Below are positions 1 through 64,000 of a stretch of DNA of 64,000 bases, in pieces. A program made the translations under genes and the position numbers. The notes beneath the pieces are model-generated. The model had not been told where the DNA came from. It did no database searches and saw only the letters and a list, made by a program, of their open reading frames with translations. Source of the DNA: Williamsia soli (GTDB lineage Bacteria > Actinomycetota > Actinomycetes > Mycobacteriales > Mycobacteriaceae); the NCBI RefSeq assembly GCF_017377795.1, contig NZ_JAFRDR010000001.1, positions 949,369-1,013,368 on the forward strand, read 5' to 3'. How positions within the stretch are numbered: the first letter of the stretch is position 1; every line of letters begins with the position of its first letter.

Positions 1-1
1 G

Positions 2-3000
2 CAGTCATTTCCCGCGTCGGCCATGGGCGACCACGGTCTCGACGCGCACTACGCCTCGGTGTTCTCCTCGCCCGTGACACCGCCGTCGGTCAGCGACAGT
101 CGTCTCGCGACGGCGGTCCTTGCGTACTGCAGGAGGATCGACGGCACAGGCCCGTTGCTGGGGGAGTTCACAGCTCACCGCCGCAGTCGCGGCGCCTTTG
201 AGGCCGCGATCGACAAGGCCCGCCGTGACCGGGCCCGGTCGGTGCGGGATGGCTGCGACTGCACCGACGGCGGCGATCGAGGCCTACAACAACCGGAGTC
301 GTTGCTGTCGACACTGTTCGACCGCAGACCCGGTGAGCCGTCGGCCTTCGAGACCTTCGATCGCGCGGTGTCGGACCATCTGTCGGGCCTGCTGCGCGGA
401 TCTCCCCGTCCGCAGCCACAGGGGCCTGTCGTCGCACTCGCTCCGGCCGCCGGTCAGGCCGCGCCGGTCGAGCGGATGCTGGTGGACAGCCACGCGAGCG
501 CCGAGTACTACCGACGCCCCGAGGAGTCCGAGCCGCCGCCGCTCGCGGACGGTGACTCACGACCACGACCGGACAAGCCAGAGGTTGAATTCCATTCGCT
601 GGCAGCCGCCGCGGGCAACACTCCCGCGCTGGCGCGTCGCCTCGGATTTGTTCTCGACCTCAAGATCGACGATCCGGCGACGTTGGCCGGCGCCATCGAG
701 GTGACCTGTGAGGTGACGATCCCCGGTGTCGAGAATCTGCTGTCGCCGGTGACCCGATGCGCGGTCGACGGGGATCGGTTCATGGCGACGAATGGCGCCG
801 ACGGCCGGTGGGAGAGCGGACTGCTGACGGTCGGCAGGCCCGAATACCGGGTCCTGGACCTCGACCCCGACGCCGCCGGACTCAAACTCGAACAGCACCT
901 GCGGTCCGCGGCCCGTGCGCAGGCCGCCGAGTTCAACGGCGATGAGGTGAACTTCGCTCCGGCAACGTTGCGCTCCAATGGTTTCGCGATCGCCAACACC
1001 AATCGGGTGACGACCGTGCGCGGGACCGTCGGCGCAGCGGAGAACCGCAGAACCGACATTCTCGCCTCCACGCCCGGGGTCGCCCCACCGCGGTTCACAT
1101 TCGGTGAACTCGTCCGGGGCCTGCAGGTGCAGGTGTGGGATGACCACACCCGGGTGTGGCACAGCCTGCACGAGCGGACCGTGACCGTCGAGGTGAACGG
1201 CACGGTGGTGCTCACCGACGTTCCCGACAGCGGTCTGTTGCAGGGTGCCTCGCCGAGCCGGGTACCAGGTGATCCGGCGAATCCGTACTACTTGCACGAG
1301 GTCGTCGCCGGCTGGGACGGGTGGAGTCTGTCCGCGCCGCGGCCGGGCCGCAGCATCGTCCACGACAGCGGGCAGGGTGTCGATCCGGGCAGTGAGATCC
1401 TGACCGACAACGGTCGCGAGGCGACGCCGGGATCGTTTGTGGTGCGCAGTTCGCCGCGAGCAGGATCTCTGCCCGCCCTGCGTTACGGACGGCGATACGC
1501 ATTTCGCGTTCTCGGGGTCGATCTGGCAGGCAACGTCGTGTCCCACCCCACTGGCACGATAGCGGCCGACGCCCTGGACCCGGTGGCCGTCGTCACCGCC
1601 GAGACCCATGTGCAGACGTTGCGGCAGGAGTTCGCGGCACGTGATGCCGCCGGATTCTTGGCGTCCCAGCGTTCGGCGACCGATCCGGCGAGCGGCAGCG
1701 GTCTCGTCGGCCGGGTCAATGACGCGATGGCACGCATCGAAAAGGTCGCCACCAGCTTGAAGATCCGTCCGCAGCTGGACACTCCGGCAACGGACTTCGC
1801 GGCACTGTTCGCGCAGTCGGGAGGGCCGGAGACGGTCACCACGCCGCGGCTGTTCCTGCGGTGGGATCCGGTCACCGAACCGACGATCGTGCCGCGTCAC
1901 CGTTTGACGTTCGCTGAATCTTTGAACCGCATGGTGATCCGCACGACAGACTCCGGGTCGACCACCACCGAGCGGCACGTGATCCCACCGAAGGTCAGTC
2001 AGACCGAAGCTGAACACGGTGGCCGCTTCGACGCCCTGATGACCTCGCCGGACCCGGCGTCGCGTCGCCGGGCCTACGCCACGGCATTGCGGGAGCGGGG
2101 CAATCTGTTCCACACCTCGGTGCAGGACCTCGACGACCCGCTGCGCACCAATCCGGTGCCGTGGCCGGTGCGTTTGGAGTCCGCTCCGACCGTCGACCCC
2201 GCCGCGGCGGTGACGTTGGAGCAGTTGCAGCACCGCGGTGTGCGTACCGACCCGGCCATGCCGCATCCGAACGACGAGGCCCAGCCCGCGGCGGGACAGT
2301 ACGTCGTCCACGACACCGACGCGCTGGTGGTGCCGTACCTCCCCGATCCGATGGCACGAGGCGTCGCGCTCATCTTTTATGAAGCAGGGGCGGATCACCA
2401 CCTCGCTGATCGACGGATCCTGCAGTCGGTGACCATCCCGTACTCGGGGGACTGGCCGGCCGTCGCCGGGCTGCGACTGGTGCTGCACAGCGCCGACACA
2501 TTGGGCGCCGAGCAGCACGGCAACGAGGTGCGTATCGGGCTGCCACCAGGGGAGCAGGTCGGTGTTGCGGTGTCGTCGATCATCGACCGGGGGGCGTTGG
2601 AGACCCTGGGATTGTGGCGCTTTCATGCCGTCCACGACCCCGCGGTGTCAGCGACCGATCGTGCGATCCTCGAGGAGGCCGCAACCGACGGATGGCTGTG
2701 GTGGCTCACCCCCAGCACCGACCTGCGTCTGGTCAATGCGACCACCCGCCCCGCAACGCCGCCGACGATCACAGCCCTGCGGACGAAGCCGCGCGTCCAG
2801 GGAGTGCTCGGCGCCGAGATCCTGGGCACCCTCGACATCCACGGCAGCAGTACCGACAGCGTCGAACTGAGGGCGACCTGGTCGGGGATCGTCGACGACC
2901 CGGCACTGCCCGAGCCCGGCGTCGTCAGCGGCGCCGAGGTCGTCAGCACGTTCCCGGTCGGAGCGCAGGAGACGAGGTCGATCGTGTCGATCGACCAGGC

Positions 3001-4201
3001 CGTTGGACCGAGGCCGGTCGGGATCCCGGAACGTCCGGTGACCCATACGCTGCCGGACACCCGTACCCGGGTGGTGACGTACCGGCTGCACGGATCGTCG
3101 CGCTATCGGGAGTTCTTCGAGCCCGCGGAACTGCCTGCCGCCGACGACCCGGCGTCGGCGGGCAACGGGGTGGAGGTCCGGCATCTGAGTTCGCAGCGAC
3201 CACCGGCACCCGTCGTCCACGAAGTGCTCCCGGTGTTCTTCTGGGAGGAACTGAGCGAACCGCAGCACCCGTTTGCCGTACGCCGGATCCGGCACAGCGC
3301 GCTGCGCATCTGGTTGGACAGGCCCTGGTTCGCCAGTGGTGACGGCGAACAACTGGCGGTGATGATCGGCGCGCCGGATGCGCCTGCGGGTCAACGCGAC
3401 GTGGTGAGTCTGTGGGGGCGTGATCCGGCCGTGCTGGGTCCGGGTCTCGGGACGGCGACCGAACTCCCGCTGCAGTCGGCGTGGGAAGAACGCGCGTTGG
3501 CCCTCGAGGTCGACGTCGAGCGCAGGCCGGGGCGACCCCATGGCCGCGTAGCCGACCGAGACAACGTCATCGGATACCTGTTCACGCCGGAATACGACGT
3601 GACCCGGCGCCGCTGGTTCGTCGACGTACGGTTTGACGCCGCCGACAAGGCCTGGCCGTTTGTTCGACTCAATGTTGCTCGGTATCAACCGAATGCCGTC
3701 GATGACTGCCACTTCTCCTCGGACACCAACACCGACTTCGTCCAGCTGCTGCCACAGCGGATCTGCACGCTGAACCGGCCGCACGAGGGGGCGGTCCGGG
3801 TCACCGTAAGCGGTACCTTCGCGGTCACCGACCTTCCGGGTACCGACGCGGCGGCGGCAGGTCTCCAAGGCGGTTCGGCGACGGTGGCGCGGATGCGGAA
3901 CAGCAGGCAGGTGCGTGCCAGTCTGCAGACCAGGGCCGTCGACGCCACCTCGGACCTCGATTGGTCCACCGTGACCAGTGTCGACTGTGACCTCGAAGGT
4001 GCCGACCCGCAGTCGTTTGCCGCGAGTTGGAGTGGTGAGCTGCCGCTTGAGCCCGCGCACCGGCTCGCAACACCGGGTGCCGACACGACGGTTCGCGTAT
4101 TGCTCGAGGAACACGAGTTGCTACCGACGGACGCCGAACCGGGTCAGACCGCACCCCAGAGCATTTCCCGTCTCGTATATGCCGATCATCTGTACCTGTG
4201 A
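2..4201 (+). CDS. Very large protein of unknown function, probably 5'-partial
   Basis: The frame is open from base 2, and the first ATG (base 23) has no Shine-Dalgarno site, so the true start is probably outside the window. At least 1392 residues are present. I recognise no catalytic motif, signal peptide or membrane segment. The middle contains a beta-rich stretch ending 'RYAFRVLGVDLAGNVV' (about residues 490-505), which resembles fibronectin-III or Ig-like strands, so a multi-beta-domain protein is plausible. The stop lies 14 bases before the tyrosinase start and the two genes are surely co-transcribed, which suggests a partner or substrate of the tyrosinase. Function unknown. Confidence 0.8.
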   Translation, partial: QSFPASAMGDHGLDAHYASVFSSPVTPPSVSDSRLATAVLAYCRRIDGTGPLLGEFTAHRRSRGAFEAAIDKARRDRARSVRDGCDCTDGGDRGLQQPESLLSTLFDRRPGEPSAFETFDRAVSDHLSGLLRGSPRPQPQGPVVALAPAAGQAAPVERMLVDSHASAEYYRRPEESEPPPLADGDSRPRPDKPEVEFHSLAAAAGNTPALARRLGFVLDLKIDDPATLAGAIEVTCEVTIPGVENLLSPVTRCAVDGDRFMATNGADGRWESGLLTVGRPEYRVLDLDPDAAGLKLEQHLRSAARAQAAEFNGDEVNFAPATLRSNGFAIANTNRVTTVRGTVGAAENRRTDILASTPGVAPPRFTFGELVRGLQVQVWDDHTRVWHSLHERTVTVEVNGTVVLTDVPDSGLLQGASPSRVPGDPANPYYLHEVVAGWDGWSLSAPRPGRSIVHDSGQGVDPGSEILTDNGREATPGSFVVRSSPRAGSLPALRYGRRYAFRVLGVDLAGNVVSHPTGTIAADALDPVAVVTAETHVQTLRQEFAARDAAGFLASQRSATDPASGSGLVGRVNDAMARIEKVATSLKIRPQLDTPATDFAALFAQSGGPETVTTPRLFLRWDPVTEPTIVPRHRLTFAESLNRMVIRTTDSGSTTTERHVIPPKVSQTEAEHGGRFDALMTSPDPASRRRAYATALRERGNLFHTSVQDLDDPLRTNPVPWPVRLESAPTVDPAAAVTLEQLQHRGVRTDPAMPHPNDEAQPAAGQYVVHDTDALVVPYLPDPMARGVALIFYEAGADHHLADRRILQSVTIPYSGDWPAVAGLRLVLHSADTLGAEQHGNEVRIGLPPGEQVGVAVSSIIDRGALETLGLWRFHAVHDPAVSATDRAILEEAATDGWLWWLTPSTDLRLVNATTRPATPPTITALRTKPRVQGVLGAEILGTLDIHGSSTDSVELRATWSGIVDDPALPEPGVVSGAEVVSTFPVGAQETRSIVSIDQAVGPRPVGIPERPVTHTLPDTRTRVVTYRLHGSSRYREFFEPAELPAADDPASAGNGVEVRHLSSQRPPAPVVHEVLPVFFWEELSEPQHPFAVRRIRHSALRIWLDRPWFASGDGEQLAVMIGAPDAPAGQRDVVSLWGRDPAVLGPGLGTATELPLQSAWEERALALEVDVERRPGRPHGRVADRDNVIGYLFTPEYDVTRRRWFVDVRFDAADKAWPFVRLNVARYQPNAVDDCHFSSDTNTDFVQLLPQRICTLNRPHEGAVRVTVSGTFAVTDLPGTDAAAAGLQGGSATVARMRNSRQVRASLQTRAVDATSDLDWSTVTSVDCDLEGADPQSFAASWSGELPLEPAHRLATPGADTTVRVLLEEHELLPTDAEPGQTAPQSISRLVYADHLYL

Positions 4202-4215
4202 CCTGGAGGTCCGAC

Positions 4216-5973
4216 ATGCTCACATCAAGTCTGTTCAGCGGCGATCCACTCCTGGAAGCCATTGCGGCCGACGGGCCGCAACGCATATCGACGGTGCAGA
4301 ACCGTAACGACCCAGCCGTCGTGAAAGTTCAGACCGCACTACTCGATTGGGATCCGGGAGCGCTTCCACTCTTCGGTGCCGACGGTGACTACGGAAGCGA
4401 GTCCGCGGGCGCCGTACATCGTTTCAAGCGTGACGAACTGTTGGTTCCCGAGCCTGAGATCGTCGATGACGTCGGACCTCGAACCGTTCGCAGGCTGGAC
4501 GAAATTCGGGTGGCGGTCGAAAGTCCGGCCCCGCCGCCACCTCCTCCTCCACCGCCTCCACCGCCTCCACCGCCGCCACCGCCGCCACCGCCGCCCCCGA
4601 CGACTCTGGTGCGGCGCGATGCCTGGCACCTGTCTGCGGTCGACCAGCGGCATCCGATCCTGACGGCCTACGCGCGGGCCGTCGGCGTTCTCAAGCGCAA
4701 TGCCGGCACCGATCGCAGGATGTGGTGGTCACACCACACCCAGGTGCACGGGATGACCCCCGATCCGCAGGACGGTCTGCGCAATCAGTGCCAACACTTC
4801 TCTTGGTACTTCCTGCCGTGGCACCGGATGTATCTCGACCAGTTCGAAAGGGTGTGCCGCGAGATCATCGCCGCCGACCCGCTGACGCCCGATGACATCA
4901 AACAGACCTGGGCGCTGCCATATTGGGATTACGACCGCCCGGACAGCAACGCCCTTCCGCCCATCTTCCGAATGCCTGATCTCGACGGCGCTCCCAACCC
5001 ACTGTTCGACGCCGAACGTGCCCCCGGGATGAACAGCCTGTCGACCCCGGCGCGGTTGACCCCCGCAGAGACCAGGGCCAGCGGCTGGTTCCGGGCGCGC
5101 GACTTCTCTGCTGCTGCGCCTTTCCCCAGTTTCGGCGGACCGATCACCGGATTCCATCACCTGAACGAGTCGGGCAACCAGATCATGGGGGCACTCGAGA
5201 GCACGCCGCACGGCACCGTCCACGGCGCGGTGGGTGGTGTCAACGGCAAGATGATGGACTTCGATCGTGCGGCGGGCGATCCGATCTTCTGGTTGCACCA
5301 CTCCAACATCGATCGGTTGTGGGAAGTCTGGCGCGTCAACACCGGAGCGGGTCGCGATTCCGTCGATACTGCTTTCCTCAACCGCACGTACGGGTTTGCC
5401 GACTCCGCGGGTGGGGCGCAGACGGTCGCGGTCCGTGATGTCGTATCGCCGAGCTCGCGTCCGCACACGTACGAGGACCTGTCTGTACCCTCGTCGGCAG
5501 GTGTGGCTCCGGTGAGAGGACTGGCCGTGACCGAGGACAATCCGCCGCAAACAATTGGCGCCATCGACAATCCGCTCGAGCTCGTGAACGGGATCGCCAA
5601 CACCGTCGAGCTGTCGATGCCCGACTTCGCCGCCTTGCAGTTCGACAGCCCTGGACGGGTCTACATCTCCATCGACCACCTGGTCGCCACCGACATACCG
5701 GCGACCACCTTCGGCGTCTATGTCGATGACGGCGGGGACGGCGCCTGGGTGGGTAACCTGCCGCTGTTCGGGCTGGCCGAGTCGATGAGGTCCGATGCCG
5801 AGCACGGCCTGAGCTTCACCTTTGAGATAACCGACATCGTCGAGTCGCTGGTCGCCGCAGGCAACTTCGACCCGAGCCGCCTGGGACTGCGATTCGAACC
5901 GATCGGTGAAGCCGGCGACACGGTGGGTATCGGATCAGTGCAGGTCGGGTCCGTCAGCATCTTGCTCGGCTGA
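4216..5973 (+). CDS. Tyrosinase-family copper protein with peptidoglycan-binding-like head and polyproline linker
   Basis: Type-3 dicopper oxidase; family members hydroxylate and oxidise phenols or catechols. Start chosen at ATG 4216 behind GGAGG (4205-4209); an upstream GTG at 4198 lacks such a site. Domain order: residues about 25-95 resemble a PG_binding_1 module ('GADGDYGSESAGAVHRFK'), then 23 consecutive prolines (4531-4599), then the tyrosinase core. Visible CuA histidines are 178, 194 and 203 ('FLPWHR'). CuB histidines are 332 and 336 ('HGTVH') and 362 ('FWLHHSNIDRLW'). A C-terminal beta domain of about 150 residues follows, as in tyrosinases whose extra domain covers the active site. 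No signal peptide is seen. Downstream of the giant unknown protein and upstream of a DUF2182 membrane protein, with short gaps. Catalytic family call is secure; substrate unknown. Confidence 0.93.
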   Translation: MLTSSLFSGDPLLEAIAADGPQRISTVQNRNDPAVVKVQTALLDWDPGALPLFGADGDYGSESAGAVHRFKRDELLVPEPEIVDDVGPRTVRRLDEIRVAVESPAPPPPPPPPPPPPPPPPPPPPPPPTTLVRRDAWHLSAVDQRHPILTAYARAVGVLKRNAGTDRRMWWSHHTQVHGMTPDPQDGLRNQCQHFSWYFLPWHRMYLDQFERVCREIIAADPLTPDDIKQTWALPYWDYDRPDSNALPPIFRMPDLDGAPNPLFDAERAPGMNSLSTPARLTPAETRASGWFRARDFSAAAPFPSFGGPITGFHHLNESGNQIMGALESTPHGTVHGAVGGVNGKMMDFDRAAGDPIFWLHHSNIDRLWEVWRVNTGAGRDSVDTAFLNRTYGFADSAGGAQTVAVRDVVSPSSRPHTYEDLSVPSSAGVAPVRGLAVTEDNPPQTIGAIDNPLELVNGIANTVELSMPDFAALQFDSPGRVYISIDHLVATDIPATTFGVYVDDGGDGAWVGNLPLFGLAESMRSDAEHGLSFTFEITDIVESLVAAGNFDPSRLGLRFEPIGEAGDTVGIGSVQVGSVSILLG

Positions 5974-5979
5974 ATCGCG

Positions 5980-6693
5980 ATGTCGGCCGGGGCCGTCGCC
6001 GCACCCGCCTTTCTCAGGTCGCGGCCGCAGTGGTCGGTGCTCGCGGCGGTGGTCGTTGCCTGGATCGTGTGGTGCATGCTGGCGATGCGGTCCGGTGGAC
6101 ACGCCGATCACGCTCAGATGCAGTCCTATTCGATTGCGGCGGCTCTCGACTCGGGCGCTATGTGGCTCACGATGGTCGTGGCCATGATGCTCCCCGCGAC
6201 GGTTCCGGCGATTCGGTACGTGGCGTACGCAACCAGACGACAGCGTCGGCAGCGGTCGATTCTCTTGTTCACTGCGGGCTTCGTGGCGGTGTGGGTGGTG
6301 GTGGGCGTGCCGGTTCTGGGCGTCGTCGAGATCATCGGTGGACCCGTCTGGATCGGTGTTCTCGCACTGTCCGCCGCGGCCCTGTACGAGCTCACGCCGC
6401 TGAAGCGAAAGGCGCTGCGGCGCTGTCACCGAACCCTGCCGATACGATTCGACGGCCGACCAGCCGACCAATCGTGTCTGAGGTTTGGTAGTTACCAGGG
6501 CTACTGGTGTGTACACACGTGCGGTCCGGCGATGGTCGCGGTGGTCCTCCTCGGACATCCACTACTCGTCACGGCACTCGTGGGCGCGATCGTGTTCGCC
6601 GAGCGTGTCCTCGTACGTCCAGACCGCCTACGGCTGTTCGTGGGATACGTCGGGCTGGCGTATCCCGCAGCCGTGCTGCTCGTCGTGGGTTGA
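5980..6693 (+). CDS. DUF2182 multi-pass membrane protein
   Basis: 237 residues with about six or seven hydrophobic segments. The motif 'MMLPATVPAIR' near residue 62 and a 'CGPAMVAV' segment near residue 180 are typical of the DUF2182 family (predicted metal-binding integral membrane proteins). ATG lies 6 bases after the tyrosinase stop, so this is the third gene of the same transcript. Delivery or handling of copper for the tyrosinase is an attractive but unproven inference. Cysteines in the 'GYWCVHTCGP' stretch could bind metal. Confidence 0.8.
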   Translation: MSAGAVAAPAFLRSRPQWSVLAAVVVAWIVWCMLAMRSGGHADHAQMQSYSIAAALDSGAMWLTMVVAMMLPATVPAIRYVAYATRRQRRQRSILLFTAGFVAVWVVVGVPVLGVVEIIGGPVWIGVLALSAAALYELTPLKRKALRRCHRTLPIRFDGRPADQSCLRFGSYQGYWCVHTCGPAMVAVVLLGHPLLVTALVGAIVFAERVLVRPDRLRLFVGYVGLAYPAAVLLVVG

Positions 6694-6711
6694 GCGAGGC
6701 GCTCATACCCT

Positions 6712-6757
6712 GGCTTTGACAAACAGCAAAGCCGTGCAAGAAAAACGCTCGGCGTTT
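6712..6757. terminator. Tandem hairpins between convergent genes
   Basis: Two stem-loops lie between the convergent stops at 6693 (+) and 6782 (-): GGCTTTG/CAAAGCC (6712-6733), and AAACGC-TCG-GCGTTT (6743-6757) with A- and T-rich flanks. They are suited to bidirectional termination. Confidence 0.6.
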
Positions 6758-6781
6758 GTGGGCCCGCAACAGTCCACTGAT

Positions 6782-7396
6782 CTACGGCGTGGCGTAGGTC
6801 TCCCAGAGTTCGCCGATGATGTCGACAACCTCGGGCGGCACGCAGATCTCGCCGATGCAGGTCTCGGCCGGCTGTTCAACTGGCGCGACGGGCTCGACGG
6901 AAGGCGCGGTGCTCGGAGCCGCACCCGGCAGCACGAGGCGAGAGGGCTCAGCGGTCGAGTTCGGGCCGACGGGTGTGGGGGTGCCCCACTGTTCGGCGCC
7001 CTCGCCGAGCGGGACCTCGGAGCAGCCCCAGAACAGGTCGTAGGTGCCGTCGGGCAGGGTGTCGGACCCGTCCGGGCCGGTCTCTGTGAAGAGTTTCAAC
7101 GGAACCGTCTTCGTGGAGCCGGGTTGGATGACAGCACTCAACGTCTCGGGGTTGGTGTAGCCGAACACCGGTTTCGTATCCCCGGTGACGGCAGTGTCCG
7201 CAGGCAGTCCGTATAAATTGCAGCCGATCAGGGATCCGGATCCGTTTGTGATCGTCACAGTGGCGTTGCTTCCCGTGACCGTCGGACTGATGGAGACGTC
7301 GCCCGGGGCGGCGTGGGCGAACGCGGGGAACATCAACAGGGCCGCAGCACAACCGGATACGACTCCAGCTGTGCGCCGTGCAATTCGAGCCGTCAT
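6782..7396 (-). CDS. Secreted protein of unknown function
   Basis: 204 residues from the ATG at 7396, preceded by an AAAGG site about 11 bases upstream; an in-frame upstream start would add a non-signal-like leader. The N-terminus has Arg residues, a hydrophobic core and a 'FAHAAP' cleavage site, a normal Sec signal peptide. The mature part begins with a beta-rich stretch ('GDVSISPTVTGSNATVTI') and ends with a Pro/Ala linker and a short tail containing two Cys ('ETCIGEICVPPEV'). I recognise no family. Probably extracytoplasmic, with disulfides likely. Confidence 0.8.
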   Translation of the reverse strand: MTARIARRTAGVVSGCAAALLMFPAFAHAAPGDVSISPTVTGSNATVTITNGSGSLIGCNLYGLPADTAVTGDTKPVFGYTNPETLSAVIQPGSTKTVPLKLFTETGPDGSDTLPDGTYDLFWGCSEVPLGEGAEQWGTPTPVGPNSTAEPSRLVLPGAAPSTAPSVEPVAPVEQPAETCIGEICVPPEVVDIIGELWETYATP

Positions 7397-7596
7397 GGAT
7401 GACCAAACCTTTCGACAGCGATGTCCGAGTGCAGGGTGCACCCGATGATGATCGTCACGGTCACTTTAAGGCAGTGCGTGCTCGGCCGCAATTCGAAAGA
7501 CGCAGGTCGGCACCTCGGCGTTCTGGTTTGACCCGCCGGGTTCAGGGGCAACCTGCCCGTGCCCTCAGGTACGCCCGCTCACGCCAGGAGAGTCCG

Positions 7597-8097
7597 ATGT
7601 CGACAGATGCCATAGTCATCCTCAAAGAGGACCACAAAGCAATCAAGAAGCTGTTCAAAGAGTTTCGCGATGCCGGTCCCGATGCAAAGAAGAAGAAGGC
7701 CGACACCGTCGCCAAGATCATCGAAGCGCTGACGGTCCACACGTACATCGAGAACGAGGTCATGTACCCCGAAGTCCGCAAAGCGGTCCCGGACGTCGAA
7801 GACGACATCTTGGAATCGTACGAAGAGCATCACGTCGCAGATCTGCTGGTCATGGAGCTCGTCACGATGACCCCCGACGATGAGCGGTTCGATGCCAAGA
7901 CCTCCGTCCTCATCGAGAATGTGGAGCACCACATCGAAGAAGAGGAAGCCGAGTGGTTCCCGGAGGTGCGAAAGACTCTGGGACGCAAAGAACTCCAGCG
8001 CATCGGTGAACAGCTGCTCGAGTCGCGGGCCAAGGCGCCGCACTCGCCCGCCCAACCGTCCGCGTTGAAGAAGACGATCGACGCCGTCATCAAGTAG
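7597..8097 (+). CDS. Hemerythrin HHE domain protein
   Basis: 166 residues starting at ATG 7597, with AGGAG at 7586-7590. The conserved pattern is visible: 'EDHKAIKKLFKEF', 'HTYIENEVMYPEV', 'YEEHHVADLLVMEL' and 'VEHHIEEEEAEWFPEV', which supply the His and carboxylate ligands of a di-iron four-helix bundle. The C-terminal 25 residues form a Lys/Pro/Ala tail. Members of this group in mycolata are cytoplasmic and linked to oxygen, NO or redox sensing; the exact role is not inferable. Monocistronic between a divergent secreted-protein gene and a convergent gene. Confidence 0.93.
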   Translation: MSTDAIVILKEDHKAIKKLFKEFRDAGPDAKKKKADTVAKIIEALTVHTYIENEVMYPEVRKAVPDVEDDILESYEEHHVADLLVMELVTMTPDDERFDAKTSVLIENVEHHIEEEEAEWFPEVRKTLGRKELQRIGEQLLESRAKAPHSPAQPSALKKTIDAVIK

Positions 8098-8115
8098 GCC
8101 GGTCAGACCCGCCGA

Positions 8116-9363
8116 TCAGTTCGACGGTGCAACATCGGGAACGCCGGCGTCCGCACCCTTGGACTCATCCGGTGATGCCGTCGGTGACTCGTCCGGTGAT
8201 GCCGCCGGTGCACCCGTCGGTGTCTGGGTCGCAGGCGTGGTGGTTCGCGTCGGCGGCGTGTAGATCGGCGGCGGGGTGTACTTCGGCCGCGTCGATGTCT
8301 CCCGCTCTGTCGTGGCCGGAGGGCGCCCTGGGTTCGGGGTGTTCTGCCGCCGAGTTGTCGGGTCCGGGGTGACGGGCGCGGGTGGCGGTGACTCCGTGGT
8401 CGTGGCCGTGGAGTCTTCGGTGGTCTTCGGTGCGCTCGTGACCGTTTCCGAGGACCTCTGGCGGGCAGGCGGCGCCTGCGTGGCCCTACTGGTCGACGAC
8501 GGCGGATCGGCGGCCGTGGACGTAGAGGTGACCGGCAGGCTCGAATCGGAGAGTGTGGGTGCTCTTTTGTCGGGGTGCTGGGCCACGGCAACCGCGAGTC
8601 CGCCGGCGAGTAGCACCGTGGAGAGCCCTATGACTGCGACTGCGAGACGGGAGGGTCTGGTCGTCGATGAGCTGCGGTGCGCAGGCATGGGCTGCTCGCT
8701 CCCGGCCACCAGCGCGGCCCCGAAGGCGACGGTGTACCGGCCACCGATTTCGCGGACCGGGAGCCCCGCCGCGCGGGATATCTCCTGGATGACGCCGTTG
8801 ATCTCCGCACCTGCTCCGGCAGCGACGACGACGTCGACGCCGAGGCCGACGACAGGTAAGGCAGCCATCGCGTCGGCCAGGGCGTCGGCGCCCGCCCGTT
8901 CGTATGCCGGTAAGTGTGCGCTCGGAGCCTGCGCGGTGTCGATGACGGTTGCAGATGTCGGGTCGATCAGCATCAGGGGTGCGGTGATCTCGGGTCGACC
9001 ATGGTGATCGAAAAGCGCCACGACCAGGGGGTTGGCGCCGGGAAACTTCGACGACACCGCGGCAGTGACCGCCGGTGTCGAGGAGATGATGGTTGCGTGG
9101 GCGAGCCAGCCGGGGGCGTTGACCTGGCGGGCGCGATCGGTGAGCAAAATCTGGACTGCCGGGTCGGTGCACGCCACGGCGACGCGACTAGCTGAAAAGG
9201 GTGCGGACTCCACCAGGCGGTCGAGATGGTCGGGCAGGGTGGCGTCCACGGCAGGTAGTGCGACCCTGTTCCTGGCGACCACATCGTGGTGTGCGGCGTC
9301 GATGAGCAGGAGTGTGATCTCGGTGCCGGTGATCGCTAGGCCCAGGGCGTGCCCTTGGCTCAT
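8116..9363 (-). CDS. Single-pass membrane protein with actin/Hsp70-like cytoplasmic domain and Thr/Pro-rich tail
   Basis: 415 residues. Residues 1-235 start with 'LGLAITGTEITLLLID' and contain 'VVVAAGAGAEINGVIQEI' and 'GGRYTVAFGAALVAG', which resemble the phosphate and connect segments of the sugar-kinase/Hsp70 fold; similar mycobacterial proteins are grouped as DUF7159. One membrane helix follows at about residues 243-265. The remaining 150 residues are Thr/Ser/Pro-rich and presumably cross the cell wall. The ATG at 9363 is the natural start. Role unknown; the architecture suggests a wall-spanning anchor or sensor. Confidence 0.75.
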   Translation of the reverse strand: MSQGHALGLAITGTEITLLLIDAAHHDVVARNRVALPAVDATLPDHLDRLVESAPFSASRVAVACTDPAVQILLTDRARQVNAPGWLAHATIISSTPAVTAAVSSKFPGANPLVVALFDHHGRPEITAPLMLIDPTSATVIDTAQAPSAHLPAYERAGADALADAMAALPVVGLGVDVVVAAGAGAEINGVIQEISRAAGLPVREIGGRYTVAFGAALVAGSEQPMPAHRSSSTTRPSRLAVAVIGLSTVLLAGGLAVAVAQHPDKRAPTLSDSSLPVTSTSTAADPPSSTSRATQAPPARQRSSETVTSAPKTTEDSTATTTESPPPAPVTPDPTTRRQNTPNPGRPPATTERETSTRPKYTPPPIYTPPTRTTTPATQTPTGAPAASPDESPTASPDESKGADAGVPDVAPSN

Positions 9364-9392
9364 GCTTCACCACCTCCGCGATTATTGATCGT

Positions 9393-9414
9393 CTCTGTCA
9401 TTTCTGAGACAGAG
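9393..9414. promoter_or_regulatory. Inverted repeat, possible TetR operator
   Basis: CTCTGTC (9393-9399) and GACAGAG (9408-9414) form a 7-bp inverted repeat. It sits between the divergent gene at 9363 and the decayed TetR coding remnant, the expected place for that regulator's operator. Confidence 0.35.
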
Positions 9415-9499
9415 TTACTCTCTTGCGTTGTGTCTGAACGTAATTCGTGAGCATATGGCATGCGGATGGGTGGTGTCCGGTGTGAGCTGCGCAACGCGA

Positions 9500-9738
9500 C
9501 AACAGGTCACTACCTCGGAGCCGGCCAGACGGTTCGACGTCAAGGTCGCCAGCCTGTACTCGCATCTCGAGAACACCCAGGAACTGAGGACGGGGATTGC
9601 GCCCCTGGAGTTGGACGAGCTCGCCGAGCGGGCGTCTGACGCGCTGGCCGGTCGGGCGGGTAGGGATGCGTTGATCGCCTTCGCCAACTCCTACCGTGCC
9701 TATGCTGGGAGCACCCCGGCCGATACGCGGCCACCCAG
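9500..9738 (+). pseudogene. TetR/AcrR-family regulator remnant (WHG-domain type)
   Basis: The frame encodes 'SEPARRFDVKVASLYSHL', the helix-turn-helix end of a TetR regulator. It continues with 'LDELAERASDALAGRAGRD', which matches the start of the WHG ligand-binding domain. The N-terminal helix is missing. Near 9710 the reading frame must shift by one base to continue as 'EHPGRYAATQ', the usual next segment. Immediately after that the sequence changes to an SGNH hydrolase tail. So the gene is truncated at both ends and frameshifted. Upstream residues from 9428 are open but not family-like. Confidence 0.75.
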
Positions 9739-9984
9739 TTCCGTCTCGATCCAGAGACCGCTGAAGGAAAGCTGACGCTGACCGTGATCAGGGACGAGCT
9801 CTCCCGCATCGTCGCCGAACGGGCCGGCGACGACCGGAACCTCCACTACCTCGATGGACGAGACCTGTATGGCGAGAACAACTTCGCGGAACTCTCGTTG
9901 CCGGATCAACTGCATCCCGACGCGGCGACGCACGAGCGGATCGGGCGACGTTTCGCGTCAGTTGCCGCGAACCTCAGACCGTAG
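9739..9984 (+). pseudogene. C-terminal fragment of an SGNH/GDSL hydrolase
   Basis: From 9739 the frame reads 'FRLDPETAEGKLTLTVIRD' and then 'LHYLDGRDLYG' and 'LPDQLHPDAATHERIGRRFA'. The last contains the Asp-x-x-His of the SGNH block V catalytic pair. The N-terminal half with the GDS(L) serine is absent, so this cannot be an active enzyme. It is joined directly to the TetR remnant, consistent with a deletion that fused two neighbouring genes. A GTG at 9784 could still give a 66-codon peptide. Confidence 0.7.
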
Positions 9985-11041
9985 CCACCGCTCGCTCGCG
10001 AGCAGGGACGAGCGGGAAGACCTGTTCGGCGATGCGGGCGAGTTCCTCATGCGCCGGTGAGCACTGGATCAGTAGTAGGGTGACGCCGGCTTCCTGATAG
10101 GCGTTGATCTTCTCGGCGACCTGTTCGGGAGTGCCGACCAGGTCGGGACGCAGGCCCCGGGTCCCGACCGAGTACTCGCGCTTGGACACCTCGACGTCGA
10201 GCTCGGAGTTCGCGACGAACTCCTCGAACGATGCGTAACCCGGCGAGTTCGGGTTGATGGTGGTGATGCGGTCGAGTTCGGCGCGCGCTTCCTTCTCGGT
10301 GTCGCGGACGATGATGAACGTCGACATCCCGAACTCGGTCATGTCGCGCTGGTGGATTCGCTGCGATCGCAGGTTCATGTCGGCGATCTTCACGCGGGCT
10401 TCCTCCACGGTGCCGCCGTGCAGGACGTACGAGTCTGCAAACGTCGCGATCGACTCTCGTCCACTCTCGCTCTCGCCGCCGGCGAAGATCGGTGGGTGCT
10501 CGGCAGGCTTGGGGGACAGGATCGAATCCTGGACAGTGAAATGTGCGCCGTCGTAGGTGAATGGAGTCTGTTCCCAGAGGCCACGCAGGATCTCGACGAA
10601 TTCAGTTGCCTGTGTGTAGCGTTCGTCATGCCTGGTGAACTTGCCGCCGTACTGGCGAGCTTCTTCTTCCCACCATGCTGCGACGACGTTGAGCGAGAAT
10701 CGAGCGGCGCCCTCGGCGGTCAGCCCGGCGATGTCGGTGATGGTCGCCGACTCCTTCGCGGTGACCGCCGGCAGGTGGAAGCCTGGGCGCACAGCCGTCA
10801 TCACCCGGAGCTGTTGCGTGACAGCGAGTATCGCGGTCGACAAGGACCATGCTTCGAGGCTGGGTGCCTCGACACCCTTGCGGTCGTTGAGGTACAGCTC
10901 GGGGACGAGAGTCGTGTGGTAGCCGAGTCGATCGGCAAGAGTCGACAGGCTCTTGATGTAGTCCCAGGTCGCGGGCATACCTTCGTCGCCGACGTTGCGC
11001 AGGAATCCACCGTAGATGGGTGTCCAGTAACCGAAATCCAT
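9974..11041 (-). CDS. LLM-class flavin-dependent monooxygenase, SfnG-like (dimethylsulfone monooxygenase family)
   Basis: 355 residues. The TIM-barrel luciferase-like fold is indicated by 'MDFGYWTPIYGGFLRN', 'SLNVVAAWWEEEARQYG', 'HDERYTQATEFVEILRGLW' and 'PIFAGGESESGRESIA'. These match SsuD/SfnG-type FMNH2-dependent monooxygenases that release sulfur or C1 units from sulfonates and sulfones. It needs reduced flavin from a separate reductase, none of which lies nearby. The ATG is 1 base from the metY stop, so both are in one minus-strand operon, which supports a sulfur-assimilation role. Exact substrate is inferred only. Confidence 0.88.
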   Translation of the reverse strand: MDFGYWTPIYGGFLRNVGDEGMPATWDYIKSLSTLADRLGYHTTLVPELYLNDRKGVEAPSLEAWSLSTAILAVTQQLRVMTAVRPGFHLPAVTAKESATITDIAGLTAEGAARFSLNVVAAWWEEEARQYGGKFTRHDERYTQATEFVEILRGLWEQTPFTYDGAHFTVQDSILSPKPAEHPPIFAGGESESGRESIATFADSYVLHGGTVEEARVKIADMNLRSQRIHQRDMTEFGMSTFIIVRDTEKEARAELDRITTINPNSPGYASFEEFVANSELDVEVSKREYSVGTRGLRPDLVGTPEQVAEKINAYQEAGVTLLLIQCSPAHEELARIAEQVFPLVPARERAVATV

Positions 11042-11042
11042 G

Positions 11043-12341
11043 TCAATCCTCCAAGAGTGCGTCGAGCGAGATACGTAGGTCCTCGACGAGGTCTGCGGTG
11101 GTCTCCAAGCCGATCGAGAGGCGAATCGTCAGGTAGCCGAAGCCGGCCTGCTCCAACTGTTCTTCGCTCAGGTGGCTGTGGGTGGTGGTGGCGGGGTGCA
11201 CCACCAATGATCGGGCATCGCCGATGTTCGCGACGATGGCGAACAGTTGCAGCGAATCGACGAACTTGCCCACCAGGGACTGGTCGACCTTCAGATCGAA
11301 CGAGAAGACCGACCCCGGTCCCTTCGGCAGATAGCGCTGGGCGGCAGAGTGCCACTGATTGCCCACGAGCCCCGGATAGTTCACGTGAGACACCGCCGGG
11401 TGTGCGTCGAGGAAATCGGCAATCGCCGTGGCCGAGCGCACCTGACGCTCGAGCCGCAGGTCGAGGGTTTCGAGCCCCTGCAACAGTTGGAAGGAGTTGA
11501 ACGGCGACAGCGCGGGACCGAGGTCGTGGACGACCTTCGTCTTCGCATACACCAGGTAGGCGCTGCGGTCGCGGCCGAACTCCTCCCACAGAACAATGTC
11601 GCCGACCCGTTTGTAGGGCTCGGTGAACTGCGGCCAGCGCTGCGGTTCGGCCCCATAGTCGAAGGTGCCGAGGTCGACGATCACGCCGCCAAGGGACGTG
11701 CCGTGTCCGCCGATGAACTTGGTGGCCGAGTAGACGACGATGTCGGCGCCGAAATCCTTGGGACGCTGCAGGTACGGCGTGGCGATCGTGTTGTCGACGA
11801 TCAACGGGACCCCGGCGTCGTGCGCGGCGGCGGCCACTGCCTCGACGTCCAGCACGGAGGCAACGGGATTGCCGATGGTCTCTGCGAAGAACGCCCGCGT
11901 CTCGGGGCGCGTCGCCGATCGCCAGGCGTCCAGGTCGTCTTGATCGACGAGCGTGACCTCGATGCCGAAGTCGGCGAACGTGTCGGTCAGCAGGTCCACG
12001 GTGCCGCCGTACAACTGGCGGGCCGCCACGATGTGCTGACCGTGCTTGACCAGTGTGAGCAGCGACACAGCGACCGCGGACTGTCCGGACCCGGTTGCCA
12101 GCGCGGCGACACCGCCGTCGAGCTCGGCCATCCGTTGTTCGAACACCGTCTGGGTGGGGTTGCCGGTCCGGCTGTACAGGTTGCCTTTTCGCCGCAGCGA
12201 GAAGATGTCCCGGGCCGTCTCGAAACTACCGAAGTCGTAGGCAACCGACTGGTAGATCGGTGGGACCGCGGTGTTCTGGGCAACTCCCGGTTGGTATCCG
12301 GCCCGCACCGCGCTGGTGGCGAAACCTGGGATCTGGGACAT
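11043..12341 (-). CDS. metY: O-acetylhomoserine sulfhydrylase (PLP-dependent, Cys/Met metabolism)
   Basis: 432 residues. It converts O-acetylhomoserine and sulfide (or methanethiol) to homocysteine (or methionine). Family hallmarks: 'YSRTGNPTQTVFEQRMAELDGG' region near residue 56, 'VDNTIATPYLQRP' near 182, and the PLP lysine in 'YSATKFIGGHGTSLGG' at about Lys208. The MetY-type length of about 430 distinguishes it from MetB and MetZ. Start at ATG 12341; the upstream region is pyrimidine-rich, with only a distant AAAGG. The 3' neighbour is the SfnG-like monooxygenase, so released sulfur can be fixed at once. Confidence 0.93.
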   Translation of the reverse strand: MSQIPGFATSAVRAGYQPGVAQNTAVPPIYQSVAYDFGSFETARDIFSLRRKGNLYSRTGNPTQTVFEQRMAELDGGVAALATGSGQSAVAVSLLTLVKHGQHIVAARQLYGGTVDLLTDTFADFGIEVTLVDQDDLDAWRSATRPETRAFFAETIGNPVASVLDVEAVAAAAHDAGVPLIVDNTIATPYLQRPKDFGADIVVYSATKFIGGHGTSLGGVIVDLGTFDYGAEPQRWPQFTEPYKRVGDIVLWEEFGRDRSAYLVYAKTKVVHDLGPALSPFNSFQLLQGLETLDLRLERQVRSATAIADFLDAHPAVSHVNYPGLVGNQWHSAAQRYLPKGPGSVFSFDLKVDQSLVGKFVDSLQLFAIVANIGDARSLVVHPATTTHSHLSEEQLEQAGFGYLTIRLSIGLETTADLVEDLRISLDALLED

Positions 12342-12375
12342 CGAGAGGAGAGCCTTTCGTCAGACAAAAGCAGAT

Positions 12376-12387
12376 TATGTTCCGAAC
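12376..12387. promoter_or_regulatory. TATGTTCCGAAC motif, candidate operator of the sulfur island
   Basis: It lies between the divergent metY and hydrolase genes. The core GTTC-C-GAAC is palindromic. A near-identical motif (11 of 12 bases) occurs at 14613-14624, in the other intergenic region of this island. Confidence 0.35.
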
Positions 12388-12510
12388 AAACACCATCGGA
12401 GAGTGCTTTGCACGACTTTTGTTCTGCGTGAGCTTTTGTCTTGTTCGCTGAGACCGCGTGAGTGACAGTGACCTCACAACCTGCGGCGACAACCTCGAGT
12501 AAGGACATCT

Positions 12511-13206
12511 GTGAGCATCGACTGGCTGGAACCCGAAGCAACCGTGCGAGGCTCGGTGGTCGTCATCACCGGTCGCGGTGAGCACGCCGGGGTGTACGGC
12601 CGATTCGCGCGCAGGATCGCCGTCGACGGATATCGGGTCACCGTGGTCGAGGGCGGCAGTGAGGCGGCGCTCGCTGCCATCGACGCCGCTGATGCCTCGT
12701 TGCCGGTGGTCGTCGTCGGTTCCGACACGGGAGCCTCGGAAGCGTTGACGGCAGCGGCGTCGCGGCCGGTGGTCACCGGTGTGGTGGCTGCCGGACTACT
12801 CGGCGACTCCGCAGCCGTCCCGGGTGTCGACTGGGACGGAGAGCTGGAGATCCGGTCTGCCTGTCCGGTGCATCGGGGAGTCCTGGACTCGGACGCGGTG
12901 GACCGGGGCGCCCTGGCAACCCCGGCAGCAGGGGTGACGGCAGAGGTGCTCTCCGCCACAACTGTTCCCACGTTGGTCGTGCATGGTTCGGCTGACGTCG
13001 TCAGTGCTGCCGACCAGGTGCGCCGGCTGGCGCAGGACCTCCCCGAGGGCCGGATCGTGATCGTCGACGACGGGCGGCACGACATCCTCAACGATGTCTC
13101 GCATCGGTCGGTGGCCGCGGAGATCGTGCAGTTCCTCGAACGTCTGCGGCTGCCGGGCGCGCCCGACATCATCACCCGCATCCCTGCGGGCGTGCTCACC
13201 GGATGA
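12511..13206 (+). CDS. Alpha/beta hydrolase-like protein
   Basis: 231 residues from GTG 12511. Recognisable hydrolase-fold elements: 'GSVVVITGRGEHAGVYGRFARRI' start region (oxyanion strand), 'VVVVGSDTGAS' where the nucleophile elbow G-x-S-x-G sits (here G-S-D-T-G, so the serine appears one place early), 'PTLVVHGSADVV' (acid strand) and 'DDGRHDILND' (catalytic His). The altered elbow makes hydrolytic activity uncertain. The stop overlaps the MocR start (ATGA), so the two are coupled. Confidence 0.75.
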   Translation: MSIDWLEPEATVRGSVVVITGRGEHAGVYGRFARRIAVDGYRVTVVEGGSEAALAAIDAADASLPVVVVGSDTGASEALTAAASRPVVTGVVAAGLLGDSAAVPGVDWDGELEIRSACPVHRGVLDSDAVDRGALATPAAGVTAEVLSATTVPTLVVHGSADVVSAADQVRRLAQDLPEGRIVIVDDGRHDILNDVSHRSVAAEIVQFLERLRLPGAPDIITRIPAGVLTG

Positions 13207-14576
13207 CAACCAAGACACCGGCGGCACCGGAGACCGACACCATCGCCCCAGAGTGGCTCGGCGAGAGAATTGTTGGTCGCGACAACCTCGCCGACGCGGT
13301 CGCGGAGCTGATCAAGTCCGGAGAGATCGCGGTGGGGGATCGGCTGCCGACCGTGCGTTCGCTGGCCAAGTCGACGGAGTTGACCGTCGGCGCCATCGTC
13401 CACGCCTGGGGACAACTGCAGGATCAGGGGTTCGTCCAGACCCGACGGCGTGGCGGAACAGTGGTGCTGCCGCCTCGAGACAGCGTGCCCGAGAGGGGGA
13501 TCGCGGACTGGCGCGGGGTCGATCTCGCCCAGAACGCGCCTGATCTGGCGTTGCAGCCGTCGCTGGCGGACGCTTTGTTGTCGAGTCTGGGGGCCGAGAC
13601 CCTGAATGTTTTCGGCCGCGAGTTGATGACCAAGCGATTGCAGCAGGCGGTCGAGCGCAGCTGGCCGTTCGAGCCGCAGGCCTGGGCGACCGCCGGCGGT
13701 GGTACCGAGGCCCTGTTGCTCGCCGTCGAGGCCGCCGCGCCGCCCGGATCCACGATCGCAGTCGACGAACCGCTGGGTCCCGGTGTGCTGGACACGATTC
13801 GGGACCTCGGCCTCCATGCGATCGGCGTCGGTGCCGACGCCGACGGGCCATGCCCCGACGACCTCGAGGTGGCATTGGCTGCAGGTGCCGTGGCCTTTGT
13901 GTTTCAGCCCGGGGCCCCCTTTGCCGTCGACCACGTGGTGACCGCGCAACGAACCGCGCACCTCGCGCGCGTTCTCGCCGCACATCCTGGGGTCTGGATC
14001 ATCGAGGACGACTCGATCGGGCCACTCGAGTCCGCTGATCTCCCCTCGATGGGCAGTGCGTTGCCCGATCGTGTGGTGCGAATCCGCAGCTACTGCAAGG
14101 CGTATGGAATCGACGTTCGCACTTCGGTTCTGGGCGGATCCCGCGAGTTGATCGAGACGGCGATGCGGCTGCGAAGCCACGGTGTCGGATCGAACAGTCG
14201 CATATTGCAGGACACCCTCGCGTACCTGATCAAGAGCGAGGACGCCGAGCGCACAGTCCGGCTGGCACAGGAGCGCTACGCCGCCCGTCGCACCGCGCTG
14301 ATCGAGGCGCTCGCCGCCCGGGACATCGATGCCCGCGCTGGTGCGCAGGGTCTCGTGGTGTGGGTCACAGTGTCCGATGAGACCGCTGCGCTCGTGGCCC
14401 TTGCCCGCCAGGGGATCTCGGTAGGCGCCGGTTCGCGTTCGTTCGTCGAGTCGGGTGGGCGCAACCTGCTGCGCATCTCGGCGACCCAATTACCCGATGA
14501 CACAGAGGGAATCGGCCAGCTGGCTGATCTGGTTGCGGTAGCGGTGGTCGAGTCGGCACGAGAGTTCTTCGACTGA
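13203..14576 (+). CDS. MocR-type GntR regulator with aminotransferase domain
   Basis: 457 residues. Residues about 20-90 form a GntR winged helix ('GDRLPTVRSLAKSTELTVG'). The rest is a fold-type I aminotransferase-like domain with 'IIEDDSIGPLES' and the PLP-lysine region 'IRSYCKAYGIDVR'. MocR proteins sense PLP or amino-acid-related ligands and often control a neighbouring operon. It sits in the middle of the sulfur island and is the most likely local regulator. ATGA overlap with the upstream hydrolase. Confidence 0.92.
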   Translation: MTTKTPAAPETDTIAPEWLGERIVGRDNLADAVAELIKSGEIAVGDRLPTVRSLAKSTELTVGAIVHAWGQLQDQGFVQTRRRGGTVVLPPRDSVPERGIADWRGVDLAQNAPDLALQPSLADALLSSLGAETLNVFGRELMTKRLQQAVERSWPFEPQAWATAGGGTEALLLAVEAAAPPGSTIAVDEPLGPGVLDTIRDLGLHAIGVGADADGPCPDDLEVALAAGAVAFVFQPGAPFAVDHVVTAQRTAHLARVLAAHPGVWIIEDDSIGPLESADLPSMGSALPDRVVRIRSYCKAYGIDVRTSVLGGSRELIETAMRLRSHGVGSNSRILQDTLAYLIKSEDAERTVRLAQERYAARRTALIEALAARDIDARAGAQGLVVWVTVSDETAALVALARQGISVGAGSRSFVESGGRNLLRISATQLPDDTEGIGQLADLVAVAVVESAREFFD

Positions 14577-14612
14577 CGAACTATGTTCTGTGGTCTTCGC
14601 GCAACAAACGAA

Positions 14613-14624
14613 TATGTTTCGAAC
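14613..14624. promoter_or_regulatory. TATGTTTCGAAC motif, second candidate operator
   Basis: Lies about 100 bases upstream of the ATG at 14724 of the monooxygenase/ABC operon. Differs from the motif at 12376 by one base. The surrounding leader also repeats TATGTTC-like and AACAAAC-like strings (14582, 14602, 14691). Confidence 0.35.
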
Positions 14625-14723
14625 CGCAGAGAATCTAACCCTCTTCGCGCCCGTGTTTGTTCCATACACTTCCACGCAATACGGGCAAACAAACTCCCGA
14701 CGCGTTCACAAAGGAGCACTTCC

Positions 14724-16109
14724 ATGACCACCAAGCGGCAACTCAAGCTGGGGGCGGTTCTCACCCCGACCGGTGGCCCGGGTCATCCGTACACCTGGCT
14801 CGATCCGGAACTGCCCGGCGACGCCAGCGTCGACATCGACTGGTATATCAAGTACGCGCGCATCGCCGAGGAGGCCAAGTTCGACCTGGTCTTCATCGTG
14901 GACAGCCAATTCATCACGCCGGACTCGCCGCCCCACTACCTCAATCGCCTCGAGCCGTTGACGCTGCTCTCGGCACTGGCCGTGGCCACCGAGAACATCG
15001 GCCTCGTCGGCACGCTGACCACCTCGTTCAACCAGCCGTTCAACGTGGCCCGGCGCTTTGCGTCCCTCGACCTCATCAGCCGTGGCCGCGCGGGCTGGAA
15101 CGTGGTCACCAGCGGTGATTCGGGAACTGCGGGCAACTACAGTCTTGACGAGCACTACGACTACGCCACCCGATATGGCAAGGCCAGTGAGCACGTCGAG
15201 GTCGTCAAGGCACTCTGGGATTCGTACGAGGACGATGCCTTTCCGCGGAACAAGGAGACAAAAGAGTTCCTCGATTCGAGCAAGCTGCACACCCTGAACC
15301 ATCGCGGCGAGTACTTCTCCGTCGTGGGACCGCTCAACATCGAGCGGTCGCAGCAGGGCCAGCCGGTGATCTTCCAGGCGGGCGATTCCGAGCAGGGTCG
15401 CGATCTCGGTGCGCAGATCGCCGATGGGATCTTCACGCACGCACCGAGTTTCGAGGCCGGGGCCGCGTTCTACGCAGACATCAAGAACCGGGCGGCGGCG
15501 CTGGGTCGTAATCCCGACGAGATCGTGATCCTGCCCGGTGTCGCGGTGACCGTCGGTGACACCGACGAGGATGCTCGTGAGATCGAACGTGCGACCCAGC
15601 TGGCGGACAACAACTTCGACAAGTCGCTCAACGAGTTCGGTCGCCCGTTCGGCTGGCACGATTTCCGGCAATATGATCTGGATGCCCCGTTCCCCGTCGA
15701 GGCCCTCAAATCTGCCGAGAACAGCTTCTACACGCAGGCCAAGAAGATCACCGAGCTCGCCGTCGAGCGGGGATTGACGTTGCGCCAGACGGTCGAGGCC
15801 CTCAGCTCACCCAGGCTCTCGCCTTTCACCGGGAGCGCCACAACCGTTGCCGATGAACTGCAGCGATGGCTCGACGGCCGCGCACTCGACGGCATCAACA
15901 TCCACATCGGCCATCCCGCGCAGTTTCGCCGGTTCGTCGACGAGGTGTTGCCCATCCTGCGTGAACGCGGTGTGGTCCGAGAGGACTACGAGGGAACCAC
16001 GTTGCGCGACAATCTCGGATTGCCGTTCGTCGAAAACCGCCACACCAGGGCGCAGCGCGACGGGGTGGCACTCGCGCCGCTGCCCGGCGCCCTGGCCTCC
16101 AGTATCTGA
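14724..16109 (+). CDS. NtaA/SnaA/DszA-family flavin-dependent monooxygenase (first copy)
   Basis: 461 residues from ATG 14724 with AAGGAG at 14711-14716; the longer open frame upstream lacks a ribosome site. Family marks: 'LKLGAVLTPTGG', 'EEAKFDLVFIVDSQF', 'LEPLTLLSALAVATENIGL', 'SFNQPFNVARRFASLD', 'SRGRAGWNVVTSG', 'HYDYATRYGKASEHVEVV' and 'GQPVIFQAGDSEQGRDL'. These enzymes use FMNH2 and O2 on xenobiotic or sulfur-containing substrates (nitrilotriacetate, dibenzothiophene sulfone). First gene of an operon with an ABC importer and a second copy, so the pair likely oxidises the imported compound. Confidence 0.92.
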   Translation: MTTKRQLKLGAVLTPTGGPGHPYTWLDPELPGDASVDIDWYIKYARIAEEAKFDLVFIVDSQFITPDSPPHYLNRLEPLTLLSALAVATENIGLVGTLTTSFNQPFNVARRFASLDLISRGRAGWNVVTSGDSGTAGNYSLDEHYDYATRYGKASEHVEVVKALWDSYEDDAFPRNKETKEFLDSSKLHTLNHRGEYFSVVGPLNIERSQQGQPVIFQAGDSEQGRDLGAQIADGIFTHAPSFEAGAAFYADIKNRAAALGRNPDEIVILPGVAVTVGDTDEDAREIERATQLADNNFDKSLNEFGRPFGWHDFRQYDLDAPFPVEALKSAENSFYTQAKKITELAVERGLTLRQTVEALSSPRLSPFTGSATTVADELQRWLDGRALDGINIHIGHPAQFRRFVDEVLPILRERGVVREDYEGTTLRDNLGLPFVENRHTRAQRDGVALAPLPGALASSI

Positions 16110-16144
16110 CACACCCCCATCCATTTCCTTTTCAGGAGTTCTCA

Positions 16145-17674
16145 GTGAGCAAGAAGAGTCGGCGCTCCGCCGGCATCGTAGTACTCGGTTTGATCGTCGC
16201 GCTGATCGCGACCGCCTGTGGCGGCGGGACCAGCAGCAGTTCCGGCGCATCCGAGGTCAAGTGGGCGTTCAGCCTGCCCACCTCGTGGGATCCGGTGACG
16301 AGCCGAACCGGCAACGACATCAACACCATCAGCCTGGCGTACGCATCGCTCACCCGCCTCGACGAAAACGGCAACGTCGAACCGTCTCTGGCCGAGAGCT
16401 GGGAATACAACGCCGACGGCACCGCCGTCACCTTCACACTCCGTGAGGGGCTGACCTTCACCGACGGCACCCCGCTGGACGCCGAGGCCGTCAAGGCCTT
16501 CTTCGAACGCGGTAAGACGCAGGAGGATTCGTTCCTCAAGGATCAGCTGGACGACGTCGTCGGCGCTACGGTCGTCAGCCCGACAGAGGTGACGCTGAAC
16601 CTGTCCCGTCCCGACTACCAGATCCCGTATCTCGTCGCCGGACGCACCGGTGCCATCTCGAGCCCCGCTGCCGCGGCCGACACCCAGAAGTTGAGCGTCT
16701 GGCCTGTGGGCGCCGGGCCGTTCAAGATCACCGACTTCGTCGCGGAGGATCACGCGTATTTCGTGAAGAACCCCGACTACTGGGACGCCGAGAACATCAA
16801 CATCGAGAGCTTCCAGCTCAGTGTTGCTCCCGATCCGGCCACGCTGGTCGCGGGTGTGCAATCCGGTTCGATCGACTTCGCGACTCTGCCTGCGCTGCAG
16901 GCGAAGGAAGCCGAGGCTGCCGGCCTGAACGTCACCGTCGAGCCGTCGCTCGCCGCCAACAACGTGTCCATCAACTTGAACAAGGCACCGTTCGACAACC
17001 CGAAGGTGGTCGAGGCGTTCCGGTACGCGTTCGACCGACAGGCCTTCGTCGACGTCATCACCGGCGGCCTGGGCAGCAAGACGAGCCAGCCGTTTCCCGA
17101 GGGCTACCTCGCCTTCAATCCGGAGATCGAGAACCAGTGGAGCTACGACCCCGAGAAGGCGAAGAGCTTGCTGCAGGAGGCCGGGTACGGACCCGGCGAG
17201 CTGACGATCGCCATCACCGCGCAGTCCGTCGCGACGAACCGTGCGGAACTGGCCCAGGCACAGCTGAAGAAGATCGGTGTGGAGTCCACGATCGATGTGG
17301 TTCCGCCCGGCTCGTCCACCTGGCAGAGCGAGGTCTACATCGCGAAGAACCCGCAGCTGGCCACCGACGGCACCATCGGCCGTGAGTCACCGGTGCAAAA
17401 CCTGCTCGCCACGTACGGCGCCGAGGGCATCATGAACCTCAGTGGTCCGCACGCCTCTCCGGAGTTCGTCGCCGCTCTCGACCTGGTGCGCGCCACCCCG
17501 CTGGAGGATCCGCAGTACAAGCCACGGCTGTGGGCAGCGGTCAAGGCCGGTGTCGACCAGTCGCCGAGCAACTACCTGTTCAGCAACCCGTGGATCATCG
17601 TCTCGAATCCGAAGCTGAAGGACCTCAACATCCTTCCGTCGCAGGTGCGTTGGGAAGGCGTCACGGTCTCATGA
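16145..17674 (+). CDS. ABC transporter substrate-binding lipoprotein, family 5 (DppA/OppA type)
   Basis: 509 residues from GTG 16145, with AGGAG at 16134-16138. The N-terminus has Lys/Arg residues, a hydrophobic segment and the lipobox 'LIATACGGG' (Cys at about 26), so it is a lipoprotein on the outer face of the membrane. The body has the SBP_bac_5 pattern: 'LTRLDENGNVEPSLAESW', 'FTLREGLTFTDGTPLDAEAVKAFFER', 'VGAGPFKITDF' and 'PKVVEAFRYAFDRQAFVDVI'. Coupled by ATGA to the first permease. The ligand is probably an organosulfur compound or peptide, from context only. Confidence 0.93.
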   Translation: MSKKSRRSAGIVVLGLIVALIATACGGGTSSSSGASEVKWAFSLPTSWDPVTSRTGNDINTISLAYASLTRLDENGNVEPSLAESWEYNADGTAVTFTLREGLTFTDGTPLDAEAVKAFFERGKTQEDSFLKDQLDDVVGATVVSPTEVTLNLSRPDYQIPYLVAGRTGAISSPAAAADTQKLSVWPVGAGPFKITDFVAEDHAYFVKNPDYWDAENINIESFQLSVAPDPATLVAGVQSGSIDFATLPALQAKEAEAAGLNVTVEPSLAANNVSINLNKAPFDNPKVVEAFRYAFDRQAFVDVITGGLGSKTSQPFPEGYLAFNPEIENQWSYDPEKAKSLLQEAGYGPGELTIAITAQSVATNRAELAQAQLKKIGVESTIDVVPPGSSTWQSEVYIAKNPQLATDGTIGRESPVQNLLATYGAEGIMNLSGPHASPEFVAALDLVRATPLEDPQYKPRLWAAVKAGVDQSPSNYLFSNPWIIVSNPKLKDLNILPSQVRWEGVTVS

Positions 17675-18717
17675 CGGTCTCCACGGTCAAAACGGAGCGC
17701 TCCGCGACCACACCCGCCCGCGCCGAGGGGGTTTCGACCCTCCCGGTGTGGCCGGCGCGGCTGCGTGCGACGCTGCGGGTGGTGGTCGGCACCGTTTTGA
17801 TCGTGGTCCCGGTCTTTCTCTTCTCGACCCTCATCACCTTTCTCCTCGGGGCCACCAGCGGACTGAACCCCGCCGCCGGCATCGCCGGTGACTCCGCCAC
17901 CCCGGAGACCATCGCGAGGATCAACGCCGAGTTCGGGCTGGACAAGCCGATCTGGCAGCAGTACTTCGACTGGATGGGCTCGATGCTCACCGGCGATCTG
18001 GGTGTGTCGTGGTTCAGCAAGATCCCGGTCAGCGAGTTGATCGGGCAGCGGCTGGCGGTCAGCGCCTCTATCGCCGGGCTGGCGCTGGTCATCGGGCTCG
18101 TGTTCGGCATCGGACTCGGCCTGCTGGCCGCGGTGTATCGGGGCAGCGTCTTCGACCGGGCGGTCACTGCTTACACCTCGGTGGTCTCGACCCTGCCGCC
18201 GTTCGTCATCTCCATCGGTTTGATCCTGGTCTTCAGTGTCTGGCTCGGCTGGCTTCCTTCTGCCGGATACGTTCCGCTGGAGGAGGATCCGGGCCGCTGG
18301 CTCATGTTGATCATCATGCCGGCGGTCGCGCTGAGCATGGATGTCATCGCCGACATCGCCCGGCAACTGCGTACCGGCCTCGTCGCAGAGCTCGAGCAGG
18401 ACTACGTCGTCGGGGCCGTGGTGCGCGGCATCAGTCCACGGCGCATCCTGTTCGTCCACGCTCTACGCAACGGTGCCGGTCCGGCTCTGGCGATCCTCGG
18501 CATGAAGATCCCCACCCTCATCGGTGGTGCGGTCGTCATGGAGACCATGTTCTCGATGCCCGGATTCGGCCGACTGGCAGCCGATTCGGCGCTGCGTGGT
18601 GACGTGCCGATCGTGCAGGGAGCGCTGGTCGTGGCCATCGTGTTCGTGCTCGTGTGCAACCTGGTCGTCAACGTGGTGCTCGGCACCCTGCAACCCGCAG
18701 CGAAACGAAGGGAGTGA
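17671..18717 (+). CDS. ABC transporter permease, DppB/OppB type
   Basis: 348 residues starting at ATG 17671, overlapping the binding-protein stop. About six membrane helices. Residues 'NAEFGLDKPIWQQYFDWMGSMLTGDLGVSW' region match the periplasmic loop of DppB. The EAA-type cytoplasmic loop is visible around 'YVVGAVVRGISPRRILFVHALRNG'. It forms the channel with the downstream permease. Confidence 0.93.
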   Translation: MTVSTVKTERSATTPARAEGVSTLPVWPARLRATLRVVVGTVLIVVPVFLFSTLITFLLGATSGLNPAAGIAGDSATPETIARINAEFGLDKPIWQQYFDWMGSMLTGDLGVSWFSKIPVSELIGQRLAVSASIAGLALVIGLVFGIGLGLLAAVYRGSVFDRAVTAYTSVVSTLPPFVISIGLILVFSVWLGWLPSAGYVPLEEDPGRWLMLIIMPAVALSMDVIADIARQLRTGLVAELEQDYVVGAVVRGISPRRILFVHALRNGAGPALAILGMKIPTLIGGAVVMETMFSMPGFGRLAADSALRGDVPIVQGALVVAIVFVLVCNLVVNVVLGTLQPAAKRRE

Positions 18718-18721
18718 GCGG

Positions 18722-19612
18722 ATGTTCACAGCAATCCTGCGGTATCGGTCCGCGCAGCTCGCATTGGCAGTTCTCGGCCTGGTCGTCCTGCTTGCCATCG
18801 TCGGGCCCTGGCTGGCGCCGTTCGACCCACTCGAGCAAGACAGCACCGCCATCCTCTCCGGTCCCAGCGCACAGCACTGGCTCGGCACCGACAACGTGGG
18901 CCGCGACGTCTTCAGCCGACTGCTCGCCGGCTCCACGGTCTCTGTGCTCTCGGCGTTGCAGTCCGTGCTCGTCGGGTTCCTGCTGGGCGTCATACCCGGA
19001 TTTCTCTCGGTCTACCTGGGCCGCGGGGTCGAGTGGTTCACGTTGCGGCTCATGGACGCCCTCATCACGCTGCCGTTCCTCGTGTTCGCGGTGGCCATGA
19101 CAGCCCTGCTCGGCAACGGGCTGACGCAGGCCATGTTCGCCGTCGGCATCCTGATCGCACCTGCGTTCTATCGCGTCACCCGGGCAGCGGCGTTGACCGT
19201 CGCCAACTCGCAGTACGTCGAGGCCGCCGCATTGATGGGGGCCACCACACGGTGGATCGTGCTGCGCCATGCGGTCCGTAAAGTGGCTCCCGCGGTGGGG
19301 GTCACGTTCGCCACCATGACCGGCGCCAGCCTGGTCATCGTGTCATCGCTGACGTTCCTCGGCATCGGTGTTGTCCCGCCCGATCCCACCTGGGGCGGGC
19401 TCCTGGCCGGCGGATTGCAGTTCCTGTACCAGGCGCCCTGGTCGCCGGTCGTCCCCGCGCTGTTGATCGTGGCAACCGTGTGGGCGCTCAACGCCATCGC
19501 AGACGCCCTGCGCGATGCGTCCAGTACGCCCCGGCGCAGGCCATCCGGTGACAAGCAGGACCTGAACGAGCAGGGCCAGGACAAACAGGAGAAGATCGCC
19601 GATGTCGTCTGA
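18722..19612 (+). CDS. ABC transporter permease, DppC/OppC type
   Basis: 296 residues from ATG 18722, 4 bases after the DppB-like stop and behind a GGAGTGAG site. DppC hallmarks: 'WLGTDNVGRDVFSRLLAGSTVS' near residue 60 and the EAA loop 'YVEAAALMGATTRWIVLRHAVRK'. Its last 11 bases overlap the next gene. The C-terminal tail is hydrophilic and rich in Gln/Lys. Confidence 0.93.
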   Translation: MFTAILRYRSAQLALAVLGLVVLLAIVGPWLAPFDPLEQDSTAILSGPSAQHWLGTDNVGRDVFSRLLAGSTVSVLSALQSVLVGFLLGVIPGFLSVYLGRGVEWFTLRLMDALITLPFLVFAVAMTALLGNGLTQAMFAVGILIAPAFYRVTRAAALTVANSQYVEAAALMGATTRWIVLRHAVRKVAPAVGVTFATMTGASLVIVSSLTFLGIGVVPPDPTWGGLLAGGLQFLYQAPWSPVVPALLIVATVWALNAIADALRDASSTPRRRPSGDKQDLNEQGQDKQEKIADVV

Positions 19613-20465
19613 CACCTTGGACCTCACCAAGAGCGCCGCCGTCACCCGCAGGGAGCCGGTGCTGACGGTGTCGGATCTGCACATCTCGCTTACCGACGGC
19701 ACCGAACTCGTCCGCGGCGTCGATTTCGTCCTCAACCGTGGCGGTGCACTGGGCATCGTCGGCGAGTCCGGCAGCGGTAAGTCGTTGACCTGCCGGGCAA
19801 CTCTGGGAATCCTCGCCGAGGGTGTCGAGGTGACGAAGGGCTCGATCGAGTTCGACGGTATCGAATTGACAGCGCTCGGCGCCAAGGAATGGAGACCGCT
19901 GCGAGGGACCCGGATCTCTGCGGTCTTCCAGGACCCGGCGGCGTACCTGAACCCGTCCATCCGGGTGGGTGAGCAACTCGCAGAAGCTCTTCGGTCGACA
20001 GTCGGACTCTCGCGCAAAGAAGCCAAGGTCCGTGCCGTGGAGCTGTTCGCGAAAATGGGCCTGCGCGAGCCGGCCTCGGTCTACAGGCAGTATCCCTATG
20101 AACTCTCGGGCGGCATGTTGCAGCGCGTGGTCATCGCCATCGCGGTGTCCGCGGAGCCCGAGCTGCTCATCGCCGACGAGGCGACCACGGCGCTCGACGT
20201 CACCGTACAGGCCGCCGTACTCGACCTGATCGACGATCTACGCATCGAACTCGGTCTCGCGCTGGTCCTGGTGTCGCATGATCTGGCGGTGGTCGCGCAG
20301 GTGTGCGACGACGTGATCGTCATGCGCGACGGCCTGGTCGTCGAGGCGGGCCCGGCCGAGCGCCTGCTGAGAGAACCTCGCCACGACTACACCCGGCAGC
20401 TCGTGGACAACCACCGCGACTACGGCCTCGAGGCAATTCTGGAGAAGGAGATCGCCGGTGTCTGA
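19602..20465 (+). CDS. ABC transporter ATP-binding protein, DppD/OppD type
   Basis: 287 residues. Walker A 'GESGSGKS', signature 'LSGGMLQRVVIA', Walker B 'LLIADEATTALD' and the switch His in 'LVSHDLAVVA' are all present. It energises import together with the next ATPase. ATG 19602 lies inside the permease gene. Confidence 0.95.
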   Translation: MSSDTLDLTKSAAVTRREPVLTVSDLHISLTDGTELVRGVDFVLNRGGALGIVGESGSGKSLTCRATLGILAEGVEVTKGSIEFDGIELTALGAKEWRPLRGTRISAVFQDPAAYLNPSIRVGEQLAEALRSTVGLSRKEAKVRAVELFAKMGLREPASVYRQYPYELSGGMLQRVVIAIAVSAEPELLIADEATTALDVTVQAAVLDLIDDLRIELGLALVLVSHDLAVVAQVCDDVIVMRDGLVVEAGPAERLLREPRHDYTRQLVDNHRDYGLEAILEKEIAGV

Positions 20466-21306
20466 TCACACGCCCCTGCTGCGGCTCACCGACGTCCGGG
20501 TCGAACGGGGGAGCAGGGCTACGCGCAAGCAGATCCTGCACGGTGTCGACCTGCATATCAACGCCGGCGAGAAGCTGGGTCTCATCGGCGAAAGCGGTTC
20601 GGGCAAGACCACGTTGGCGCGCACCGTCCTCGGGTTGATTCCGCCCACCACCGGAACCATCGAGCTGGGTGGCAAGCGCATCGACGGGCTCGGGAAGTCG
20701 GAGCTGCGCAAACACCGCTTGTCGGGCGCCGTGCAGTATGTCTTCCAGGATCCGCTGCTCAGTCTCGATCCCGAGATCGAGGTCGGGGTGTCCATCGGCG
20801 AGGGGCTGGCGGTCCGGGGCGGCTATGACCGTGCCGAGATCAGCAAGCGGGTCGACGACGTGCTCGACAGTGTCGACCTCGACCGGAGCATCGCGAAGCG
20901 GGTGCCTGCGGAACTGTCCGGCGGACAACGCCAACGGGTCGCGATCGCGAGGGCCATCATCCTCGATCCGTCGTTGCTACTACTCGACGAACCCGTCAGC
21001 GCGCTGGACTCGGTGCACCGCATCCAGATCCTCAAACTCCTCGACGAGCTGGGTCGGGCGCGAAACCTCGCGCAGCTCTTCATCTCACATGATCTCGGCG
21101 CGGTCGCTGCGCTGGTCGACCGGATCGCTGTCATGTATCAGGGCAAGGTCGTCGAACTCGGCGAGACCGCGCGGGTCATCAAAGATCCGCAGCACCCGTA
21201 CACGGCGCTGCTGATCGGCTCGGCACCGACACTGTCCGGTGGGACGGTGAGCCGCGAACGGCGTCGCGAACTCCGTCGTGCTCTGGCGGAGGAGACCGCA
21301 GCATGA
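20458..21306 (+). CDS. ABC transporter ATP-binding protein, DppF/OppF type
   Basis: 282 residues from GTG 20458, overlapping the previous stop. Walker A 'GESGSGKTT', Q-loop 'QYVFQDPLLSLDPE', signature 'LSGGQRQRVAIA', Walker B 'LLLLDEPVSALD' and 'FISHDLGAV' are complete. The tail after 'VVELGETARVIKDPQHPYTALL' is the usual OppF C-terminal region. ATGA overlap with the following monooxygenase. Confidence 0.95.
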   Translation: MSDHTPLLRLTDVRVERGSRATRKQILHGVDLHINAGEKLGLIGESGSGKTTLARTVLGLIPPTTGTIELGGKRIDGLGKSELRKHRLSGAVQYVFQDPLLSLDPEIEVGVSIGEGLAVRGGYDRAEISKRVDDVLDSVDLDRSIAKRVPAELSGGQRQRVAIARAIILDPSLLLLDEPVSALDSVHRIQILKLLDELGRARNLAQLFISHDLGAVAALVDRIAVMYQGKVVELGETARVIKDPQHPYTALLIGSAPTLSGGTVSRERRRELRRALAEETAA

Positions 21307-22634
21307 CCGATCGGCACCTGGTACTCGGCGCCGTGCTGATCGGTGTCGGCGATGCGAACGGGGCAGGTCTGTGGCGTCATCCCGACGTCCCCACCACTGC
21401 GAGCATCGACATCGACTGGTACATCAAGCAGGCGCGGGAGGCCGAGGAGGCGAAGTTCGACTTCGTGTTCGTGGTCGACAGTCAGTACATCGACGCAGGT
21501 TTTCCGCCGCATCACCTGAATCGACTCGAACCGTTGACCCTGCTGTCCGCAGTGGCGGTCTCCACCGAACGCATCGGTGTGGTGGCGACCGTCAGCACCA
21601 CCTACAGCGAGCCGTGGGACATCGCTCGCAGGGTTGCCTCCCTCGATCTGATCAGTCGCGGACGGGCGGCGTGGAACATCGTCACCAGTCAGGATCCCGG
21701 TACCGCAGGCAATTTCAGCCGAAGCGAGCACGGCGACTACGCGACGCGCTACCGCCGCGCGAGCGAGAGTGTCGACGTGGTGACCGGCTTGTGGAACTCC
21801 TACGAAGACGACGCGTTTTCCACCGACAAGTCCGCAGAACGCTTTCTCGATCCCGCCAAACAGCACCGGCTCGACCATGTCGGTGAGTTCTTCTCGGTGA
21901 CAGGGCCTTTGAATATCCAGCGCTCGCCCCAGGGACAGCCGGTCCTCATCCAGGCGGGCACCTCCGACGACGGTCGCAACCTGAGCGCAGAGGTGGCCGA
22001 GATCGTGTTCAGCTTCGAACCGACGGTTGAGACCGCCGCACAGCTCAAAGCCGACATCCTCAAGCGTTCCGAGAAGTACAACCGCGACCCCGACGATCTG
22101 CTGTTCGTGCCGGGACTCAGTGTGTTCATCCGGGACACCGATGAGGAGGCTCAGCAGGCCCTCGAAGCTGCCCACGACACCTACCCGACCGAGCGGCTCC
22201 TGTCACAGATCAAGCGGATCTTCGGCGACCGCAGCTTCGCGGACTTCGATCTGGATGCGCCGTTCCCGGACATCGACCCCACCACTCCCGAATCCCTCTC
22301 CGGTGCTGCCGCCCTCGCCGGACGCGCCCGAGAGAACGGGTGGACGTTGCGCCAGACGTTGCGCAGCATGATCGACCACTGGGCATGGTTCGTAGGATCG
22401 CCGGTGACCGTCGCCGACGAGATCGAGCGCTGGTATCGCAGCGGTGCCGTCGACGGATTCAACCTGTTCGTGCAGGACCCGTCGGACTGGCACCGCTTCC
22501 GCACCGAGGTGGTGCCGATCCTGGTCGAGCGTGGCGTTGCTCGGGCGGATTATTCGTCCGACACCTTGCGTGGCCACCTGGGACTGAAGGTACCCCCGAA
22601 TCGGTACACTGCCGCCCGCACATCCAGCCTCTGA
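21303..22634 (+). CDS. NtaA/SnaA/DszA-family flavin-dependent monooxygenase (second copy)
   Basis: 443 residues, clearly paralogous to the protein at 14724 (shared 'SIDIDWYIKQAREAEEAKFD', 'HHLNRLEPLTLLSAVAVST', 'SRGRAAWNIVTSQDPGTAGN'). The starts are colinear, so both should bind FMNH2. The two flank the ABC importer, suggesting successive oxidations or two related substrates. Last gene of the operon; no strong terminator was seen behind it. Confidence 0.92.
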   Translation: MTDRHLVLGAVLIGVGDANGAGLWRHPDVPTTASIDIDWYIKQAREAEEAKFDFVFVVDSQYIDAGFPPHHLNRLEPLTLLSAVAVSTERIGVVATVSTTYSEPWDIARRVASLDLISRGRAAWNIVTSQDPGTAGNFSRSEHGDYATRYRRASESVDVVTGLWNSYEDDAFSTDKSAERFLDPAKQHRLDHVGEFFSVTGPLNIQRSPQGQPVLIQAGTSDDGRNLSAEVAEIVFSFEPTVETAAQLKADILKRSEKYNRDPDDLLFVPGLSVFIRDTDEEAQQALEAAHDTYPTERLLSQIKRIFGDRSFADFDLDAPFPDIDPTTPESLSGAAALAGRARENGWTLRQTLRSMIDHWAWFVGSPVTVADEIERWYRSGAVDGFNLFVQDPSDWHRFRTEVVPILVERGVARADYSSDTLRGHLGLKVPPNRYTAARTSSL

Positions 22635-22639
22635 CCGCT

Positions 22640-22702
22640 GACCGTGCCGTAACAACCGCCGACCGTGCCGTAACAACCGCCGACCGTGCCGTAGTTACCG
22701 CC
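22640..22702. repeat. Three tandem 21-bp repeats
   Basis: GACCGTGCCGTAACAACCGCC occurs at 22640-22660 and 22661-22681. A third copy at 22682-22702 has two changes (GTAGTTACC). They begin 6 bases after the monooxygenase stop and end 21 bases before the stop of the convergent membrane-protein gene. Confidence 0.9.
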
Positions 22703-22723
22703 GGAAGCGCTGCGGTGCTGGAT

Positions 22724-23812
22724 CTAAGGCTCACTCGGTGTCGACAGAGGCACGCTCGGCGACGTTGTCGGCTCGCTCGGTGGGGGTTCCATCAGATTAC
22801 CGTCGTGCCCGAATTCGAGACGAGTGACGCTTTCCGGGGTGCTGTGCAGAATTGTGAGCAGTGCGTCGCGGTGCGGTGGCAGAACGCGAATCGTCAGAGT
22901 CCCGGTATCGGCACCGTCGAGGGCGTCGCGGACGCTGTCCAACAGGCGTTTTCGGACTGAGTCAGGTTTGTGGTCGAGCCCGCTGTCGTCGAGCATCACC
23001 ACTTCGACACCGCGGGAACGGGTTGCGTTGATGGCGGCGCTGATGGCAGGTGTGGCCAGCGCCGGTGCCCGCAACGTATCGCGGAGGTGTGCTTCGAGGA
23101 GCCTGGCTGTGAGCCGATCTTCTTCGGTGAGAGGATCACTTCCGGCCAAGCGCTCGAGAAGGGGGCGGGCGAGGTCGTCCAGTTGGATCAACCTGCGGTT
23201 GCGTTCTTCGAGCACCGCCTTGTCTGCAGCCTCGGCAGCGACCCGAAGCGTGGCCTGTTCGCGGAGCTCGAAGATCTGGCGAACGGCGGGCCGTATCCGC
23301 CACACAAAGAACGTCGCCATCACTACCGGCGCGAGGTTGACCATCGATGTTTGCAGACCGATGAGATACCCCAGGCCGTTTCGCTCGGCCCACAGCATGC
23401 AGCTGGACACAACGCCGATCATGCCGATCCAGCCCCACAATGCGCGACCGCGGACAAACATGTACGTGTAGACGGCGGTAGCTGCTGTCAGTGGCCACAG
23501 TTGCAGGCCGGCAACCGGTGGATCGATGACGAGGAAGACCAGATTCGCTGCCACCACGCCGGACCCGGCCAACAGAATGGCTGGCGGAGTGGGTAGCGGG
23601 TCACCTTGTGCCGTGACGAGGGTGACGGCCGCCAGGCTGATGATGAGCCACGCTGCAAACTCGTGCCAGAAGCTTCCAGGTGGGCTGGTGGTCACTGCGA
23701 CGAGCCCATACGTGGCGATGAATGCGCCTGTGGTGATCAGGGCGACCGTCGTTCGCGAACCCAAGAGTTCGCGAATGTCGTGGGTTTCCTGCGCGCTCAC
23801 CTGAGCGACCAT
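22724..23812 (-). CDS. Histidine-kinase-like membrane protein lacking a recognisable ATPase domain
   Basis: 362 residues. About six membrane segments in residues 20-170 are followed by a coiled-coil 'LREQATLRVAAEAADKAVLEERNRRLIQLDD' region resembling a dimerisation helix. The next 150 residues occupy the place of a HATPase domain but lack the N, G1 and G2 boxes, and no H-box histidine is evident. It is third in a coupled operon: its start overlaps the kinase stop by 16 bases. It is probably a non-catalytic co-sensor or inhibitor of the kinase. Confidence 0.75.
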   Translation of the reverse strand: MVAQVSAQETHDIRELLGSRTTVALITTGAFIATYGLVAVTTSPPGSFWHEFAAWLIISLAAVTLVTAQGDPLPTPPAILLAGSGVVAANLVFLVIDPPVAGLQLWPLTAATAVYTYMFVRGRALWGWIGMIGVVSSCMLWAERNGLGYLIGLQTSMVNLAPVVMATFFVWRIRPAVRQIFELREQATLRVAAEAADKAVLEERNRRLIQLDDLARPLLERLAGSDPLTEEDRLTARLLEAHLRDTLRAPALATPAISAAINATRSRGVEVVMLDDSGLDHKPDSVRKRLLDSVRDALDGADTGTLTIRVLPPHRDALLTILHSTPESVTRLEFGHDGNLMEPPPSEPTTSPSVPLSTPSEP

Positions 23813-25032
23813 TCGAGGTGAATCCGGGTGCCCGAGCCCCGACGGCTGTGCACAGAAGCAGAGCCTCCGGGAAGGCTCCTCATTCGGCCGACGATGCTGA
23901 CGGCGATTCCCAGTCGGTGCGGAGGCAGGGCCGAGGGGTCGAATCCGGCGCCGTCGTCGATCACATCGACGCTGAGAAGGGCGTCGGTCAGCCGCACGGT
24001 GACCGAGCTGCGGGCGTCGATGCCGGCGTGTCGCCGACTGTTGCGCAAAGCCTCGGACAACGCGGACCCCACGGTGCGAATGTCGTCGGCCGGAAGTTCA
24101 TCGGGATGCGCGGCATCGCGATGAGAGACGATGAACGTCGCTCGGTTGTCGGCCTCGGCGGCCGAGTTCCGAAGGTGTGTGACGGCTTGTTCCCACGAGA
24201 ACAGTTCGTCCGGTCCGACGCGTGACTGCAGGGCGTCGAGTTCGGCCAAGGTCGATGCGGCGAGCGGACCCACGACGGTCTGTGGCTGACCACGGCCGGC
24301 AGCGAGGAAGGTCGAGAGGACGTTGTCATGTATCAGCGCGTCGATACGCTCGCGTTCAACCGTCTGAGCCCGTTGCGCGGCGGCAGCCGCTGCGGCCCGA
24401 TAGGTCGTCTCCTTGGTCGTGTCGAGCAGTCTCACGGTCCGGATTGCCATCGCTGCAGCACCGAAGTACAGCGCGCAGAACATGATTCCGAACGCGATTT
24501 GGGAGGGTAGCAGGGAGAGCGCCCAACCTCCGCGAGCGGCGGTGACGATCACCGATGTCGCTCCGCAGACCAGAACCAGGTAGGCGGCGGCCAGCGAGAG
24601 TGGCCAGGCGATGAGCGCGGCCAGACTCGCCAAACCCGGGAAAGCCGCGAGCCAAAAGGCGTCGCCGGGGTCGAGGTCAGGGCCGTTCCATGCCGTCCCC
24701 CACGTGGCTGCGGCGATCAGAAAAGCCACCGCAGCGGCCGCCGCGGTCGCCCGCACCAGCCGCGTGTCGGATCGGAATGACGCCATCCCCGGCAGTAATC
24801 CCAACCCGAACACCGTGGCGACAGTGATTGGCGGCCACCACGGATCCATGTGTGCCGATTCGGCGATGATCGCAGGTGTCAGCAATGCGAGGTAGGCGAC
24901 ATAACCGACGCTCACCAAGCGGGCGAGCATTCGGACGACGCGATCCTCGTTCTCGCCCGTGTCGGCGTCGAGGCGACTGCCACGTCGTGGCGTCAGGGCC
25001 GAAGCAGTTCTCCGCGGTGAGCGAACGCTCAT
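23797..25032 (-). CDS. Sensor histidine kinase partnering a NarL-type regulator
   Basis: 411 residues. The N-terminal half has about six membrane segments (residues 40-200). The phosphoacceptor region reads 'VERERIDALIHDNVLSTFLAA', with His in the usual HD pair. The ATPase domain shows the N box 'SALSEALRNSRRHA', the G1 box 'DVIDDGAGFDPSALP' and 'GSGTRIHLEW' at the end. It phosphorylates the regulator encoded 4 bases upstream (ATGA overlap at 25029-25032). Signal unknown. Confidence 0.88.
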   Translation of the reverse strand: MSVRSPRRTASALTPRRGSRLDADTGENEDRVVRMLARLVSVGYVAYLALLTPAIIAESAHMDPWWPPITVATVFGLGLLPGMASFRSDTRLVRATAAAAAVAFLIAAATWGTAWNGPDLDPGDAFWLAAFPGLASLAALIAWPLSLAAAYLVLVCGATSVIVTAARGGWALSLLPSQIAFGIMFCALYFGAAAMAIRTVRLLDTTKETTYRAAAAAAAQRAQTVERERIDALIHDNVLSTFLAAGRGQPQTVVGPLAASTLAELDALQSRVGPDELFSWEQAVTHLRNSAAEADNRATFIVSHRDAAHPDELPADDIRTVGSALSEALRNSRRHAGIDARSSVTVRLTDALLSVDVIDDGAGFDPSALPPHRLGIAVSIVGRMRSLPGGSASVHSRRGSGTRIHLEWSLR

Positions 25033-25682
25033 CGACCGGGGTGCTCAGGCATCGGGAGGAGTCCGTCTTCGACGGCCCGCTGATACAACTCCACCTTTGA
25101 GCCGGCGGGGCGGCCGGCGTCGGCGTATTTCATCCGGATCCGGGCGAGGTAGTCGTTGACGGTGTTCGGCGACAGGCCGGTCATCCGTGCCACGCGGTCG
25201 GCCTTCTCGCCGGACGCGTACAAAGCAAGCACGTCTCGTTGACGGGGACTCAGGTCGACATCGGCCAGCCCTGGATCGCCGTCGATCGCTGCGGCCCACT
25301 CGGTGGTCACCACCTGACGTCCTTGCGCGGCTGCGACGATGGCTGCGACGACGACGTCTGTCGGTTCCGATTTACGTACGACACCCAGCACGCCGGCCTT
25401 CGCGGCTTGTCGAACGAGGTACGGGTTCTCGGCTCCGGTGAAGACCAGCGTTTCGAGGCCCGCAGCGCGTAGCTGTTCGACGTTGGCGGTAGGGGAGGAT
25501 CCGTCCGACAGTCTCAGGTCGAGCAGGACGAGGTCGAGGTCGAGACCTTGATCGAGCAGGCCGGTGACCGTGCCCGCGGAACCCGCGACCTCGACACGGG
25601 AATCATCGGCCAGCATTGCCTTGAGGCCCAGCACCACAGATGAGTGATCCTCGACGACCCCGACTTTCCTCGCGGTATTCAT
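25029..25682 (-). CDS. NarL/LuxR-type response regulator
   Basis: 217 residues. The receiver domain has acidic residues in 'GVVEDHSSVV', the phosphoacceptor Asp in 'LVLLDLRLSDGS' (about 55), Thr in 'LVFTGAEN' and Lys in 'VVRKSEP'. The C-terminal GerE/LuxR helix-turn-helix reads 'LSPRQRDVLALYASGEKADRVARM' and 'LSPNTVNDYLARIRMKY' regions. First gene of the three-gene minus-strand operon. Confidence 0.93.
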   Translation of the reverse strand: MNTARKVGVVEDHSSVVLGLKAMLADDSRVEVAGSAGTVTGLLDQGLDLDLVLLDLRLSDGSSPTANVEQLRAAGLETLVFTGAENPYLVRQAAKAGVLGVVRKSEPTDVVVAAIVAAAQGRQVVTTEWAAAIDGDPGLADVDLSPRQRDVLALYASGEKADRVARMTGLSPNTVNDYLARIRMKYADAGRPAGSKVELYQRAVEDGLLPMPEHPGR

Positions 25683-25824
25683 TCATCGGCCCTTCTTTCG
25701 ACTCCCAGAGATCATCCCCTATCGCAGTTCAATTCGTATCTTCGTCAAATCAAATGAAGTAGATCGTGGAGTCGGTCGCCGTAAATGGCTCGACGTGTGG
25801 CGGGCCGGGTCCTAGTCTTCGGCA

Positions 25825-26151
25825 ATGTCCATCCGCTACCACGTGTCTTCGGTTTTGAATCGTGCCTCCATCTCGCGGTACGGGCTGGACTGGAGCCGCA
25901 TGGGTGCAGCGCCAGGTATCGCGGGAAGCCGAGAACCCGAGCAACAGGGTTGCTTCCTCGCCGGCAATGAGTGGGAGCGGGACTGGTTCGTGCGGATGAA
26001 CAACACCGGTGGCGACGTCGATGTGTGGGAGGTCCATGGCGTCGAGGCCGACGATCTGACGCAATCACCCGAGGGCTACTACTTTCTGCCTGGTGTCCTC
26101 CCGCCGAGTCGCGTGCGGCTGTCGCAGCGAGATATCCCGCCGCAGGTGTAG
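25825..26151 (+). CDS. Small protein of unknown function, possibly ADP-ribosyltransferase-like fold
   Basis: 108 residues, ATG at 25825. The N-terminus 'IRYHVSSVLNRASISRYGLDWSRMG' region and the end 'EGYYFLPGVLPPSRVRL' recall the His-containing first strand and the 'IPPEAL'-type last strand of minimal ADP-ribosyltransferase/KptA-like proteins. The glutamate and second arginine signatures cannot be assigned with certainty. No signal peptide or membrane segment. Treat the fold call as tentative. Confidence 0.6.
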   Translation: MSIRYHVSSVLNRASISRYGLDWSRMGAAPGIAGSREPEQQGCFLAGNEWERDWFVRMNNTGGDVDVWEVHGVEADDLTQSPEGYYFLPGVLPPSRVRLSQRDIPPQV

Positions 26152-26226
26152 CTGGGTCGTCGTCGAACGTCGATGAATACTGCTCTGCGGCAGTAGGTCC
26201 GGAGGAAATTTTTCTCTCAGAATGTG

Positions 26227-26253
26227 TTGGCACTCGGGGGGTGAGAGTGCTAA
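26227..26253. promoter_or_regulatory. CIRCE element (HrcA operator)
   Basis: TTGGCACTC (26227-26235), 9-base spacer, GAGTGCTAA (26245-26253). This is the canonical TTAGCACTC-N9-GAGTGCTAA with one changed base. It lies 72 bases upstream of the hsp20 start, so HrcA repression of hsp20 is predicted. Confidence 0.9.
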
Positions 26254-26325
26254 AAATGTGGTGCACAGTGATTGGTCGCCCGCCAACCGGTGGCGGGCAG
26301 CGAGTGACGTAGGAGGTGGGTTGCT

Positions 26326-26763
26326 GTGCTTCGTTTTGATCCTTTCGGTGATGTGGATGCGTTGACCCGCGGGTTGCTGCACTCGGCGGGATCGTCTCGA
26401 ACTCCGCGGTTCATGCCGATGGACCTGTGCAAACTCGATGGTCACTATCTGCTGACCGCTGATCTACCCGGCGTCGATCCGGGATCGGTGGACGTCAGCG
26501 TGGACAACGGGGTGCTGACCCTGTCGGCGCAGCGCACTGCCCGCTCGGAAGACGGCGTCCAGTGGCTGACGAACGAACGGCCCTTCGGAAGTTATCGTCG
26601 GCAGTTGTCCCTCGGCGAGGGAATCGATGCGGCCGGCATCACCGCGCGCTACGACAACGGTGTTCTGTCGGTTACGATCCCGATCGCGGAGAAGGCCAAG
26701 CCACGCCGCGTCGAGATCCAACATTCCGACCATCAGCAGTCCATCGAGGCTTCCTCCGGCTGA
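26326..26763 (+). CDS. Hsp20/alpha-crystallin small heat-shock protein
   Basis: 145 residues from GTG 26326, with AGGAGG at 26311-26316. The alpha-crystallin domain spans about residues 35-135: 'YLLTADLPGVDPGSVDVSVDNGVLTLSAQR', 'SYRRQLSLGEGIDAAGITARYDNGVLSVTIPI' regions, including the conserved 'A-x-x-x-N-G-V-L' strand. ATP-independent holdase that binds unfolding proteins. Monocistronic: CIRCE operator upstream and a perfect terminator downstream. Confidence 0.95.
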   Translation: MLRFDPFGDVDALTRGLLHSAGSSRTPRFMPMDLCKLDGHYLLTADLPGVDPGSVDVSVDNGVLTLSAQRTARSEDGVQWLTNERPFGSYRRQLSLGEGIDAAGITARYDNGVLSVTIPIAEKAKPRRVEIQHSDHQQSIEASSG

Positions 26764-26805
26764 TCACCGCGCCATCGAGAAGCCCTCACGGACCGGTCCG
26801 TCAAC

Positions 26806-26844
26806 GTGGTGTCGCCCAGGTATATCTGGGCGACACCACTTTTC
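26806..26844 (+). terminator. Rho-independent terminator of hsp20
   Basis: A perfect 14-bp stem, GTGGTGTCGCCCAG (26806-26819) with CTGGGCGACACCAC (26826-26839), with a 6-base loop and a following TTTT. Confidence 0.92.
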
Positions 26845-26921
26845 GATGAGTCCGGAATATCAGGTTCCACGTCGCCGTTGTTCGACGCGAGCTGTTGCTG
26901 ACAATCAGAGAGGAGACAACC

Positions 26922-27083
26922 ATGCCCTACTATCCCTCCACAATGACCTGGACCTCGCCGGTCACTCGCAGTGATGCGCGGCTCCGCGACGACGAGCCCA
27001 GCCCCGGATGGTGGGGTTGGCTCACTCTCGTGGCTGTATTCGGCACGTTCGCCGCGGCGTTGATCTTCGGCGTGCCACGTTGA
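26922..27083 (+). CDS. Small single-pass membrane protein
   Basis: 53 residues from ATG 26922 with AGAGGAGA immediately upstream. The first 30 residues are polar, ending 'DDEPSPGWWGW'; one hydrophobic helix follows ('LTLVAVFGTFAAALIFGV'), then a Pro-Arg end. No family recognised. The next small membrane protein starts 6 bases after its stop. Confidence 0.6.
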   Translation: MPYYPSTMTWTSPVTRSDARLRDDEPSPGWWGWLTLVAVFGTFAAALIFGVPR

Positions 27084-27088
27084 CTCAA

Positions 27089-27346
27089 ATGGTTGTGCTG
27101 GACATGACTTCTGACCTGCATCGCTCGACGTTGTCGCGGTGGACCGAACGCGCACGGCGCGCTGTCGCGGCCGACCGGTTGCTGACCGCGGCGGCTGTGC
27201 TGTTCGCGATTGCCATTCCGAGCTGGGTCATCGTGGCCATTGCCTCCGCCAGCCTCGTCCTCGGGTCGGCGGTAGCGGTGGCGACTTGTTCGACGCTCGG
27301 TTCGATCGGATTGGTAGCCATCGACCTGTGGTCCAGGAGGCGGTGA
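27089..27346 (+). CDS. Small membrane protein with two helices
   Basis: 85 residues from ATG 27089 (an alternative ATG at 27104 gives 80). Basic N-terminus, hydrophobic segments around 'LLTAAAVLFAIAIPSWVIVAIA' and 'VLGSAVAVATCSTLGSIGLVAI' regions, and a basic 'SRRR' end. Probably co-transcribed with the preceding small gene. Function unknown. Confidence 0.55.
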   Translation: MVVLDMTSDLHRSTLSRWTERARRAVAADRLLTAAAVLFAIAIPSWVIVAIASASLVLGSAVAVATCSTLGSIGLVAIDLWSRRR

Positions 27347-27369
27347 AGATAGACGAATTGCGGTCACCC

Positions 27370-27437
27370 GCTCCACTTTCGTGAATCCGCTCCACTTCCA
27401 GAACACTGGAAGTGGAGCAGATTTCTACAAGTGGAGC
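27370..27437. repeat. Nested palindromic element, copy 1
   Basis: Inner stem CTCCACTTCCAG (27390-27401), loop AACA, CTGGAAGTGGAG (27406-27417). An outer pair GCTCCACTT (27370-27378) and AAGTGGAGC (27429-27437) flanks it. A second copy of the same design lies at 46022-46097. Here it sits between a small membrane-protein gene and the protein at 27492. Confidence 0.88.
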
Positions 27438-27491
27438 AGATTGCGGCTGGACATTGATCAGCCGCTGCCGAACGGCTCGTATCCTGAGCCG

Positions 27492-28352
27492 ATGAGAACA
27501 CCATCGTGGGTGGAATTGGTCGGGCGCAATATCGCTGCGAGTGCCCTGTCGGTGTCGGGGTCGTTGCGTGTCTCCGGCAAGAACAGGCAGGACGAACCCT
27601 TCGACGAGCTCTTCGAGTTCTGGCACGGCGGAGGTGGGCAATGGCGCATCGAACGTGACGGCGAGGTGGTCTACCTAGCGGCGGACGATCAATCGGCACT
27701 CGTCCTCATCGACGGACAGTTGCAGCGTCAACCTGCCGGCCGCATGCGGATGGCATGGGTGGGGTCCATGTTCAGTCCTCTCGATCTCCTGGGTGAGGAC
27801 TCGCTCTTGAGAAAGATGAGTACTCGCACGAAGGTGACCCACGAGGCCGAATCCGTCGAGAAGTACGGTCGGGCAGCGTGGTCCACAGAGCTGGTGACCC
27901 CCAAAGGCGACGACACCATCGAACTCGCTTTTGACGACGACACCGGGATCCTTGTGCTGCTGCGTACCCCGAACGGTGGCCTTCTGGAGGTCACCAACCT
28001 GGCGGTTCACGACCAGATCGACAGTGAACGGTTCACCTGGGACGGCCAGATCTCCAACGCAGACTTCGATAGAAAAGATCCGCGAGCCCAGGCTGCTAAC
28101 CGAATTGAGATTCTCAGCGCACTGGTCGATGCCCTCGAACGGCCGCAGGATGTGCTGAGCGCCGTCGCCGGGACTGCTGACCACCAGCAGGCAAGGACGG
28201 CGGTCGTCGACCTCCTCGGCGTGAGCGAGACCGGCGCCGACGCTGTCCTCGCCATGCAGGTCCGGCGCTTCGGTGGTGCCGAGGTGGACAAGATCCGGCG
28301 CGAGCTGGCCGAACTGCGCCAGCACACAGAACATCCGGCCGTCGATCAATGA
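27492..28352 (+). CDS. Unknown protein with LolA-like beta domain
   Basis: 286 residues taking the ATG at 27492. An earlier in-frame ATG would force translation through the palindromic element. No signal peptide. The middle reads 'YGRAAWSTELVTPKG', 'LAFDDDTGILVLLRT' and 'VHDQIDSERFTWDG'. That order resembles the lipoprotein-carrier (LolA-like) fold and is shared with the protein at 30829(-). The C-terminal 90 residues are helical and polar. Likely cytoplasmic; role unknown. Confidence 0.7.
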   Translation: MRTPSWVELVGRNIAASALSVSGSLRVSGKNRQDEPFDELFEFWHGGGGQWRIERDGEVVYLAADDQSALVLIDGQLQRQPAGRMRMAWVGSMFSPLDLLGEDSLLRKMSTRTKVTHEAESVEKYGRAAWSTELVTPKGDDTIELAFDDDTGILVLLRTPNGGLLEVTNLAVHDQIDSERFTWDGQISNADFDRKDPRAQAANRIEILSALVDALERPQDVLSAVAGTADHQQARTAVVDLLGVSETGADAVLAMQVRRFGGAEVDKIRRELAELRQHTEHPAVDQ

Positions 28353-28419
28353 TGGCGGCGTGCCAACCCTCGTTCAGTCGTCAACGATAAATGCTGTCGC
28401 ACTCATCGGTGCTGACTCG

Positions 28420-28890
28420 TCACTTCGACGACAACGTGCCGATCGCGATGCGCCGACCGTTGTCCGTCCACACCGCACGACCCTCATGCAGTTCCGCCGA
28501 CATGAAACCGCCGCCGTCGCGCCATGGCCAGGCCACATGGGAACGGGCCACCTGGTCCTGAACGAGGTCGGCAATACACGCGAGGATCGTCTCCTCGTCG
28601 TCGTCGAACTGGGGTACGCCGCCGCTCATTCCGAACCCGTCAGGTCCGCGACCCGCTGCCGTGACGCTGCTGAGCAGCATCACGCCGCCGTTGAGGGCGT
28701 CGTACTGGGCGACCCAGTCGATCCGATCGATGGTGCCCGCGTAGTGGCGCACGTGCAGATCCCGGCCGAGTCGGTGCAGTGCGTTGAGCCACGGGTCGGG
28801 CAAATCCGACGACGCCACCTGGACGGACGTGCCCGAGGTCCAGGAGGCCAACAGCACCTGCTCGTATCCGGGCTCGGGGAAGGACCACAT
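28420..28890 (-). CDS. Protein of unknown function
   Basis: 156 residues beginning 'MWSFPEPGYEQVLLASW'. Mixed alpha/beta composition, no signal peptide, no membrane segment, no recognised motif. It carries several Trp and acidic residues and a 'FDDDEETILACIADLVQDQVA' region that looks helical. Convergent with the LolA-like gene at 27492. Confidence 0.6.
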   Translation of the reverse strand: MWSFPEPGYEQVLLASWTSGTSVQVASSDLPDPWLNALHRLGRDLHVRHYAGTIDRIDWVAQYDALNGGVMLLSSVTAAGRGPDGFGMSGGVPQFDDDEETILACIADLVQDQVARSHVAWPWRDGGGFMSAELHEGRAVWTDNGRRIAIGTLSSK

Positions 28891-29117
28891 GGCTCAAGGG
28901 TGTCATCTGCCGCCAACTCACGGTCGAGCGTGTAGTTCCTGCGAAGGCGTCCCGGGCGATGCCGCGAGAACTACGCGCTCGACGGGCTGAGCGGGTTGAT
29001 GTCGGATTGGACCCAGTGAACCGCGCCACATGTAGGTCCGTGTTTCGGTCGCAGCGAGATAAAGTTTGTGCGCGTAGGTAATTGCCGCGCAACCACAAAA
29101 GGAATCGGGGATTCACA

Positions 29118-29189
29118 GTGGGATCAGTCGGAACAATTATTGGCATCTATCAGCTCTACAAATTTCTTTCAGACCTCGGTCTGATCTGA
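29118..29189 (+). CDS. 23-residue hydrophobic mini-protein
   Basis: GTG 29118 to TGA 29189, with AAAGGA about 15 bases upstream (29099-29104). The peptide is mostly Ile, Leu, Val, Tyr and Phe ('GTIIGIYQLYKFLSDLGLI'), with one Lys and one Asp and no cleavage site. A stem-loop begins 22 bases after the stop. It may be an independent small membrane-active or channel-type peptide; compare the mini-genes at 50864, 51134 and 61883(-). Confidence 0.5.
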   Translation: MGSVGTIIGIYQLYKFLSDLGLI

Positions 29190-29210
29190 TCATCTCTGCG
29201 TGACGCTGAG

Positions 29211-29250
29211 CCCCGCCGGCCGCGTCGCTTTGGTCGTTTGGCCAGCGGGG
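29211..29250 (+). terminator. Stem-loop after the 29118 mini-gene
   Basis: CCCCGCCGGCC (29211-29221) pairs with GGCCAGCGGGG (29240-29250), with one mismatch. No long T-run follows, so termination strength is uncertain. Confidence 0.5.
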
Positions 29251-29411
29251 TGTCCCGCTTCCACCGCAGATCAACTGCATTAACTGGATTGACTCCGGCT
29301 ATTGCTGAAAGCCCCGGAAGATTCCGTGGCGGTCTGCGGAGTCGGAGTAGTCGATAAGACCCGTGTTCCCGATCGATAGATTCGCTTCCATCGATGCGAC
29401 TTCAGAAGGGA

Positions 29412-29720
29412 TCACTCGGACGACGAGTCCTCGGGTGCCGTAGTCGGCACTGCCACGTATTCGTCGCCCTCGGTACTGGCGACTATCGGCCTCATCGCTT
29501 CGGCGAGTACCCGTCCCCAGAGTGCGTCATCGCGGAAATCTGTTCGGATGATGAGGGATTCGTCGGAACCGAGTTCCCTAGCCGAAGGTTGCGCCGAAGA
29601 ACCTTCGCTGCTCTGGCACCCGGTTACGGCGACGACGACTCCGACAAGAACTGAGAACAACAACCTTCGGCGGCCTCGCCGGCGCGACGTGGGGCGAGCC
29701 CCGGACATGGTCACCGACAT
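29412..29720 (-). CDS. Small lipoprotein with a short DUF6924-like segment
   Basis: 102 residues from ATG 29720 (29708 also possible). A strongly basic N-terminus ('RRRGRRRLLF') precedes a hydrophobic core and the lipobox 'VAVTGCQSS'. The mature part contains 'SLIIRTDFRDDALWGRVL', which looks like the N-terminal strand and helix of DUF6924 proteins, but it is much shorter than that family. It ends in a polar Thr/Ser/Glu tail. Cell-surface location expected. Confidence 0.65.
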   Translation of the reverse strand: MSVTMSGARPTSRRRGRRRLLFSVLVGVVVAVTGCQSSEGSSAQPSARELGSDESLIIRTDFRDDALWGRVLAEAMRPIVASTEGDEYVAVPTTAPEDSSSE

Positions 29721-29800
29721 GACTGCAGCATCGCAGGTGCCGGCCGGCACCGTCCGCGGCGGGTCACGTCGAGCGTCGGGTACGTGCGAGGGTTGCCGGA

Positions 29801-30829
29801 TCAGCGCGACCCGGTCTCGTCGTTCCACGGCGCAAGGGGAGGGGTTCCGCCCGCGGGCTCGTCCGGGTGCAGCAATTGTTGCAACAAGCCCAGGGATTCG
29901 GCGTTCAGATCGCCGAGGAAGATGCCGACGGCCCAGTCGAAATCCCCTGCCGTCCAGGCGTGGACGACGGGGATGTCCCATCCGAGAAACCATTCTTCGG
30001 TCGAGCGTGGTCGCCGGGCCAGGCGCCCCAGTGGCCACTCGCCGATGGCGGCATCGAACGATCCGTCGTCCTCGTGTGAGCGGAGCAGGTGCATGTTCAG
30101 GTCGAGGGTGACCGGGACCGCGAGATCGAGATCGGTGACGTGCTCACGGAACCAATCGTGCTGCTGGTCTTTACGTATGCCGACGCTCGGCGTTTGCACA
30201 GAGTGGAAGTCACCCCGCCGGAGGGACTCAGACGTCCTGATTGCGCCGGTCCAGACGAACATCGCCGGGTCGATCGGAATGCCGGCGGTGAATTCGATGA
30301 AGCTGACGGCGGTTCCGGCAGCGTCGACGCGCTGTTGCAGGACCGCGCCCGTGCGTTGGTCCACGGTCAATTGCCTGGCGTAGGGCGCCTTGTCGCGGGG
30401 CGGGGCGAGTTCCACCGACCAACACGTGCGGCCCAGATACTCGATGTCTCTGATCGGTCCTGTCGGCGTCGTCCAGCGGCCGCCCACCCACTCTCCGGCC
30501 GAGCGCGTGACGAGCAGCTCTTTCCCTGGCCCGATGAATGACATTTCCCGAGCTGCGCCTCGCAGCGGCAGTTCCTCATGACGGGCAAACCGCCACACCG
30601 TCTCGCCATCGGTCATCGCGACCAAATCGCCGGCCACCGTCTCCACCCGGACTTTCGGCCCATCTCGCCATACTTGTAGATCGTCGACCCCCGCTACGTA
30701 GACGGGTGCGATGTCGCCCATGTGACCATAGAGGCCGCCCTCGACCTGTCCTGATCGGGAGATGACTCCCTGAATGGGCGCGTGCGGTCCGTCGACCATT
30801 GTCTTGAGCACCTCGATCCACGCAGTCAT
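29801..30829 (-). CDS. Unknown protein with LolA-like beta domain
   Basis: 342 residues from ATG 30829 (30847 is an alternative). No signal peptide. The segment 'LGRTCWSVELAPPRD', 'LTVDQRTGAVLQQRVD' and 'IPIDPAMFVWTG' parallels the protein at 27492, so the two are probable paralogues. The C-terminal third ('WFLGWDIPVVHAWTAGDFDWAVGIFLGDLN') is different. Function unknown; the clustering suggests a local family expansion. Confidence 0.7.
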   Translation of the reverse strand: MTAWIEVLKTMVDGPHAPIQGVISRSGQVEGGLYGHMGDIAPVYVAGVDDLQVWRDGPKVRVETVAGDLVAMTDGETVWRFARHEELPLRGAAREMSFIGPGKELLVTRSAGEWVGGRWTTPTGPIRDIEYLGRTCWSVELAPPRDKAPYARQLTVDQRTGAVLQQRVDAAGTAVSFIEFTAGIPIDPAMFVWTGAIRTSESLRRGDFHSVQTPSVGIRKDQQHDWFREHVTDLDLAVPVTLDLNMHLLRSHEDDGSFDAAIGEWPLGRLARRPRSTEEWFLGWDIPVVHAWTAGDFDWAVGIFLGDLNAESLGLLQQLLHPDEPAGGTPPLAPWNDETGSR

Positions 30830-30948
30830 GAACCAACGGTGCCACACGTTGCGCGGTCGTAGTGGCAGTCGATCGGAAACCTCTCGGAATCAACCGATCC
30901 CGCGTAGGTGTAGATCCGTCACGTCGCATTGTCTGCGAGACTGCGTCC

Positions 30949-32229
30949 ATGGTGAAGCAACTGGTGGCGCCGGCCGCCGTAGCGGTCGGCGGATTCGTTG
31001 CCGTGGTCGTACTTCGGACGCGACTCGGTGGCGGTAGCTTTCTCTTCGACCTCGAGGATCCGTGGCGGGCATTGATCGAAGGCGACACGGCGTGCGCCGC
31101 GCTGGCCGCAGTGATCGCTGTGGTTGTCAGCGCTGCAGTGCGCGATCGTGGCATCGCTTTCTCACTCGGCGGCGCCGGCTTTGTGATGCTCGGTGCGATA
31201 GCTGTGATCGACACCGCCGCGTCTTGGTCGAGTTATGGCCTCGCGGTGGCCACCGGATTGGTGGTCGCGGCGGTGGGATCTGTGGCCGCCAACGGGATGG
31301 ACCGAAGTGCCTTGCAGGCCTCGCTCATCGGAGGAGCGCTGGCCGGTGCATTCCTGGCCATTCCGATTGATCAATACCGTCCGCGGGCCGGGTACGCCGG
31401 CGACTACGTCCCGGACGCCACCCCTGCGGACTGGCCCCTCGTGATCGGTGCCTCCGTCGCCCTCGTGTTGCTTGCTGGGTCCTGGTTCACGGCTTCGAGA
31501 AGTCCTGGCGCTGACTCACGCGCTATCGGGGTACGTACAGGCCGCGCATTGGCGCTGGGGGTCGCGATACCGGTTGCGTCGGTGCTGCTGTGGTGGTGGT
31601 TTATCTCGACTGAGGTCCTCGCCGACGACGCGGATCTCGGTACCAGCACATGGTGGTTCGGAATCCTGCTGATACCGCTCGTCGTTGGTGGCGTGTTGTG
31701 GCTGCCTGGCCGGGACGGCGTGGTCCTGGCCGCTGTGCTCGCGACCGTGGCCGCGGCGGCCACCGTGCCCAACTGGCAGGGATCGTGGCCCGTGCTCGTG
31801 GTGTTCGTCGTCTTGATCATCGGCGGGATATGGACGGGACGCCGCGCGCCGCATCCCTTGGTCGCGGTCGGCGTGCTGCTGGTGTGCACGCTGGTGAACG
31901 TCAGCGATGAATCACCCTGGAAGGTAATCGGAATCATCGCCGCTTTTGTGGTCCCGGCGGCAGCAGGCCATCTCGTCGTAGCCTGTCTGCCCACGACCGT
32001 CGTTCTCAGCACCGTGGCGGTCACGTCACCGGCAACGCTGTATGCGGTCACCGGCATCACGTTCGGGTGGGTGGCGTACGGTGGCTCGCGCGAATCGGGT
32101 TTCGACAGTTACGCACCGAGCACCGCACAACTGATCTTGTCGGTGGTCACGATCGTTGCGTGCGCCGCTGCGATCGTCATCGTCACCCGACGCCAACCAG
32201 TAGCCGACGTGGAGCCGTCACGGCCCTAG
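30949..32229 (+). CDS. Polytopic membrane protein of unknown function
   Basis: 426 residues from ATG 30949. About eleven or twelve hydrophobic segments cover almost the whole length, with few charged residues. There is no transporter or enzyme signature I can name. The C-terminus is a short polar tail. Divergent from the gene at 30829(-), with about 120 bases between them. Confidence 0.8.
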   Translation: MVKQLVAPAAVAVGGFVAVVVLRTRLGGGSFLFDLEDPWRALIEGDTACAALAAVIAVVVSAAVRDRGIAFSLGGAGFVMLGAIAVIDTAASWSSYGLAVATGLVVAAVGSVAANGMDRSALQASLIGGALAGAFLAIPIDQYRPRAGYAGDYVPDATPADWPLVIGASVALVLLAGSWFTASRSPGADSRAIGVRTGRALALGVAIPVASVLLWWWFISTEVLADDADLGTSTWWFGILLIPLVVGGVLWLPGRDGVVLAAVLATVAAAATVPNWQGSWPVLVVFVVLIIGGIWTGRRAPHPLVAVGVLLVCTLVNVSDESPWKVIGIIAAFVVPAAAGHLVVACLPTTVVLSTVAVTSPATLYAVTGITFGWVAYGGSRESGFDSYAPSTAQLILSVVTIVACAAAIVIVTRRQPVADVEPSRP

Positions 32230-32248
32230 AATGCTGCGAGCCGAGAAG

Positions 32249-32461
32249 TCAGTTCTGGCCCCGGATACGAATGAGCTGCAGGCCCCCAGCGATCGCGACG
32301 AGCGGCCAGCAGATGACTGCGACCCACAGACTCGGGTTGCGTTCGCCGTTCGCGAGGTCGTAGACGGCGAGGGCGGTCAACGCGATGCCGGCTGCGACGC
32401 AAAACCATGCTAATCCAGCGCGGGCCGACGAACCGGGGGGTGTGCTGCCAGTGAAAGTCAC
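32249..32461 (-). CDS. Small two-helix membrane protein
   Basis: 70 residues from GTG 32461. Two hydrophobic segments ('LAWFCVAAGIALTALAVYDL' and 'LWVAVICWPLVAIAGGLQL') are separated by a short polar turn with 'NGERN'. No good ribosome site. Plausible, not certain. Confidence 0.5.
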   Translation of the reverse strand: MTFTGSTPPGSSARAGLAWFCVAAGIALTALAVYDLANGERNPSLWVAVICWPLVAIAGGLQLIRIRGQN

Positions 32462-32672
32462 GGAATGAATATACCGGCGCTCGTTAATCTTCGCTCTGCT
32501 GACGCCGGCTGCCGCGGAATGCTCTCTGATTCAATTGCTCCCACGTGCTGCAATTTCTGCGAAGAGCCGGTTATTCACCTCGAGTTCAGTAGCCTTCCCA
32601 AAGGGCTGACCGTAACGGACATGACGACGTCAACGACATGTCTCCCGGAGCGGCCACTATCGGGGGAGAAGA

Positions 32673-34007
32673 ATGGACGACGGGGTTTCGTCGCACACAA
32701 AGCGGATATGGACGTATGCGCTGATTTTGATTTCTGTCGTGGCGCTGGTGATCGTCATTGTCGGACTACTGCTACCCCGGGCCGACCCAGAGCTGACGAC
32801 CGCGCCTACGCCGTCCTCCCAAGAACCTGACCCCGCGGTGCCTGAGATGCCCGAAGTCGTCGAAGAACCCGTCGACCTGGATGCACCGATACCTGGGTGC
32901 GGCACGGTGGAGCCGCCCGAGGAACCGGTGTACACCGCATTCACCTCCATGGTGGAAGAGAGCTACGACAACCCGAAGTTTCCCTGGTTCAACGGCCCCA
33001 AAGCGACGGAGATGTCGAACGCCGTAGCCGAGTTGTTGCCGCCCAGAGCGGAGATCGAGTTCGCAAGCCCGGAGCAGTCCTTGATCTTCCAACCCATCAC
33101 CGACCTTGGTGAGTCCACGCTGGATCCGCCGGACGGGTATACGTCCGCAGGTGGTTCAGTCGTCAAGGGCGACGCCAAGGGGGGCCTGAACGTCAGCGTC
33201 GCGCAGTCGTCGAGACCGATTCCGCCCTGTGTGGCAGGAGCTCTGGACGAGCGGCGCACCCTGCCCGATGGTGTCCTGGTCGACGTCCAGGACACCTGGC
33301 GAGAGACGGACGGGGTGCGCACCCTGAGCAGGTCGGCGACCGCTTATGTGCCTGACGGGTCGCGGATCAGCGCACAGGCCAGCGACGCGTCTGGGACGGC
33401 GGGGGATGAGAACAGCGGCACGATCCCGGTGTCGGTCGACGACCTGGTGCGCATCGTCGTCGACCCGCGGCTTCGCGTCAGCACCCCCGCGCCTCCTGGC
33501 ACACCCGCGCCGACAGCAGGCTGTGAGGGCGATCCGTTCGACGACTCCGGTCCAGCTGTGACCCGCGAGCAGGCGCGCAAGCTCGACACGGCCCTCGCGT
33601 CCATCGACCTGGGCGGTGCGAAACTGCCGCCGCTGCGGTTGGGCAGCTATTCCGAGGCACTTCTGTGTACCGGCACTCCGAACGTGACACCGACCGCAGC
33701 GCTGGACATCTCGATCGTCGGTGGCAGGCAGCTTCCGGTGGAGGAACGCCCGGTCCAGGGCGCCGGAAGCCGAAAGACGCTGCGAACACTCGCCGACGGG
33801 ACGGTGGTGCAGACAGACGTCTCCTTCTCCGGTGGCAGGTCGATGACGAATCCCGACGACTACACCAGTGAGGCGATCAACTCCGTCGTCGTGACACGAC
33901 CTGCAGGGACCCAGATCTCGGTGAGTTCGACTGCGCCGTCCCCGGACGAGGCCCTGCCGCTGCCCCAGCTCGAATCCATAGCGCTCACACCCGGATTGGA
34001 GTTGTAG
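32673..34007 (+). CDS. Membrane-anchored extracytoplasmic protein of unknown function
   Basis: 444 residues from ATG 32673, with GGGGAGAA just upstream. One N-terminal helix (about residues 14-36) is followed by a Pro/Glu-rich linker. The ectodomain contains two similar halves: 'TSAGGSVVKGDAKGGLNVSVAQSS' and 'TPTAALDISIVGGRQLPVEE' regions, each followed by 'LPDGVLVDVQDT' or 'LADGTVVQTDVSF'. So there is probably an internal duplication. Cysteines are spaced for disulfides. The next gene starts 3 bases after the stop, so the two share an operon. Confidence 0.75.
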   Translation: MDDGVSSHTKRIWTYALILISVVALVIVIVGLLLPRADPELTTAPTPSSQEPDPAVPEMPEVVEEPVDLDAPIPGCGTVEPPEEPVYTAFTSMVEESYDNPKFPWFNGPKATEMSNAVAELLPPRAEIEFASPEQSLIFQPITDLGESTLDPPDGYTSAGGSVVKGDAKGGLNVSVAQSSRPIPPCVAGALDERRTLPDGVLVDVQDTWRETDGVRTLSRSATAYVPDGSRISAQASDASGTAGDENSGTIPVSVDDLVRIVVDPRLRVSTPAPPGTPAPTAGCEGDPFDDSGPAVTREQARKLDTALASIDLGGAKLPPLRLGSYSEALLCTGTPNVTPTAALDISIVGGRQLPVEERPVQGAGSRKTLRTLADGTVVQTDVSFSGGRSMTNPDDYTSEAINSVVVTRPAGTQISVSSTAPSPDEALPLPQLESIALTPGLEL

Positions 34008-34009
34008 AC

Positions 34010-35380
34010 GTGCCCGGTAAGAGCACCTGGGCCCTGGTCGCCGCTACGGTGGTTGCGGTGGTGACGGTCTCCGCAGCTGCGATCGTGCTGGCAGACCGCA
34101 ACCCGACGTCGGTCAAGAAGATCACCGGGACCTCTGAGGAAACACCGGGGCTCGCGTGGTCGTTCGATCCCGCCGAGTACCTCGATCGTCCGTTCGCCGG
34201 TCTGACCGACCCACGGTTGGGTTCATCGTTCAACTCCGGTGAGCCCGGCTTCATTCTGACCGGCGACACGTTCCTCACCATCGCTGGTAGTCCGACCGAG
34301 GGGCTCGCCTTGGACAAGCCTGTCATGATCAGCGTCGATGCAAAGGACGGGACCGCACGCTGGCAGGCACCCGCCCACGATCTCCTCGGATGCAGCGACA
34401 CCCCGCTTGGCGGAAAGATCTACTGCTTTGCAATGAGCGAGATCGTCACCTATGACATCGATTCCGGCGTGTCCGAGAGGCGGACCGTCCCTGAATCACT
34501 ATACGGCCTCACGACCACCTCCGACGCGCTGTACATCGCCGAAGGCAGTCTCGAGGAAAGTCTCGAGGGCAGCGATGTGCGCGTGCATTCGGGGACCTTC
34601 GACGACATTTCCGCGAACTGGTCGCAGCGGGTCGACATCGGAGGCTATTACGAAGACCTGTACGGCATCGACGTCCTGACCGTGACCGATGGGGTAGGAC
34701 TCGTGCGAATCGGCAATGAGATGACGCAGTTCGATGCCGAGTCGGGGACTCCGCTGTGGACGACCGGCGACGGTGTTTGTGTGTCGCAGGCGAGTCTGGA
34801 ACCTGGTGGCGTTGTGGCGCAGATCAATAGCGACTGCGAGTCTTACGACTCCGTGTCCGGGCAGCTTCTCCGAGGCCCGGACGGCAAGGTGCTGACCACG
34901 ACGGACAGTGCAACCGCGCAGATGCCGATGCTCGAACACCATGATAATGCCGGTGAGCCCATCCTGCTGGGGGATTCGGCGTACGACCGCAGTAACGGCG
35001 ACCTGCTGTGGACCAATCCCGGCATCGTCACCGGCACGCAAGGAGCTGTGACGGCCATTGTTGGCGACACGATTTACCTTCGAGACACGAACAACGAAAG
35101 TGAGACAGGCATCGACCTGCACACCGGGAAACAGTTGTGGCACACCGATACGGTGCAAACGTTCGATGTGACAGGTCCCGGCGACCGCGTGGTCCTCGGT
35201 AATGACGGAACCGCTTTGACGGCGTTCGACGTCAGGACCGGCTCGGTGGTCTGGACAGCTCCGTTCGTCTCGATCGACAGCGATCCCGAGACCTTCGCCA
35301 CCGGTAGAGCGGCGCAGCGGTATGGCGACGGGTGGATCTACTCCTCGGATCGCCGGATGATCGGTCTGGCGCCGCTGTGA
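34010..35380 (+). CDS. Membrane-anchored PQQ-like beta-propeller protein
   Basis: 456 residues from GTG 34010. N-terminal membrane helix at about residues 7-27. The ectodomain has repeated blades of the PQQ/YncE type: 'SVDAKDGTARWQAP', 'FDAESGTPLWTTGD', 'YDRSNGDLLWTNPG', 'DLHTGKQLWHTDT' and 'FDVRTGSVVWTAP'. Such propellers act as extracytoplasmic scaffolds or binding proteins; no quinone-enzyme residues are evident. Coupled to the upstream gene. A remnant of a related 3' end lies at 38403-38453. Confidence 0.85.
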   Translation: MPGKSTWALVAATVVAVVTVSAAAIVLADRNPTSVKKITGTSEETPGLAWSFDPAEYLDRPFAGLTDPRLGSSFNSGEPGFILTGDTFLTIAGSPTEGLALDKPVMISVDAKDGTARWQAPAHDLLGCSDTPLGGKIYCFAMSEIVTYDIDSGVSERRTVPESLYGLTTTSDALYIAEGSLEESLEGSDVRVHSGTFDDISANWSQRVDIGGYYEDLYGIDVLTVTDGVGLVRIGNEMTQFDAESGTPLWTTGDGVCVSQASLEPGGVVAQINSDCESYDSVSGQLLRGPDGKVLTTTDSATAQMPMLEHHDNAGEPILLGDSAYDRSNGDLLWTNPGIVTGTQGAVTAIVGDTIYLRDTNNESETGIDLHTGKQLWHTDTVQTFDVTGPGDRVVLGNDGTALTAFDVRTGSVVWTAPFVSIDSDPETFATGRAAQRYGDGWIYSSDRRMIGLAPL

Positions 35381-35489
35381 CCACCCGGATCTGCGGAGTC
35401 CACTGAACGATGGCTATCGGTGTGCTGCCGAGCGTGAAATTATCCGGTGGGTCGCGATGTGTCTACAGGCCAGATGAGGGGTGGGACGG

Positions 35490-35936
35490 GTGCTGATAGA
35501 TCTCGCGTTGATCGGCAACCCGGGGCTTTCGTACACATCGGTGGCGATCGCATTGATGCTGCTTGCGTTGGTGATCGGGCTGATCGACGTGCTGTGCCGC
35601 GACGACACCGGAGTTCGGCTGATGCCGCGGTGGGTGTGGTTTCTGGTCGTGGTGGCAGTGCCGATTGTCGGCACGCTGGTGTGGCTGGTGATCGGTCGTC
35701 CCAGCGCGCGCAGGTTTCGGCGTAAGCGTCGTGGTGGGAGGCGAGGTATGCCGCGGGCATCATCGGCGGTGGTCGCGGCTTTTCCGGAATACGACCGTCC
35801 TGGCAGGTTTATTCCGCAGGACCCCGCGGCCGACGCCGAGTTCCTGAGACAGGTCCGTGAGCGGGCGCAGGAGCAACGCCGGGTCGCTGAAGTCGAACGT
35901 CGTCGTCGCGACGGGACGAACGGGTCCGCCATCTGA
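35490..35936 (+). CDS. PLD nuclease N-terminal (PLDc_N) domain membrane protein
   Basis: 148 residues from GTG 35490, behind a GAGGGGTGGGA site; GTG 35481 would add three residues. Two membrane helices: the first ends 'GLIDVLCRDDTGVRL' and the second is 'WVWFLVVVAVPIVGTLVWLVIG'. The pattern 'WxxxVxxxPxxGxxxWLxxGRP' is typical of PLDc_N (the N-terminal part of cardiolipin synthases and short actinobacterial homologues). A basic cytoplasmic tail with a coiled-coil-like end follows. No HKD catalytic domain, so it is not itself a synthase. Confidence 0.8.
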   Translation: MLIDLALIGNPGLSYTSVAIALMLLALVIGLIDVLCRDDTGVRLMPRWVWFLVVVAVPIVGTLVWLVIGRPSARRFRRKRRGGRRGMPRASSAVVAAFPEYDRPGRFIPQDPAADAEFLRQVRERAQEQRRVAEVERRRRDGTNGSAI

Positions 35937-36002
35937 CGGATTCGGCCGGCAAGTGTGGCGCCGGACCCACACTTCAGTCGGGTTCGCTGGCTGAGGTGAT
36001 CG

Positions 36003-36371
36003 CTATCGGCTTGTCGCCGCCAGCTTCTTGATGTAATCGTCGCCCCACTGGTTGAGTTCGAGCGCAAAGGCCTTCAGGCCCTCACCGGTTGAAGTCAGCG
36101 AATACTCCACGCGAGGAGGAACTTCGGCATACGCGTGTCGCACCACAATCCCATCATGTTCCAGCTCACGCAGCTGGCGAGTCAGTACCCGGGGGGTCAC
36201 GCTTCCCACACGACGGCGTAACTCTCCGTAGCGAAGCGGTCCCTCGAGAAGATGCTTGATGATCGTCATCTTCCACGCACCGCCTAGAACGGCGATGGCG
36301 ACTTCCACGGGACATACATCCATCGCGCGCTGAACTGGCCCTCTGATGCTGTCAGGCTCCGCTGCAGCCAT
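36003..36371 (-). CDS. HxlR-family transcriptional regulator
   Basis: 122 residues from ATG 36371, with GGAGG 5 bases upstream. Winged helix-turn-helix with the family start 'CPVEVAIAVLGGAWKMTIIKHLLEG', then 'RYGELRRRVGSVTPRVLTRQLREL' and 'YSLTSTGEGL' regions. The Cys near residue 19 is conserved in redox- or aldehyde-sensing members. Divergent from the membrane protein at 36527, with a palindrome between them, so autoregulation and control of that neighbour are likely. Confidence 0.93.
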   Translation of the reverse strand: MAAAEPDSIRGPVQRAMDVCPVEVAIAVLGGAWKMTIIKHLLEGPLRYGELRRRVGSVTPRVLTRQLRELEHDGIVVRHAYAEVPPRVEYSLTSTGEGLKAFALELNQWGDDYIKKLAATSR

Positions 36372-36395
36372 GCTCACCTCCAATGGGGACATTTC

Positions 36396-36409
36396 CGTCC
36401 ATATGGACG
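36396..36409. promoter_or_regulatory. 14-bp palindrome, candidate HxlR operator
   Basis: CGTCCATATGGACG is perfectly symmetrical and is flanked by TTTC and AAAA. It lies 25 bases upstream of the HxlR start, in the divergent intergenic region. Confidence 0.65.
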
Positions 36410-36526
36410 AAAATGTACATACTAACTTTTACGCGCACTACTTGCTATACCAGAGGAGCGAGAAGGGCTGGCTCCACGAATCACCACGATCACGCCGCCG
36501 AGTCTCACAGCACCGAGGAGGACGAC

Positions 36527-36904
36527 GTGAACGTGAAATCGGTTGAACAGTCGCAACGCCCTGGACACTTGGACGGTGCAGTGGTGGCCCTCGTGAGCGT
36601 GACCCCCGTCATGACGTGGGCGGGAGGTTTACTGCCTGCTGCTGACGCCGTGCTCTACACCCTGGCGGCAATCGTCTCGGTTGCTGCTCTGCTGCTCATC
36701 CAACTGAGCGTGGGACTGCGAGTGCAAGACGGAGCAGGCATCGGCATCGTGATCGTGCTCATTGGAGGTGTTGCGGCGTGGGCGGTAGCCATAGTGCTCA
36801 CGCTCTTGCGATCACCCATCGCGATACCCAGCACGATCGCAGCGATTCTGCTGTTGTCCCAGGCGCTCCGTGGGCCACTCGTGGACAGGCAGGCGCGAGT
36901 CTGA
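36527..36904 (+). CDS. Small polytopic membrane protein, likely HxlR target
   Basis: 125 residues from GTG 36527, with GAGGAGG upstream; longer in-frame starts lie inside the operator region. Four hydrophobic segments ('AVVALVSVTPVMTWAGGLL', 'LYTLAAIVSVAALLLIQL', 'IGIVIVLIGGVAAWAVAIVL', 'IAIPSTIAAILLLSQAL'). No family recognised. Confidence 0.7.
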   Translation: MNVKSVEQSQRPGHLDGAVVALVSVTPVMTWAGGLLPAADAVLYTLAAIVSVAALLLIQLSVGLRVQDGAGIGIVIVLIGGVAAWAVAIVLTLLRSPIAIPSTIAAILLLSQALRGPLVDRQARV

Positions 36905-37122
36905 CGTGACTGATGTTTGGTAGGCATTGATGGCGTGCTGCCTGGCGCGGTCGGAGTCCGGAGCGAGAATGCGTATTTCGTTACTCGCCTGGGCTCCGTC
37001 AACAAAACGACCAAAAGCCGAATTCCGGATGTTTTGCGAAACCGGACGTGCTGGTCTTTCTGTGGCGCAACGTATTCGGTACCGCCCAATCGCCAATTGG
37101 GTATGAGTCATAGTGTGCGTGT

Positions 37123-37623
37123 ATGTCTGATGGTGGGGGTCCTAAACGTTTGCGGACGTTGGGTGATGCGGCGTGGTGGGTGTTCATTGTTGCCAGCCTC
37201 ATTGCCGGCGGCGTGACATGGCTTGCCGGTGAGCGTTATGTGCCGTTCGTGCCTCCGTCCTTCGGAGCGGACGAGGTGGCGTATTCGGGTTCGTACTCCC
37301 GCCTGGACGGAGTGATGATGACGAAGGCCTACGTCTCGGACGAGACCACTAATTGGTGGCTGGAACCGGCGTTCTACTCGGTCGCCGCGTTTGTCGTCGT
37401 GGTCGCCGCAGCGTTGTGGGAAGCGTGCACCCATCGCGACGTGGTTACCGCCGCTGCGACCGTGACCGTTCCCTTCGCGGCGCTGGCGGTCCTGGGATTG
37501 GCAACACCTGGCGTAATATTCGATGACGACCTGAGCCCGGTTGTGACCTTGGCATTGGTGGTCGTTGCGGTGGGATTGCGGGGTTGGTGGCAAAGGACAG
37601 TGCCCCCGACGAGTGGGCAATGA
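37123..37623 (+). CDS. Membrane protein of unknown function
   Basis: 166 residues. One helix near residue 20-36, a roughly 50-residue external loop with several Tyr and Ser, then three more helices. Start ATG 37123, with no strong ribosome site. Upstream of a lipoprotein gene 39 bases away. Confidence 0.65.
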   Translation: MSDGGGPKRLRTLGDAAWWVFIVASLIAGGVTWLAGERYVPFVPPSFGADEVAYSGSYSRLDGVMMTKAYVSDETTNWWLEPAFYSVAAFVVVVAAALWEACTHRDVVTAAATVTVPFAALAVLGLATPGVIFDDDLSPVVTLALVVVAVGLRGWWQRTVPPTSGQ

Positions 37624-37662
37624 CATGTCCACCTGTATGACAGCATTTGGGGCTCAACGACT

Positions 37663-38241
37663 ATGCGAATGACGACGCTTCGCATCCCGCAGCTTGTGAC
37701 AGCGGCGGCACTGTTGCTGATGGTGGGTTGCGCCCAGTACGTCGACCTACCGCCGGCCACTGCAGTCCAATTGCAGACGCCTGCATGCACAGGTAACGAC
37801 CCACCTGACCCAGCGCGAGTACCCCTGGACTTTGCTCCCGTTGAGGCGTTGGTCTGCGGGGAGATGGGCAAAGGTGGTCCGCGCGACAATCCGGGCGATC
37901 AATACCTCGAGACAAGATATCGAGGCGAGTTCACGGTCGCAGTCGAGGCTCTCACAGGCAGAGATCGCAAGAAACAAACCTGCGACTACTCGCTTGTTGC
38001 CATGCCTGAACTCTGGCTGATCGACGCCAGCGGCGGTGGGCTGATTCCTCGCTACCCGCTCGACGAATGCGGCGGACCCACCCTCGACGCTCTGAAGGCC
38101 ATTCTTGAACTCCCGGTCTCACACAAGGAGCAACGTGTGGCACTGCCGGCACCGCTGGCTACCTCCCCAACACTGACCTTCCCGATTCCTTCCCCTGGTG
38201 ACGCGAATCCGCCACCATCCTCACCCTCACAGCCGCGCTGA
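37663..38241 (+). CDS. Lipoprotein of unknown function
   Basis: 192 residues from ATG 37663. The signal peptide ends with the lipobox 'LLMVGCAQY' (Cys at about 23). The mature part has four further Cys residues and a Pro/Ser-rich tail. It resembles small mycolata lipoproteins in general but no named family. Confidence 0.7.
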   Translation: MRMTTLRIPQLVTAAALLLMVGCAQYVDLPPATAVQLQTPACTGNDPPDPARVPLDFAPVEALVCGEMGKGGPRDNPGDQYLETRYRGEFTVAVEALTGRDRKKQTCDYSLVAMPELWLIDASGGGLIPRYPLDECGGPTLDALKAILELPVSHKEQRVALPAPLATSPTLTFPIPSPGDANPPPSSPSQPR

Positions 38242-38402
38242 GTCATTCGAGGCAGGCTTGAGCTCCCCGGGTGTCGAACGCGTGTCCTTGAGTCCATCCA
38301 ATTTTTGTCCATCAAAGGCCGAATGCCGGGTGCTGGCGACGTGGGCCCGAACGAGGATGAAGTAGGCATCGATGTGAGCAGCAGGAAAGAAGCATGGCAT
38401 AG

Positions 38403-38453
38403 GGCTGGATCTTCTCCTCGGACCGCCGGATGATCGGGCTGCAGTCGCTGTAA
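38403..38453 (+). pseudogene. 3' remnant of a PQQ-propeller gene
   Basis: The frame reads 'GWIFSSDRRMIGLQSL' and stop, almost identical to the last 16 residues of the propeller protein ending at 35380 ('GWIYSSDRRMIGLAPL'). A TAG stands immediately before it, so only the tail survives. Confidence 0.8.
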
Positions 38454-38474
38454 CTGTCAGTGTGAAGAGAAGAA

Positions 38475-38717
38475 CTATCGACCTCGCAGGGTCGCGACGA
38501 GTGATCCGCGGCTGGGTGCAGCGCTGTTGCGTGTCCGGGTGTCCCACTCGAACGTGTCGAACTGACTGCCGCAGTCACGCTCCTGACAGTCGTAACCCTG
38601 CACTGTGGGACCTGTGAAGAAGCTGGCGCCCCGATCGTCGTAGGCCACCTCGACCAGCACTTCACCGCCACAGTCAAGGCAGCGTTCGACGCTTCTCACG
38701 TAGTCATGATCGATCAT
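38475..38717 (-). CDS. Small zinc-ribbon-like protein
   Basis: 80 residues from ATG 38717. Two Cys pairs, 'CLDC' near residue 13 and 'CQERDC' near residue 44, could bind one zinc. The region between is beta-like ('GEVLVEVAYDDRGASFF'). No partner gene. Tentative. Confidence 0.5.
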   Translation of the reverse strand: MIDHDYVRSVERCLDCGGEVLVEVAYDDRGASFFTGPTVQGYDCQERDCGSQFDTFEWDTRTRNSAAPSRGSLVATLRGR

Positions 38718-39450
38718 GGCGGCGGCTCTCCCCAGTTCGTGAGCATGCCAGACGGTGCGGTGGCCCCAGGGTGTCGCTCCTGTTTCGGCGACTGAATCGG
38801 AGCAGCAGACTCATCTGAGAGCTCATCTCGCTCAAAGAATGAGCGAGAAGCAAGGTGCGTACATCGGAGGTCGGCATCGGCATGAACTGACCATTACTCA
38901 GGTTATCGTCAGGTCGTGGTGTCGCGTTACCTGCAAAGGTGACAACGTTTGTTGCTGAATAGGTGATTCGTTTCGCTAACGATTATCGACATCCAAGAAT
39001 TTATCCACCGGGCGAGACCTGATCGAACCTTAATCCGTTGCAGGACAACCCTCTGCGTGCTCATTCGCGCGCAGGGCGACGTCCCAGGGCGACCCTCCCT
39101 GGAATTTTATTGATGTTTCTCGATTGCGCATCCGCGGACCTCCGGGAGCGATACTTGACTTTAACGTGCATGAAGCGCCTACTGGGCTCAGGCGGTACAC
39201 ACCGACGGCTCCTTGGAAACTAGGGAAGCGTTGGTTTACCCCAGCTCTGGACCTCGCGGGGGGACATCCTTTTCGACTGCTTGGGTTAAGCGTCAGCTCT
39301 GTCTGTCCAATACGGTGCAGTCAGCAGTGTTCACGGACATGACCGAGCTGAAAATTCTGCGGAATATGTTGCAGAAGTGCAGATTCAACCCAAATCTCAT
39401 CACTCGGCGTGGTCGCCAAAGCAGATGTTCGATAGGACTGGTCCACGCGT
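38718..39450. other. Long gene-poor leader upstream of the ice-binding-fold gene
   Basis: No convincing coding sequence on either strand. It holds a perfect 9-bp inverted repeat TCTCGCTCA/TGAGCGAGA (38826-38848, 5-base loop), an AT-richer stretch around 38950-39010, and a region near 39195-39240 with GNRA-loop-like hairpin potential that I cannot assign to a riboswitch class. Confidence 0.6.
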
Positions 39451-40866
39451 ATGCGAAAAGCCACGCTCACGAAATTCAACCGTAATCCGCAGAACAAACG
39501 TACAAAGAGCTTGCTGATCGCCGCCACATCAGTTGGTGCGGTGTGCCTCGCGGCGATCACATTCACCGCCACCACCGCGTCTGCGGCAGCGGTCAATCCA
39601 GGTCTGGGGACCGCGACCAGCTTCGGCGTGTTGGCGGGCGCCGGCATCACGAATGCGGGGACCACAAACGTCGCCGGTGACATCGGCAGTCATCCGACCG
39701 GTTCCATCACCGGGCTCGGTCCGGGCGCCAATTCGATCAACTTTTCCGGGGTCAATCACGGAAACGACGAGGTGAGCCAGCGGGCGAAGCTCTCCGCCGA
39801 GAGCGCGTACGGCAATCTCGCGGGCCAGCAACCACCGATCGAAACGGCTGTCGAACTCGGCGGCCAGACTCTGGTGGGCGGCGTGTACAACTCCGGCGGA
39901 GCGTTGGGCCTCACCGGCACTCTCACGCTCGACGGAAAGAACAATCCGGATTCGGTGTGGGTCTTTCAAAGCGCCTCGACGCTCACCACAGCTGTGAACA
40001 GCTCGGTGTCATTGGTCAACGGCGCTCAGGCGTGCAACGTCTTTTGGCAGGTGAGCAGTTCAGCCACTCTCGGTTCCAATACTGACTTCGTCGGCAACAT
40101 CCTCGCCCGAGCCAGCATCAACGTCGGAACCGGTGCTGATATCGATGGCCGTCTGATAGCTCTGGATGGTTCAGTCACGCTGCTGGCCAACGACATTACA
40201 CGGTCGGCCTGCGCGCCGCCGATCACGACAACGACGGACGAGACGACTACAACGGACGAGACGACTACGACCGACGAGACGACTACGACCGACGAGACGA
40301 CTACGACCGACGAGACGACTACGACGGACGAGACGACTACGACGGACGAGACGACTACGACCGACGAGACGACTACGACCGACGAGACGACTACGACCGA
40401 CGAGACGACTACGACGGACGAGACGACTACGACGGACGAGACGACCACGACGGACGAGACGACCACGACCGACGAGACGACCACGACCGACGAAACAACC
40501 ACGACGGACGAGACAACCGACAGCACGATAACGAACGAGACCATTCCTACCGTGCCGACCACTGACGAGACCACCGTGCCGACGTTGCCGTCGATACCCG
40601 CTCTCCCGTCATTGCCGAACATTCCGGGTCTGCCGTCTATCCCAGGATTGCCGTCCACCCCAGGATTGCCGGGTACTACACAACCGGCACCTGAAGCCGG
40701 GCCGGCCATCACGCCGGAGGCGCCCTCACCAGGCAAGCAGGTTCCCAACGTGCCGCGCGGTTCAATCGACACCGGTGACGGCAGCGTCGTCGCACGCGCG
40801 ATACTCGATCCCCGGTGGCTCCGCCAACTCGGATACGCGACAACATGCACAGCTTGGGCGCGCTGA
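39451..40866 (+). CDS. DUF3494 ice-binding-fold surface protein with TTTTDE repeat stalk
   Basis: 471 residues. Sec signal peptide with a long basic N-region, ending near 'TASAAA' (about residue 47). The DUF3494 beta-helix domain spans about residues 50-255: 'SFGVLAGAGITNAGTTNVAGDIGSHP', 'GQTLVGGVYNSGGALGLTGTLTLDG', 'DSVWVFQSASTLTT' and 'VGNILARASINVGTGADIDGRLIA' regions. Next come 16 TTTTDE hexapeptides, then a Pro/Leu-rich stretch with 'LPGTT' at residues 406-410 and the tail 'GSIDTGDGS'. Members bind ice or act as adhesins. The stop overlaps the sortase start (TGATG), so it is the likely sortase substrate, although no membrane anchor follows the motif. Confidence 0.88.
   Translation: MRKATLTKFNRNPQNKRTKSLLIAATSVGAVCLAAITFTATTASAAAVNPGLGTATSFGVLAGAGITNAGTTNVAGDIGSHPTGSITGLGPGANSINFSGVNHGNDEVSQRAKLSAESAYGNLAGQQPPIETAVELGGQTLVGGVYNSGGALGLTGTLTLDGKNNPDSVWVFQSASTLTTAVNSSVSLVNGAQACNVFWQVSSSATLGSNTDFVGNILARASINVGTGADIDGRLIALDGSVTLLANDITRSACAPPITTTTDETTTTDETTTTDETTTTDETTTTDETTTTDETTTTDETTTTDETTTTDETTTTDETTTTDETTTTDETTTTDETTTTDETTTTDETTTTDETTDSTITNETIPTVPTTDETTVPTLPSIPALPSLPNIPGLPSIPGLPSTPGLPGTTQPAPEAGPAITPEAPSPGKQVPNVPRGSIDTGDGSVVARAILDPRWLRQLGYATTCTAWAR
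40225..40512 (+). repeat. Sixteen tandem 18-bp repeats encoding TTTTDE
   Basis: In-frame copies of an 18-bp unit (ACG/ACC-ACT/ACC-ACG-ACG/ACC-GAC-GAG pattern). Neighbouring units differ mainly at third positions. The count can easily vary between strains by slippage or recombination. Confidence 0.93.
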
Positions 40867-41510
40867 TGCGCACGTCGGCAACGGCCCCAAGGAAGTACGG
40901 CCTGCGGCCCGCCGGTCGTGTGGCGGCCCTCGTTGTCGCCATCCTGGCGGTACTGACGTTCGCGGTAAGCGGGTGCGCAAACGATGTGGCTTCGGACGTC
41001 GGCGAGGTGCCGATCTCAGAACTGGCCGTCGATCCGGCTGTCAGCAATGCAGGACTGACGAAGTCGGTACCGAGTCGGATCGAGATCCCCTCGATCGACG
41101 TGGACTCGCCGCTGATGGACCTGGGACTCGATGCCGATGGCGCCCTGCAGGTTCCGAAGGCGGGATTCCCCGCAGGCTGGTACACAGGAGCACCCACGCC
41201 CGGCGAGCAAGGGCCGTCCGTCATCGCCGGTCACGTCGACTGGGCCGGCGCGCCCGGGGTGTTCTATGAGCTCCGCAACCTGAAGCCGGGCGCTGAGATC
41301 GCCGTGACGCGGCAGGACGGCAGTATCGCGAAGTTCGAAGTCACTGAAGTGACAGCGTTCCCCAAGGACGAGTTTCCGACGGACCTGGTCTACGGCACCC
41401 TCGACTACGCGGGTCTGCGCCTGGTCACCTGCGGCGGCGCATTTGATGAAAACGCCGACAGCTACGACGACAACATCGTGGCATTCGCAAAATTGGTGGG
41501 TACGGGCTAA
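40866..41510 (+). CDS. Class F sortase
   Basis: 214 residues from ATG 40866, which overlaps the upstream stop. The N-terminus has a hydrophobic helix ending 'LTFAVSGCAND', which fits a lipobox (Cys about 37), so it may be lipid-anchored. Sortase core: 'RIEIPSIDVDSPLMDLGLDADG', catalytic His in 'SVIAGHVDW', catalytic Cys in 'LRLVTCGGAFD' and the class F ending 'YDDNIVAFAKL'. It should covalently attach a surface protein, most likely its upstream neighbour. Confidence 0.92.
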   Translation: MRTSATAPRKYGLRPAGRVAALVVAILAVLTFAVSGCANDVASDVGEVPISELAVDPAVSNAGLTKSVPSRIEIPSIDVDSPLMDLGLDADGALQVPKAGFPAGWYTGAPTPGEQGPSVIAGHVDWAGAPGVFYELRNLKPGAEIAVTRQDGSIAKFEVTEVTAFPKDEFPTDLVYGTLDYAGLRLVTCGGAFDENADSYDDNIVAFAKLVGTG

Positions 41511-41609
41511 TTAATTGTTCGGCTCGCCGAATTCTAGCGCGCGAATTTATTGGAGCGCAAAATCGGCGGGCTGAGAATTTATCTCCGGGAACAACTATTT
41601 TTCGAACAT

Positions 41610-41638
41610 GCTGTGTGCCAACATCGTTGGCACACAGC
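41610..41638. promoter_or_regulatory. 29-base near-perfect palindrome
   Basis: GCTGTGTGCCAAC (41610-41622), ATC, GTTGGCACACAGC (41626-41638): 13 bp without a mismatch. It lies 99 bases after the sortase stop and about 130 bases before the SipW operon, so it may be a terminator of the first unit or an operator for the second. No T-run of terminator length follows. Confidence 0.75.
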
Positions 41639-41770
41639 TTGGTTCGTTTATCAGCAGAAAACCACTACGTGGATCTTCTGTCCCAGAAACACACTTTCGT
41701 GTAACGATCTCCGCCCAATTGTCTATATGGTGATGTAACCCCCTGCACGGCGAAAAGAATTGAGAAATAA

Positions 41771-42319
41771 ATGAAGAAGCAAACAAAAGCAGCAGTGGCC
41801 GCCGGCGCAGGGGCTGTTCTCCTCCTGGGTGGTCTCGGCAGTTTGGCATTCTGGAATGACAGTGCCACCTCTCCCGGTGGGTCGATCAGCTCGGGCGAAC
41901 TGTCACTGGACGATTGCACCGGAGGTGGGGTCTGGACGGACGTGAACAACGACACCACGATCGCCAGTATTGCTGCGTTCCGCATCGTCCCGGGCGACGT
42001 CGTGTCGTACGCCTGCGAAACGGCGGTCAATGCCACCGGCGACAACCTGACTGCAACCCTGTCGGCCAATATCGGTGCAGTGACGGGCGACGCCGAGCTT
42101 CAGGCGGCGCTGAACCCGTCGGTCACCGCGACCGCCAACGGCGTTGACCTCCCGAGTGGCCCCGCCGGGGTGCAGATCACTCCCGCCGAAGTGTCACAAC
42201 CCATCACGGTCAATGTGACGATGACATTCGACCCGGCCACGGAGGGTCTCACAGCGCAGAATCAGACCGCCAACCTTGCGGAGACCACTCTGACCCTGCA
42301 ACAGAACGTCAACCCCTGA
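41771..42319 (+). CDS. SipW-dependent secreted protein, TasA/CalY-like (alternate signal peptide type)
   Basis: 182 residues. The N-terminus 'MKKQTKAAVAAGAGAVLLLGG' (about residues 1-21) continues into 'LAFWNDSATSPGGSISSGELSL'. This is the alternate-type signal peptide: the cleavage region is followed by W-x-D-x-A and a S-G-x-L-x-L strand. The mature part is all-beta and Thr/Ala-rich, with two Cys. Relatives form fibres or are matrix proteins in Bacillus. First gene of a five-gene operon; the next start is 3 bases after the stop. Confidence 0.85.
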   Translation: MKKQTKAAVAAGAGAVLLLGGLGSLAFWNDSATSPGGSISSGELSLDDCTGGGVWTDVNNDTTIASIAAFRIVPGDVVSYACETAVNATGDNLTATLSANIGAVTGDAELQAALNPSVTATANGVDLPSGPAGVQITPAEVSQPITVNVTMTFDPATEGLTAQNQTANLAETTLTLQQNVNP

Positions 42320-42322
42320 TCT

Positions 42323-42853
42323 ATGAAGAAGCTTTGGCTGAGCGCTGCGGTCGCCATCGCGATCACAGCGCTCGGCGTGATCTCAGCACAACAAACAGGT
42401 GCATCCTGGCGCGATCAGGAGCAGACCGGCAGCGCGACTGTCACCTCGGGCCAGCTGAGAATCCTGGCCGGTGGGTCCCAGAACTACGCCTGGAACGACT
42501 TCGGGGGCGCCGGTCTGGTCCCTGGTTCGGTGGTACAACGTCCGCTGACCATCTCGGTGGTCGGCGACACGAAGGCGGCTTACCGACTTGTGTCGGTGGT
42601 TCCCACCACGATTGATGTACCACTCACCTTCAGCGCGTCGGTTGTCAGCAGTGTCGCCGGCTGCCCGGCAAGTGGCAGTCCATCGGGTGTCGTCGCCGGG
42701 CCGTGGACGGTGTTTCCGGCACCGTCCACGGCACGAACGGTGCAGGCAAACACCTCGGAGGTCTGGTGTTTACGCGCAACTGTCGGTGCCGGCGCTTTGC
42801 AGAACAAGACCACCAAAGTCACCCTCAATTTTCGGGCGGATCAACAGCTATGA
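42323..42853 (+). CDS. SipW-dependent secreted protein, second substrate
   Basis: 176 residues. Short signal peptide ('MKKLWLSAAVAIAITALGV'), then 'GASWRDQEQTGSATVTSGQLRIL', the same W-R-D and T-S-G-x-L pattern as its neighbours. Two Cys in the beta-rich mature part. The stop overlaps the signal peptidase start (ATGA). Confidence 0.78.
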   Translation: MKKLWLSAAVAIAITALGVISAQQTGASWRDQEQTGSATVTSGQLRILAGGSQNYAWNDFGGAGLVPGSVVQRPLTISVVGDTKAAYRLVSVVPTTIDVPLTFSASVVSSVAGCPASGSPSGVVAGPWTVFPAPSTARTVQANTSEVWCLRATVGAGALQNKTTKVTLNFRADQQL

Positions 42854-43458
42854 CCGTATCTGTGTCAGTGGAGGAGTCCGCCGGACCTCTCTGGTGGGTC
42901 CGCACGGCTCTGTCGTGGGCGTTGCTGTTCGCCATGCTCGCGCTCCTCGTGATCACGTTCCTCATCCCGGCGGCCGGCAATGCCGAGCGGTTCACCGTGC
43001 TCACCGGGTCGATGCAGCCGACGTATCCGCCGGGAACGCTCATTGTCGTCAGACCGGCCGACGCCGACGACCTCCAGATCGGCGACGCCATCACTTACCA
43101 GCTGCAGACCGGCCGGCCGGCGGTGGTCACTCACCGGATCGTCGCCACGTCGCAGAACACGCTGGGTGAGCGCACCTACACCACGCAGGGTGACGCCAAC
43201 GACGTCCCGGATCCCAAACCGGTTGTGGTCGAGCAAATCCGAGGAGAGGTCTGGTACAGCATCCCCTACCTGGGACACGTCAACAATTGGTTGACCGGCC
43301 AACACCGCGCCTGGGTCATCGGTGCCATCGTCACGGGTCTGTTCTCCTACGCGATCGTGATGACCGGCGGAAGCATCCGGGACCGGCGGCGGAAGCGGCG
43401 CGAACCCGCGGACGAACGAGTCGTGAGAGAGGATTCGGATCATGGCGCCCGGCGCTGA
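42850..43458 (+). CDS. sipW: SipW-type signal peptidase I
   Basis: 202 residues from ATG 42850. N-terminal helix about residues 18-40; catalytic Ser54 in 'LTGSMQPTYPPG'. His95 in 'VVTHRIV' replaces the general-base Lys, as in the SipW/eukaryotic-archaeal type. 'GDAITYQLQTG' and 'TTQGDANDVPDPKPV' form the remaining boxes. A C-terminal helix (about 164-184) and a basic tail follow. It processes the adjacent atypical signal peptides. Overlaps the next gene by 17 bases. Confidence 0.9.
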   Translation: MTVSVSVEESAGPLWWVRTALSWALLFAMLALLVITFLIPAAGNAERFTVLTGSMQPTYPPGTLIVVRPADADDLQIGDAITYQLQTGRPAVVTHRIVATSQNTLGERTYTTQGDANDVPDPKPVVVEQIRGEVWYSIPYLGHVNNWLTGQHRAWVIGAIVTGLFSYAIVMTGGSIRDRRRKRREPADERVVREDSDHGARR

Positions 43459-44080
43459 CTGGACCGCCGTCCGAACTGCGTTCATGGGGTCGCTCGGGGT
43501 TCGAGTGCGCGCGATCCTGGCCCTGGGCATCGTCTTGGGACTCGGAGCCGTCGGGACGATGGCGTTGTGGAGCAACTCCGCCGGCGCCACCTCCGGCGAC
43601 TTCAAGACCGGCGTGGTGGACCTTCGTGTCAACGGGGTCAAGAGTTACACGTTCAGCGGTGCCACGGGTCTGAGCATGACCAACATGCTGCCCGGCGACA
43701 GCAGGGCAGCGACGTTGCAAGTACAGAACACCCTGTCGACGCTTCCGCTGATCTACACCATGACGGCCCGCACTGCCGCAGGAAGTCCGGCGCTCACCAA
43801 CTTCCTTCGGATGGCCGTATTCGCCAGTAGCGCACCGACAAACGGCACAACCAACGGCTTGGCCACGGGAAGTTGCGGCGGCCCGCAACTCGGAACTGCA
43901 ATGCTGCAGGCCGCGGCTACGGTCCCGGTCATCACCGCGGCCCAGCCGCTGGGTACAACCGCTGAAACGAACACGCAGAACCTCTGCTTCGTGGTCACCC
44001 TCGTCCCGGCGACGCCGCTGAGCGTGCAATCTCAGACCCTGCAATCGGTGACCCTGACCTTCAATGCGACGACAACATGA
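43442..44080 (+). CDS. SipW-dependent secreted protein, third substrate
   Basis: 212 residues. Hydrophobic leader ('ILALGIVLGLGAVGTMALW'), then 'WSNSAGATSGDFKTGVVDLRV', the conserved post-cleavage pattern. The mature part has 'MTNMLPGDSRAATLQVQNT', typical of the TasA/CalY beta sandwich ('lxPGdxxxxxlxVxN'). Two Cys. Coupled to both neighbours. Confidence 0.82.
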   Translation: MAPGADWTAVRTAFMGSLGVRVRAILALGIVLGLGAVGTMALWSNSAGATSGDFKTGVVDLRVNGVKSYTFSGATGLSMTNMLPGDSRAATLQVQNTLSTLPLIYTMTARTAAGSPALTNFLRMAVFASSAPTNGTTNGLATGSCGGPQLGTAMLQAAATVPVITAAQPLGTTAETNTQNLCFVVTLVPATPLSVQSQTLQSVTLTFNATTT

Positions 44081-45990
44081 CCGACACCGACAGCAATCGA
44101 CCTGTCCGCCGCCGCGCACGCATCGTCCGCGAGGTGGCGCTGACGATGGGCGCCGTCACCGGCCTCTTGTGCATCATCACTGCCGCGGCTGCTCTGCTGT
44201 TCGGCATCACACCGCTGATCGTTCAGTCGGGGTCGATGGAACCGACCATGCCGACGGGCGCCTTGGCCATCGCACGCACGGTCCCCGCTACCGACATCCG
44301 ACCCGGCGACGTCATCAGCATCACGAACCAACACGGCATCCACATCACCCACCGCGTCGTATCGGTCGACTCGACCACGGAAAAGGCTGCAGCACTCACC
44401 CTTCAAGGTGACGCCAACAGCGTTCCGGACGCCCAGTCCTACGTGATCACCGCCGCCGAGCGGGTCGTCTTCCACGTCGACGGGCTCGGGTATGTGGCCG
44501 CTTGGCTTCACACTCCCGCCGCTAAAGTCCTCGGCGGACTGGCGGTGGTCGCGCTGCTGTGGCTCGTGGTCTTCCCCGCCGGCCGTCGGCGGTCGAACAA
44601 GGCCCGCCCGCCGACTCGCCCGCGCAAGCCACAACACCTCGCAAGCAGTGCCTCGTCCCTCGTAATTGTCGGACTCGCAACAGCATTGGCGGTCGTCGCC
44701 GGCAATGCTCAGGGATCCGCGGCGGCCTATACTGATTCGGCTACGGCCACCACGGGTTCGTTCGCGTCTCGCAGCGATTTCGTCCCGCGGTTGAACGATC
44801 CATTTTTCGGGTTGACCTACGTCACCTGCACCAACAGCACGTTGACGAGTCCTGCCGTGGTGACACTGGACTGGAAGCACCTCGGCGCTCCCTACCAGTA
44901 CCGGATCATCCTTCGCGACCTCTCGGGCAATGTGTGGCGAACCGTCGACGTCAACCCCGGATCAGCAGCTGTCGGTTCGACTCTGTCGGCAACTCTCGGC
45001 GCCAGCGGATTTCCGATTGACATCGTTTCGTGGGACTACGATGCCGAGATTCATACGATGCTTCCCGGGGGTGCTGTTTCTGCGGGCTGGCGTGGCTATC
45101 GTGTGTACAAGAGTTTGTATTCGTCCAACCTGCAATGCCGTTTCGGCCTGGAGACATCCGGGGCCACGGCCTACATCCCGCCACCGGCGTCCATCACGTG
45201 CGTGACGAATACTGCGCAGAAGACTGCCACGTTCTCGTGGCCGCACCTTTCCGGGTACACCTACCGCTTCATAGTGCGGGACGCGACCACCGGCAGCATT
45301 GCATACACGTCGAACATCTTGACGGCCGGCGCTACGCCCGCAGGGCAAGCGGTGACGAAGACACTTGCCTACAGCGAACTCACGGCCGCACATCTGAGCG
45401 GCACCGGTGCGGTTGTCGAGGTTCGTACCCGCGTGAACGACACCACCCAGTCGACAGAGTTTGTATCCCGGCAGGTGACTGCCAGTGCTGCCAACGGCGT
45501 GGCATGCGTAGCGCCCGCAGCAGGTGCCCGGATGGCCGCACCCACCACGACGACGAGCCCCGGCGGCACGTCGTCGCCGACGCAAAGTTCTACAACTGCC
45601 GATACATCACCGTCTGCCGCACCGCCCGTGACGACGAGTACTACGCCGACCACCCCGACCACAACCACAACAACGACCACGTCAATGACCACGTCGACTC
45701 CCACGTCGACCTCGACCACCACCGCTGCACCGACATCGCCGGCCGAGGAGGCACTGTCGGCGACCACGATCTCGTCGACCGGAAACTACTCGGCTCAGTT
45801 GATGCAGACCGCGTCCGGCCCGGCGGTGATCATCCGCAGCGCGGACGGGGTGGAGGTCCACCGCGTGTCGGCGGCGCTCGACGACAGCCTGCAGTGGGTT
45901 CCGGGTTCAGACGAATTGCGAGTGATCAGCGCGACGGGATCGGTCACCATCAGCCGCCAATCCGGAGTGTGGGTGACAACGCCGAGCTGA
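44077..45990 (+). CDS. SipW-type signal peptidase fused to a substrate-like extracellular region
   Basis: 637 residues. Residues 1-175 are a SipW peptidase: first helix about 22-45, Ser53 in 'QSGSMEPTMPTG', His92 in 'IHITHRVVS', 'TLQGDANSVPDAQSYVI', and a helix about 150-167. After a basic loop comes a third helix, 'LVIVGLATALAVVAGNAQG', then 'AAAYTDSATATTGSFAS', which resembles the cleavage region of a SipW substrate. The rest is extracellular: two related beta modules (about 235-350 and 360-480, each with 'ITCVTN' or 'VTCTNS' starts), a Thr/Ser/Pro mucin-like stretch (about 490-555), and a final beta domain. So protease and apparent substrate share one chain. Confidence 0.87.
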   Translation: MTDTDSNRPVRRRARIVREVALTMGAVTGLLCIITAAAALLFGITPLIVQSGSMEPTMPTGALAIARTVPATDIRPGDVISITNQHGIHITHRVVSVDSTTEKAAALTLQGDANSVPDAQSYVITAAERVVFHVDGLGYVAAWLHTPAAKVLGGLAVVALLWLVVFPAGRRRSNKARPPTRPRKPQHLASSASSLVIVGLATALAVVAGNAQGSAAAYTDSATATTGSFASRSDFVPRLNDPFFGLTYVTCTNSTLTSPAVVTLDWKHLGAPYQYRIILRDLSGNVWRTVDVNPGSAAVGSTLSATLGASGFPIDIVSWDYDAEIHTMLPGGAVSAGWRGYRVYKSLYSSNLQCRFGLETSGATAYIPPPASITCVTNTAQKTATFSWPHLSGYTYRFIVRDATTGSIAYTSNILTAGATPAGQAVTKTLAYSELTAAHLSGTGAVVEVRTRVNDTTQSTEFVSRQVTASAANGVACVAPAAGARMAAPTTTTSPGGTSSPTQSSTTADTSPSAAPPVTTSTTPTTPTTTTTTTTSMTTSTPTSTSTTTAAPTSPAEEALSATTISSTGNYSAQLMQTASGPAVIIRSADGVEVHRVSAALDDSLQWVPGSDELRVISATGSVTISRQSGVWVTTPS

Positions 45991-46021
45991 TGTCTCCAGT
46001 CCGCTGGTGAGTGATCAGGCA

Positions 46022-46097
46022 ATCTGCTCCACATACACAAATCTGCTCCACTTCCAGCGCACTGGAAGTGGAGCAGATCGCTGAAGGTGGAGCAGAT
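46022..46097. repeat. Nested palindromic element, copy 2
   Basis: Inner stem ATCTGCTCCACTTCCAG (46041-46057), loop CGCA, CTGGAAGTGGAGCAGAT (46062-46078). Outer pair ATCTGCTCCAC (46022-46032) and GTGGAGCAGAT (46087-46097). It lies between the convergent stops at 45990 (+) and 46122 (-), so it can act as a bidirectional terminator. Same design as 27370-27437. Confidence 0.9.
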
Positions 46098-46121
46098 GTG
46101 GTCAGGCACAGACCGTGCCGG

Positions 46122-46556
46122 TCAAGCGATCTGATACTCCATGTCATCGCGATCCGCGTGAATGAACGTCGTGATCGCAGCGTCGACGGTGGGCGAGATG
46201 GTCAGAATGTTGTCGAGTCCAACGAGTTTCATGATCCCGGCTGTCGCGGGACCGTTGGCCACGACGCCCAGATGCCCACTAGGTGAGACCGCGGATTGGG
46301 CGTCGATCAGAACTTGCATGCCGGCTGAGGACAGGAACGTCGTGCCTGTCAAATCGATGATCAGGCAACGTGATTCGGCTGTGATTGCCGTAAGCAGTGC
46401 TTCGGTGAGTTGCGGCGCGGTCAGTAGATCGATCTCCCCCTCAACCGAGAGAATGGTCGTACCCTGGCGTTGCCTGGTGACGACGCTCAACGGAGCGCCC
46501 TTGAAAAGCTTCAGGTTGTCATTTTCGGAAACTAAAAAAGAGGATTGCGTATGCAC
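46122..46556 (-). CDS. STAS-domain anti-anti-sigma factor
   Basis: 144 residues from GTG 46556, with GAAGGGA upstream. STAS fold: 'VVTRQRQGTTILSVEGEIDLLTAPQLTEALLTAI' and 'LIIDLTGTTFLSSAGMQVLIDA' regions. The phosphorylatable Ser is in 'FLSSAGM'. Family members release sigma factors by binding anti-sigma kinases. No kinase or sigma gene is adjacent. Confidence 0.9.
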   Translation of the reverse strand: MHTQSSFLVSENDNLKLFKGAPLSVVTRQRQGTTILSVEGEIDLLTAPQLTEALLTAITAESRCLIIDLTGTTFLSSAGMQVLIDAQSAVSPSGHLGVVANGPATAGIMKLVGLDNILTISPTVDAAITTFIHADRDDMEYQIA

Positions 46557-46733
46557 GGTGGTTGTCCCTTCGACTACCAACTGTGCTGACTCGTCGCGAG
46601 TTATGTATACGACTGTCAGAAAATGGCTCGGACTGCACCGAGGCCAATGATGCCACACAATCCCTACTAAAGGGTAACAAAGCGCCCTTTTGCCAGGTCA
46701 CAACGCTGCCGGTGGTGACGCCAGGTCGATGGC

Positions 46734-48089
46734 TCAAGGAGCGTTCCCGTCTCTACCAGGTTGTCCAGCGCCGGGAGGATTTAACCTTCCCGCGAGACGG
46801 AACGTGGGAAAGGCATGGGCGGGCTGCGCAGCGGACCAGTAGAACCCTTGTCCGTAGCGGGCACCGATGATGCGGGCTTGGTGCGCCTGCTCGGCGGTTT
46901 CGATGCCCTCGATGACCAAGAACTGACCCAGTTCGTCGGTCAACGCGGTCAAAGCCCGAGCGAGGGCGCGGCCGGTGGGTGTGTGGAGCGATGAACCGAC
47001 TGCACGATCGGCCTTCAGCCCGTTCACGCCGAACGACAGCAGATGCTCGGCAGGCAGCCAGGGGCCGCCGATGTCGTCGAGGACCACGATGTAACCGCGC
47101 TCCTGTAGCTCGTTGATGACCCGGGAATTGATCAGTGCCGTGGTCGGGACTGCGACGGTCTCCGTGATCTCGAGGATGATCGAGTCCGATGCGATACCGG
47201 CGGCAGTGGCCACCTTGTCGATCCGGTCGGCACAGTCGGGACGGTAGAAGTGGTGTGCCGACATGTTGACGGCGACCTTCACATCGGCGGCATCGGTGTC
47301 AGTGGTTCGCCACCGCCGCAGATCGTCGAGAGCACGCGCCAACATGGCCAGATCGAAGTCGATGATCAGATCGGTGTTTTCGATCAACGGCACAAAGGCG
47401 CCCGGCGGGAGGATGCCGAGGGTGGGGTGGAGCCACCTCGCCAAAGCCTCCACCGCCAGAAGGCCTCCGGTCTCCAGGTCGATGATCGGCATGTACCAGG
47501 GCACGATCTCGTCGTTGTCTACTGCGCTTGCCACCTCACGGACGCCGATCTCGATTGTTGTCACGGCGTTGTCGAGGGGTTCTGCGTTCGGCAGATCTTC
47601 GGTGGAGAGGTGACCGCCTTGCGAGCGAGCGACGTCGAGCGCGTCACGCACGAGAATGGCGAGCCGTTCCAGAGTTGCGACGTCAATGATCCGATCGGCT
47701 TGCGGATCCGGATCGAGGACACAGAGGGTGGCTACCGGCAATCCCTCGCGTCCCAGCACGGGGACGCCCGCGTATGTGCGGAACCCGACGTCACGCAAGA
47801 GGGTTGCCAGTTCGCCGTCTTCGCCGCGGTCGGCAGCGTCGGCAATGACTATCGGTGCATTCCCGGTGATGACGCGGGCACATCCAGACAGCCGTAGCGG
47901 CACGACTATGCCGGTGCTGATGCCGTGGGCGGCGATGGTGTACTGGTGAGCACCGTCGACCACGTTGACCATGGCAACCGGACATCCGGTGATCTGAGCA
48001 GCCAGCTCGACAACCGCAGTCAGCCCAGGCGTCGGCGCCAACTTGGTGTAGTGCGCCGCCGATCGTGCGCGGCGGTCGTCATCCGTCAT
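46734..48089 (-). CDS. GAF-EAL domain protein (putative c-di-GMP phosphodiesterase)
   Basis: 451 residues. GAF domain about 20-150 ('AQITGCPVAMVNVVDGAHQYTIAAHG'). EAL domain about 185-430 with E214 in 'VEALARW', N275 in 'VNMSAHH', 'EITET' near 307-311, D338 and D339 in 'LDDIGGP', K359 in 'GLKADR' and E394 in 'VIEGIET'. Metal ligands are mostly kept. The usual DDFG[AST]G loop reads DDIGGP, and 'LKID' is 'LKAD', so activity may be reduced. c-di-GMP control of the neighbouring surface and polysaccharide loci is a reasonable inference. Confidence 0.88.
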   Translation of the reverse strand: MTDDDRRARSAAHYTKLAPTPGLTAVVELAAQITGCPVAMVNVVDGAHQYTIAAHGISTGIVVPLRLSGCARVITGNAPIVIADAADRGEDGELATLLRDVGFRTYAGVPVLGREGLPVATLCVLDPDPQADRIIDVATLERLAILVRDALDVARSQGGHLSTEDLPNAEPLDNAVTTIEIGVREVASAVDNDEIVPWYMPIIDLETGGLLAVEALARWLHPTLGILPPGAFVPLIENTDLIIDFDLAMLARALDDLRRWRTTDTDAADVKVAVNMSAHHFYRPDCADRIDKVATAAGIASDSIILEITETVAVPTTALINSRVINELQERGYIVVLDDIGGPWLPAEHLLSFGVNGLKADRAVGSSLHTPTGRALARALTALTDELGQFLVIEGIETAEQAHQARIIGARYGQGFYWSAAQPAHAFPTFRLAGRLNPPGAGQPGRDGNAP

Positions 48090-48252
48090 GGCCAGACTCC
48101 TCGGGGTCTCAGGGTTGAGTCTGCCGTACTAAGAGTTTTACCGATTCTTGGGCGGACATGTGACCACAACGCACCTTTTGAGGCAACAGCTTCGCCGGAG
48201 TCGACGGCCGTCCCCGAGCGAGAGTCTCCTATGGGTGGCGAATTCTGCGGGA

Positions 48253-49875
48253 TCAGGCCGCGTCACTGAACCAGTCGCTGGGCGGTGGTTCGGGATCAGG
48301 TAACTGTTCGACTTCTGCGATCCATCGTTGTTCTTCGGCGTGCCAATCCGGGTGTTCGATCTGCCAATTCGCTTCGAATAGTTCTTCTTTGGCTCTCTGC
48401 CGGAACCAGGCGGCGTGTGCTTCTTCAGCTTCGCTCTGAGCGCGCAGGGCAGCCACGGTCTCCTGGAAGTGGCGTTCAGGAAAGTGGGTGTCGTTCGGGG
48501 TGAGAGGGTCGTCGGTGCCGCGTTGGCGCCACCCGACTCGACCTACCCACTCGGGTGGACCAGTTTCCGAGGTGATCAGTTCGGTGATCCAGCCGTGCTC
48601 ACCGTCGTGTATCCGTCCGTGGTCGGGGTCGCACACCAAAGTGAGGACTGTGATGTCGGTGTAGCCGCCGTTCCTCCACTCCCGCATATGGTGCACGGCC
48701 GTGCGAGTGGCGGGTTGGTCGCAGCCTGGGCGGGAGCACCCGCGCTCGGCGGCAATGAGGGCGATGCGCTGGTCGGCGGAGGCCAATCGCGCTTCGCGAC
48801 CGAGAAACAGCGGTCGGTGCGCGTTGTCCAAGAGTGCGAGGAACTTTCGGCTGGAGCCGGCAAGCGCCAGCGCGTCCCGGACCGGAAGGGTGCCGCCGGA
48901 GGCGGTGGTGGCGATCCCGGTCTCTTTCTCCAGCTCGTCCAGGGTCATGGTGACCACGACCTTTGCGGCGTGCCCTCTGTGCTGGCCGACGGCCCGCGAG
49001 CCCACCACGTGCTCGAGCATCCGGTGAAACGCGTCGTGGTTGCGTTGATCCTGCGTGCGGTCGTCGCGTTCTGCGGCTGCGGCAAGTGCCTCTTGGTCTG
49101 CCAGATCGCCGTTGCCGCTCGGAGACTGCGGGTCAGCCGGATTGTTCATTCCCTGCCGGGCCCACTTCTCAGCCAGGGCATCCCATAACGCCCGGGTTGC
49201 CGGTGTCAGATTTCCCGAGATGCCCGACATGTGATCGATACCGGGGCGCGACACGTTGAATGCTCTCGTTCGGGCACGATCGGCGTCGTCGGTGAACTCG
49301 CCGTCGGGGTTGAGGTAGGCGATCAGTCGCTGGGCGGCTTTGGTCAGGTCTTCAGGCGACATGGTGCGCGCATACGCTGCGAGATCAGCTTCGACCCTCG
49401 ACCACATCTCCGGTCCTCGCAGAACGTGCGGAAGCGCCTTCAAGGTCTTGTGGATGATTCGGTAGTGAGCAAACTCGATGGCACCGTCGGTCAACGCCGC
49501 AGCGGTCGCCGGGTACGGAGCAGGGAGTAGATCACCGGAGAGCTCGCGGCGGTAGCCGACCCGCTCCGCGGCTTTGTAGCGTGCGCCGGCGTGGTCGACG
49601 TTCAGCCGCAACAGCGACGACAGATACTTGCCCGGCTTCAATCCTCGCTTGGCCGCGGCGCCGCGCTCGCGCAGTTCGAGTGCCCACCGCACCGAGAGCG
49701 CGTCTTCGCGGCGCCGCCCGGTCTCGACCACCTGAGCGGTCTCCACCACTTGCTCGTCCGACAACGTAGTGAGCGGGACTTGAGTCAGACGCTGCGAGAT
49801 CGCCTCGCGCGCAACGACCAACTCGGCGGCATCCATGTGCTGGATGACGTTCAAGAGACCGCCTGATTCGCTCAT
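48253..49875 (-). CDS. DUF222/HNH endonuclease (13E12 repeat family)
   Basis: 540 residues. N-terminal DUF222 helical region about 20-330 ('RREDALSVRWALELRERG'). C-terminal HNH motif 'CSRPGCDQPATRTAVHHMREW', then 'LVCDPDHGRIHDGEHGW', with zinc-type Cys and the His-Asn/His set. Members are multicopy in mycolata genomes; function is poorly known. Confidence 0.92.
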   Translation of the reverse strand: MSESGGLLNVIQHMDAAELVVAREAISQRLTQVPLTTLSDEQVVETAQVVETGRRREDALSVRWALELRERGAAAKRGLKPGKYLSSLLRLNVDHAGARYKAAERVGYRRELSGDLLPAPYPATAAALTDGAIEFAHYRIIHKTLKALPHVLRGPEMWSRVEADLAAYARTMSPEDLTKAAQRLIAYLNPDGEFTDDADRARTRAFNVSRPGIDHMSGISGNLTPATRALWDALAEKWARQGMNNPADPQSPSGNGDLADQEALAAAAERDDRTQDQRNHDAFHRMLEHVVGSRAVGQHRGHAAKVVVTMTLDELEKETGIATTASGGTLPVRDALALAGSSRKFLALLDNAHRPLFLGREARLASADQRIALIAAERGCSRPGCDQPATRTAVHHMREWRNGGYTDITVLTLVCDPDHGRIHDGEHGWITELITSETGPPEWVGRVGWRQRGTDDPLTPNDTHFPERHFQETVAALRAQSEAEEAHAAWFRQRAKEELFEANWQIEHPDWHAEEQRWIAEVEQLPDPEPPPSDWFSDAA

Positions 49876-49940
49876 GTGTTCGACTATGGCACATGCCTCT
49901 GACAGTCCCGTTGGTGCAGGTCAACCAGTGCGCTGCCCAA

Positions 49941-50150
49941 CTACCGTCCGGGCGGGACGTCGATCTTTCGACTGCGGGCGACCTCGTTGGCGTGGTCGAG
50001 TTCGTCTCGACTGTTGCTCTGCTCGAGTTGATCGCCTTCGGGCGTGGTGCTGTCGAACGCCGCTTGTACGCGTGCCCGTAGATCTTTGATGTGCTCCACG
50101 AGTTCGTCGTCACTCATGGTCTCGGGCGCGGGATGCGAGTTATCCGTCAT
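49941..50150 (-). CDS. Small hydrophilic protein of unknown function
   Basis: 69 residues from ATG 50150. Strongly charged, with the helix 'SDDELVEHIKDLRARVQAAF' and no membrane part. Located between the DUF222 and phosphatase genes on the same strand. Confidence 0.55.
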   Translation of the reverse strand: MTDNSHPAPETMSDDELVEHIKDLRARVQAAFDSTTPEGDQLEQSNSRDELDHANEVARSRKIDVPPGR

Positions 50151-50195
50151 CGCCTCAGTATTGCCGAGACGAGAAGCACTGATGCGGCGTGTCGG

Positions 50196-50675
50196 TTACA
50201 GCCCTTTGCTGATCACGGGGATCGCCGCATCGATTGCCTCGGCGATCTCGGCCGCGGCCCTGTCGAACTCCGCCGCTGGTTTGCCCAGGGGGTCGGCAAT
50301 GTCCAGGGACGCAGCGTTGCGATCGGCGCTGAGCGAGGGGTCGAGGCCGGCTTCGCGGAGAGTGATGATCGTGCGCCAGCGGATCGGCGCCAGCTGGCGG
50401 GCTGCGGCCCGGTGGTCGCGGGCCAGGCACAGGACCAGGTCGCTGTCGGCTACGAGGGGAGGGGTCAGAAAGCGGGAGGCGAAGGGGAGTGGATCGAAGC
50501 CGAGAGCCCGCAAAGCGCGGGCGCTCTCGGGGTGCATCTCGTGGCCGTTCATGGCCCGGGTGCCGGCACTGGAGACGGTCCAACCCAATCCGAGCTCGTT
50601 GCTCCGCTGTTCGAGCATGCGCTGGGCAATCGGCGACCGGCAGATGTTGCCGGTGCACACCACAAGAATTTTCAC
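50196..50675 (-). CDS. Low-molecular-weight protein-tyrosine phosphatase
   Basis: 159 residues. The P-loop CTGNICRS with Cys7 and Arg13 begins at the N-terminus, as usual. The general-acid Asp lies in 'LDIADPLGKP' near residue 128. Wzb/Ptp-type members dephosphorylate tyrosine kinases of capsule synthesis. The nearby exopolysaccharide operon makes this role plausible, but no kinase is in the window. Confidence 0.93.
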   Translation of the reverse strand: MKILVVCTGNICRSPIAQRMLEQRSNELGLGWTVSSAGTRAMNGHEMHPESARALRALGFDPLPFASRFLTPPLVADSDLVLCLARDHRAAARQLAPIRWRTIITLREAGLDPSLSADRNAASLDIADPLGKPAAEFDRAAAEIAEAIDAAIPVISKGL

Positions 50676-50863
50676 CGGTTCAGTATGCGTCCTCCGGACT
50701 CGACAGTCGCTCGACCATTGCGCGTCGGTGCCCGAACCCCGGCCTGCAGGGTTCGGCTGGCCCAGGCAGAATGCGTTGGGGCGGACGTGCGATCATGTGC
50801 CGTAACGCTCGCCTGCGCCCGTAGGAACGCCGACGACAACACACGAATCAGAGGGAGACTTCA

Positions 50864-50965
50864 ATGTCGACATACACCGCGATTGACGCCGCTATCGACG
50901 GCTTCCTGAACACCACCCCCTGGGCGATGGACCTCTTGTTCTTCTTCGTCTCCGGAGTGCAGTGA
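50864..50965 (+). CDS. 33-residue acidic amphipathic mini-protein
   Basis: ATG 50864 to TGA 50965, with GAGGGAGA (50851-50857) at good spacing. Starts 'MSTYTAIDAAIDGFL' and ends 'MDLLFFFVSGVQ'. Three Asp (8, 12, 23) fall on one helical face; no Lys or Arg; no signal peptide. Followed after 26 bases by a textbook terminator, so it is its own transcription unit. The shape recalls leaderless PorA/PorH channel peptides of corynebacteria. Confidence 0.7.
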   Translation: MSTYTAIDAAIDGFLNTTPWAMDLLFFFVSGVQ

Positions 50966-50991
50966 TCTAATCGATCCAGTTATAGCAGGAA

Positions 50992-51034
50992 ATGCGGTGA
51001 ATTCGAATAAATAATTCGAGTTCACCGCATCTTT
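50992..51034 (+). terminator. Rho-independent terminator of the 50864 mini-gene
   Basis: A 16-bp stem, ATGCGGTGAATTCGAA (50992-51007) with TTCGAGTTCACCGCAT (51015-51030), one G-U pair and a 7-base loop, followed by CTTTT. Confidence 0.93.
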
Positions 51035-51089
51035 TGTCAATGGACTCTATATACTGAATTGGCACGATGCATTATTCCGTACTTCAACC

Positions 51090-51104
51090 CTTATCATAGA
51101 TAAG
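51090..51104. promoter_or_regulatory. Short palindrome upstream of the 51134 mini-gene
   Basis: CTTATC-ATA-GATAAG, 29 bases before the ATG, in the AT-rich stretch that should hold the promoter. Could be an operator. Confidence 0.35.
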
Positions 51105-51133
51105 TGTGTTGACATTTTAAGGAGTAAGAATTT

Positions 51134-51202
51134 ATGACCTCAGTATTCAGTTTGGACATCCTCGAGATCATCGCATTCGTCATCGAGACGTTCGGGTCGT
51201 AA
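51134..51202 (+). CDS. 22-residue acidic amphipathic mini-protein
   Basis: ATG 51134 to TAA 51202, with AAGGAG (51119-51124) upstream. Sequence type 'MTSVFSLDILEIIAFVIETF'; acids at 8, 11 and 18 lie on one helical face, and there are no basic residues. Followed immediately by a terminator hairpin. Same design as the mini-gene at 50864. Confidence 0.65.
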   Translation: MTSVFSLDILEIIAFVIETFGS

Positions 51203-51237
51203 CCGAGCAGTTCCCGATATGAGAACTCGGGGGTTTT
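51203..51237 (+). terminator. Terminator of the 51134 mini-gene
   Basis: CCGAG plus TTC (51203-51213, 3-base bulge) pairs with GAACTCGG (51223-51230). It is followed by GGGTTTTG. Confidence 0.75.
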
Positions 51238-51245
51238 GAATCGCT

Positions 51246-51286
51246 GACCTGGTCTCCCGGAGCTTCGCAGCCCGGGAGATCAGGTC
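51246..51286 (-). terminator. Stem-loop ending the minus-strand exopolysaccharide operon
   Basis: GACCTGGTCTCCCGG (51246-51260) pairs with CCGGGAGATCAGGTC (51272-51286), with one mismatch or wobble. It lies 34 bases beyond the lipoprotein stop at 51320. Confidence 0.75.
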
Positions 51287-51319
51287 ATTCGCCCGTCGAA
51301 ACTGCAGCAATGAAGTGGC

Positions 51320-52174
51320 CTACTCGGCTGATGGCTTCGCGGCGGCAGTCTCGACAGGCTCGGTAGGTGCAACCGACATACTGCGAAACCAGAACTCGGT
51401 GTTGTCTCCGCGCCAGCCAACTCGCCCCGGCCGTAATTGGGGCGGCGACTGCTGCGCACCGATATCGATTGCACCGAGGACGAGTTCGCCATCCTGACGG
51501 ACCGCGAGAGACACCGAATTGTTGTCGACGCCTACGTCGGCTTCGAAGTGTGACCACGTTCGCGTCGTCGCCGGAAGCGGTGCGGTGGCGATGGTGCGGT
51601 ATGCGCCCGAACCGGTGCCCCGGGGAGCCTTGCGCTTCCACACAATCGTTCCCGAGCGCCGGACCAGCGTCACCGCGTACAAGTCGTCGGGTGAGCGGTA
51701 CCCGAACAAGAGATGAACACCGTCGTAATCCTGCTCCGGCGTCCGCTCGGTCTCGGTCGGCTCATCCGCCCACAACTCGCAGCTCATCGAAAAGCGGGCG
51801 AAGTCCTCGCGCTGGGAGAGAGCCCTCAGAACAGCCGAACCGGTCGCCGTCAGCGACCCTGAGTCCGGTGAGTTGCCGTCGATCGGGCCACTCCATCCGC
51901 ACCCGCCGTCGTGGAACAGTGACCCGCTTGTCGCGATCCAGTCCGGTGAGGTGATCGCTCCCTCGCCCTCTGAATGGCGCAGGGCGTATTCGTTGGTGAC
52001 CAAGCCTCGTCCGGGTCCGAACTCAGGGGTCCAGTGTCTGTCCGCAGGTGACCCTTGGCGCCCGCCGCAGGCAACGAGACCGCCGGCCGCGATGACCCCC
52101 AGGCCCATTCGCAGGGCCCGGCGCCGGGACACGCGCTCGTGAATCAACGGGGTGCGATCTGCAGATCCGTCCAC
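51320..52174 (-). CDS. Lipoprotein with concanavalin/laminin-G-like domain
   Basis: 284 residues. N-terminus 'RVSRRRALRMGLGVIAAGGLVACGG' region: a twin-arginine-like stretch, then a lipobox with Cys near 36. The mature domain has 'DGVHLLFGYRSPDDLYAVTLVRRSGTIVWKRK' and 'TWSHFEADVGVDNNSVSLAV' regions, like beta-jelly-roll carbohydrate-binding or 3-keto-disaccharide hydrolase (DUF1080) folds. Last gene of the polysaccharide operon, overlapping the deacetylase gene by 31 bases. Probably binds the polymer at the cell surface. Confidence 0.75.
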   Translation of the reverse strand: MDGSADRTPLIHERVSRRRALRMGLGVIAAGGLVACGGRQGSPADRHWTPEFGPGRGLVTNEYALRHSEGEGAITSPDWIATSGSLFHDGGCGWSGPIDGNSPDSGSLTATGSAVLRALSQREDFARFSMSCELWADEPTETERTPEQDYDGVHLLFGYRSPDDLYAVTLVRRSGTIVWKRKAPRGTGSGAYRTIATAPLPATTRTWSHFEADVGVDNNSVSLAVRQDGELVLGAIDIGAQQSPPQLRPGRVGWRGDNTEFWFRSMSVAPTEPVETAAAKPSAE

Positions 52175-53766
52175 GCCGGGAACGGCTGCGCCGACGCGGT
52201 TCTGCTTCCGATCACGCTGAAACCGCCGCGTCCGTCACGGGAGGGCACCGTGGCCACCACAGCGCCGTCCACCCAGATCCTGGTCTCCTGCGGCGACACC
52301 GTGATCGTGACGCCGTGGGTGGCACCGGCCCGGATCACCGCGCTGGCCAGTGTTCGGTTGGCGCTGTCGGTGACGGTGGCGCGGTCCTGACCGACCATCA
52401 GCCGCACCGACTGATCGGTGCCGGAGCCGGTACGCACCCGCAACCCGGCGGACATGCCGCGGCGGAGGTCGACGGCGGTGCCGGTCAACGTGTAGTTCGT
52501 CCACTGGTCGGTGCGTTGTGCGGCCCACAGCGCCTCGGTGTAGGTCAGGGTGTCGGCGTCGAACCGAACGATGCCCGAGGCCAATTCCCTGTCGTCGACC
52601 GGACCACGGAAGTAGCGTCCGGGTTCGAGCCAGCTGCTGTCGACCGCAACGGGGTCCATCGCGGCCACCGGCAGGGTCTGGGCACTGCGCATGCGGTCGA
52701 ACAGTTGGCGCTCGGTGTCTCCGCGTTTGATCTCCAGTCTTTCGAGCGGGGTGACCTGTTCGGCGGAGACCGGCGCCGGCCCGATCGCGTGGCTCTGATT
52801 GGTGAAGGCGGCAACGTAGTGATCGCGGATGATCTGCGACGAGATCTCGACAGCAGAGTTGCTGATGCGCGAGCTCGGAGCCGAGAACGGGTAGGAAAAC
52901 AGTTGGGGCGCAGGCAGGTCGTGGTCGGCGAACTTCTGTCCAGACGCCTCGACGTCGAGAAGCATGCGCTCGCGGAACTGGGCATCGTCTTCGACCTGGC
53001 CGTTGAATGTTTCGTGCGCCGCCATGGTCGGGAGTAGTTGGCCGTTCTCGGTGGTGCGGTAGTGCAGATCGTCGGTGTGGGATTGGAAAGACCAGCGCCC
53101 CGAGTCGTGCATCCTGTTGATCTGTTGCCAGGTCAGGTAGTACGGCTGCCGGGTGCTCACCGATGAGGTGATCAGGAAACTCACAGCGCTGAAGCCGTAG
53201 TCGCCGAGGATGGTGTCGGCGTACTTGTAGAGGCCGGAGGTGCCGTCGTCGAAGGTGATCACCACAGATTGCTCCGGTGGGGTGGAGGTCCCGAGCAGGT
53301 AATCGGTGTACTGCTCGCCGGTCAAGGTGCGGTAGCCGGCGGTGTGCAGCATCTTCATCTGCGCGGCAAAGGCGTCCGGGGTGATGACGTACTCGCCGGC
53401 ATCGGGGTCGTTGCTGATGTCGTGGTAGGTCAGCACCAGGGGTGCGGCGCCGAATCCTGCTCCGAGACGGGCGGTGTTCTCGGCAGCCCACCCTGCGTAC
53501 AACGCGGTGTCCTCGGAGGTGAAGGTGGGTGCAACTGTGTCTTCGCGGAAGCCGATGTACCTCTGCCACCACCAGATACCGACTGCCGAGGCGACGAGTG
53601 ACACCACGACACCGATCGCCAGAACCCGGACGATGAGCGCTGTGAATCGGTGCCCGATATGCCCGCGGACGGTCGGCGGTCCGAGCTCGGGCATCAACGC
53701 CGCTCCGCGCGAGCGGGTGATGTTCGCCTGCGCGGTCGCGGCGCGATCTCGTCCGAGTAGCTTCAT
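52144..53766 (-). CDS. Membrane-anchored polysaccharide deacetylase (PgaB/IcaB-like)
   Basis: 540 residues. N-terminal helix about 37-60. NodB-type domain about 105-345: 'LVLTYHDISNDP', metal-binding 'VITFDDGTSGLYKYADTIL', and His pair in 'FQSHTDDLHY'. This matches deacetylases that act on beta-1,6-GlcNAc polymers. The C-terminal 160 residues form a beta domain ('GIVRFDADTLTYTEALW', 'ETRIWVDGAVVATVPS'), perhaps a glycan-binding module. Start ATG 53766 overlaps the microprotein stop. Confidence 0.88.
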   Translation of the reverse strand: MKLLGRDRAATAQANITRSRGAALMPELGPPTVRGHIGHRFTALIVRVLAIGVVVSLVASAVGIWWWQRYIGFREDTVAPTFTSEDTALYAGWAAENTARLGAGFGAAPLVLTYHDISNDPDAGEYVITPDAFAAQMKMLHTAGYRTLTGEQYTDYLLGTSTPPEQSVVITFDDGTSGLYKYADTILGDYGFSAVSFLITSSVSTRQPYYLTWQQINRMHDSGRWSFQSHTDDLHYRTTENGQLLPTMAAHETFNGQVEDDAQFRERMLLDVEASGQKFADHDLPAPQLFSYPFSAPSSRISNSAVEISSQIIRDHYVAAFTNQSHAIGPAPVSAEQVTPLERLEIKRGDTERQLFDRMRSAQTLPVAAMDPVAVDSSWLEPGRYFRGPVDDRELASGIVRFDADTLTYTEALWAAQRTDQWTNYTLTGTAVDLRRGMSAGLRVRTGSGTDQSVRLMVGQDRATVTDSANRTLASAVIRAGATHGVTITVSPQETRIWVDGAVVATVPSRDGRGGFSVIGSRTASAQPFPAWTDLQIAPR

Positions 53767-53870
53767 ATCAGCGTTCCTCGGCTGAGCACGAAGATGTAGA
53801 CCACGACGGCCAATGCGATGAACGCGACACTGAACAGCGCGCGCAGGAGCTTTCTGGTCGTCAGGTTCAC
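53763..53870 (-). CDS. 35-residue single-helix microprotein of the polysaccharide operon
   Basis: GTG 53870 overlaps the synthase stop (GTGA), and its TGA overlaps the deacetylase ATG (ATGA). It reads 'VNLTTRKLLRALFSVAFIAL' (first 20) and ends 'FVLSRGTLI': basic start, one membrane helix, short outer end. In pga/ica operons a small membrane protein (PgaD/IcaD) supports the synthase; this may be a minimal counterpart. Confidence 0.65.
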   Translation of the reverse strand: MNLTTRKLLRALFSVAFIALAVVVYIFVLSRGTLI

Positions 53871-55372
53871 AGCGACCTCGACCAGATGTTGCGCCGAATC
53901 GTCAGCAATGAGTAGGGCAGGAGCCAGGACAGACAGAGCGTGGAGATGAGTCCCATCAGTGGCCGGTAGCGCCATCGGGTCGAGTTGGGGTTGTCGACGG
54001 CGAACGCCACGGCCCAGGCGCAGCCTTTGATGAAGATGCCGCCCAGGTAGAGAGCGGTCAGTAACCACAGTCCGTTGACGGGCGCCCAGATCATGTGCCG
54101 GATCGCCATCAGTGGCGCAGCCGCGACCCAGACAGCGTGCCCGTAGTAGAGCACGGACGGCTGAAGCCCTCTGCGCCACATGAACGTTCCGGAGAAGCAC
54201 AGGTTGCGGATGAAGCTTTTCTTCCAGCGCACCTGTTGCTTGAAGAAGGCGCGGGGTGACTCGGGCACAACCGTCCACACCTTGGCCGAGCGCACGTAGC
54301 CGACCCGCCATTTGCGCTCGGGGTAGTCGACCGCGGCAACGAACGGAGACTCGGGGTACTGCTCTTTGAGCGCTCGGCCCCGCCACTTCTGGCCCAGGAC
54401 GTATCCGGTGAGCTGGCGGTCGGTGGCGAACTTGAACTCGCCGCCGAGAAAGCGGTCATTGGCCCACGCCGGCAAGTAGTTCCAGATGGCGTCGCGGCGG
54501 AACACCGCCAGCGGCCCGGATACGCACGTCACCGACCCGACGGAGGCTTCGGCGGCTTTGACGACGCGGAACGATCCCTCGTACCAGGTGTCCTGGATTT
54601 TCGTCAGCAGGGTGGAGTCGGCGTTGAGGGCGCGCGCATGTCCCGACACCGCACCGAGGTCCGCCTCGGACACCAGGGCGGCGACGCAGCGCCGCACCGC
54701 GTCCGGTGCCAGGACGCAGTCGGAGTCGGTGAACGCGATCACCTCACCCGTGGCCACCTCGGCGCCGCGAACCAGGGCGTTCTTCTTCCCGACGTTGCGC
54801 TCGAGTTCGATCAGCGTGAAGTTCAGCTCGGTGGTGAGGTGTCGCAGGATCTCGGTGGTGCCATCGGTGGAGGCGTCGTCGACGACGATGACCTCGAGGT
54901 CGGGATAGTCGGACTCGACCATCGACCGTACGCAGCGCTCGATCACGTCGCATTCGTCTTTGATTGCCACCAGGAAGCTCACGGTCGGCACCGCGTGCAG
55001 GGGTGGAAAACTGAGCGGCGCAACGTGGTTGGAGTGTCGTGACTCGGCTGGATCTTCGTATCGTGCGTAGGCGAGGACGAAGGCGTAGATGGTCGACGAC
55101 AACACCGCGAACCCGTACAACATGATCCACGGGTCGAAGATGATCTCCGGGAACTGCCGAGCCAGCAGAGCGAACAGCGGTGTCAGCGCGAGTATCGCGA
55201 CCAGGAACTTGGCAGCCCTACGGACGTGTGGGTCCCAGTTGTCGAACCATCGACGTCGCGGTCGCGGAGCGCCCCACTTGTCTGCATCTATCCGCGCGGC
55301 TGACCCCGTGGGCGGCGTCCATGTCTGTACCGGCTCGGTCCGCGATGACTGAGCCGAGTGGTGAATAACCAT
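53867..55372 (-). CDS. Family 2 glycosyltransferase, PgaC/HAS/NodC-like membrane polysaccharide synthase
   Basis: 501 residues. Two N-terminal helices (about 52-72, 82-104), catalytic domain 128-390, then about four C-terminal helices. Catalytic marks: D165/D166 in 'VIVVDDAST', D216-x-D218 in 'AFTDSDCV', 'FATDRQLTGYVL' near 315-326 as in hyaluronan and chitin synthases, and QQVRW at 379-383. It should polymerise and extrude a beta-linked amino-sugar or uronate polymer. The stop of the upstream dehydrogenase lies 3 bases before its ATG. Confidence 0.93.
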   Translation of the reverse strand: MVIHHSAQSSRTEPVQTWTPPTGSAARIDADKWGAPRPRRRWFDNWDPHVRRAAKFLVAILALTPLFALLARQFPEIIFDPWIMLYGFAVLSSTIYAFVLAYARYEDPAESRHSNHVAPLSFPPLHAVPTVSFLVAIKDECDVIERCVRSMVESDYPDLEVIVVDDASTDGTTEILRHLTTELNFTLIELERNVGKKNALVRGAEVATGEVIAFTDSDCVLAPDAVRRCVAALVSEADLGAVSGHARALNADSTLLTKIQDTWYEGSFRVVKAAEASVGSVTCVSGPLAVFRRDAIWNYLPAWANDRFLGGEFKFATDRQLTGYVLGQKWRGRALKEQYPESPFVAAVDYPERKWRVGYVRSAKVWTVVPESPRAFFKQQVRWKKSFIRNLCFSGTFMWRRGLQPSVLYYGHAVWVAAAPLMAIRHMIWAPVNGLWLLTALYLGGIFIKGCAWAVAFAVDNPNSTRWRYRPLMGLISTLCLSWLLPYSLLTIRRNIWSRSL

Positions 55373-55375
55373 CTG

Positions 55376-56653
55376 TCAGTGCATATCCGGGATGAGACGG
55401 GCCTCGGAACGAAAGGTCATGTCCAGCACCTGCGGCCGGTCGGTGTCGTGATCTGAGGTCCACCAATCGGTCTCACCCGGATGGACGGTGTGCACAAGAA
55501 TGAGGTCTGCCGATTCGGCGGCTTCGCTCGAAGAGGTCGGAACCCGTTGTCCGTCAATGGTGATGGCAGGGACGTAGGCGTCCGAGTAGGTGACCATGGC
55601 ACCGGCGCGAGTGAGGTCGGCGATGATTTCCAGGGCGGGGGACTCACGTACGTCGGCGACACCGGGCTTGTACGCAACACCGACGATGTGCACACGGGAG
55701 CCGGCCAGCGGCCGACCCGCATCGGCCAGTCGGGCGCGGATCTTGCTGACGATCGCCGACGGGCGTTGCACGATGCCGGTCATCGCTGCCTCGGTGATCG
55801 GGGCGCTGCCCCTGGTGCGCCGCAGCTGCCACAGCAGGTAGTGGGGATCGCAGGGAATGCAGTGTCCGCCGACGCCGGGCCCCGGTGTGAACTTCATGAA
55901 GCCGTACGGCTTCGTCGCCGCGGCGTCGATGATCTCGGTGATCGGTAGCCCCATCGATTCCGCGACCTCCGCGAACTCGTTGGCGAAGGCGATGTTGACG
56001 GCGCGGAAGGTGTTCTCGAGCAGCTTCGCCATCTCGGCGACCTCGGGGGAGGACACTTCGTGCAGTTCGGCAGCGGTGGCGGCCAGGGTGTCTGCCGCGT
56101 GATGGGTACATGACGGGGTGACGCCGCCGACCACGCGCGGGGTGGCGGTCGGAGAGTGGCCGGTGACACCGGGGTCGATGCGCTCAGGCGAGAAGGCGAC
56201 GAAGACATCCTGGCCCACCGCGAAGCCGCGATCTGTCAACGGATCGACCAGCAGTTCACGGGTGCAACCGACGTAGGTCGTCGAGGTCAGGATGATGCTC
56301 TGACCACCTCTCGCCTGGGCGACCACGGTCGTGCAGGCCGAATGCAGGGCTGTGAGATCCGGCGCCTGGCTCTCGTCGACCGGGGTGGGTACGCACACGA
56401 TGACGGTGTCGGCCTCACGGATCTGGTTCGCATCGAGGGTGAGTTCGAGAAGTCCGGAGTCCAGGTCGGTACGCAGTCGGGCGAGATCGGCCGGTGGGAG
56501 GTCGATGTTCGCATCGGCGATGTTGGTGAGGCGCTCGACGGCTACGTCGAAGCCGATCACTCGGTGGCCTGCCGCGACGAGCGACATCGCCGTCGGTATG
56601 CCGACATATCCCAAACCGACTACCGCAACCACAGCATTGCCTGAACGGTCCAT
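55376..56653 (-). CDS. Nucleotide-sugar dehydrogenase (UDP-sugar 6-dehydrogenase family)
   Basis: 425 residues from ATG 56653, with AAAGG upstream; an earlier ATG at 56716 is less likely. NAD fold 'VVGLGYVGIPTAMSLVAAG', 'VIVCVPTPVDES', 'FSPERIDPG', and catalytic Cys in 'GVGGHCIPCDPHYLL'. The pattern fits WecC-like UDP-HexNAc dehydrogenases slightly better than UDP-glucose dehydrogenase. It makes the uronic-acid precursor for the synthase that follows. Confidence 0.92.
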   Translation of the reverse strand: MDRSGNAVVAVVGLGYVGIPTAMSLVAAGHRVIGFDVAVERLTNIADANIDLPPADLARLRTDLDSGLLELTLDANQIREADTVIVCVPTPVDESQAPDLTALHSACTTVVAQARGGQSIILTSTTYVGCTRELLVDPLTDRGFAVGQDVFVAFSPERIDPGVTGHSPTATPRVVGGVTPSCTHHAADTLAATAAELHEVSSPEVAEMAKLLENTFRAVNIAFANEFAEVAESMGLPITEIIDAAATKPYGFMKFTPGPGVGGHCIPCDPHYLLWQLRRTRGSAPITEAAMTGIVQRPSAIVSKIRARLADAGRPLAGSRVHIVGVAYKPGVADVRESPALEIIADLTRAGAMVTYSDAYVPAITIDGQRVPTSSSEAAESADLILVHTVHPGETDWWTSDHDTDRPQVLDMTFRSEARLIPDMH

Positions 56654-57333
56654 TACTTTGCCTTTCGAAATCGCCGCGGATCTATTCGGGGCAGGGCGTC
56701 GCTCAGGGCGATGCAATCCGGTGACGAAGACTTCGATCTGATTGAGCGTTCGAGAAAAAATGCACTCAGATCAACATCGATGGTGACTCCGCACAGCTGG
56801 TGTTCGCGCAGTTTTACGCGACTTCCTACCGAGATCCGTCGCAAACTGTACTCGAAACAGGCCAAAATCCCCGCTCGAGAACTGAATTACCGCTGATTCA
56901 TCTGTTGGGCCCACAGGCTAGGACGGCGGTCTCCAGTCGACTGCCCAAGTTTAGGCGATTCGAATTTGACACACCACTCATTGAAATAAGCACGGCAATG
57001 TAATTGCAGACAATTTGCAACTCGGGGGTCGACCCAGCCGTTGCCGGTATTTTCGATGAGACGTAAGCGAACTTATGACCGTAACGGTCGTCGATGGCTG
57101 CAGTTCACTGCGCCACGACCCCGGGATGCCCGTCGATGCGCTGTAGGTTCTGCACTTCGGTTCTAGTTAATCGACCGCCGTCCCTTGAGAACCCAGTCAT
57201 TGAAACAGCACCGGCGACGGCTGTGCGCTGGAAGTTCCCACTATCTGAGACGACGGGTGCGGACCAAGGGGCAACCGGTGATTGCTGTTGTCCGGCAATG
57301 ACATAGACGATCAGAAGTTCGGACGGAGTCGGC
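56654..57333. other. 680-base gene-poor region upstream of the exopolysaccharide operon
   Basis: I find no supported gene. It must contain the operon promoter on the minus strand. AT-rich patches lie near 56740-56770, 56950-57020 and 57060-57085. No clear operator or riboswitch motif recognised. Confidence 0.55.
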
Positions 57334-57984
57334 CTAGTCGGGCTGTCCGCGCTCGAGAGATTCAAGCGATTCGACATAGGGCGGCAACCGTTTGCCGTCG
57401 AACGGCTCGAACCAGTTGTCGAACTCCGCGGAGGCTTCACCGCGGCGAACAGGTCCGGTATCGCTCTCATTGGGGCCGTAGAGGTGGTCGTGATCGGCGC
57501 CCGCCAGCAATTCTCGTGCCAACGTGGAACGCCAGTCGTCCGCCAGGTCGAGGCCGTAGGTGTCTTTGTAGAACTGGACGTGGTCGACCAAGACACGAAT
57601 GAGTAGTTCTTGGGCGACGCAGTCCGGTGGCGACCACTCTCGGGTCAACCGGGCGAACAGGTCGGCTGCCGCGACTATCAGCTTCTGTACGAACCGATAG
57701 TCGTACTCGTGCGCGAAACGTCTGGGTAGAAAGGGCAGGATGGTCCCGTCGGTGGTCAGCCACACCTCGGGATCGGCCGTGGACCTGCCTGCCAGGTCTT
57801 CGAAGAGCCCATCCGTTACATAGTAGGAGGCAACCCACAATGCGGCCGAGAGGGCGTCAGCTTGCTGCTGCTGGACCGCCCGCGCAGTGGGGTCGCGTTC
57901 CATGGGATCGACGCCGAGGAGCTCAGGTGGGATGCCTGAGACCCGGCGGGCGGTGTGCATGAATGTGGTCGTCGTTTCACCCAT
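57334..57984 (-). CDS. Protein of unknown function
   Basis: 216 residues from ATG 57984. Soluble and helical ('YRFVQKLIVAAADLFARLT', 'VAQELLIRVLVDHVQFY'), rich in Asp, Glu and Trp, with no signal peptide. No family recognised. Confidence 0.65.
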   Translation of the reverse strand: MGETTTTFMHTARRVSGIPPELLGVDPMERDPTARAVQQQQADALSAALWVASYYVTDGLFEDLAGRSTADPEVWLTTDGTILPFLPRRFAHEYDYRFVQKLIVAAADLFARLTREWSPPDCVAQELLIRVLVDHVQFYKDTYGLDLADDWRSTLARELLAGADHDHLYGPNESDTGPVRRGEASAEFDNWFEPFDGKRLPPYVESLESLERGQPD

Positions 57985-58339
57985 TCGAGGCCCCCACGAA
58001 GATAAGTCAGGTTACGGCGCACGTATCTCGACGCGATCAAATCCTGGTCAATGGAAGTCTGCCCAAGGCTGGGTAGAGCTAAACGCGCGCGGCACATTCT
58101 GGGGATGCTTGCCCGGTCAACTTTGAGGCATAGCAACGGCCGGGCGTCTAATTATTCAGCCGTGCGAGAGGGGCGTAGCGAAGTCTCTCGGAGAGTGAGA
58201 TTTTTATTCGCAGTAACGAGGCAAACGTCGTCTGATGGGAAGGCTCGTGTGCGCCTCTGTTGCCGGCGATGTCACGCACGCAGGGAGTGCGGGATGTTCA
58301 TTGGTGCCGTAGATCCGGCCAAATTCGTTGAGCGGGGGA
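57985..58339. other. 355-base region without a supported gene
   Basis: Contains an inverted repeat CGAGAG...CTCTCG near 58168-58193, followed within 20 bases by TTTTTATT, so a plus-strand terminator-like structure is possible. Nothing else seen. Confidence 0.4.
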
Positions 58340-58501
58340 TTATCTCGGAATGCGCAAAACCCAAGGCAGCAACGCGGAAGACGCCTGCGCATTGATCTGC
58401 TCTCGATCGTCAGCGCGCTTGACCATCCGGCCGATGGCCAACGCGACAGCGATAGACGCCAGTACCCAGACGACGGCCCCGATGCCGCTCAACCACCACA
58501 T
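58340..58501 (-). CDS. Small 'MWW' membrane protein, copy 1
   Basis: 53 residues from ATG 58501. Starts 'MWWLSGIGAVVWVLA', continues with a second hydrophobic part and a polar tail with 'RADDRE'. Aligns closely with the plus-strand protein at 58881 (W-W, I-G-A-V, W-V-L, V-A-L-x-I-G, A-D). No good ribosome site. Confidence 0.55.
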   Translation of the reverse strand: MWWLSGIGAVVWVLASIAVALAIGRMVKRADDREQINAQASSALLPWVLRIPR

Positions 58502-58880
58502 TCGCAAAATTATGACTATCGAGAACTGGAAAAGAAAGCCAGATCGAAGAATTGATTGTGACGATCACGAATTGCTCGCTAGTGCCGGAATTTCAGGCCT
58601 TGCGATCCCATTGAGCGGGGGATGAAGCCAAGAATGCGGCCGTCCTGAGAATGATCGGCGCCGAACAGTAGGGGCGTCGCCTCGCGCACCGACTTCGACA
58701 CCCGTGAGGTCGCAAATGGTGCTCGAGAGATTGGAAACTCGATTCTGATTCGACAGTCATCTGCGGTGCCCGATGTACTCGCACTTTCGCCGGAAGCCGT
58801 GCACCAATGACTCGATCATGTGACCGACACGTAATCCTTTCGACGCTGTTTGATGTCCTTTCCTGTCCATACTGAATGGC
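58502..58880. other. 379-base intergenic region between the paralogous small genes
   Basis: No coding sequence that I can support. No repeats or hairpins of note. Confidence 0.4.
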
Positions 58881-59180
58881 ATGTGGTGGATCGCTATCGG
58901 AGCCGTCTTCTGGGTGCTGATGGCGATGATGGTTGCCCTGCTCATCGGACAGGTGGTCAGCCATGCCGATCTCGAGGACGAAGCCGTTGCGCTCCGTCGG
59001 CAAGGTCGAGGTCGAACCTGCGTCTTCTTCGCTGACAATGCGAACTGCACTACGGCACGGGGAGTCGCTGAAGTTCATATGAACAAGCGACGGCATCAGG
59101 TTCAGGCGTCAATCACTGCATCACGTTGTTGCACAACAATTGTGACTCCATGTGCGGGTGGAGGATGGGGCTACCCCTGA
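58881..59180 (+). CDS. Small 'MWW' membrane protein, copy 2, with extended tail
   Basis: 99 residues from ATG 58881. The first 35 ('MWWIAIGAVFWVLMAMM', then 'VALLIGQVVSHADLED') match the minus-strand copy at 58501. The remaining 60 residues are basic and Cys-rich and look unlike a normal domain, so the gene may have lost its original stop by a frameshift. Confidence 0.5.
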   Translation: MWWIAIGAVFWVLMAMMVALLIGQVVSHADLEDEAVALRRQGRGRTCVFFADNANCTTARGVAEVHMNKRRHQVQASITASRCCTTIVTPCAGGGWGYP

Positions 59181-59253
59181 TATGCGAATCTGGCCCCAGT
59201 AACGGACAATCATTCGAGACGTCCGTCGAGGGTCAATCGAAGAGTCGGGGAGT

Positions 59254-60297
59254 ATGAAGAAGGTCATTCGTTTAGTTACCTGCGCGGCGTTGGCCGCGTG
59301 TCTCGCTGTGAGCGCACCGACGGTGGGGGCCGCACCGGAGGCACCGGACTCGAGCGCCACCTCCAGCGGCGACATCGGATACTGGGATCAACAGTTGGCA
59401 CAGCGAGATCGATCGATATTGAACCGAGCTGCGGTGGGAACGGAACGAGAATCTGTGGTGCAGGTGTACTCAACCGCGATGAACCGCTCGGTGCCTGTGC
59501 ATATTCGGCGACCCAAGGACACGGCAACGCCGGCCCCGGTTCTCTACCTGCTCGATGGTGGCGCCAGGTACGCCTCCACCGACATCGCCCAGTACCTCGA
59601 CAACGCCCACGTCAACATCGTGTCGCCCGCAGGCGGTATCAACGCCTACTGGACGGACTGGAAGAGTCCCGATCCCGATCTGGGTGTCGCCAAGTGGGAG
59701 ACGTTCATGACCAAGGAACTCCCGCCGGTGATTGACAACATGCTCGGAACCACCGGGCGTAACGCGGTGGCAGGGATGTCACGTGTAGGAACGTCAGCCC
59801 TGCAGTTAGCGATCGCGAAACCTGGCCTCTATGACGGTGTTGCTGCCTACAGCGCGTGTGCAAACGTCAGCGATCCAGTTGGGCAGGCGTTGATCCGGAT
59901 CACCATGAACCACGTCGGGGTGGGAGACCCGGAAAACATGTACGGGCCGTCGAACGATCCGGAATGGGCTGCTCACGATCCGTGGGTTCATGCCGAACGT
60001 TTGCGAGGCACGGCAGTCTTCTTGTCGGCGGGCAGTGGCCTGCCGGGCCAATACGATCGGCTGAACGACTCCTACATCGGTGGCGATATAGCCAAGTTGG
60101 CGGACCAGATCATCGCTGGTGGCGCGATCGAGGCGGTGACCAACGGGTGCACCCGCGCGTTCGCGATCCGTTTGACTGCACTGGGTATGCGTCCGACCAC
60201 GCACTTCCGGTTGACGGGCACCCACGCCTGGAGTTACTGGAACGATGATTTCCATGCCTCGTGGCCGATGCTGTCGAGGTCGCTGGGCTTGGGCTGA
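59254..60297 (+). CDS. Mycolyltransferase/esterase of the antigen 85 (Cmt) family
   Basis: 347 residues. Sec signal peptide ending near 'VGAAPEA'. Alpha/beta hydrolase with 'PVLYLLDGG' near 95, nucleophile Ser176 in 'AVAGMSRVGTSALQLA', an acid likely at E293 in 'AIEAVTNGC', and His324 in 'TGTHAWSYW'. Transfers mycolic acids from trehalose monomycolate to build the outer membrane. The elbow G-M-S-R-V differs from the common G-x-S-M-[AG]. Single gene. Confidence 0.92.
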   Translation: MKKVIRLVTCAALAACLAVSAPTVGAAPEAPDSSATSSGDIGYWDQQLAQRDRSILNRAAVGTERESVVQVYSTAMNRSVPVHIRRPKDTATPAPVLYLLDGGARYASTDIAQYLDNAHVNIVSPAGGINAYWTDWKSPDPDLGVAKWETFMTKELPPVIDNMLGTTGRNAVAGMSRVGTSALQLAIAKPGLYDGVAAYSACANVSDPVGQALIRITMNHVGVGDPENMYGPSNDPEWAAHDPWVHAERLRGTAVFLSAGSGLPGQYDRLNDSYIGGDIAKLADQIIAGGAIEAVTNGCTRAFAIRLTALGMRPTTHFRLTGTHAWSYWNDDFHASWPMLSRSLGLG

Positions 60298-60346
60298 TGC
60301 TCGCGTAGTCAGCGGATGAGTCCGGCCGGGTTTACGATCGGTACCA

Positions 60347-60913
60347 ATGAAGTGGATCCGCAGATTGTTGATCGCAATGTGCGTGGGTCTGGTCGTTCTG
60401 CCTGTGGTGCTGGGTGTTTCGGGTTACATGCTGTTCACCAAGGGCCACATGGATCGGGTGACGAGGGCAGACGCGATCGTTGTCCTTGGAGGTGAGCATG
60501 ACGGCCGTGAAGCGTACGGCCTGGACCTAGCCACACGGGGATACGCCGACACAGTCCTACTTTCGAACCCGTATTGGTCCGGCGACAAGGTCATGAAGAA
60601 GGAATGCGCTGCCTCCACCCCGGAAGTGACGGTCGTTTGCTTCAAGCCGCAACCTGCAACCACTCGTGGCGAGGCCATCTTCACCCAGCAGATGGCAGAA
60701 CGGTTCGGATGGGACCACGTCATCGTCATCAGCTGGCGCTATCACCTCTTGCGGGCACGCTTCGTCTTCTCTGAGTGCTTCACGGGGAAGGTGACCATGA
60801 CTGGCGTACCGCGCGCCTATGACTTCTCACTGGCGAAGTGGGAAAGTGTTTATGCCTACCAGGTAGTGGGCTTTGTGAAGGCAGCGGCGGTGGGCTGCGA
60901 TCGTTTCCTGTAG
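60347..60913 (+). CDS. YdcF/SanA-type DUF218 membrane protein
   Basis: 188 residues. N-terminal helix about 5-30, then the DUF218 core: 'ADAIVVLGGEHDGREAYGLDLA', 'PATTRGEAIFTQQMAERFGWDHVIVISWRYHLLRARFVF' regions, containing the E and the S-x-x-Y-H-x-x-R set. The family acts at the envelope (ElyC/SanA influence on wall precursors). Confidence 0.88.
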   Translation: MKWIRRLLIAMCVGLVVLPVVLGVSGYMLFTKGHMDRVTRADAIVVLGGEHDGREAYGLDLATRGYADTVLLSNPYWSGDKVMKKECAASTPEVTVVCFKPQPATTRGEAIFTQQMAERFGWDHVIVISWRYHLLRARFVFSECFTGKVTMTGVPRAYDFSLAKWESVYAYQVVGFVKAAAVGCDRFL

Positions 60914-60923
60914 CAATCCGTCT

Positions 60924-61295
60924 TCACGTGAGCTTGCCGTACACGGAGTAGATGACGTGACTGATCAAGTAGGCGTCAACGGCTGCGAGTGCAGAAATCG
61001 CGACATTCTGTAGGACGGTCAGAAATACTGCACCCACTCCCTGCACGGAGAAGCGCTGGGGGAGGGTCGACATCACCACAAACGACGAGCTGGCCCCGCA
61101 GAATCCTACTGCCGTGGCGGTCAACGACCACGATGTCTGCGACTCGCCGGCAACGGCGACGGCGAGGAGCGCCGCACTGAATGCGTTCAGTGCGAGGACT
61201 ATCCGCTGGTCGCGCCACGGCAACAGCGTGAGAGCGCAGTAGCCGAACGCGCCACCTGCGGCGCCACCCAGCGTGACTTGGAGGAGGGGACTCAT
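60924..61295 (-). CDS. crcB: FluC/CrcB fluoride channel subunit, second of pair
   Basis: 123 residues from ATG 61295, with GGAGGAGGGG-like context on the complementary strand. Four helices. The family Asn is kept in 'LALNAFSAALLAV'; the G-rich turn reads 'GFCGASSSFVVMS', where a Phe remains. Overlaps the first subunit by 4 bases (ATGA). Confidence 0.85.
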   Translation of the reverse strand: MSPLLQVTLGGAAGGAFGYCALTLLPWRDQRIVLALNAFSAALLAVAVAGESQTSWSLTATAVGFCGASSSFVVMSTLPQRFSVQGVGAVFLTVLQNVAISALAAVDAYLISHVIYSVYGKLT

Positions 61296-61663
61296 CGAGT
61301 TCCGAGTCGGGCAAGGAGTTGGCCTGCGGCGATCGCGCCGGTCGCAACGAAGAGTGACCCGATGAGATACGCAACGGAGAGCCACACGTCGGTGGATGTT
61401 GTGGCAACAACGACGGCGACGCTCAGGGCGCCTAGTCCGCTGCAGAAGCCGAGCACGAACCAACGTAAATATGGTCGTCGGTACCAGCCCGTTTCCAGCG
61501 CGCCGAACAGCAAGCCTGAAATACTGATTGCGATCAGACTGACAACGAAATCGTGGCGAGGACCGGAATACCACTGGTCGAGCAACTGCCGTGCTCCGGC
61601 ACCGAAAGCACCTCCCGTTGCAGCGCAGACGAGTTCGATGCCGCGGAAGGCGCGCTGTGGCAT
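61292..61663 (-). CDS. crcB: FluC/CrcB fluoride channel subunit, first of pair
   Basis: 123 residues. Start 'IELVCAATGGAFGAGARQLLDQW' is the FluC G-G-x-x-G-x-x-x-R motif region. The usual Asn of 'LxNxxG' is Ser ('LIAISISGLLFG'), and the Phe-box turn is 'GFCSGLGALSVAV', without Thr-Thr-Phe. Forms a heterodimer with the next gene. Confidence 0.85.
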   Translation of the reverse strand: MPQRAFRGIELVCAATGGAFGAGARQLLDQWYSGPRHDFVVSLIAISISGLLFGALETGWYRRPYLRWFVLGFCSGLGALSVAVVVATTSTDVWLSVAYLIGSLFVATGAIAAGQLLARLGTR

Positions 61664-61756
61664 GCCGCCAGTTTATGTGCGTAAGTGTCGTCGAGCAGTC
61701 GACGGCGGTGGGGGATTGGTCACTCTCGTTGGTAACTCCACCTCCGTCAAGACGGA

Positions 61757-61783
61757 GACGGACCCCCGGGTCGGGGGTCCGTC
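61757..61783 (-). terminator. Terminator of the 61883 mini-gene
   Basis: A perfect 11-bp stem, GACGGACCCCC (61757-61767) with GGGGGTCCGTC (61773-61783), 5-base loop, 7 bases after the minus-strand stop. A second hairpin CTCCGTC-AA-GACGGAG (61742-61757) adjoins it. Confidence 0.85.
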
Positions 61784-61790
61784 GATACTT

Positions 61791-61883
61791 CTATCCGCCC
61801 GAGCTACCTGCAAACAGGCTGGTGACAACGAACTGGATGATCTGGCCGAAAACTTCAATGAACCCGAACAGCTCTGATGACAT
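61791..61883 (-). CDS. 30-residue acidic amphipathic mini-protein
   Basis: ATG 61883 to TAG 61791 on the minus strand, with GAGAGGA 6 bases upstream. Begins 'MSSELFGFIEVFGQIIQF' and ends 'FAGSSGG'. Two Glu, no Lys or Arg, no signal peptide. Followed by a perfect terminator, so it is an independent unit. Same class as the mini-genes at 50864 and 51134. Confidence 0.7.
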   Translation of the reverse strand: MSSELFGFIEVFGQIIQFVVTSLFAGSSGG

Positions 61884-62012
61884 ATGCGATCCTCTCGAGG
61901 CTTCCGAATACAACGGACGGGACTTTAGTCCGACCGCTTTTCAGAATGCCTCATCAAAAATTGGGGTGAAGCTTTTTCAGATAATCCCAAGCTGGCCGCT
62001 TAGACGGAGGGA

Positions 62013-62759
62013 TCAGTTGGGAAAAGTGGACCTGAGCGTTGATTCCGGCCGCAGGGTGCCGTCAGGGTCGGTGACGAAGGCGCCTGGGCAACCGCCAGAG
62101 AGCGAAGAGCTGACGGCGGCCCATACCAGCGGGTTGTAGGGTGCTGCTCCGTGATCGAAGCGGCCATTCAGACCTGGTACACCCGGTATCGCCGAGAGCC
62201 GACACTGCGCTCCATCCAACCGGCCGTCGCTGTACTCGCGCTCGTTGCGAATCGCGTAGTAGCGGGTAGGCCCAGGGGTATCGCGCCCAGCGTTGAGCGT
62301 CTGCATGAACTTAGAGCCCATACACACTTGACGGGCAATATCGCCTGAACAGCCCGGCGCGACGCCATATTGCGGGGTGCCGATGGCCACGTAGTTGTCG
62401 ACGTGCTCAGTACCTCCCAAGACCTTGAGGTAGTACCGCGACGACAGTCCGCCGACGCTGTGTCCGATCAGAGACAACGCGCTGCCAGGTTGACGTCCGC
62501 GGATTCCATCGACGGTGGACGCGATGTCGTGCGCGTCGCCTATGAGGTCGGTGCCGGCAAGACCCAGCACGCGAGTCTGGAAACCCTGAATCCCAAGTGC
62601 CTGCGCGAGAAGTTGGTATGTTTCCGGGCTTTGGCCCTGGCCGGGCACAATGATCGCGACCCGCGCAGGTGGAGCAGCTGCAGCAGGTGGAGCCACCGAT
62701 AGTGCTACTGCGATCGATGAAATTCCTATTAAGACCCTGGTTGTCAGTCTCGTGTGCAT
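62013..62759 (-). CDS. Secreted lipase/esterase (alpha/beta hydrolase)
   Basis: 248 residues. Signal peptide ending about 'AAAAP' (residue 29). Strand 'VAIIVPGQGQSPETYQ', nucleophile Ser101 in 'SLIGHSVGGLSSRYYL' (G-H-S-V-G), and 'IGTPQYG' after it. The catalytic His is likely in 'FDHGAAPYN'. Four Cys suggest disulfides. LipA/class-2 lipase-like; substrate unknown. Confidence 0.88.
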   Translation of the reverse strand: MHTRLTTRVLIGISSIAVALSVAPPAAAAPPARVAIIVPGQGQSPETYQLLAQALGIQGFQTRVLGLAGTDLIGDAHDIASTVDGIRGRQPGSALSLIGHSVGGLSSRYYLKVLGGTEHVDNYVAIGTPQYGVAPGCSGDIARQVCMGSKFMQTLNAGRDTPGPTRYYAIRNEREYSDGRLDGAQCRLSAIPGVPGLNGRFDHGAAPYNPLVWAAVSSSLSGGCPGAFVTDPDGTLRPESTLRSTFPN

Positions 62760-62914
62760 CTGTCGATTAGAACGTGTCGGTGTAAAGAACGGATTACCGG
62801 GACCCTAAGTTGCGGTGTGGTGAGCATTAGAACGAGTGTGGTCGCAACAAGTATGCGACGCCGCAAGAATCGATGGCCTGTGCTGCCCCGCGCTCTGCGG
62901 CAATTTCTGATCTG

Positions 62915-64000
<1,086 letters not shown>

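Follow-up and report, generated by a model that had tools for sequence, protein, structure and literature searches.

A SipW-type signal peptidase joined in frame to its apparent substrate in Williamsia, Rhodococcus and Prescottella

Signal peptidases are usually viewed as enzymes which act in trans on other proteins. The SipW of Bacillus subtilis, encoded in the tapA-sipW-tasA operon, is a separate enzyme and has no ectodomain. TapA is a SipW substrate of low copy number; it has an Ig-class beta domain with flexible arms and a donor-strand-like N-terminus, and its gene overlaps sipW (PMC10151520). Here we analysed 64,000 nucleotides of Williamsia soli (termed the window; contig NZ_JAFRDR010000001.1). 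The chain encoded by one of its open reading frames starts with a SipW/ER-type signal peptidase; an Arg-rich loop and another hydrophobic segment, the third, come next, then two beta domains, a stretch rich in Thr and, at the C-terminus, a small beta domain. In an open-access library of papers a peptidase fused to its substrate in such an architecture was not found.

Table 1. Features of the fused gene and of its operon (window positions; residue numbers are those of the fused protein).
Feature	Position	Strand	Basis
SipW substrate, TIGR04089 type	41771..42319	+	169.4 bits over cut-off 60
Putative SipW substrate (weak)	42323..42853	+	TIGR04089 20.2 bits, below cut-off 60
SipW-A, second SipW (stand-alone)	42850..43458	+	TIGR02228 95.5 bits (frame tested from 42703)
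Upstream SipW substrate, TasA/camelysin-like	43442..44080	+	TIGR04088 26.4 bits over cut-off 19
Fused gene, 637 aa	44077..45990	+	Frame, coordinates and length verified
SipW/ER-type signal peptidase part, residues 1-170 (TM1, catalytic domain, TM2)	44077..44586	+	
Ser53, predicted nucleophile	44233..44235	+	Identical in 29/29 fused and 24/24 unfused rows
His92, predicted general base	44350..44352	+	Identical in 29/29 fused rows
Asp112 ... Asp118	44410..44430	+	Identical in 29/29 fused rows
Arg/Lys-rich loop, predicted cytoplasmic (n-region of internal signal peptide)	44584..44646	+	Positive-inside topology (inferred)
TM3 / internal SipW-type signal peptide, residues 191-216	44647..44724	+	HMM comparisons; core length
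Predicted cleavage site Ala216/Ala217, Tyr218 = P2'	44722..44727	+	Junction statistics; TasA site (PMC10269814)
Would-be mature N-terminus AYTDSATATTGSFASRSDF, probably donor-strand-like	44725..44781	+	Likeness to N-termini of neighbouring TasA-like substrates
Beta domain 1, probably FN3-like	44779..45162	+	Predicted model me47e57efa0a8
Beta domain 2, clearly FN3-like	45166..45492	+	
Thr/Ser/Pro-rich, predicted disordered, mucin-like stretch	45514..45741	+	pLDDT 27-36 (residues 481-550); sequence
C-terminal small beta domain	45754..45987	+	pLDDT 90-93 (residues 561-610); cterm HMM

The fused gene and its split relatives

A preliminary description of this DNA had assigned to the chain a complete SipW catalytic part with Ser53, His92 and two helices. 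This was confirmed: the protein passed TIGR02228 (63.2 bits, cut-off 51.85) and both residues are at these positions. The Bacillus SipW equivalog NF046067 did not reach its cut-off (48.1 vs 190 bits). SipW rows in the compared genome stretches were taken at a sip HMM E-value below 1e-30; 29 of 53 were fused. The Ser/His dyad and the conserved Asp112 and Asp118 are retained in every fused row, and dN/dS of the SipW part was 0.20 (window vs L005). A check proposed earlier, i.e. a search for the same fusion in other genomes, was positive in Williamsia, Rhodococcus and Prescottella. The query was matched over 55-100% by 23 database clusters (P0002-P0024, 556-672 aa), and a second fused locus (L067) is located elsewhere in the same genome. 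Between TM2 and the TM3 core no in-frame ATG, GTG or TTG was present in the window, L005, L063, L064 and L068, which at these loci rules against an internal start yielding a separate ectodomain. ATG codons before the TM3 core do occur in other fused loci, e.g. L062, L099 and L107, where such a start is conceivable. Across the junction dN/dS was below 1 in every pair where it was defined.

In 16 related loci SipW stops after two helices and a separate follower gene comes next. Relative to the SipW stop the predicted follower start is at -4 nt (4 loci), -8 nt (10), -14 nt (1) or +10 nt (1), i.e. the genes overlap by 4-14 nt in 15 of 16 loci. An HMM of the TM3 of the fusion detected the N-terminal signal peptide of the follower in 13 of the 16, and an HMM of separate substrates did so in 10, each time above all 100 shuffles; with the TM3 HMM the signal peptides of L085, L089 and L090 were not distinguishable from shuffles. 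These HMMs were used in place of a simple weight matrix derived from the sites of substrates, by which five split signal peptides scored low (-8.2 to 5.2), two with an extra residue being misplaced. Several split signal peptides end less typically (GTMANPTD). TIGR04088 matched one of 10 split followers, below cut-off (16.4 vs 19 bits). The C-terminal domain, present in the fused relatives, was found in 8 of 16 followers (E below 0.05), in four of which the ectodomain was detected as well; in 8 of 16 followers there was no HMM-detectable ectodomain homology. On the tree the fused and the split state occur in alternation; four changes are needed, three of them forced by starred branches. The earlier proposal that SipW is joined to its own apparent substrate was supported: in relatives the two are separate, mostly overlapping genes, and the counterpart of the third helix is there the N-terminal signal peptide of the follower. 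Because of the split relatives, the HMM-recognised signal peptides of their followers and the alternation of both states, the junction of the fused gene is, as judged from sequence, an internal SipW-type signal peptide.

Properties of the junction

As originally noted, TM1 and TM2 are followed by a further hydrophobic segment (residues 191-210, approximately) with 'AYTDSATATTGSFAS' at 217-231. In the window protein the TM3 segment terminates with SAA/AYTDSATATTG. The claimed resemblance to the cleavage region of the neighbouring SipW substrates was above chance. A substrate-only HMM, built from 19 separate SipW substrates, scored 14.1 bits on a 90-residue junction fragment; the best of 40 shuffles attained 0.1 bits. 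With the whole window protein the match was weaker (9.0 bits, domain E 0.042, rank third among 627 window ORFs). Of 56 fused proteins, 53 had their top match at the junction, and in 11 of the 56 at least one of 40 shuffles per junction equalled or exceeded the real score. TIGR04088 gave no match on the window protein at E up to 1. It matched just two of the 27 members of A1: P0029, a related fusion (residues 197-230, 21.1 bits, cut-off 19), the chain of which also passes TIGR02228, and, by inference, P0025. In P0025 SipW is located behind an N-terminal substrate and an odd middle; it looks like a frameshifted record.

Among 51 unique fused junctions P1 was Ala in 48, P3 was Thr in 43 and P2' was aromatic in 33 and non-aromatic in 18. 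Four junctions had Pro at P1', including that of the second fusion of the same genome (GTLA/PLTD). According to PMC10269814, Pro at P1' disfavours cleavage. The median hydrophobic core was 15 residues in the fused TM3 and 15 in split-gene signal peptides (p 0.69), compared to 18 in TM2 (p 0.0016) and 30 in TM1; the p values are rough because the rows are related. In separate substrates the signal-peptide core is longer (median 19). Human signal peptidase can process signal sequences with an h-region shorter than 18 residues (PMC13385932). TM3 plus motif had a lower dN/dS than the preceding linker in five of six pairs with both values defined (window vs L005: 0.17 and 0.51, respectively); in the L092/L095 pair TM3 was no more constrained than the linker. 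In the predicted model the pLDDT of TM3 was below 55, and the model therefore is uninformative on TM3 docking. From the sequences, most likely the internal signal peptide in the fused protein is still cut. Because of the Pro at P1' in the second fusion of this genome, some family members, this copy included, may be uncut anchors.

Ectodomain, operon and possible processing

The ectodomain, first described as about 420 residues of beta domains with a mucin-like stretch, proved to have this composition at about 405 residues beyond the motif, with two beta domains, a Thr/Ser-rich stretch (about 480-555) and a C-terminal beta domain. A PDB sequence search with the ectodomain returned chance matches only (best E 0.43). 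In a fold search with the whole predicted model the matches listed were FN3 domains; beta domain 1 was matched solely within two-domain alignments (rmsd 12-17). TapA was absent among the matches listed, an absence which excludes nothing.

The fused gene is the last of an operon that also encodes a second SipW and putative TasA-like substrates, TasA being a subunit of donor-strand filaments. Its ATG overlaps the stop of the upstream TasA/camelysin-like substrate gene (ATGA), and the predicted start of SipW-A at 42850 overlaps the preceding gene by the same four letters. The model of the upstream substrate resembled donor-strand filament subunits in fold, with matches to 7ueg and to the TasA fibre 8aur (E 3.9e-4, TM-score 0.40); with PF12389 this substrate scored 13.8 bits, below 22.5, and its relative P0059 passed with 27.0. 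A second SipW gene on the same strand was present in all 29 compared loci with the fusion. The fused family also suggests that operons for TasA-like filaments exist in Williamsia, Rhodococcus and Prescottella; in the open-access library a single paper, on a Bacillus relative, was found on TasA, camelysin and Actinobacteria together. Both this operon context and the fold class suggest that the fused ectodomain may be a TapA-like filament initiator. A donor-strand role of N-termini of this kind is described in PMC9674648 and PMC10151520.

A SipW is fused here in frame to an apparent SipW-type substrate which in relatives is the product of the next gene. We consider it probable that the internal signal peptide between them is still a target of Ser53, either of this chain or of an adjacent copy; cleavage would take place behind Ala216 and set free a TapA-like ectodomain. 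With TM1 and TM2 the catalytic domain would face outwards, the Arg-rich loop would stay inside and TM3 would cross from inside to outside. Because of this topology the SAA/AY site would come to lie on the same outer side as the active site. After the cut a SipW with three helices would remain in the membrane, and for each peptidase exactly one set of two beta domains, Thr-rich arm and C-terminal domain would be freed (1:1 ratio); a semi-tryptic peptide of an ectodomain cut at Ala217 would begin AYTDSATATTGSFASR. In the most speculative step the freed N-terminus would give the first donor strand to filaments of the neighbouring TasA-like subunits, the part that TapA plays for the TasA of Bacillus subtilis. 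Carried further, the protein might be a self-processing secretion polyprotein: it would be cut in cis after membrane insertion, the spent signal peptide would become the third helix, the cut would start filament assembly with one initiator per peptidase, and in some lineages a Pro at P1' would close the site and create a permanent base. This extended version is rather unlikely.

Alternatively, the junction could be cut in trans by SipW-A and the fusion would be a mere device for stoichiometry or co-translation. This is a possibility to be taken seriously, albeit somewhat unlikely: a second SipW gene accompanies the fusion in all 29 compared loci and operon substrates presumably share peptidases, yet the fused peptidase should then decay, whereas its catalytic residues are kept in 29 of 29 fused rows at a dN/dS of 0.20, unless it is retained for other substrates. 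Quite unlikely is that TM3 is a plain membrane anchor and that the protein, left uncut, keeps its ectodomain tethered to the peptidase as a module of the surface or of a filament base. The length of the TM3 core, equal to that of split-gene signal peptides and below that of TM2, the retention of Ala at P1 and the constraint on TM3 plus motif relative to the linker argue for cleavage; on the other side are the Pro residues at P1', the non-aromatic P2' positions, the fact that fusion alone already provides tethering and the prospect that a tethered initiator would keep the filament base at the cell. That the SipW part is an inactive, chaperone-like assembly factor has a precedent in SipA of streptococcal pili (PMC4049620) and is very improbable here, as neither Ser and His nor both Asp residues give any hint of inactivation. 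A sequencing or gene-calling artefact of truly separate genes is hardly credible because the fusion recurs in many genomes, with an uninterrupted frame in the window as well as in 29 fused rows and 23 database clusters, in-frame starts missing at the loci named above and junction dN/dS below 1. The preliminary description would have given way to separate halves in the same order plus a sequencing error at the junction; such halves do exist in relatives, the error is rejected.

A conserved family with enzyme and apparent substrate in one chain, in which naturally split relatives are ready controls, opens three questions to direct test: whether a signal peptidase cleaves in cis, what becomes of a signal peptide inside a chain, and how SipW is coupled to the initiation of filaments.

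Comparison with known systems

Long extensions behind SipW were also observed in 6 of 19 class-wide loci (L112, L114, L115, L116, L127 and L129). By eye, L112, L114 and L115 have SipW-type sites; in L127 and L129 the linker is long and a clear SipW-type site is missing. The C-terminal end of P0031, P0032 and L116 appears sortase-signal-like by eye; Pfam and NCBIfam give no confirmation. Haloarchaeal SipW-type peptidases with PF17231 (P0035-P0038, P0041) share SipW with a C-terminal extension; however, additional hydrophobic helices are present in this extension, and inspection by eye revealed no SipW-type junction. They were set aside as a different layout.

The SipW-dependent exported proteins TIGR04088/TIGR04089 have in common with the fusion a signal peptide and an A[FWY]x[DN]...TG start, yet there the signal peptide is N-terminal on a separate protein, whereas in the fusion it is internal to the peptidase chain. 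With the tapA-sipW-tasA system of Bacillus subtilis the locus shares the TIGR02228 family, the Ser-His type, putative TasA-like substrates in the operon, overlapping genes and the aromatic residue at P2' of the substrate. The difference is that TapA is encoded by a separate upstream gene. As far as sequence and model indicate, the fused protein has beta domains, a flexible arm and a subunit-like N-terminus comparable to those of TapA; this is a resemblance without demonstrated sequence homology, and TapA contains one V-set Ig domain whereas the fusion has two beta domains and a C-terminal one behind SipW. In viral polyproteins, too, a signal peptide inside the chain separates two modules. There the chain is cut at this peptide by the signal peptidase of the host, a separate enzyme, whereas in the fusion the peptidase is part of the chain.

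A five-gene operon ending in the fusion

The fusion is the last of five head-to-tail genes (table), the last four joined by overlaps: ATGA at both 42850 and 44077, and 17 nt at 43442.

Genes of the operon and neighbouring genes
Feature	Position (nt)	Strand	Remark
Ice-binding-like protein and overlapping sortase gene	39451-41510		PF11999, E 1.1e-56 (ice-binding-like protein)
Substrate 1	41771-42319	+	operon gene 1; TIGR04089 type
Substrate 2	42323-42853	+	operon gene 2; weak
SipW-A	predicted start 42850	+	operon gene 3; stand-alone SipW
Substrate 3	43442-44080	+	TIGR04088, 26.4 bits vs cut-off 19
Fusion	44077-45990	+	operon gene 5

P0059, a relative of substrate 3, passes the camelysin model PF12389 (27.0, cut-off 22.5); substrate 3 itself remains below (13.8). 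The top matches of its predicted structure (pLDDT 77) were 7ueg, a bundling pilus of archaea (E 1.2e-4), and 8aur, the fibre of TasA (3.9e-4); further down (E >= 0.01) came a mixture that included a Sulfolobus filament and numerous chaperone-usher pilins. By these matches and that to TIGR04088, the locus appears to be a filament operon of the TasA type. Beside it, the ice-binding-like protein carries an extended TTTDE repeat and, at its C-terminus, PRGSIDTGDGS, which we take to be a sortase-substrate motif. A sortase gene (PF04203, E 1.7e-23) overlaps its gene; the two are a probable sortase-substrate pair.

Fused and split relatives

The same fusion is present in other genomes, where the preliminary description had proposed to look for it. 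The protein search gave 44 matches, with 23 clusters of 556-672 aa (P0002-P0024) covering 55-100% of the query; those named are from Williamsia, Rhodococcus and Prescottella and are labelled 'signal peptidase I' or 'hypothetical protein'. The own genome carries a second fusion (L067, G000:C24; 503 aa). Matches were found in 8 of the 9 searched genomes of the genus, own counted (G004 has a stand-alone SipW only) and, with stand-alone SipW counted in, in 95 of 201 of the family and 33 of 118 class-wide. Recurrence across clusters and genomes and the second copy rule out an artefact. Thus, of the earlier proviso that the halves might be separate genes in the same order, with a sequencing error at the junction, the separate halves do exist (16 loci), and the error is refuted by recurrence.

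The 53 fetched stretches were picked from match lists for long or short frames, therefore their ratio of fused to split is no prevalence. At E < 1e-30 the SipW domain HMM gave 53 rows: 29 fused, 16 split and 8 others, i.e. four of another SipW lineage (L060, L069-L071), two short copies adjoining a fused copy (L081, L097), one inverted and alone (L077), and one interrupted by a contig end with its frame open into the third helix, TM3 (L083). The ectodomain or C-terminal HMM also matched 27 of the 29 fused rows (E < 0.05).

At the split loci SipW-B, the counterpart of the fusion's peptidase half, stops after the second helix, TM2, and a separate gene is next. Its predicted start relative to the SipW stop is -4 nt (L072, L075, L078, L086), -8 nt (ten loci; L090 has an alternative start at -23), -14 nt (L082) or +10 nt (L073). 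These followers (332-403 aa) begin with a basic n-region and a hydrophobic core, with endings such as TSA↓AFQDTAQATSG, VA↓AFTDVASA or TSA↓AWQDT (arrow, site), or the less typical GTMANPTD (L079, L080, L087, L088). Compared with 100 shuffles of each N-terminal 85 residues (1600 total), a TM3 HMM outscored all shuffles in 13 of 16 followers, L085, L089 and L090 failing (real score reached by 179 of 1600), and an HMM of 19 separate substrates did so in 10 of 16 (78 of 1600). Therefore, the fusion's third helix occupies the place of the signal peptide in the split relatives. The C-terminal HMM (E < 0.05) matched eight followers (L072, L073, L075, L078, L079, L080, L086, L087), the ectodomain HMM four of these; the remaining eight are tied to the fusion only by position and, for most, the signal peptide. 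Ten aligned followers partly share a W-x-H...Y...H-T-V-N...W-R-G-like segment, and most of them also have a stretch rich in Thr and an end of the WI(V/T) type; TIGR04088 matched one of the ten, under cut-off.

On a SipW-domain tree (60 rows, quick method, SH-aLRT support only) fused (31 rows) and split (16 rows) states required four undirected changes, three forced by starred branches. Because the frames overlap by few bases, we infer that a single indel near the overlap could convert one state into the other.

Within the genus, a frame whose product carries a SipW-like signal peptide (TLAAWGDK) lies at +3 or +4 nt behind the other SipW lineage (211 aa; L060, L069-L071); this frame is 597-606 aa long in L060, L069 and L070 and breaks after 81 aa in L071. 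Class-wide, 6 of 19 examined loci had a long extension behind SipW; SipW-type junctions were seen by eye in L112, L114 and L115, and P0030 and P0033 are similar cases. In these three loci, L127 and L129, all distant relatives, SipW is joined to other extracellular-looking modules. The architecture seems to be used with several cargoes. By eye, the C-termini of the SipW fusions P0031, P0032 and L116 resemble signals for sorting by sortase: P0031 and L116 have LPITG or LAGTG, a helix and Arg, and P0032 is a weaker case. No family model confirmed this. P0025 (Rhodococcus qingshengii) has a substrate with a SipW-type signal peptide in front of SipW; its middle looks out-of-frame and it is probably a frameshifted record. 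Among the open-access matches listed, by titles and abstract starts (subscription papers and preprints being largely outside), we found no signal peptidase-substrate fusion, in line with the earlier claim of an undescribed architecture, and nothing on SipW in Rhodococcus kin.

Signal-peptide character of the junction

The proposed likeness of the junction to SipW substrates' signal peptides was borne out. The window's junction fragment scored 14.1 bits with the substrate HMM (best shuffle 0.1), and the best match lay at the junction in 53 of the 56 fused proteins examined. All 40 own shuffles were outscored in 45 of these (real score reached by 63 of 2240). Inside the whole window protein the junction scored 9.0 bits, a weak match among the window's ORFs (domain E 0.042, third of 627). 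TIGR04088 did not match the window's fusion; it matched 2 of the 27 members of set A1, one of which, P0029, is a fusion that exceeds the cut-off at residues 197-230 and also passes TIGR02228.

The hydrophobic core of fused TM3 (median 15, range 8-24, n = 29) equals that of split signal peptides (15, 12-27, n = 16; p 0.69) and is shorter than that of TM2 (18; p 0.0016); these p values are rough since the rows are related. Cores were 30 in the first helix and 19 in separate substrates (14-30, n = 19). Human signal peptidase is described to accept h-regions below 18 residues and to require about five c-region residues (PMC13385932). The 51 unique fused junctions, taken from 59 rows, have Thr at P3 in 43 cases and Ala at P1 in 48; for the other three (L111, P0023 and P0027) the scan was probably placed on the wrong residues. 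Residues at P1' include Ala (37), Val (6) and Pro (4), and those at P2' include aromatics (33) and Leu (11). In TasA P2' is Phe; LepB cuts this site poorly, yet SipW processes it (PMC10269814).

dN/dS between window and L005 was 0.20 in SipW, 0.51 in the linker, 0.17 in TM3 plus motif and 0.21 in the ectodomain. TM3 plus motif was below the linker in five of the six pairs (eight run) giving both values and above in L092/L095, with few sites. The window, L005, L063, L064 and L068 lack an in-frame ATG, GTG or TTG between TM2 and the TM3 core; therefore, the ectodomain can hardly be made there apart from the fusion.

Proposed processing and likeness to TapA

The claim of intact SipW catalytic residues (Ser53, His92) held; with Asp112 and Asp118 they are conserved in all 29 fused and all 24 unfused rows. 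By the positive-inside rule TM3 would run from inside to outside, so that the junction would meet the outer face of the membrane, the predicted location of the catalytic domain. A cut after Ala216 would leave SipW with its third helix and free the ectodomain. Cutting in trans by a second SipW is a real rival, because all 29 fetched fusion loci carry a second SipW gene. Some fusions may stay uncut, with TM3 as anchor: at the would-be site of L067, GTLA↓PLTD, Pro at P1' would disfavour cutting and make it a natural uncleavable candidate, and members with this Pro may be anchors.

If the fusion is cut, the new N-terminus is similar to that of its TasA-like neighbours. Bacillus subtilis TasA subunits are described to polymerise via such an N-terminal donor strand (PMC9674648). 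TapA, whose gene overlaps sipW, is a low-copy substrate of SipW that combines an Ig domain with flexible arms, and it is described to give the first strand (PMC10151520). On these grounds we propose that the fusion may be a TapA-like initiator joined to its own peptidase. In B. cereus a TapA-like job is reported for a different protein, CapP (PMC13082335); therefore, initiators differ between species.
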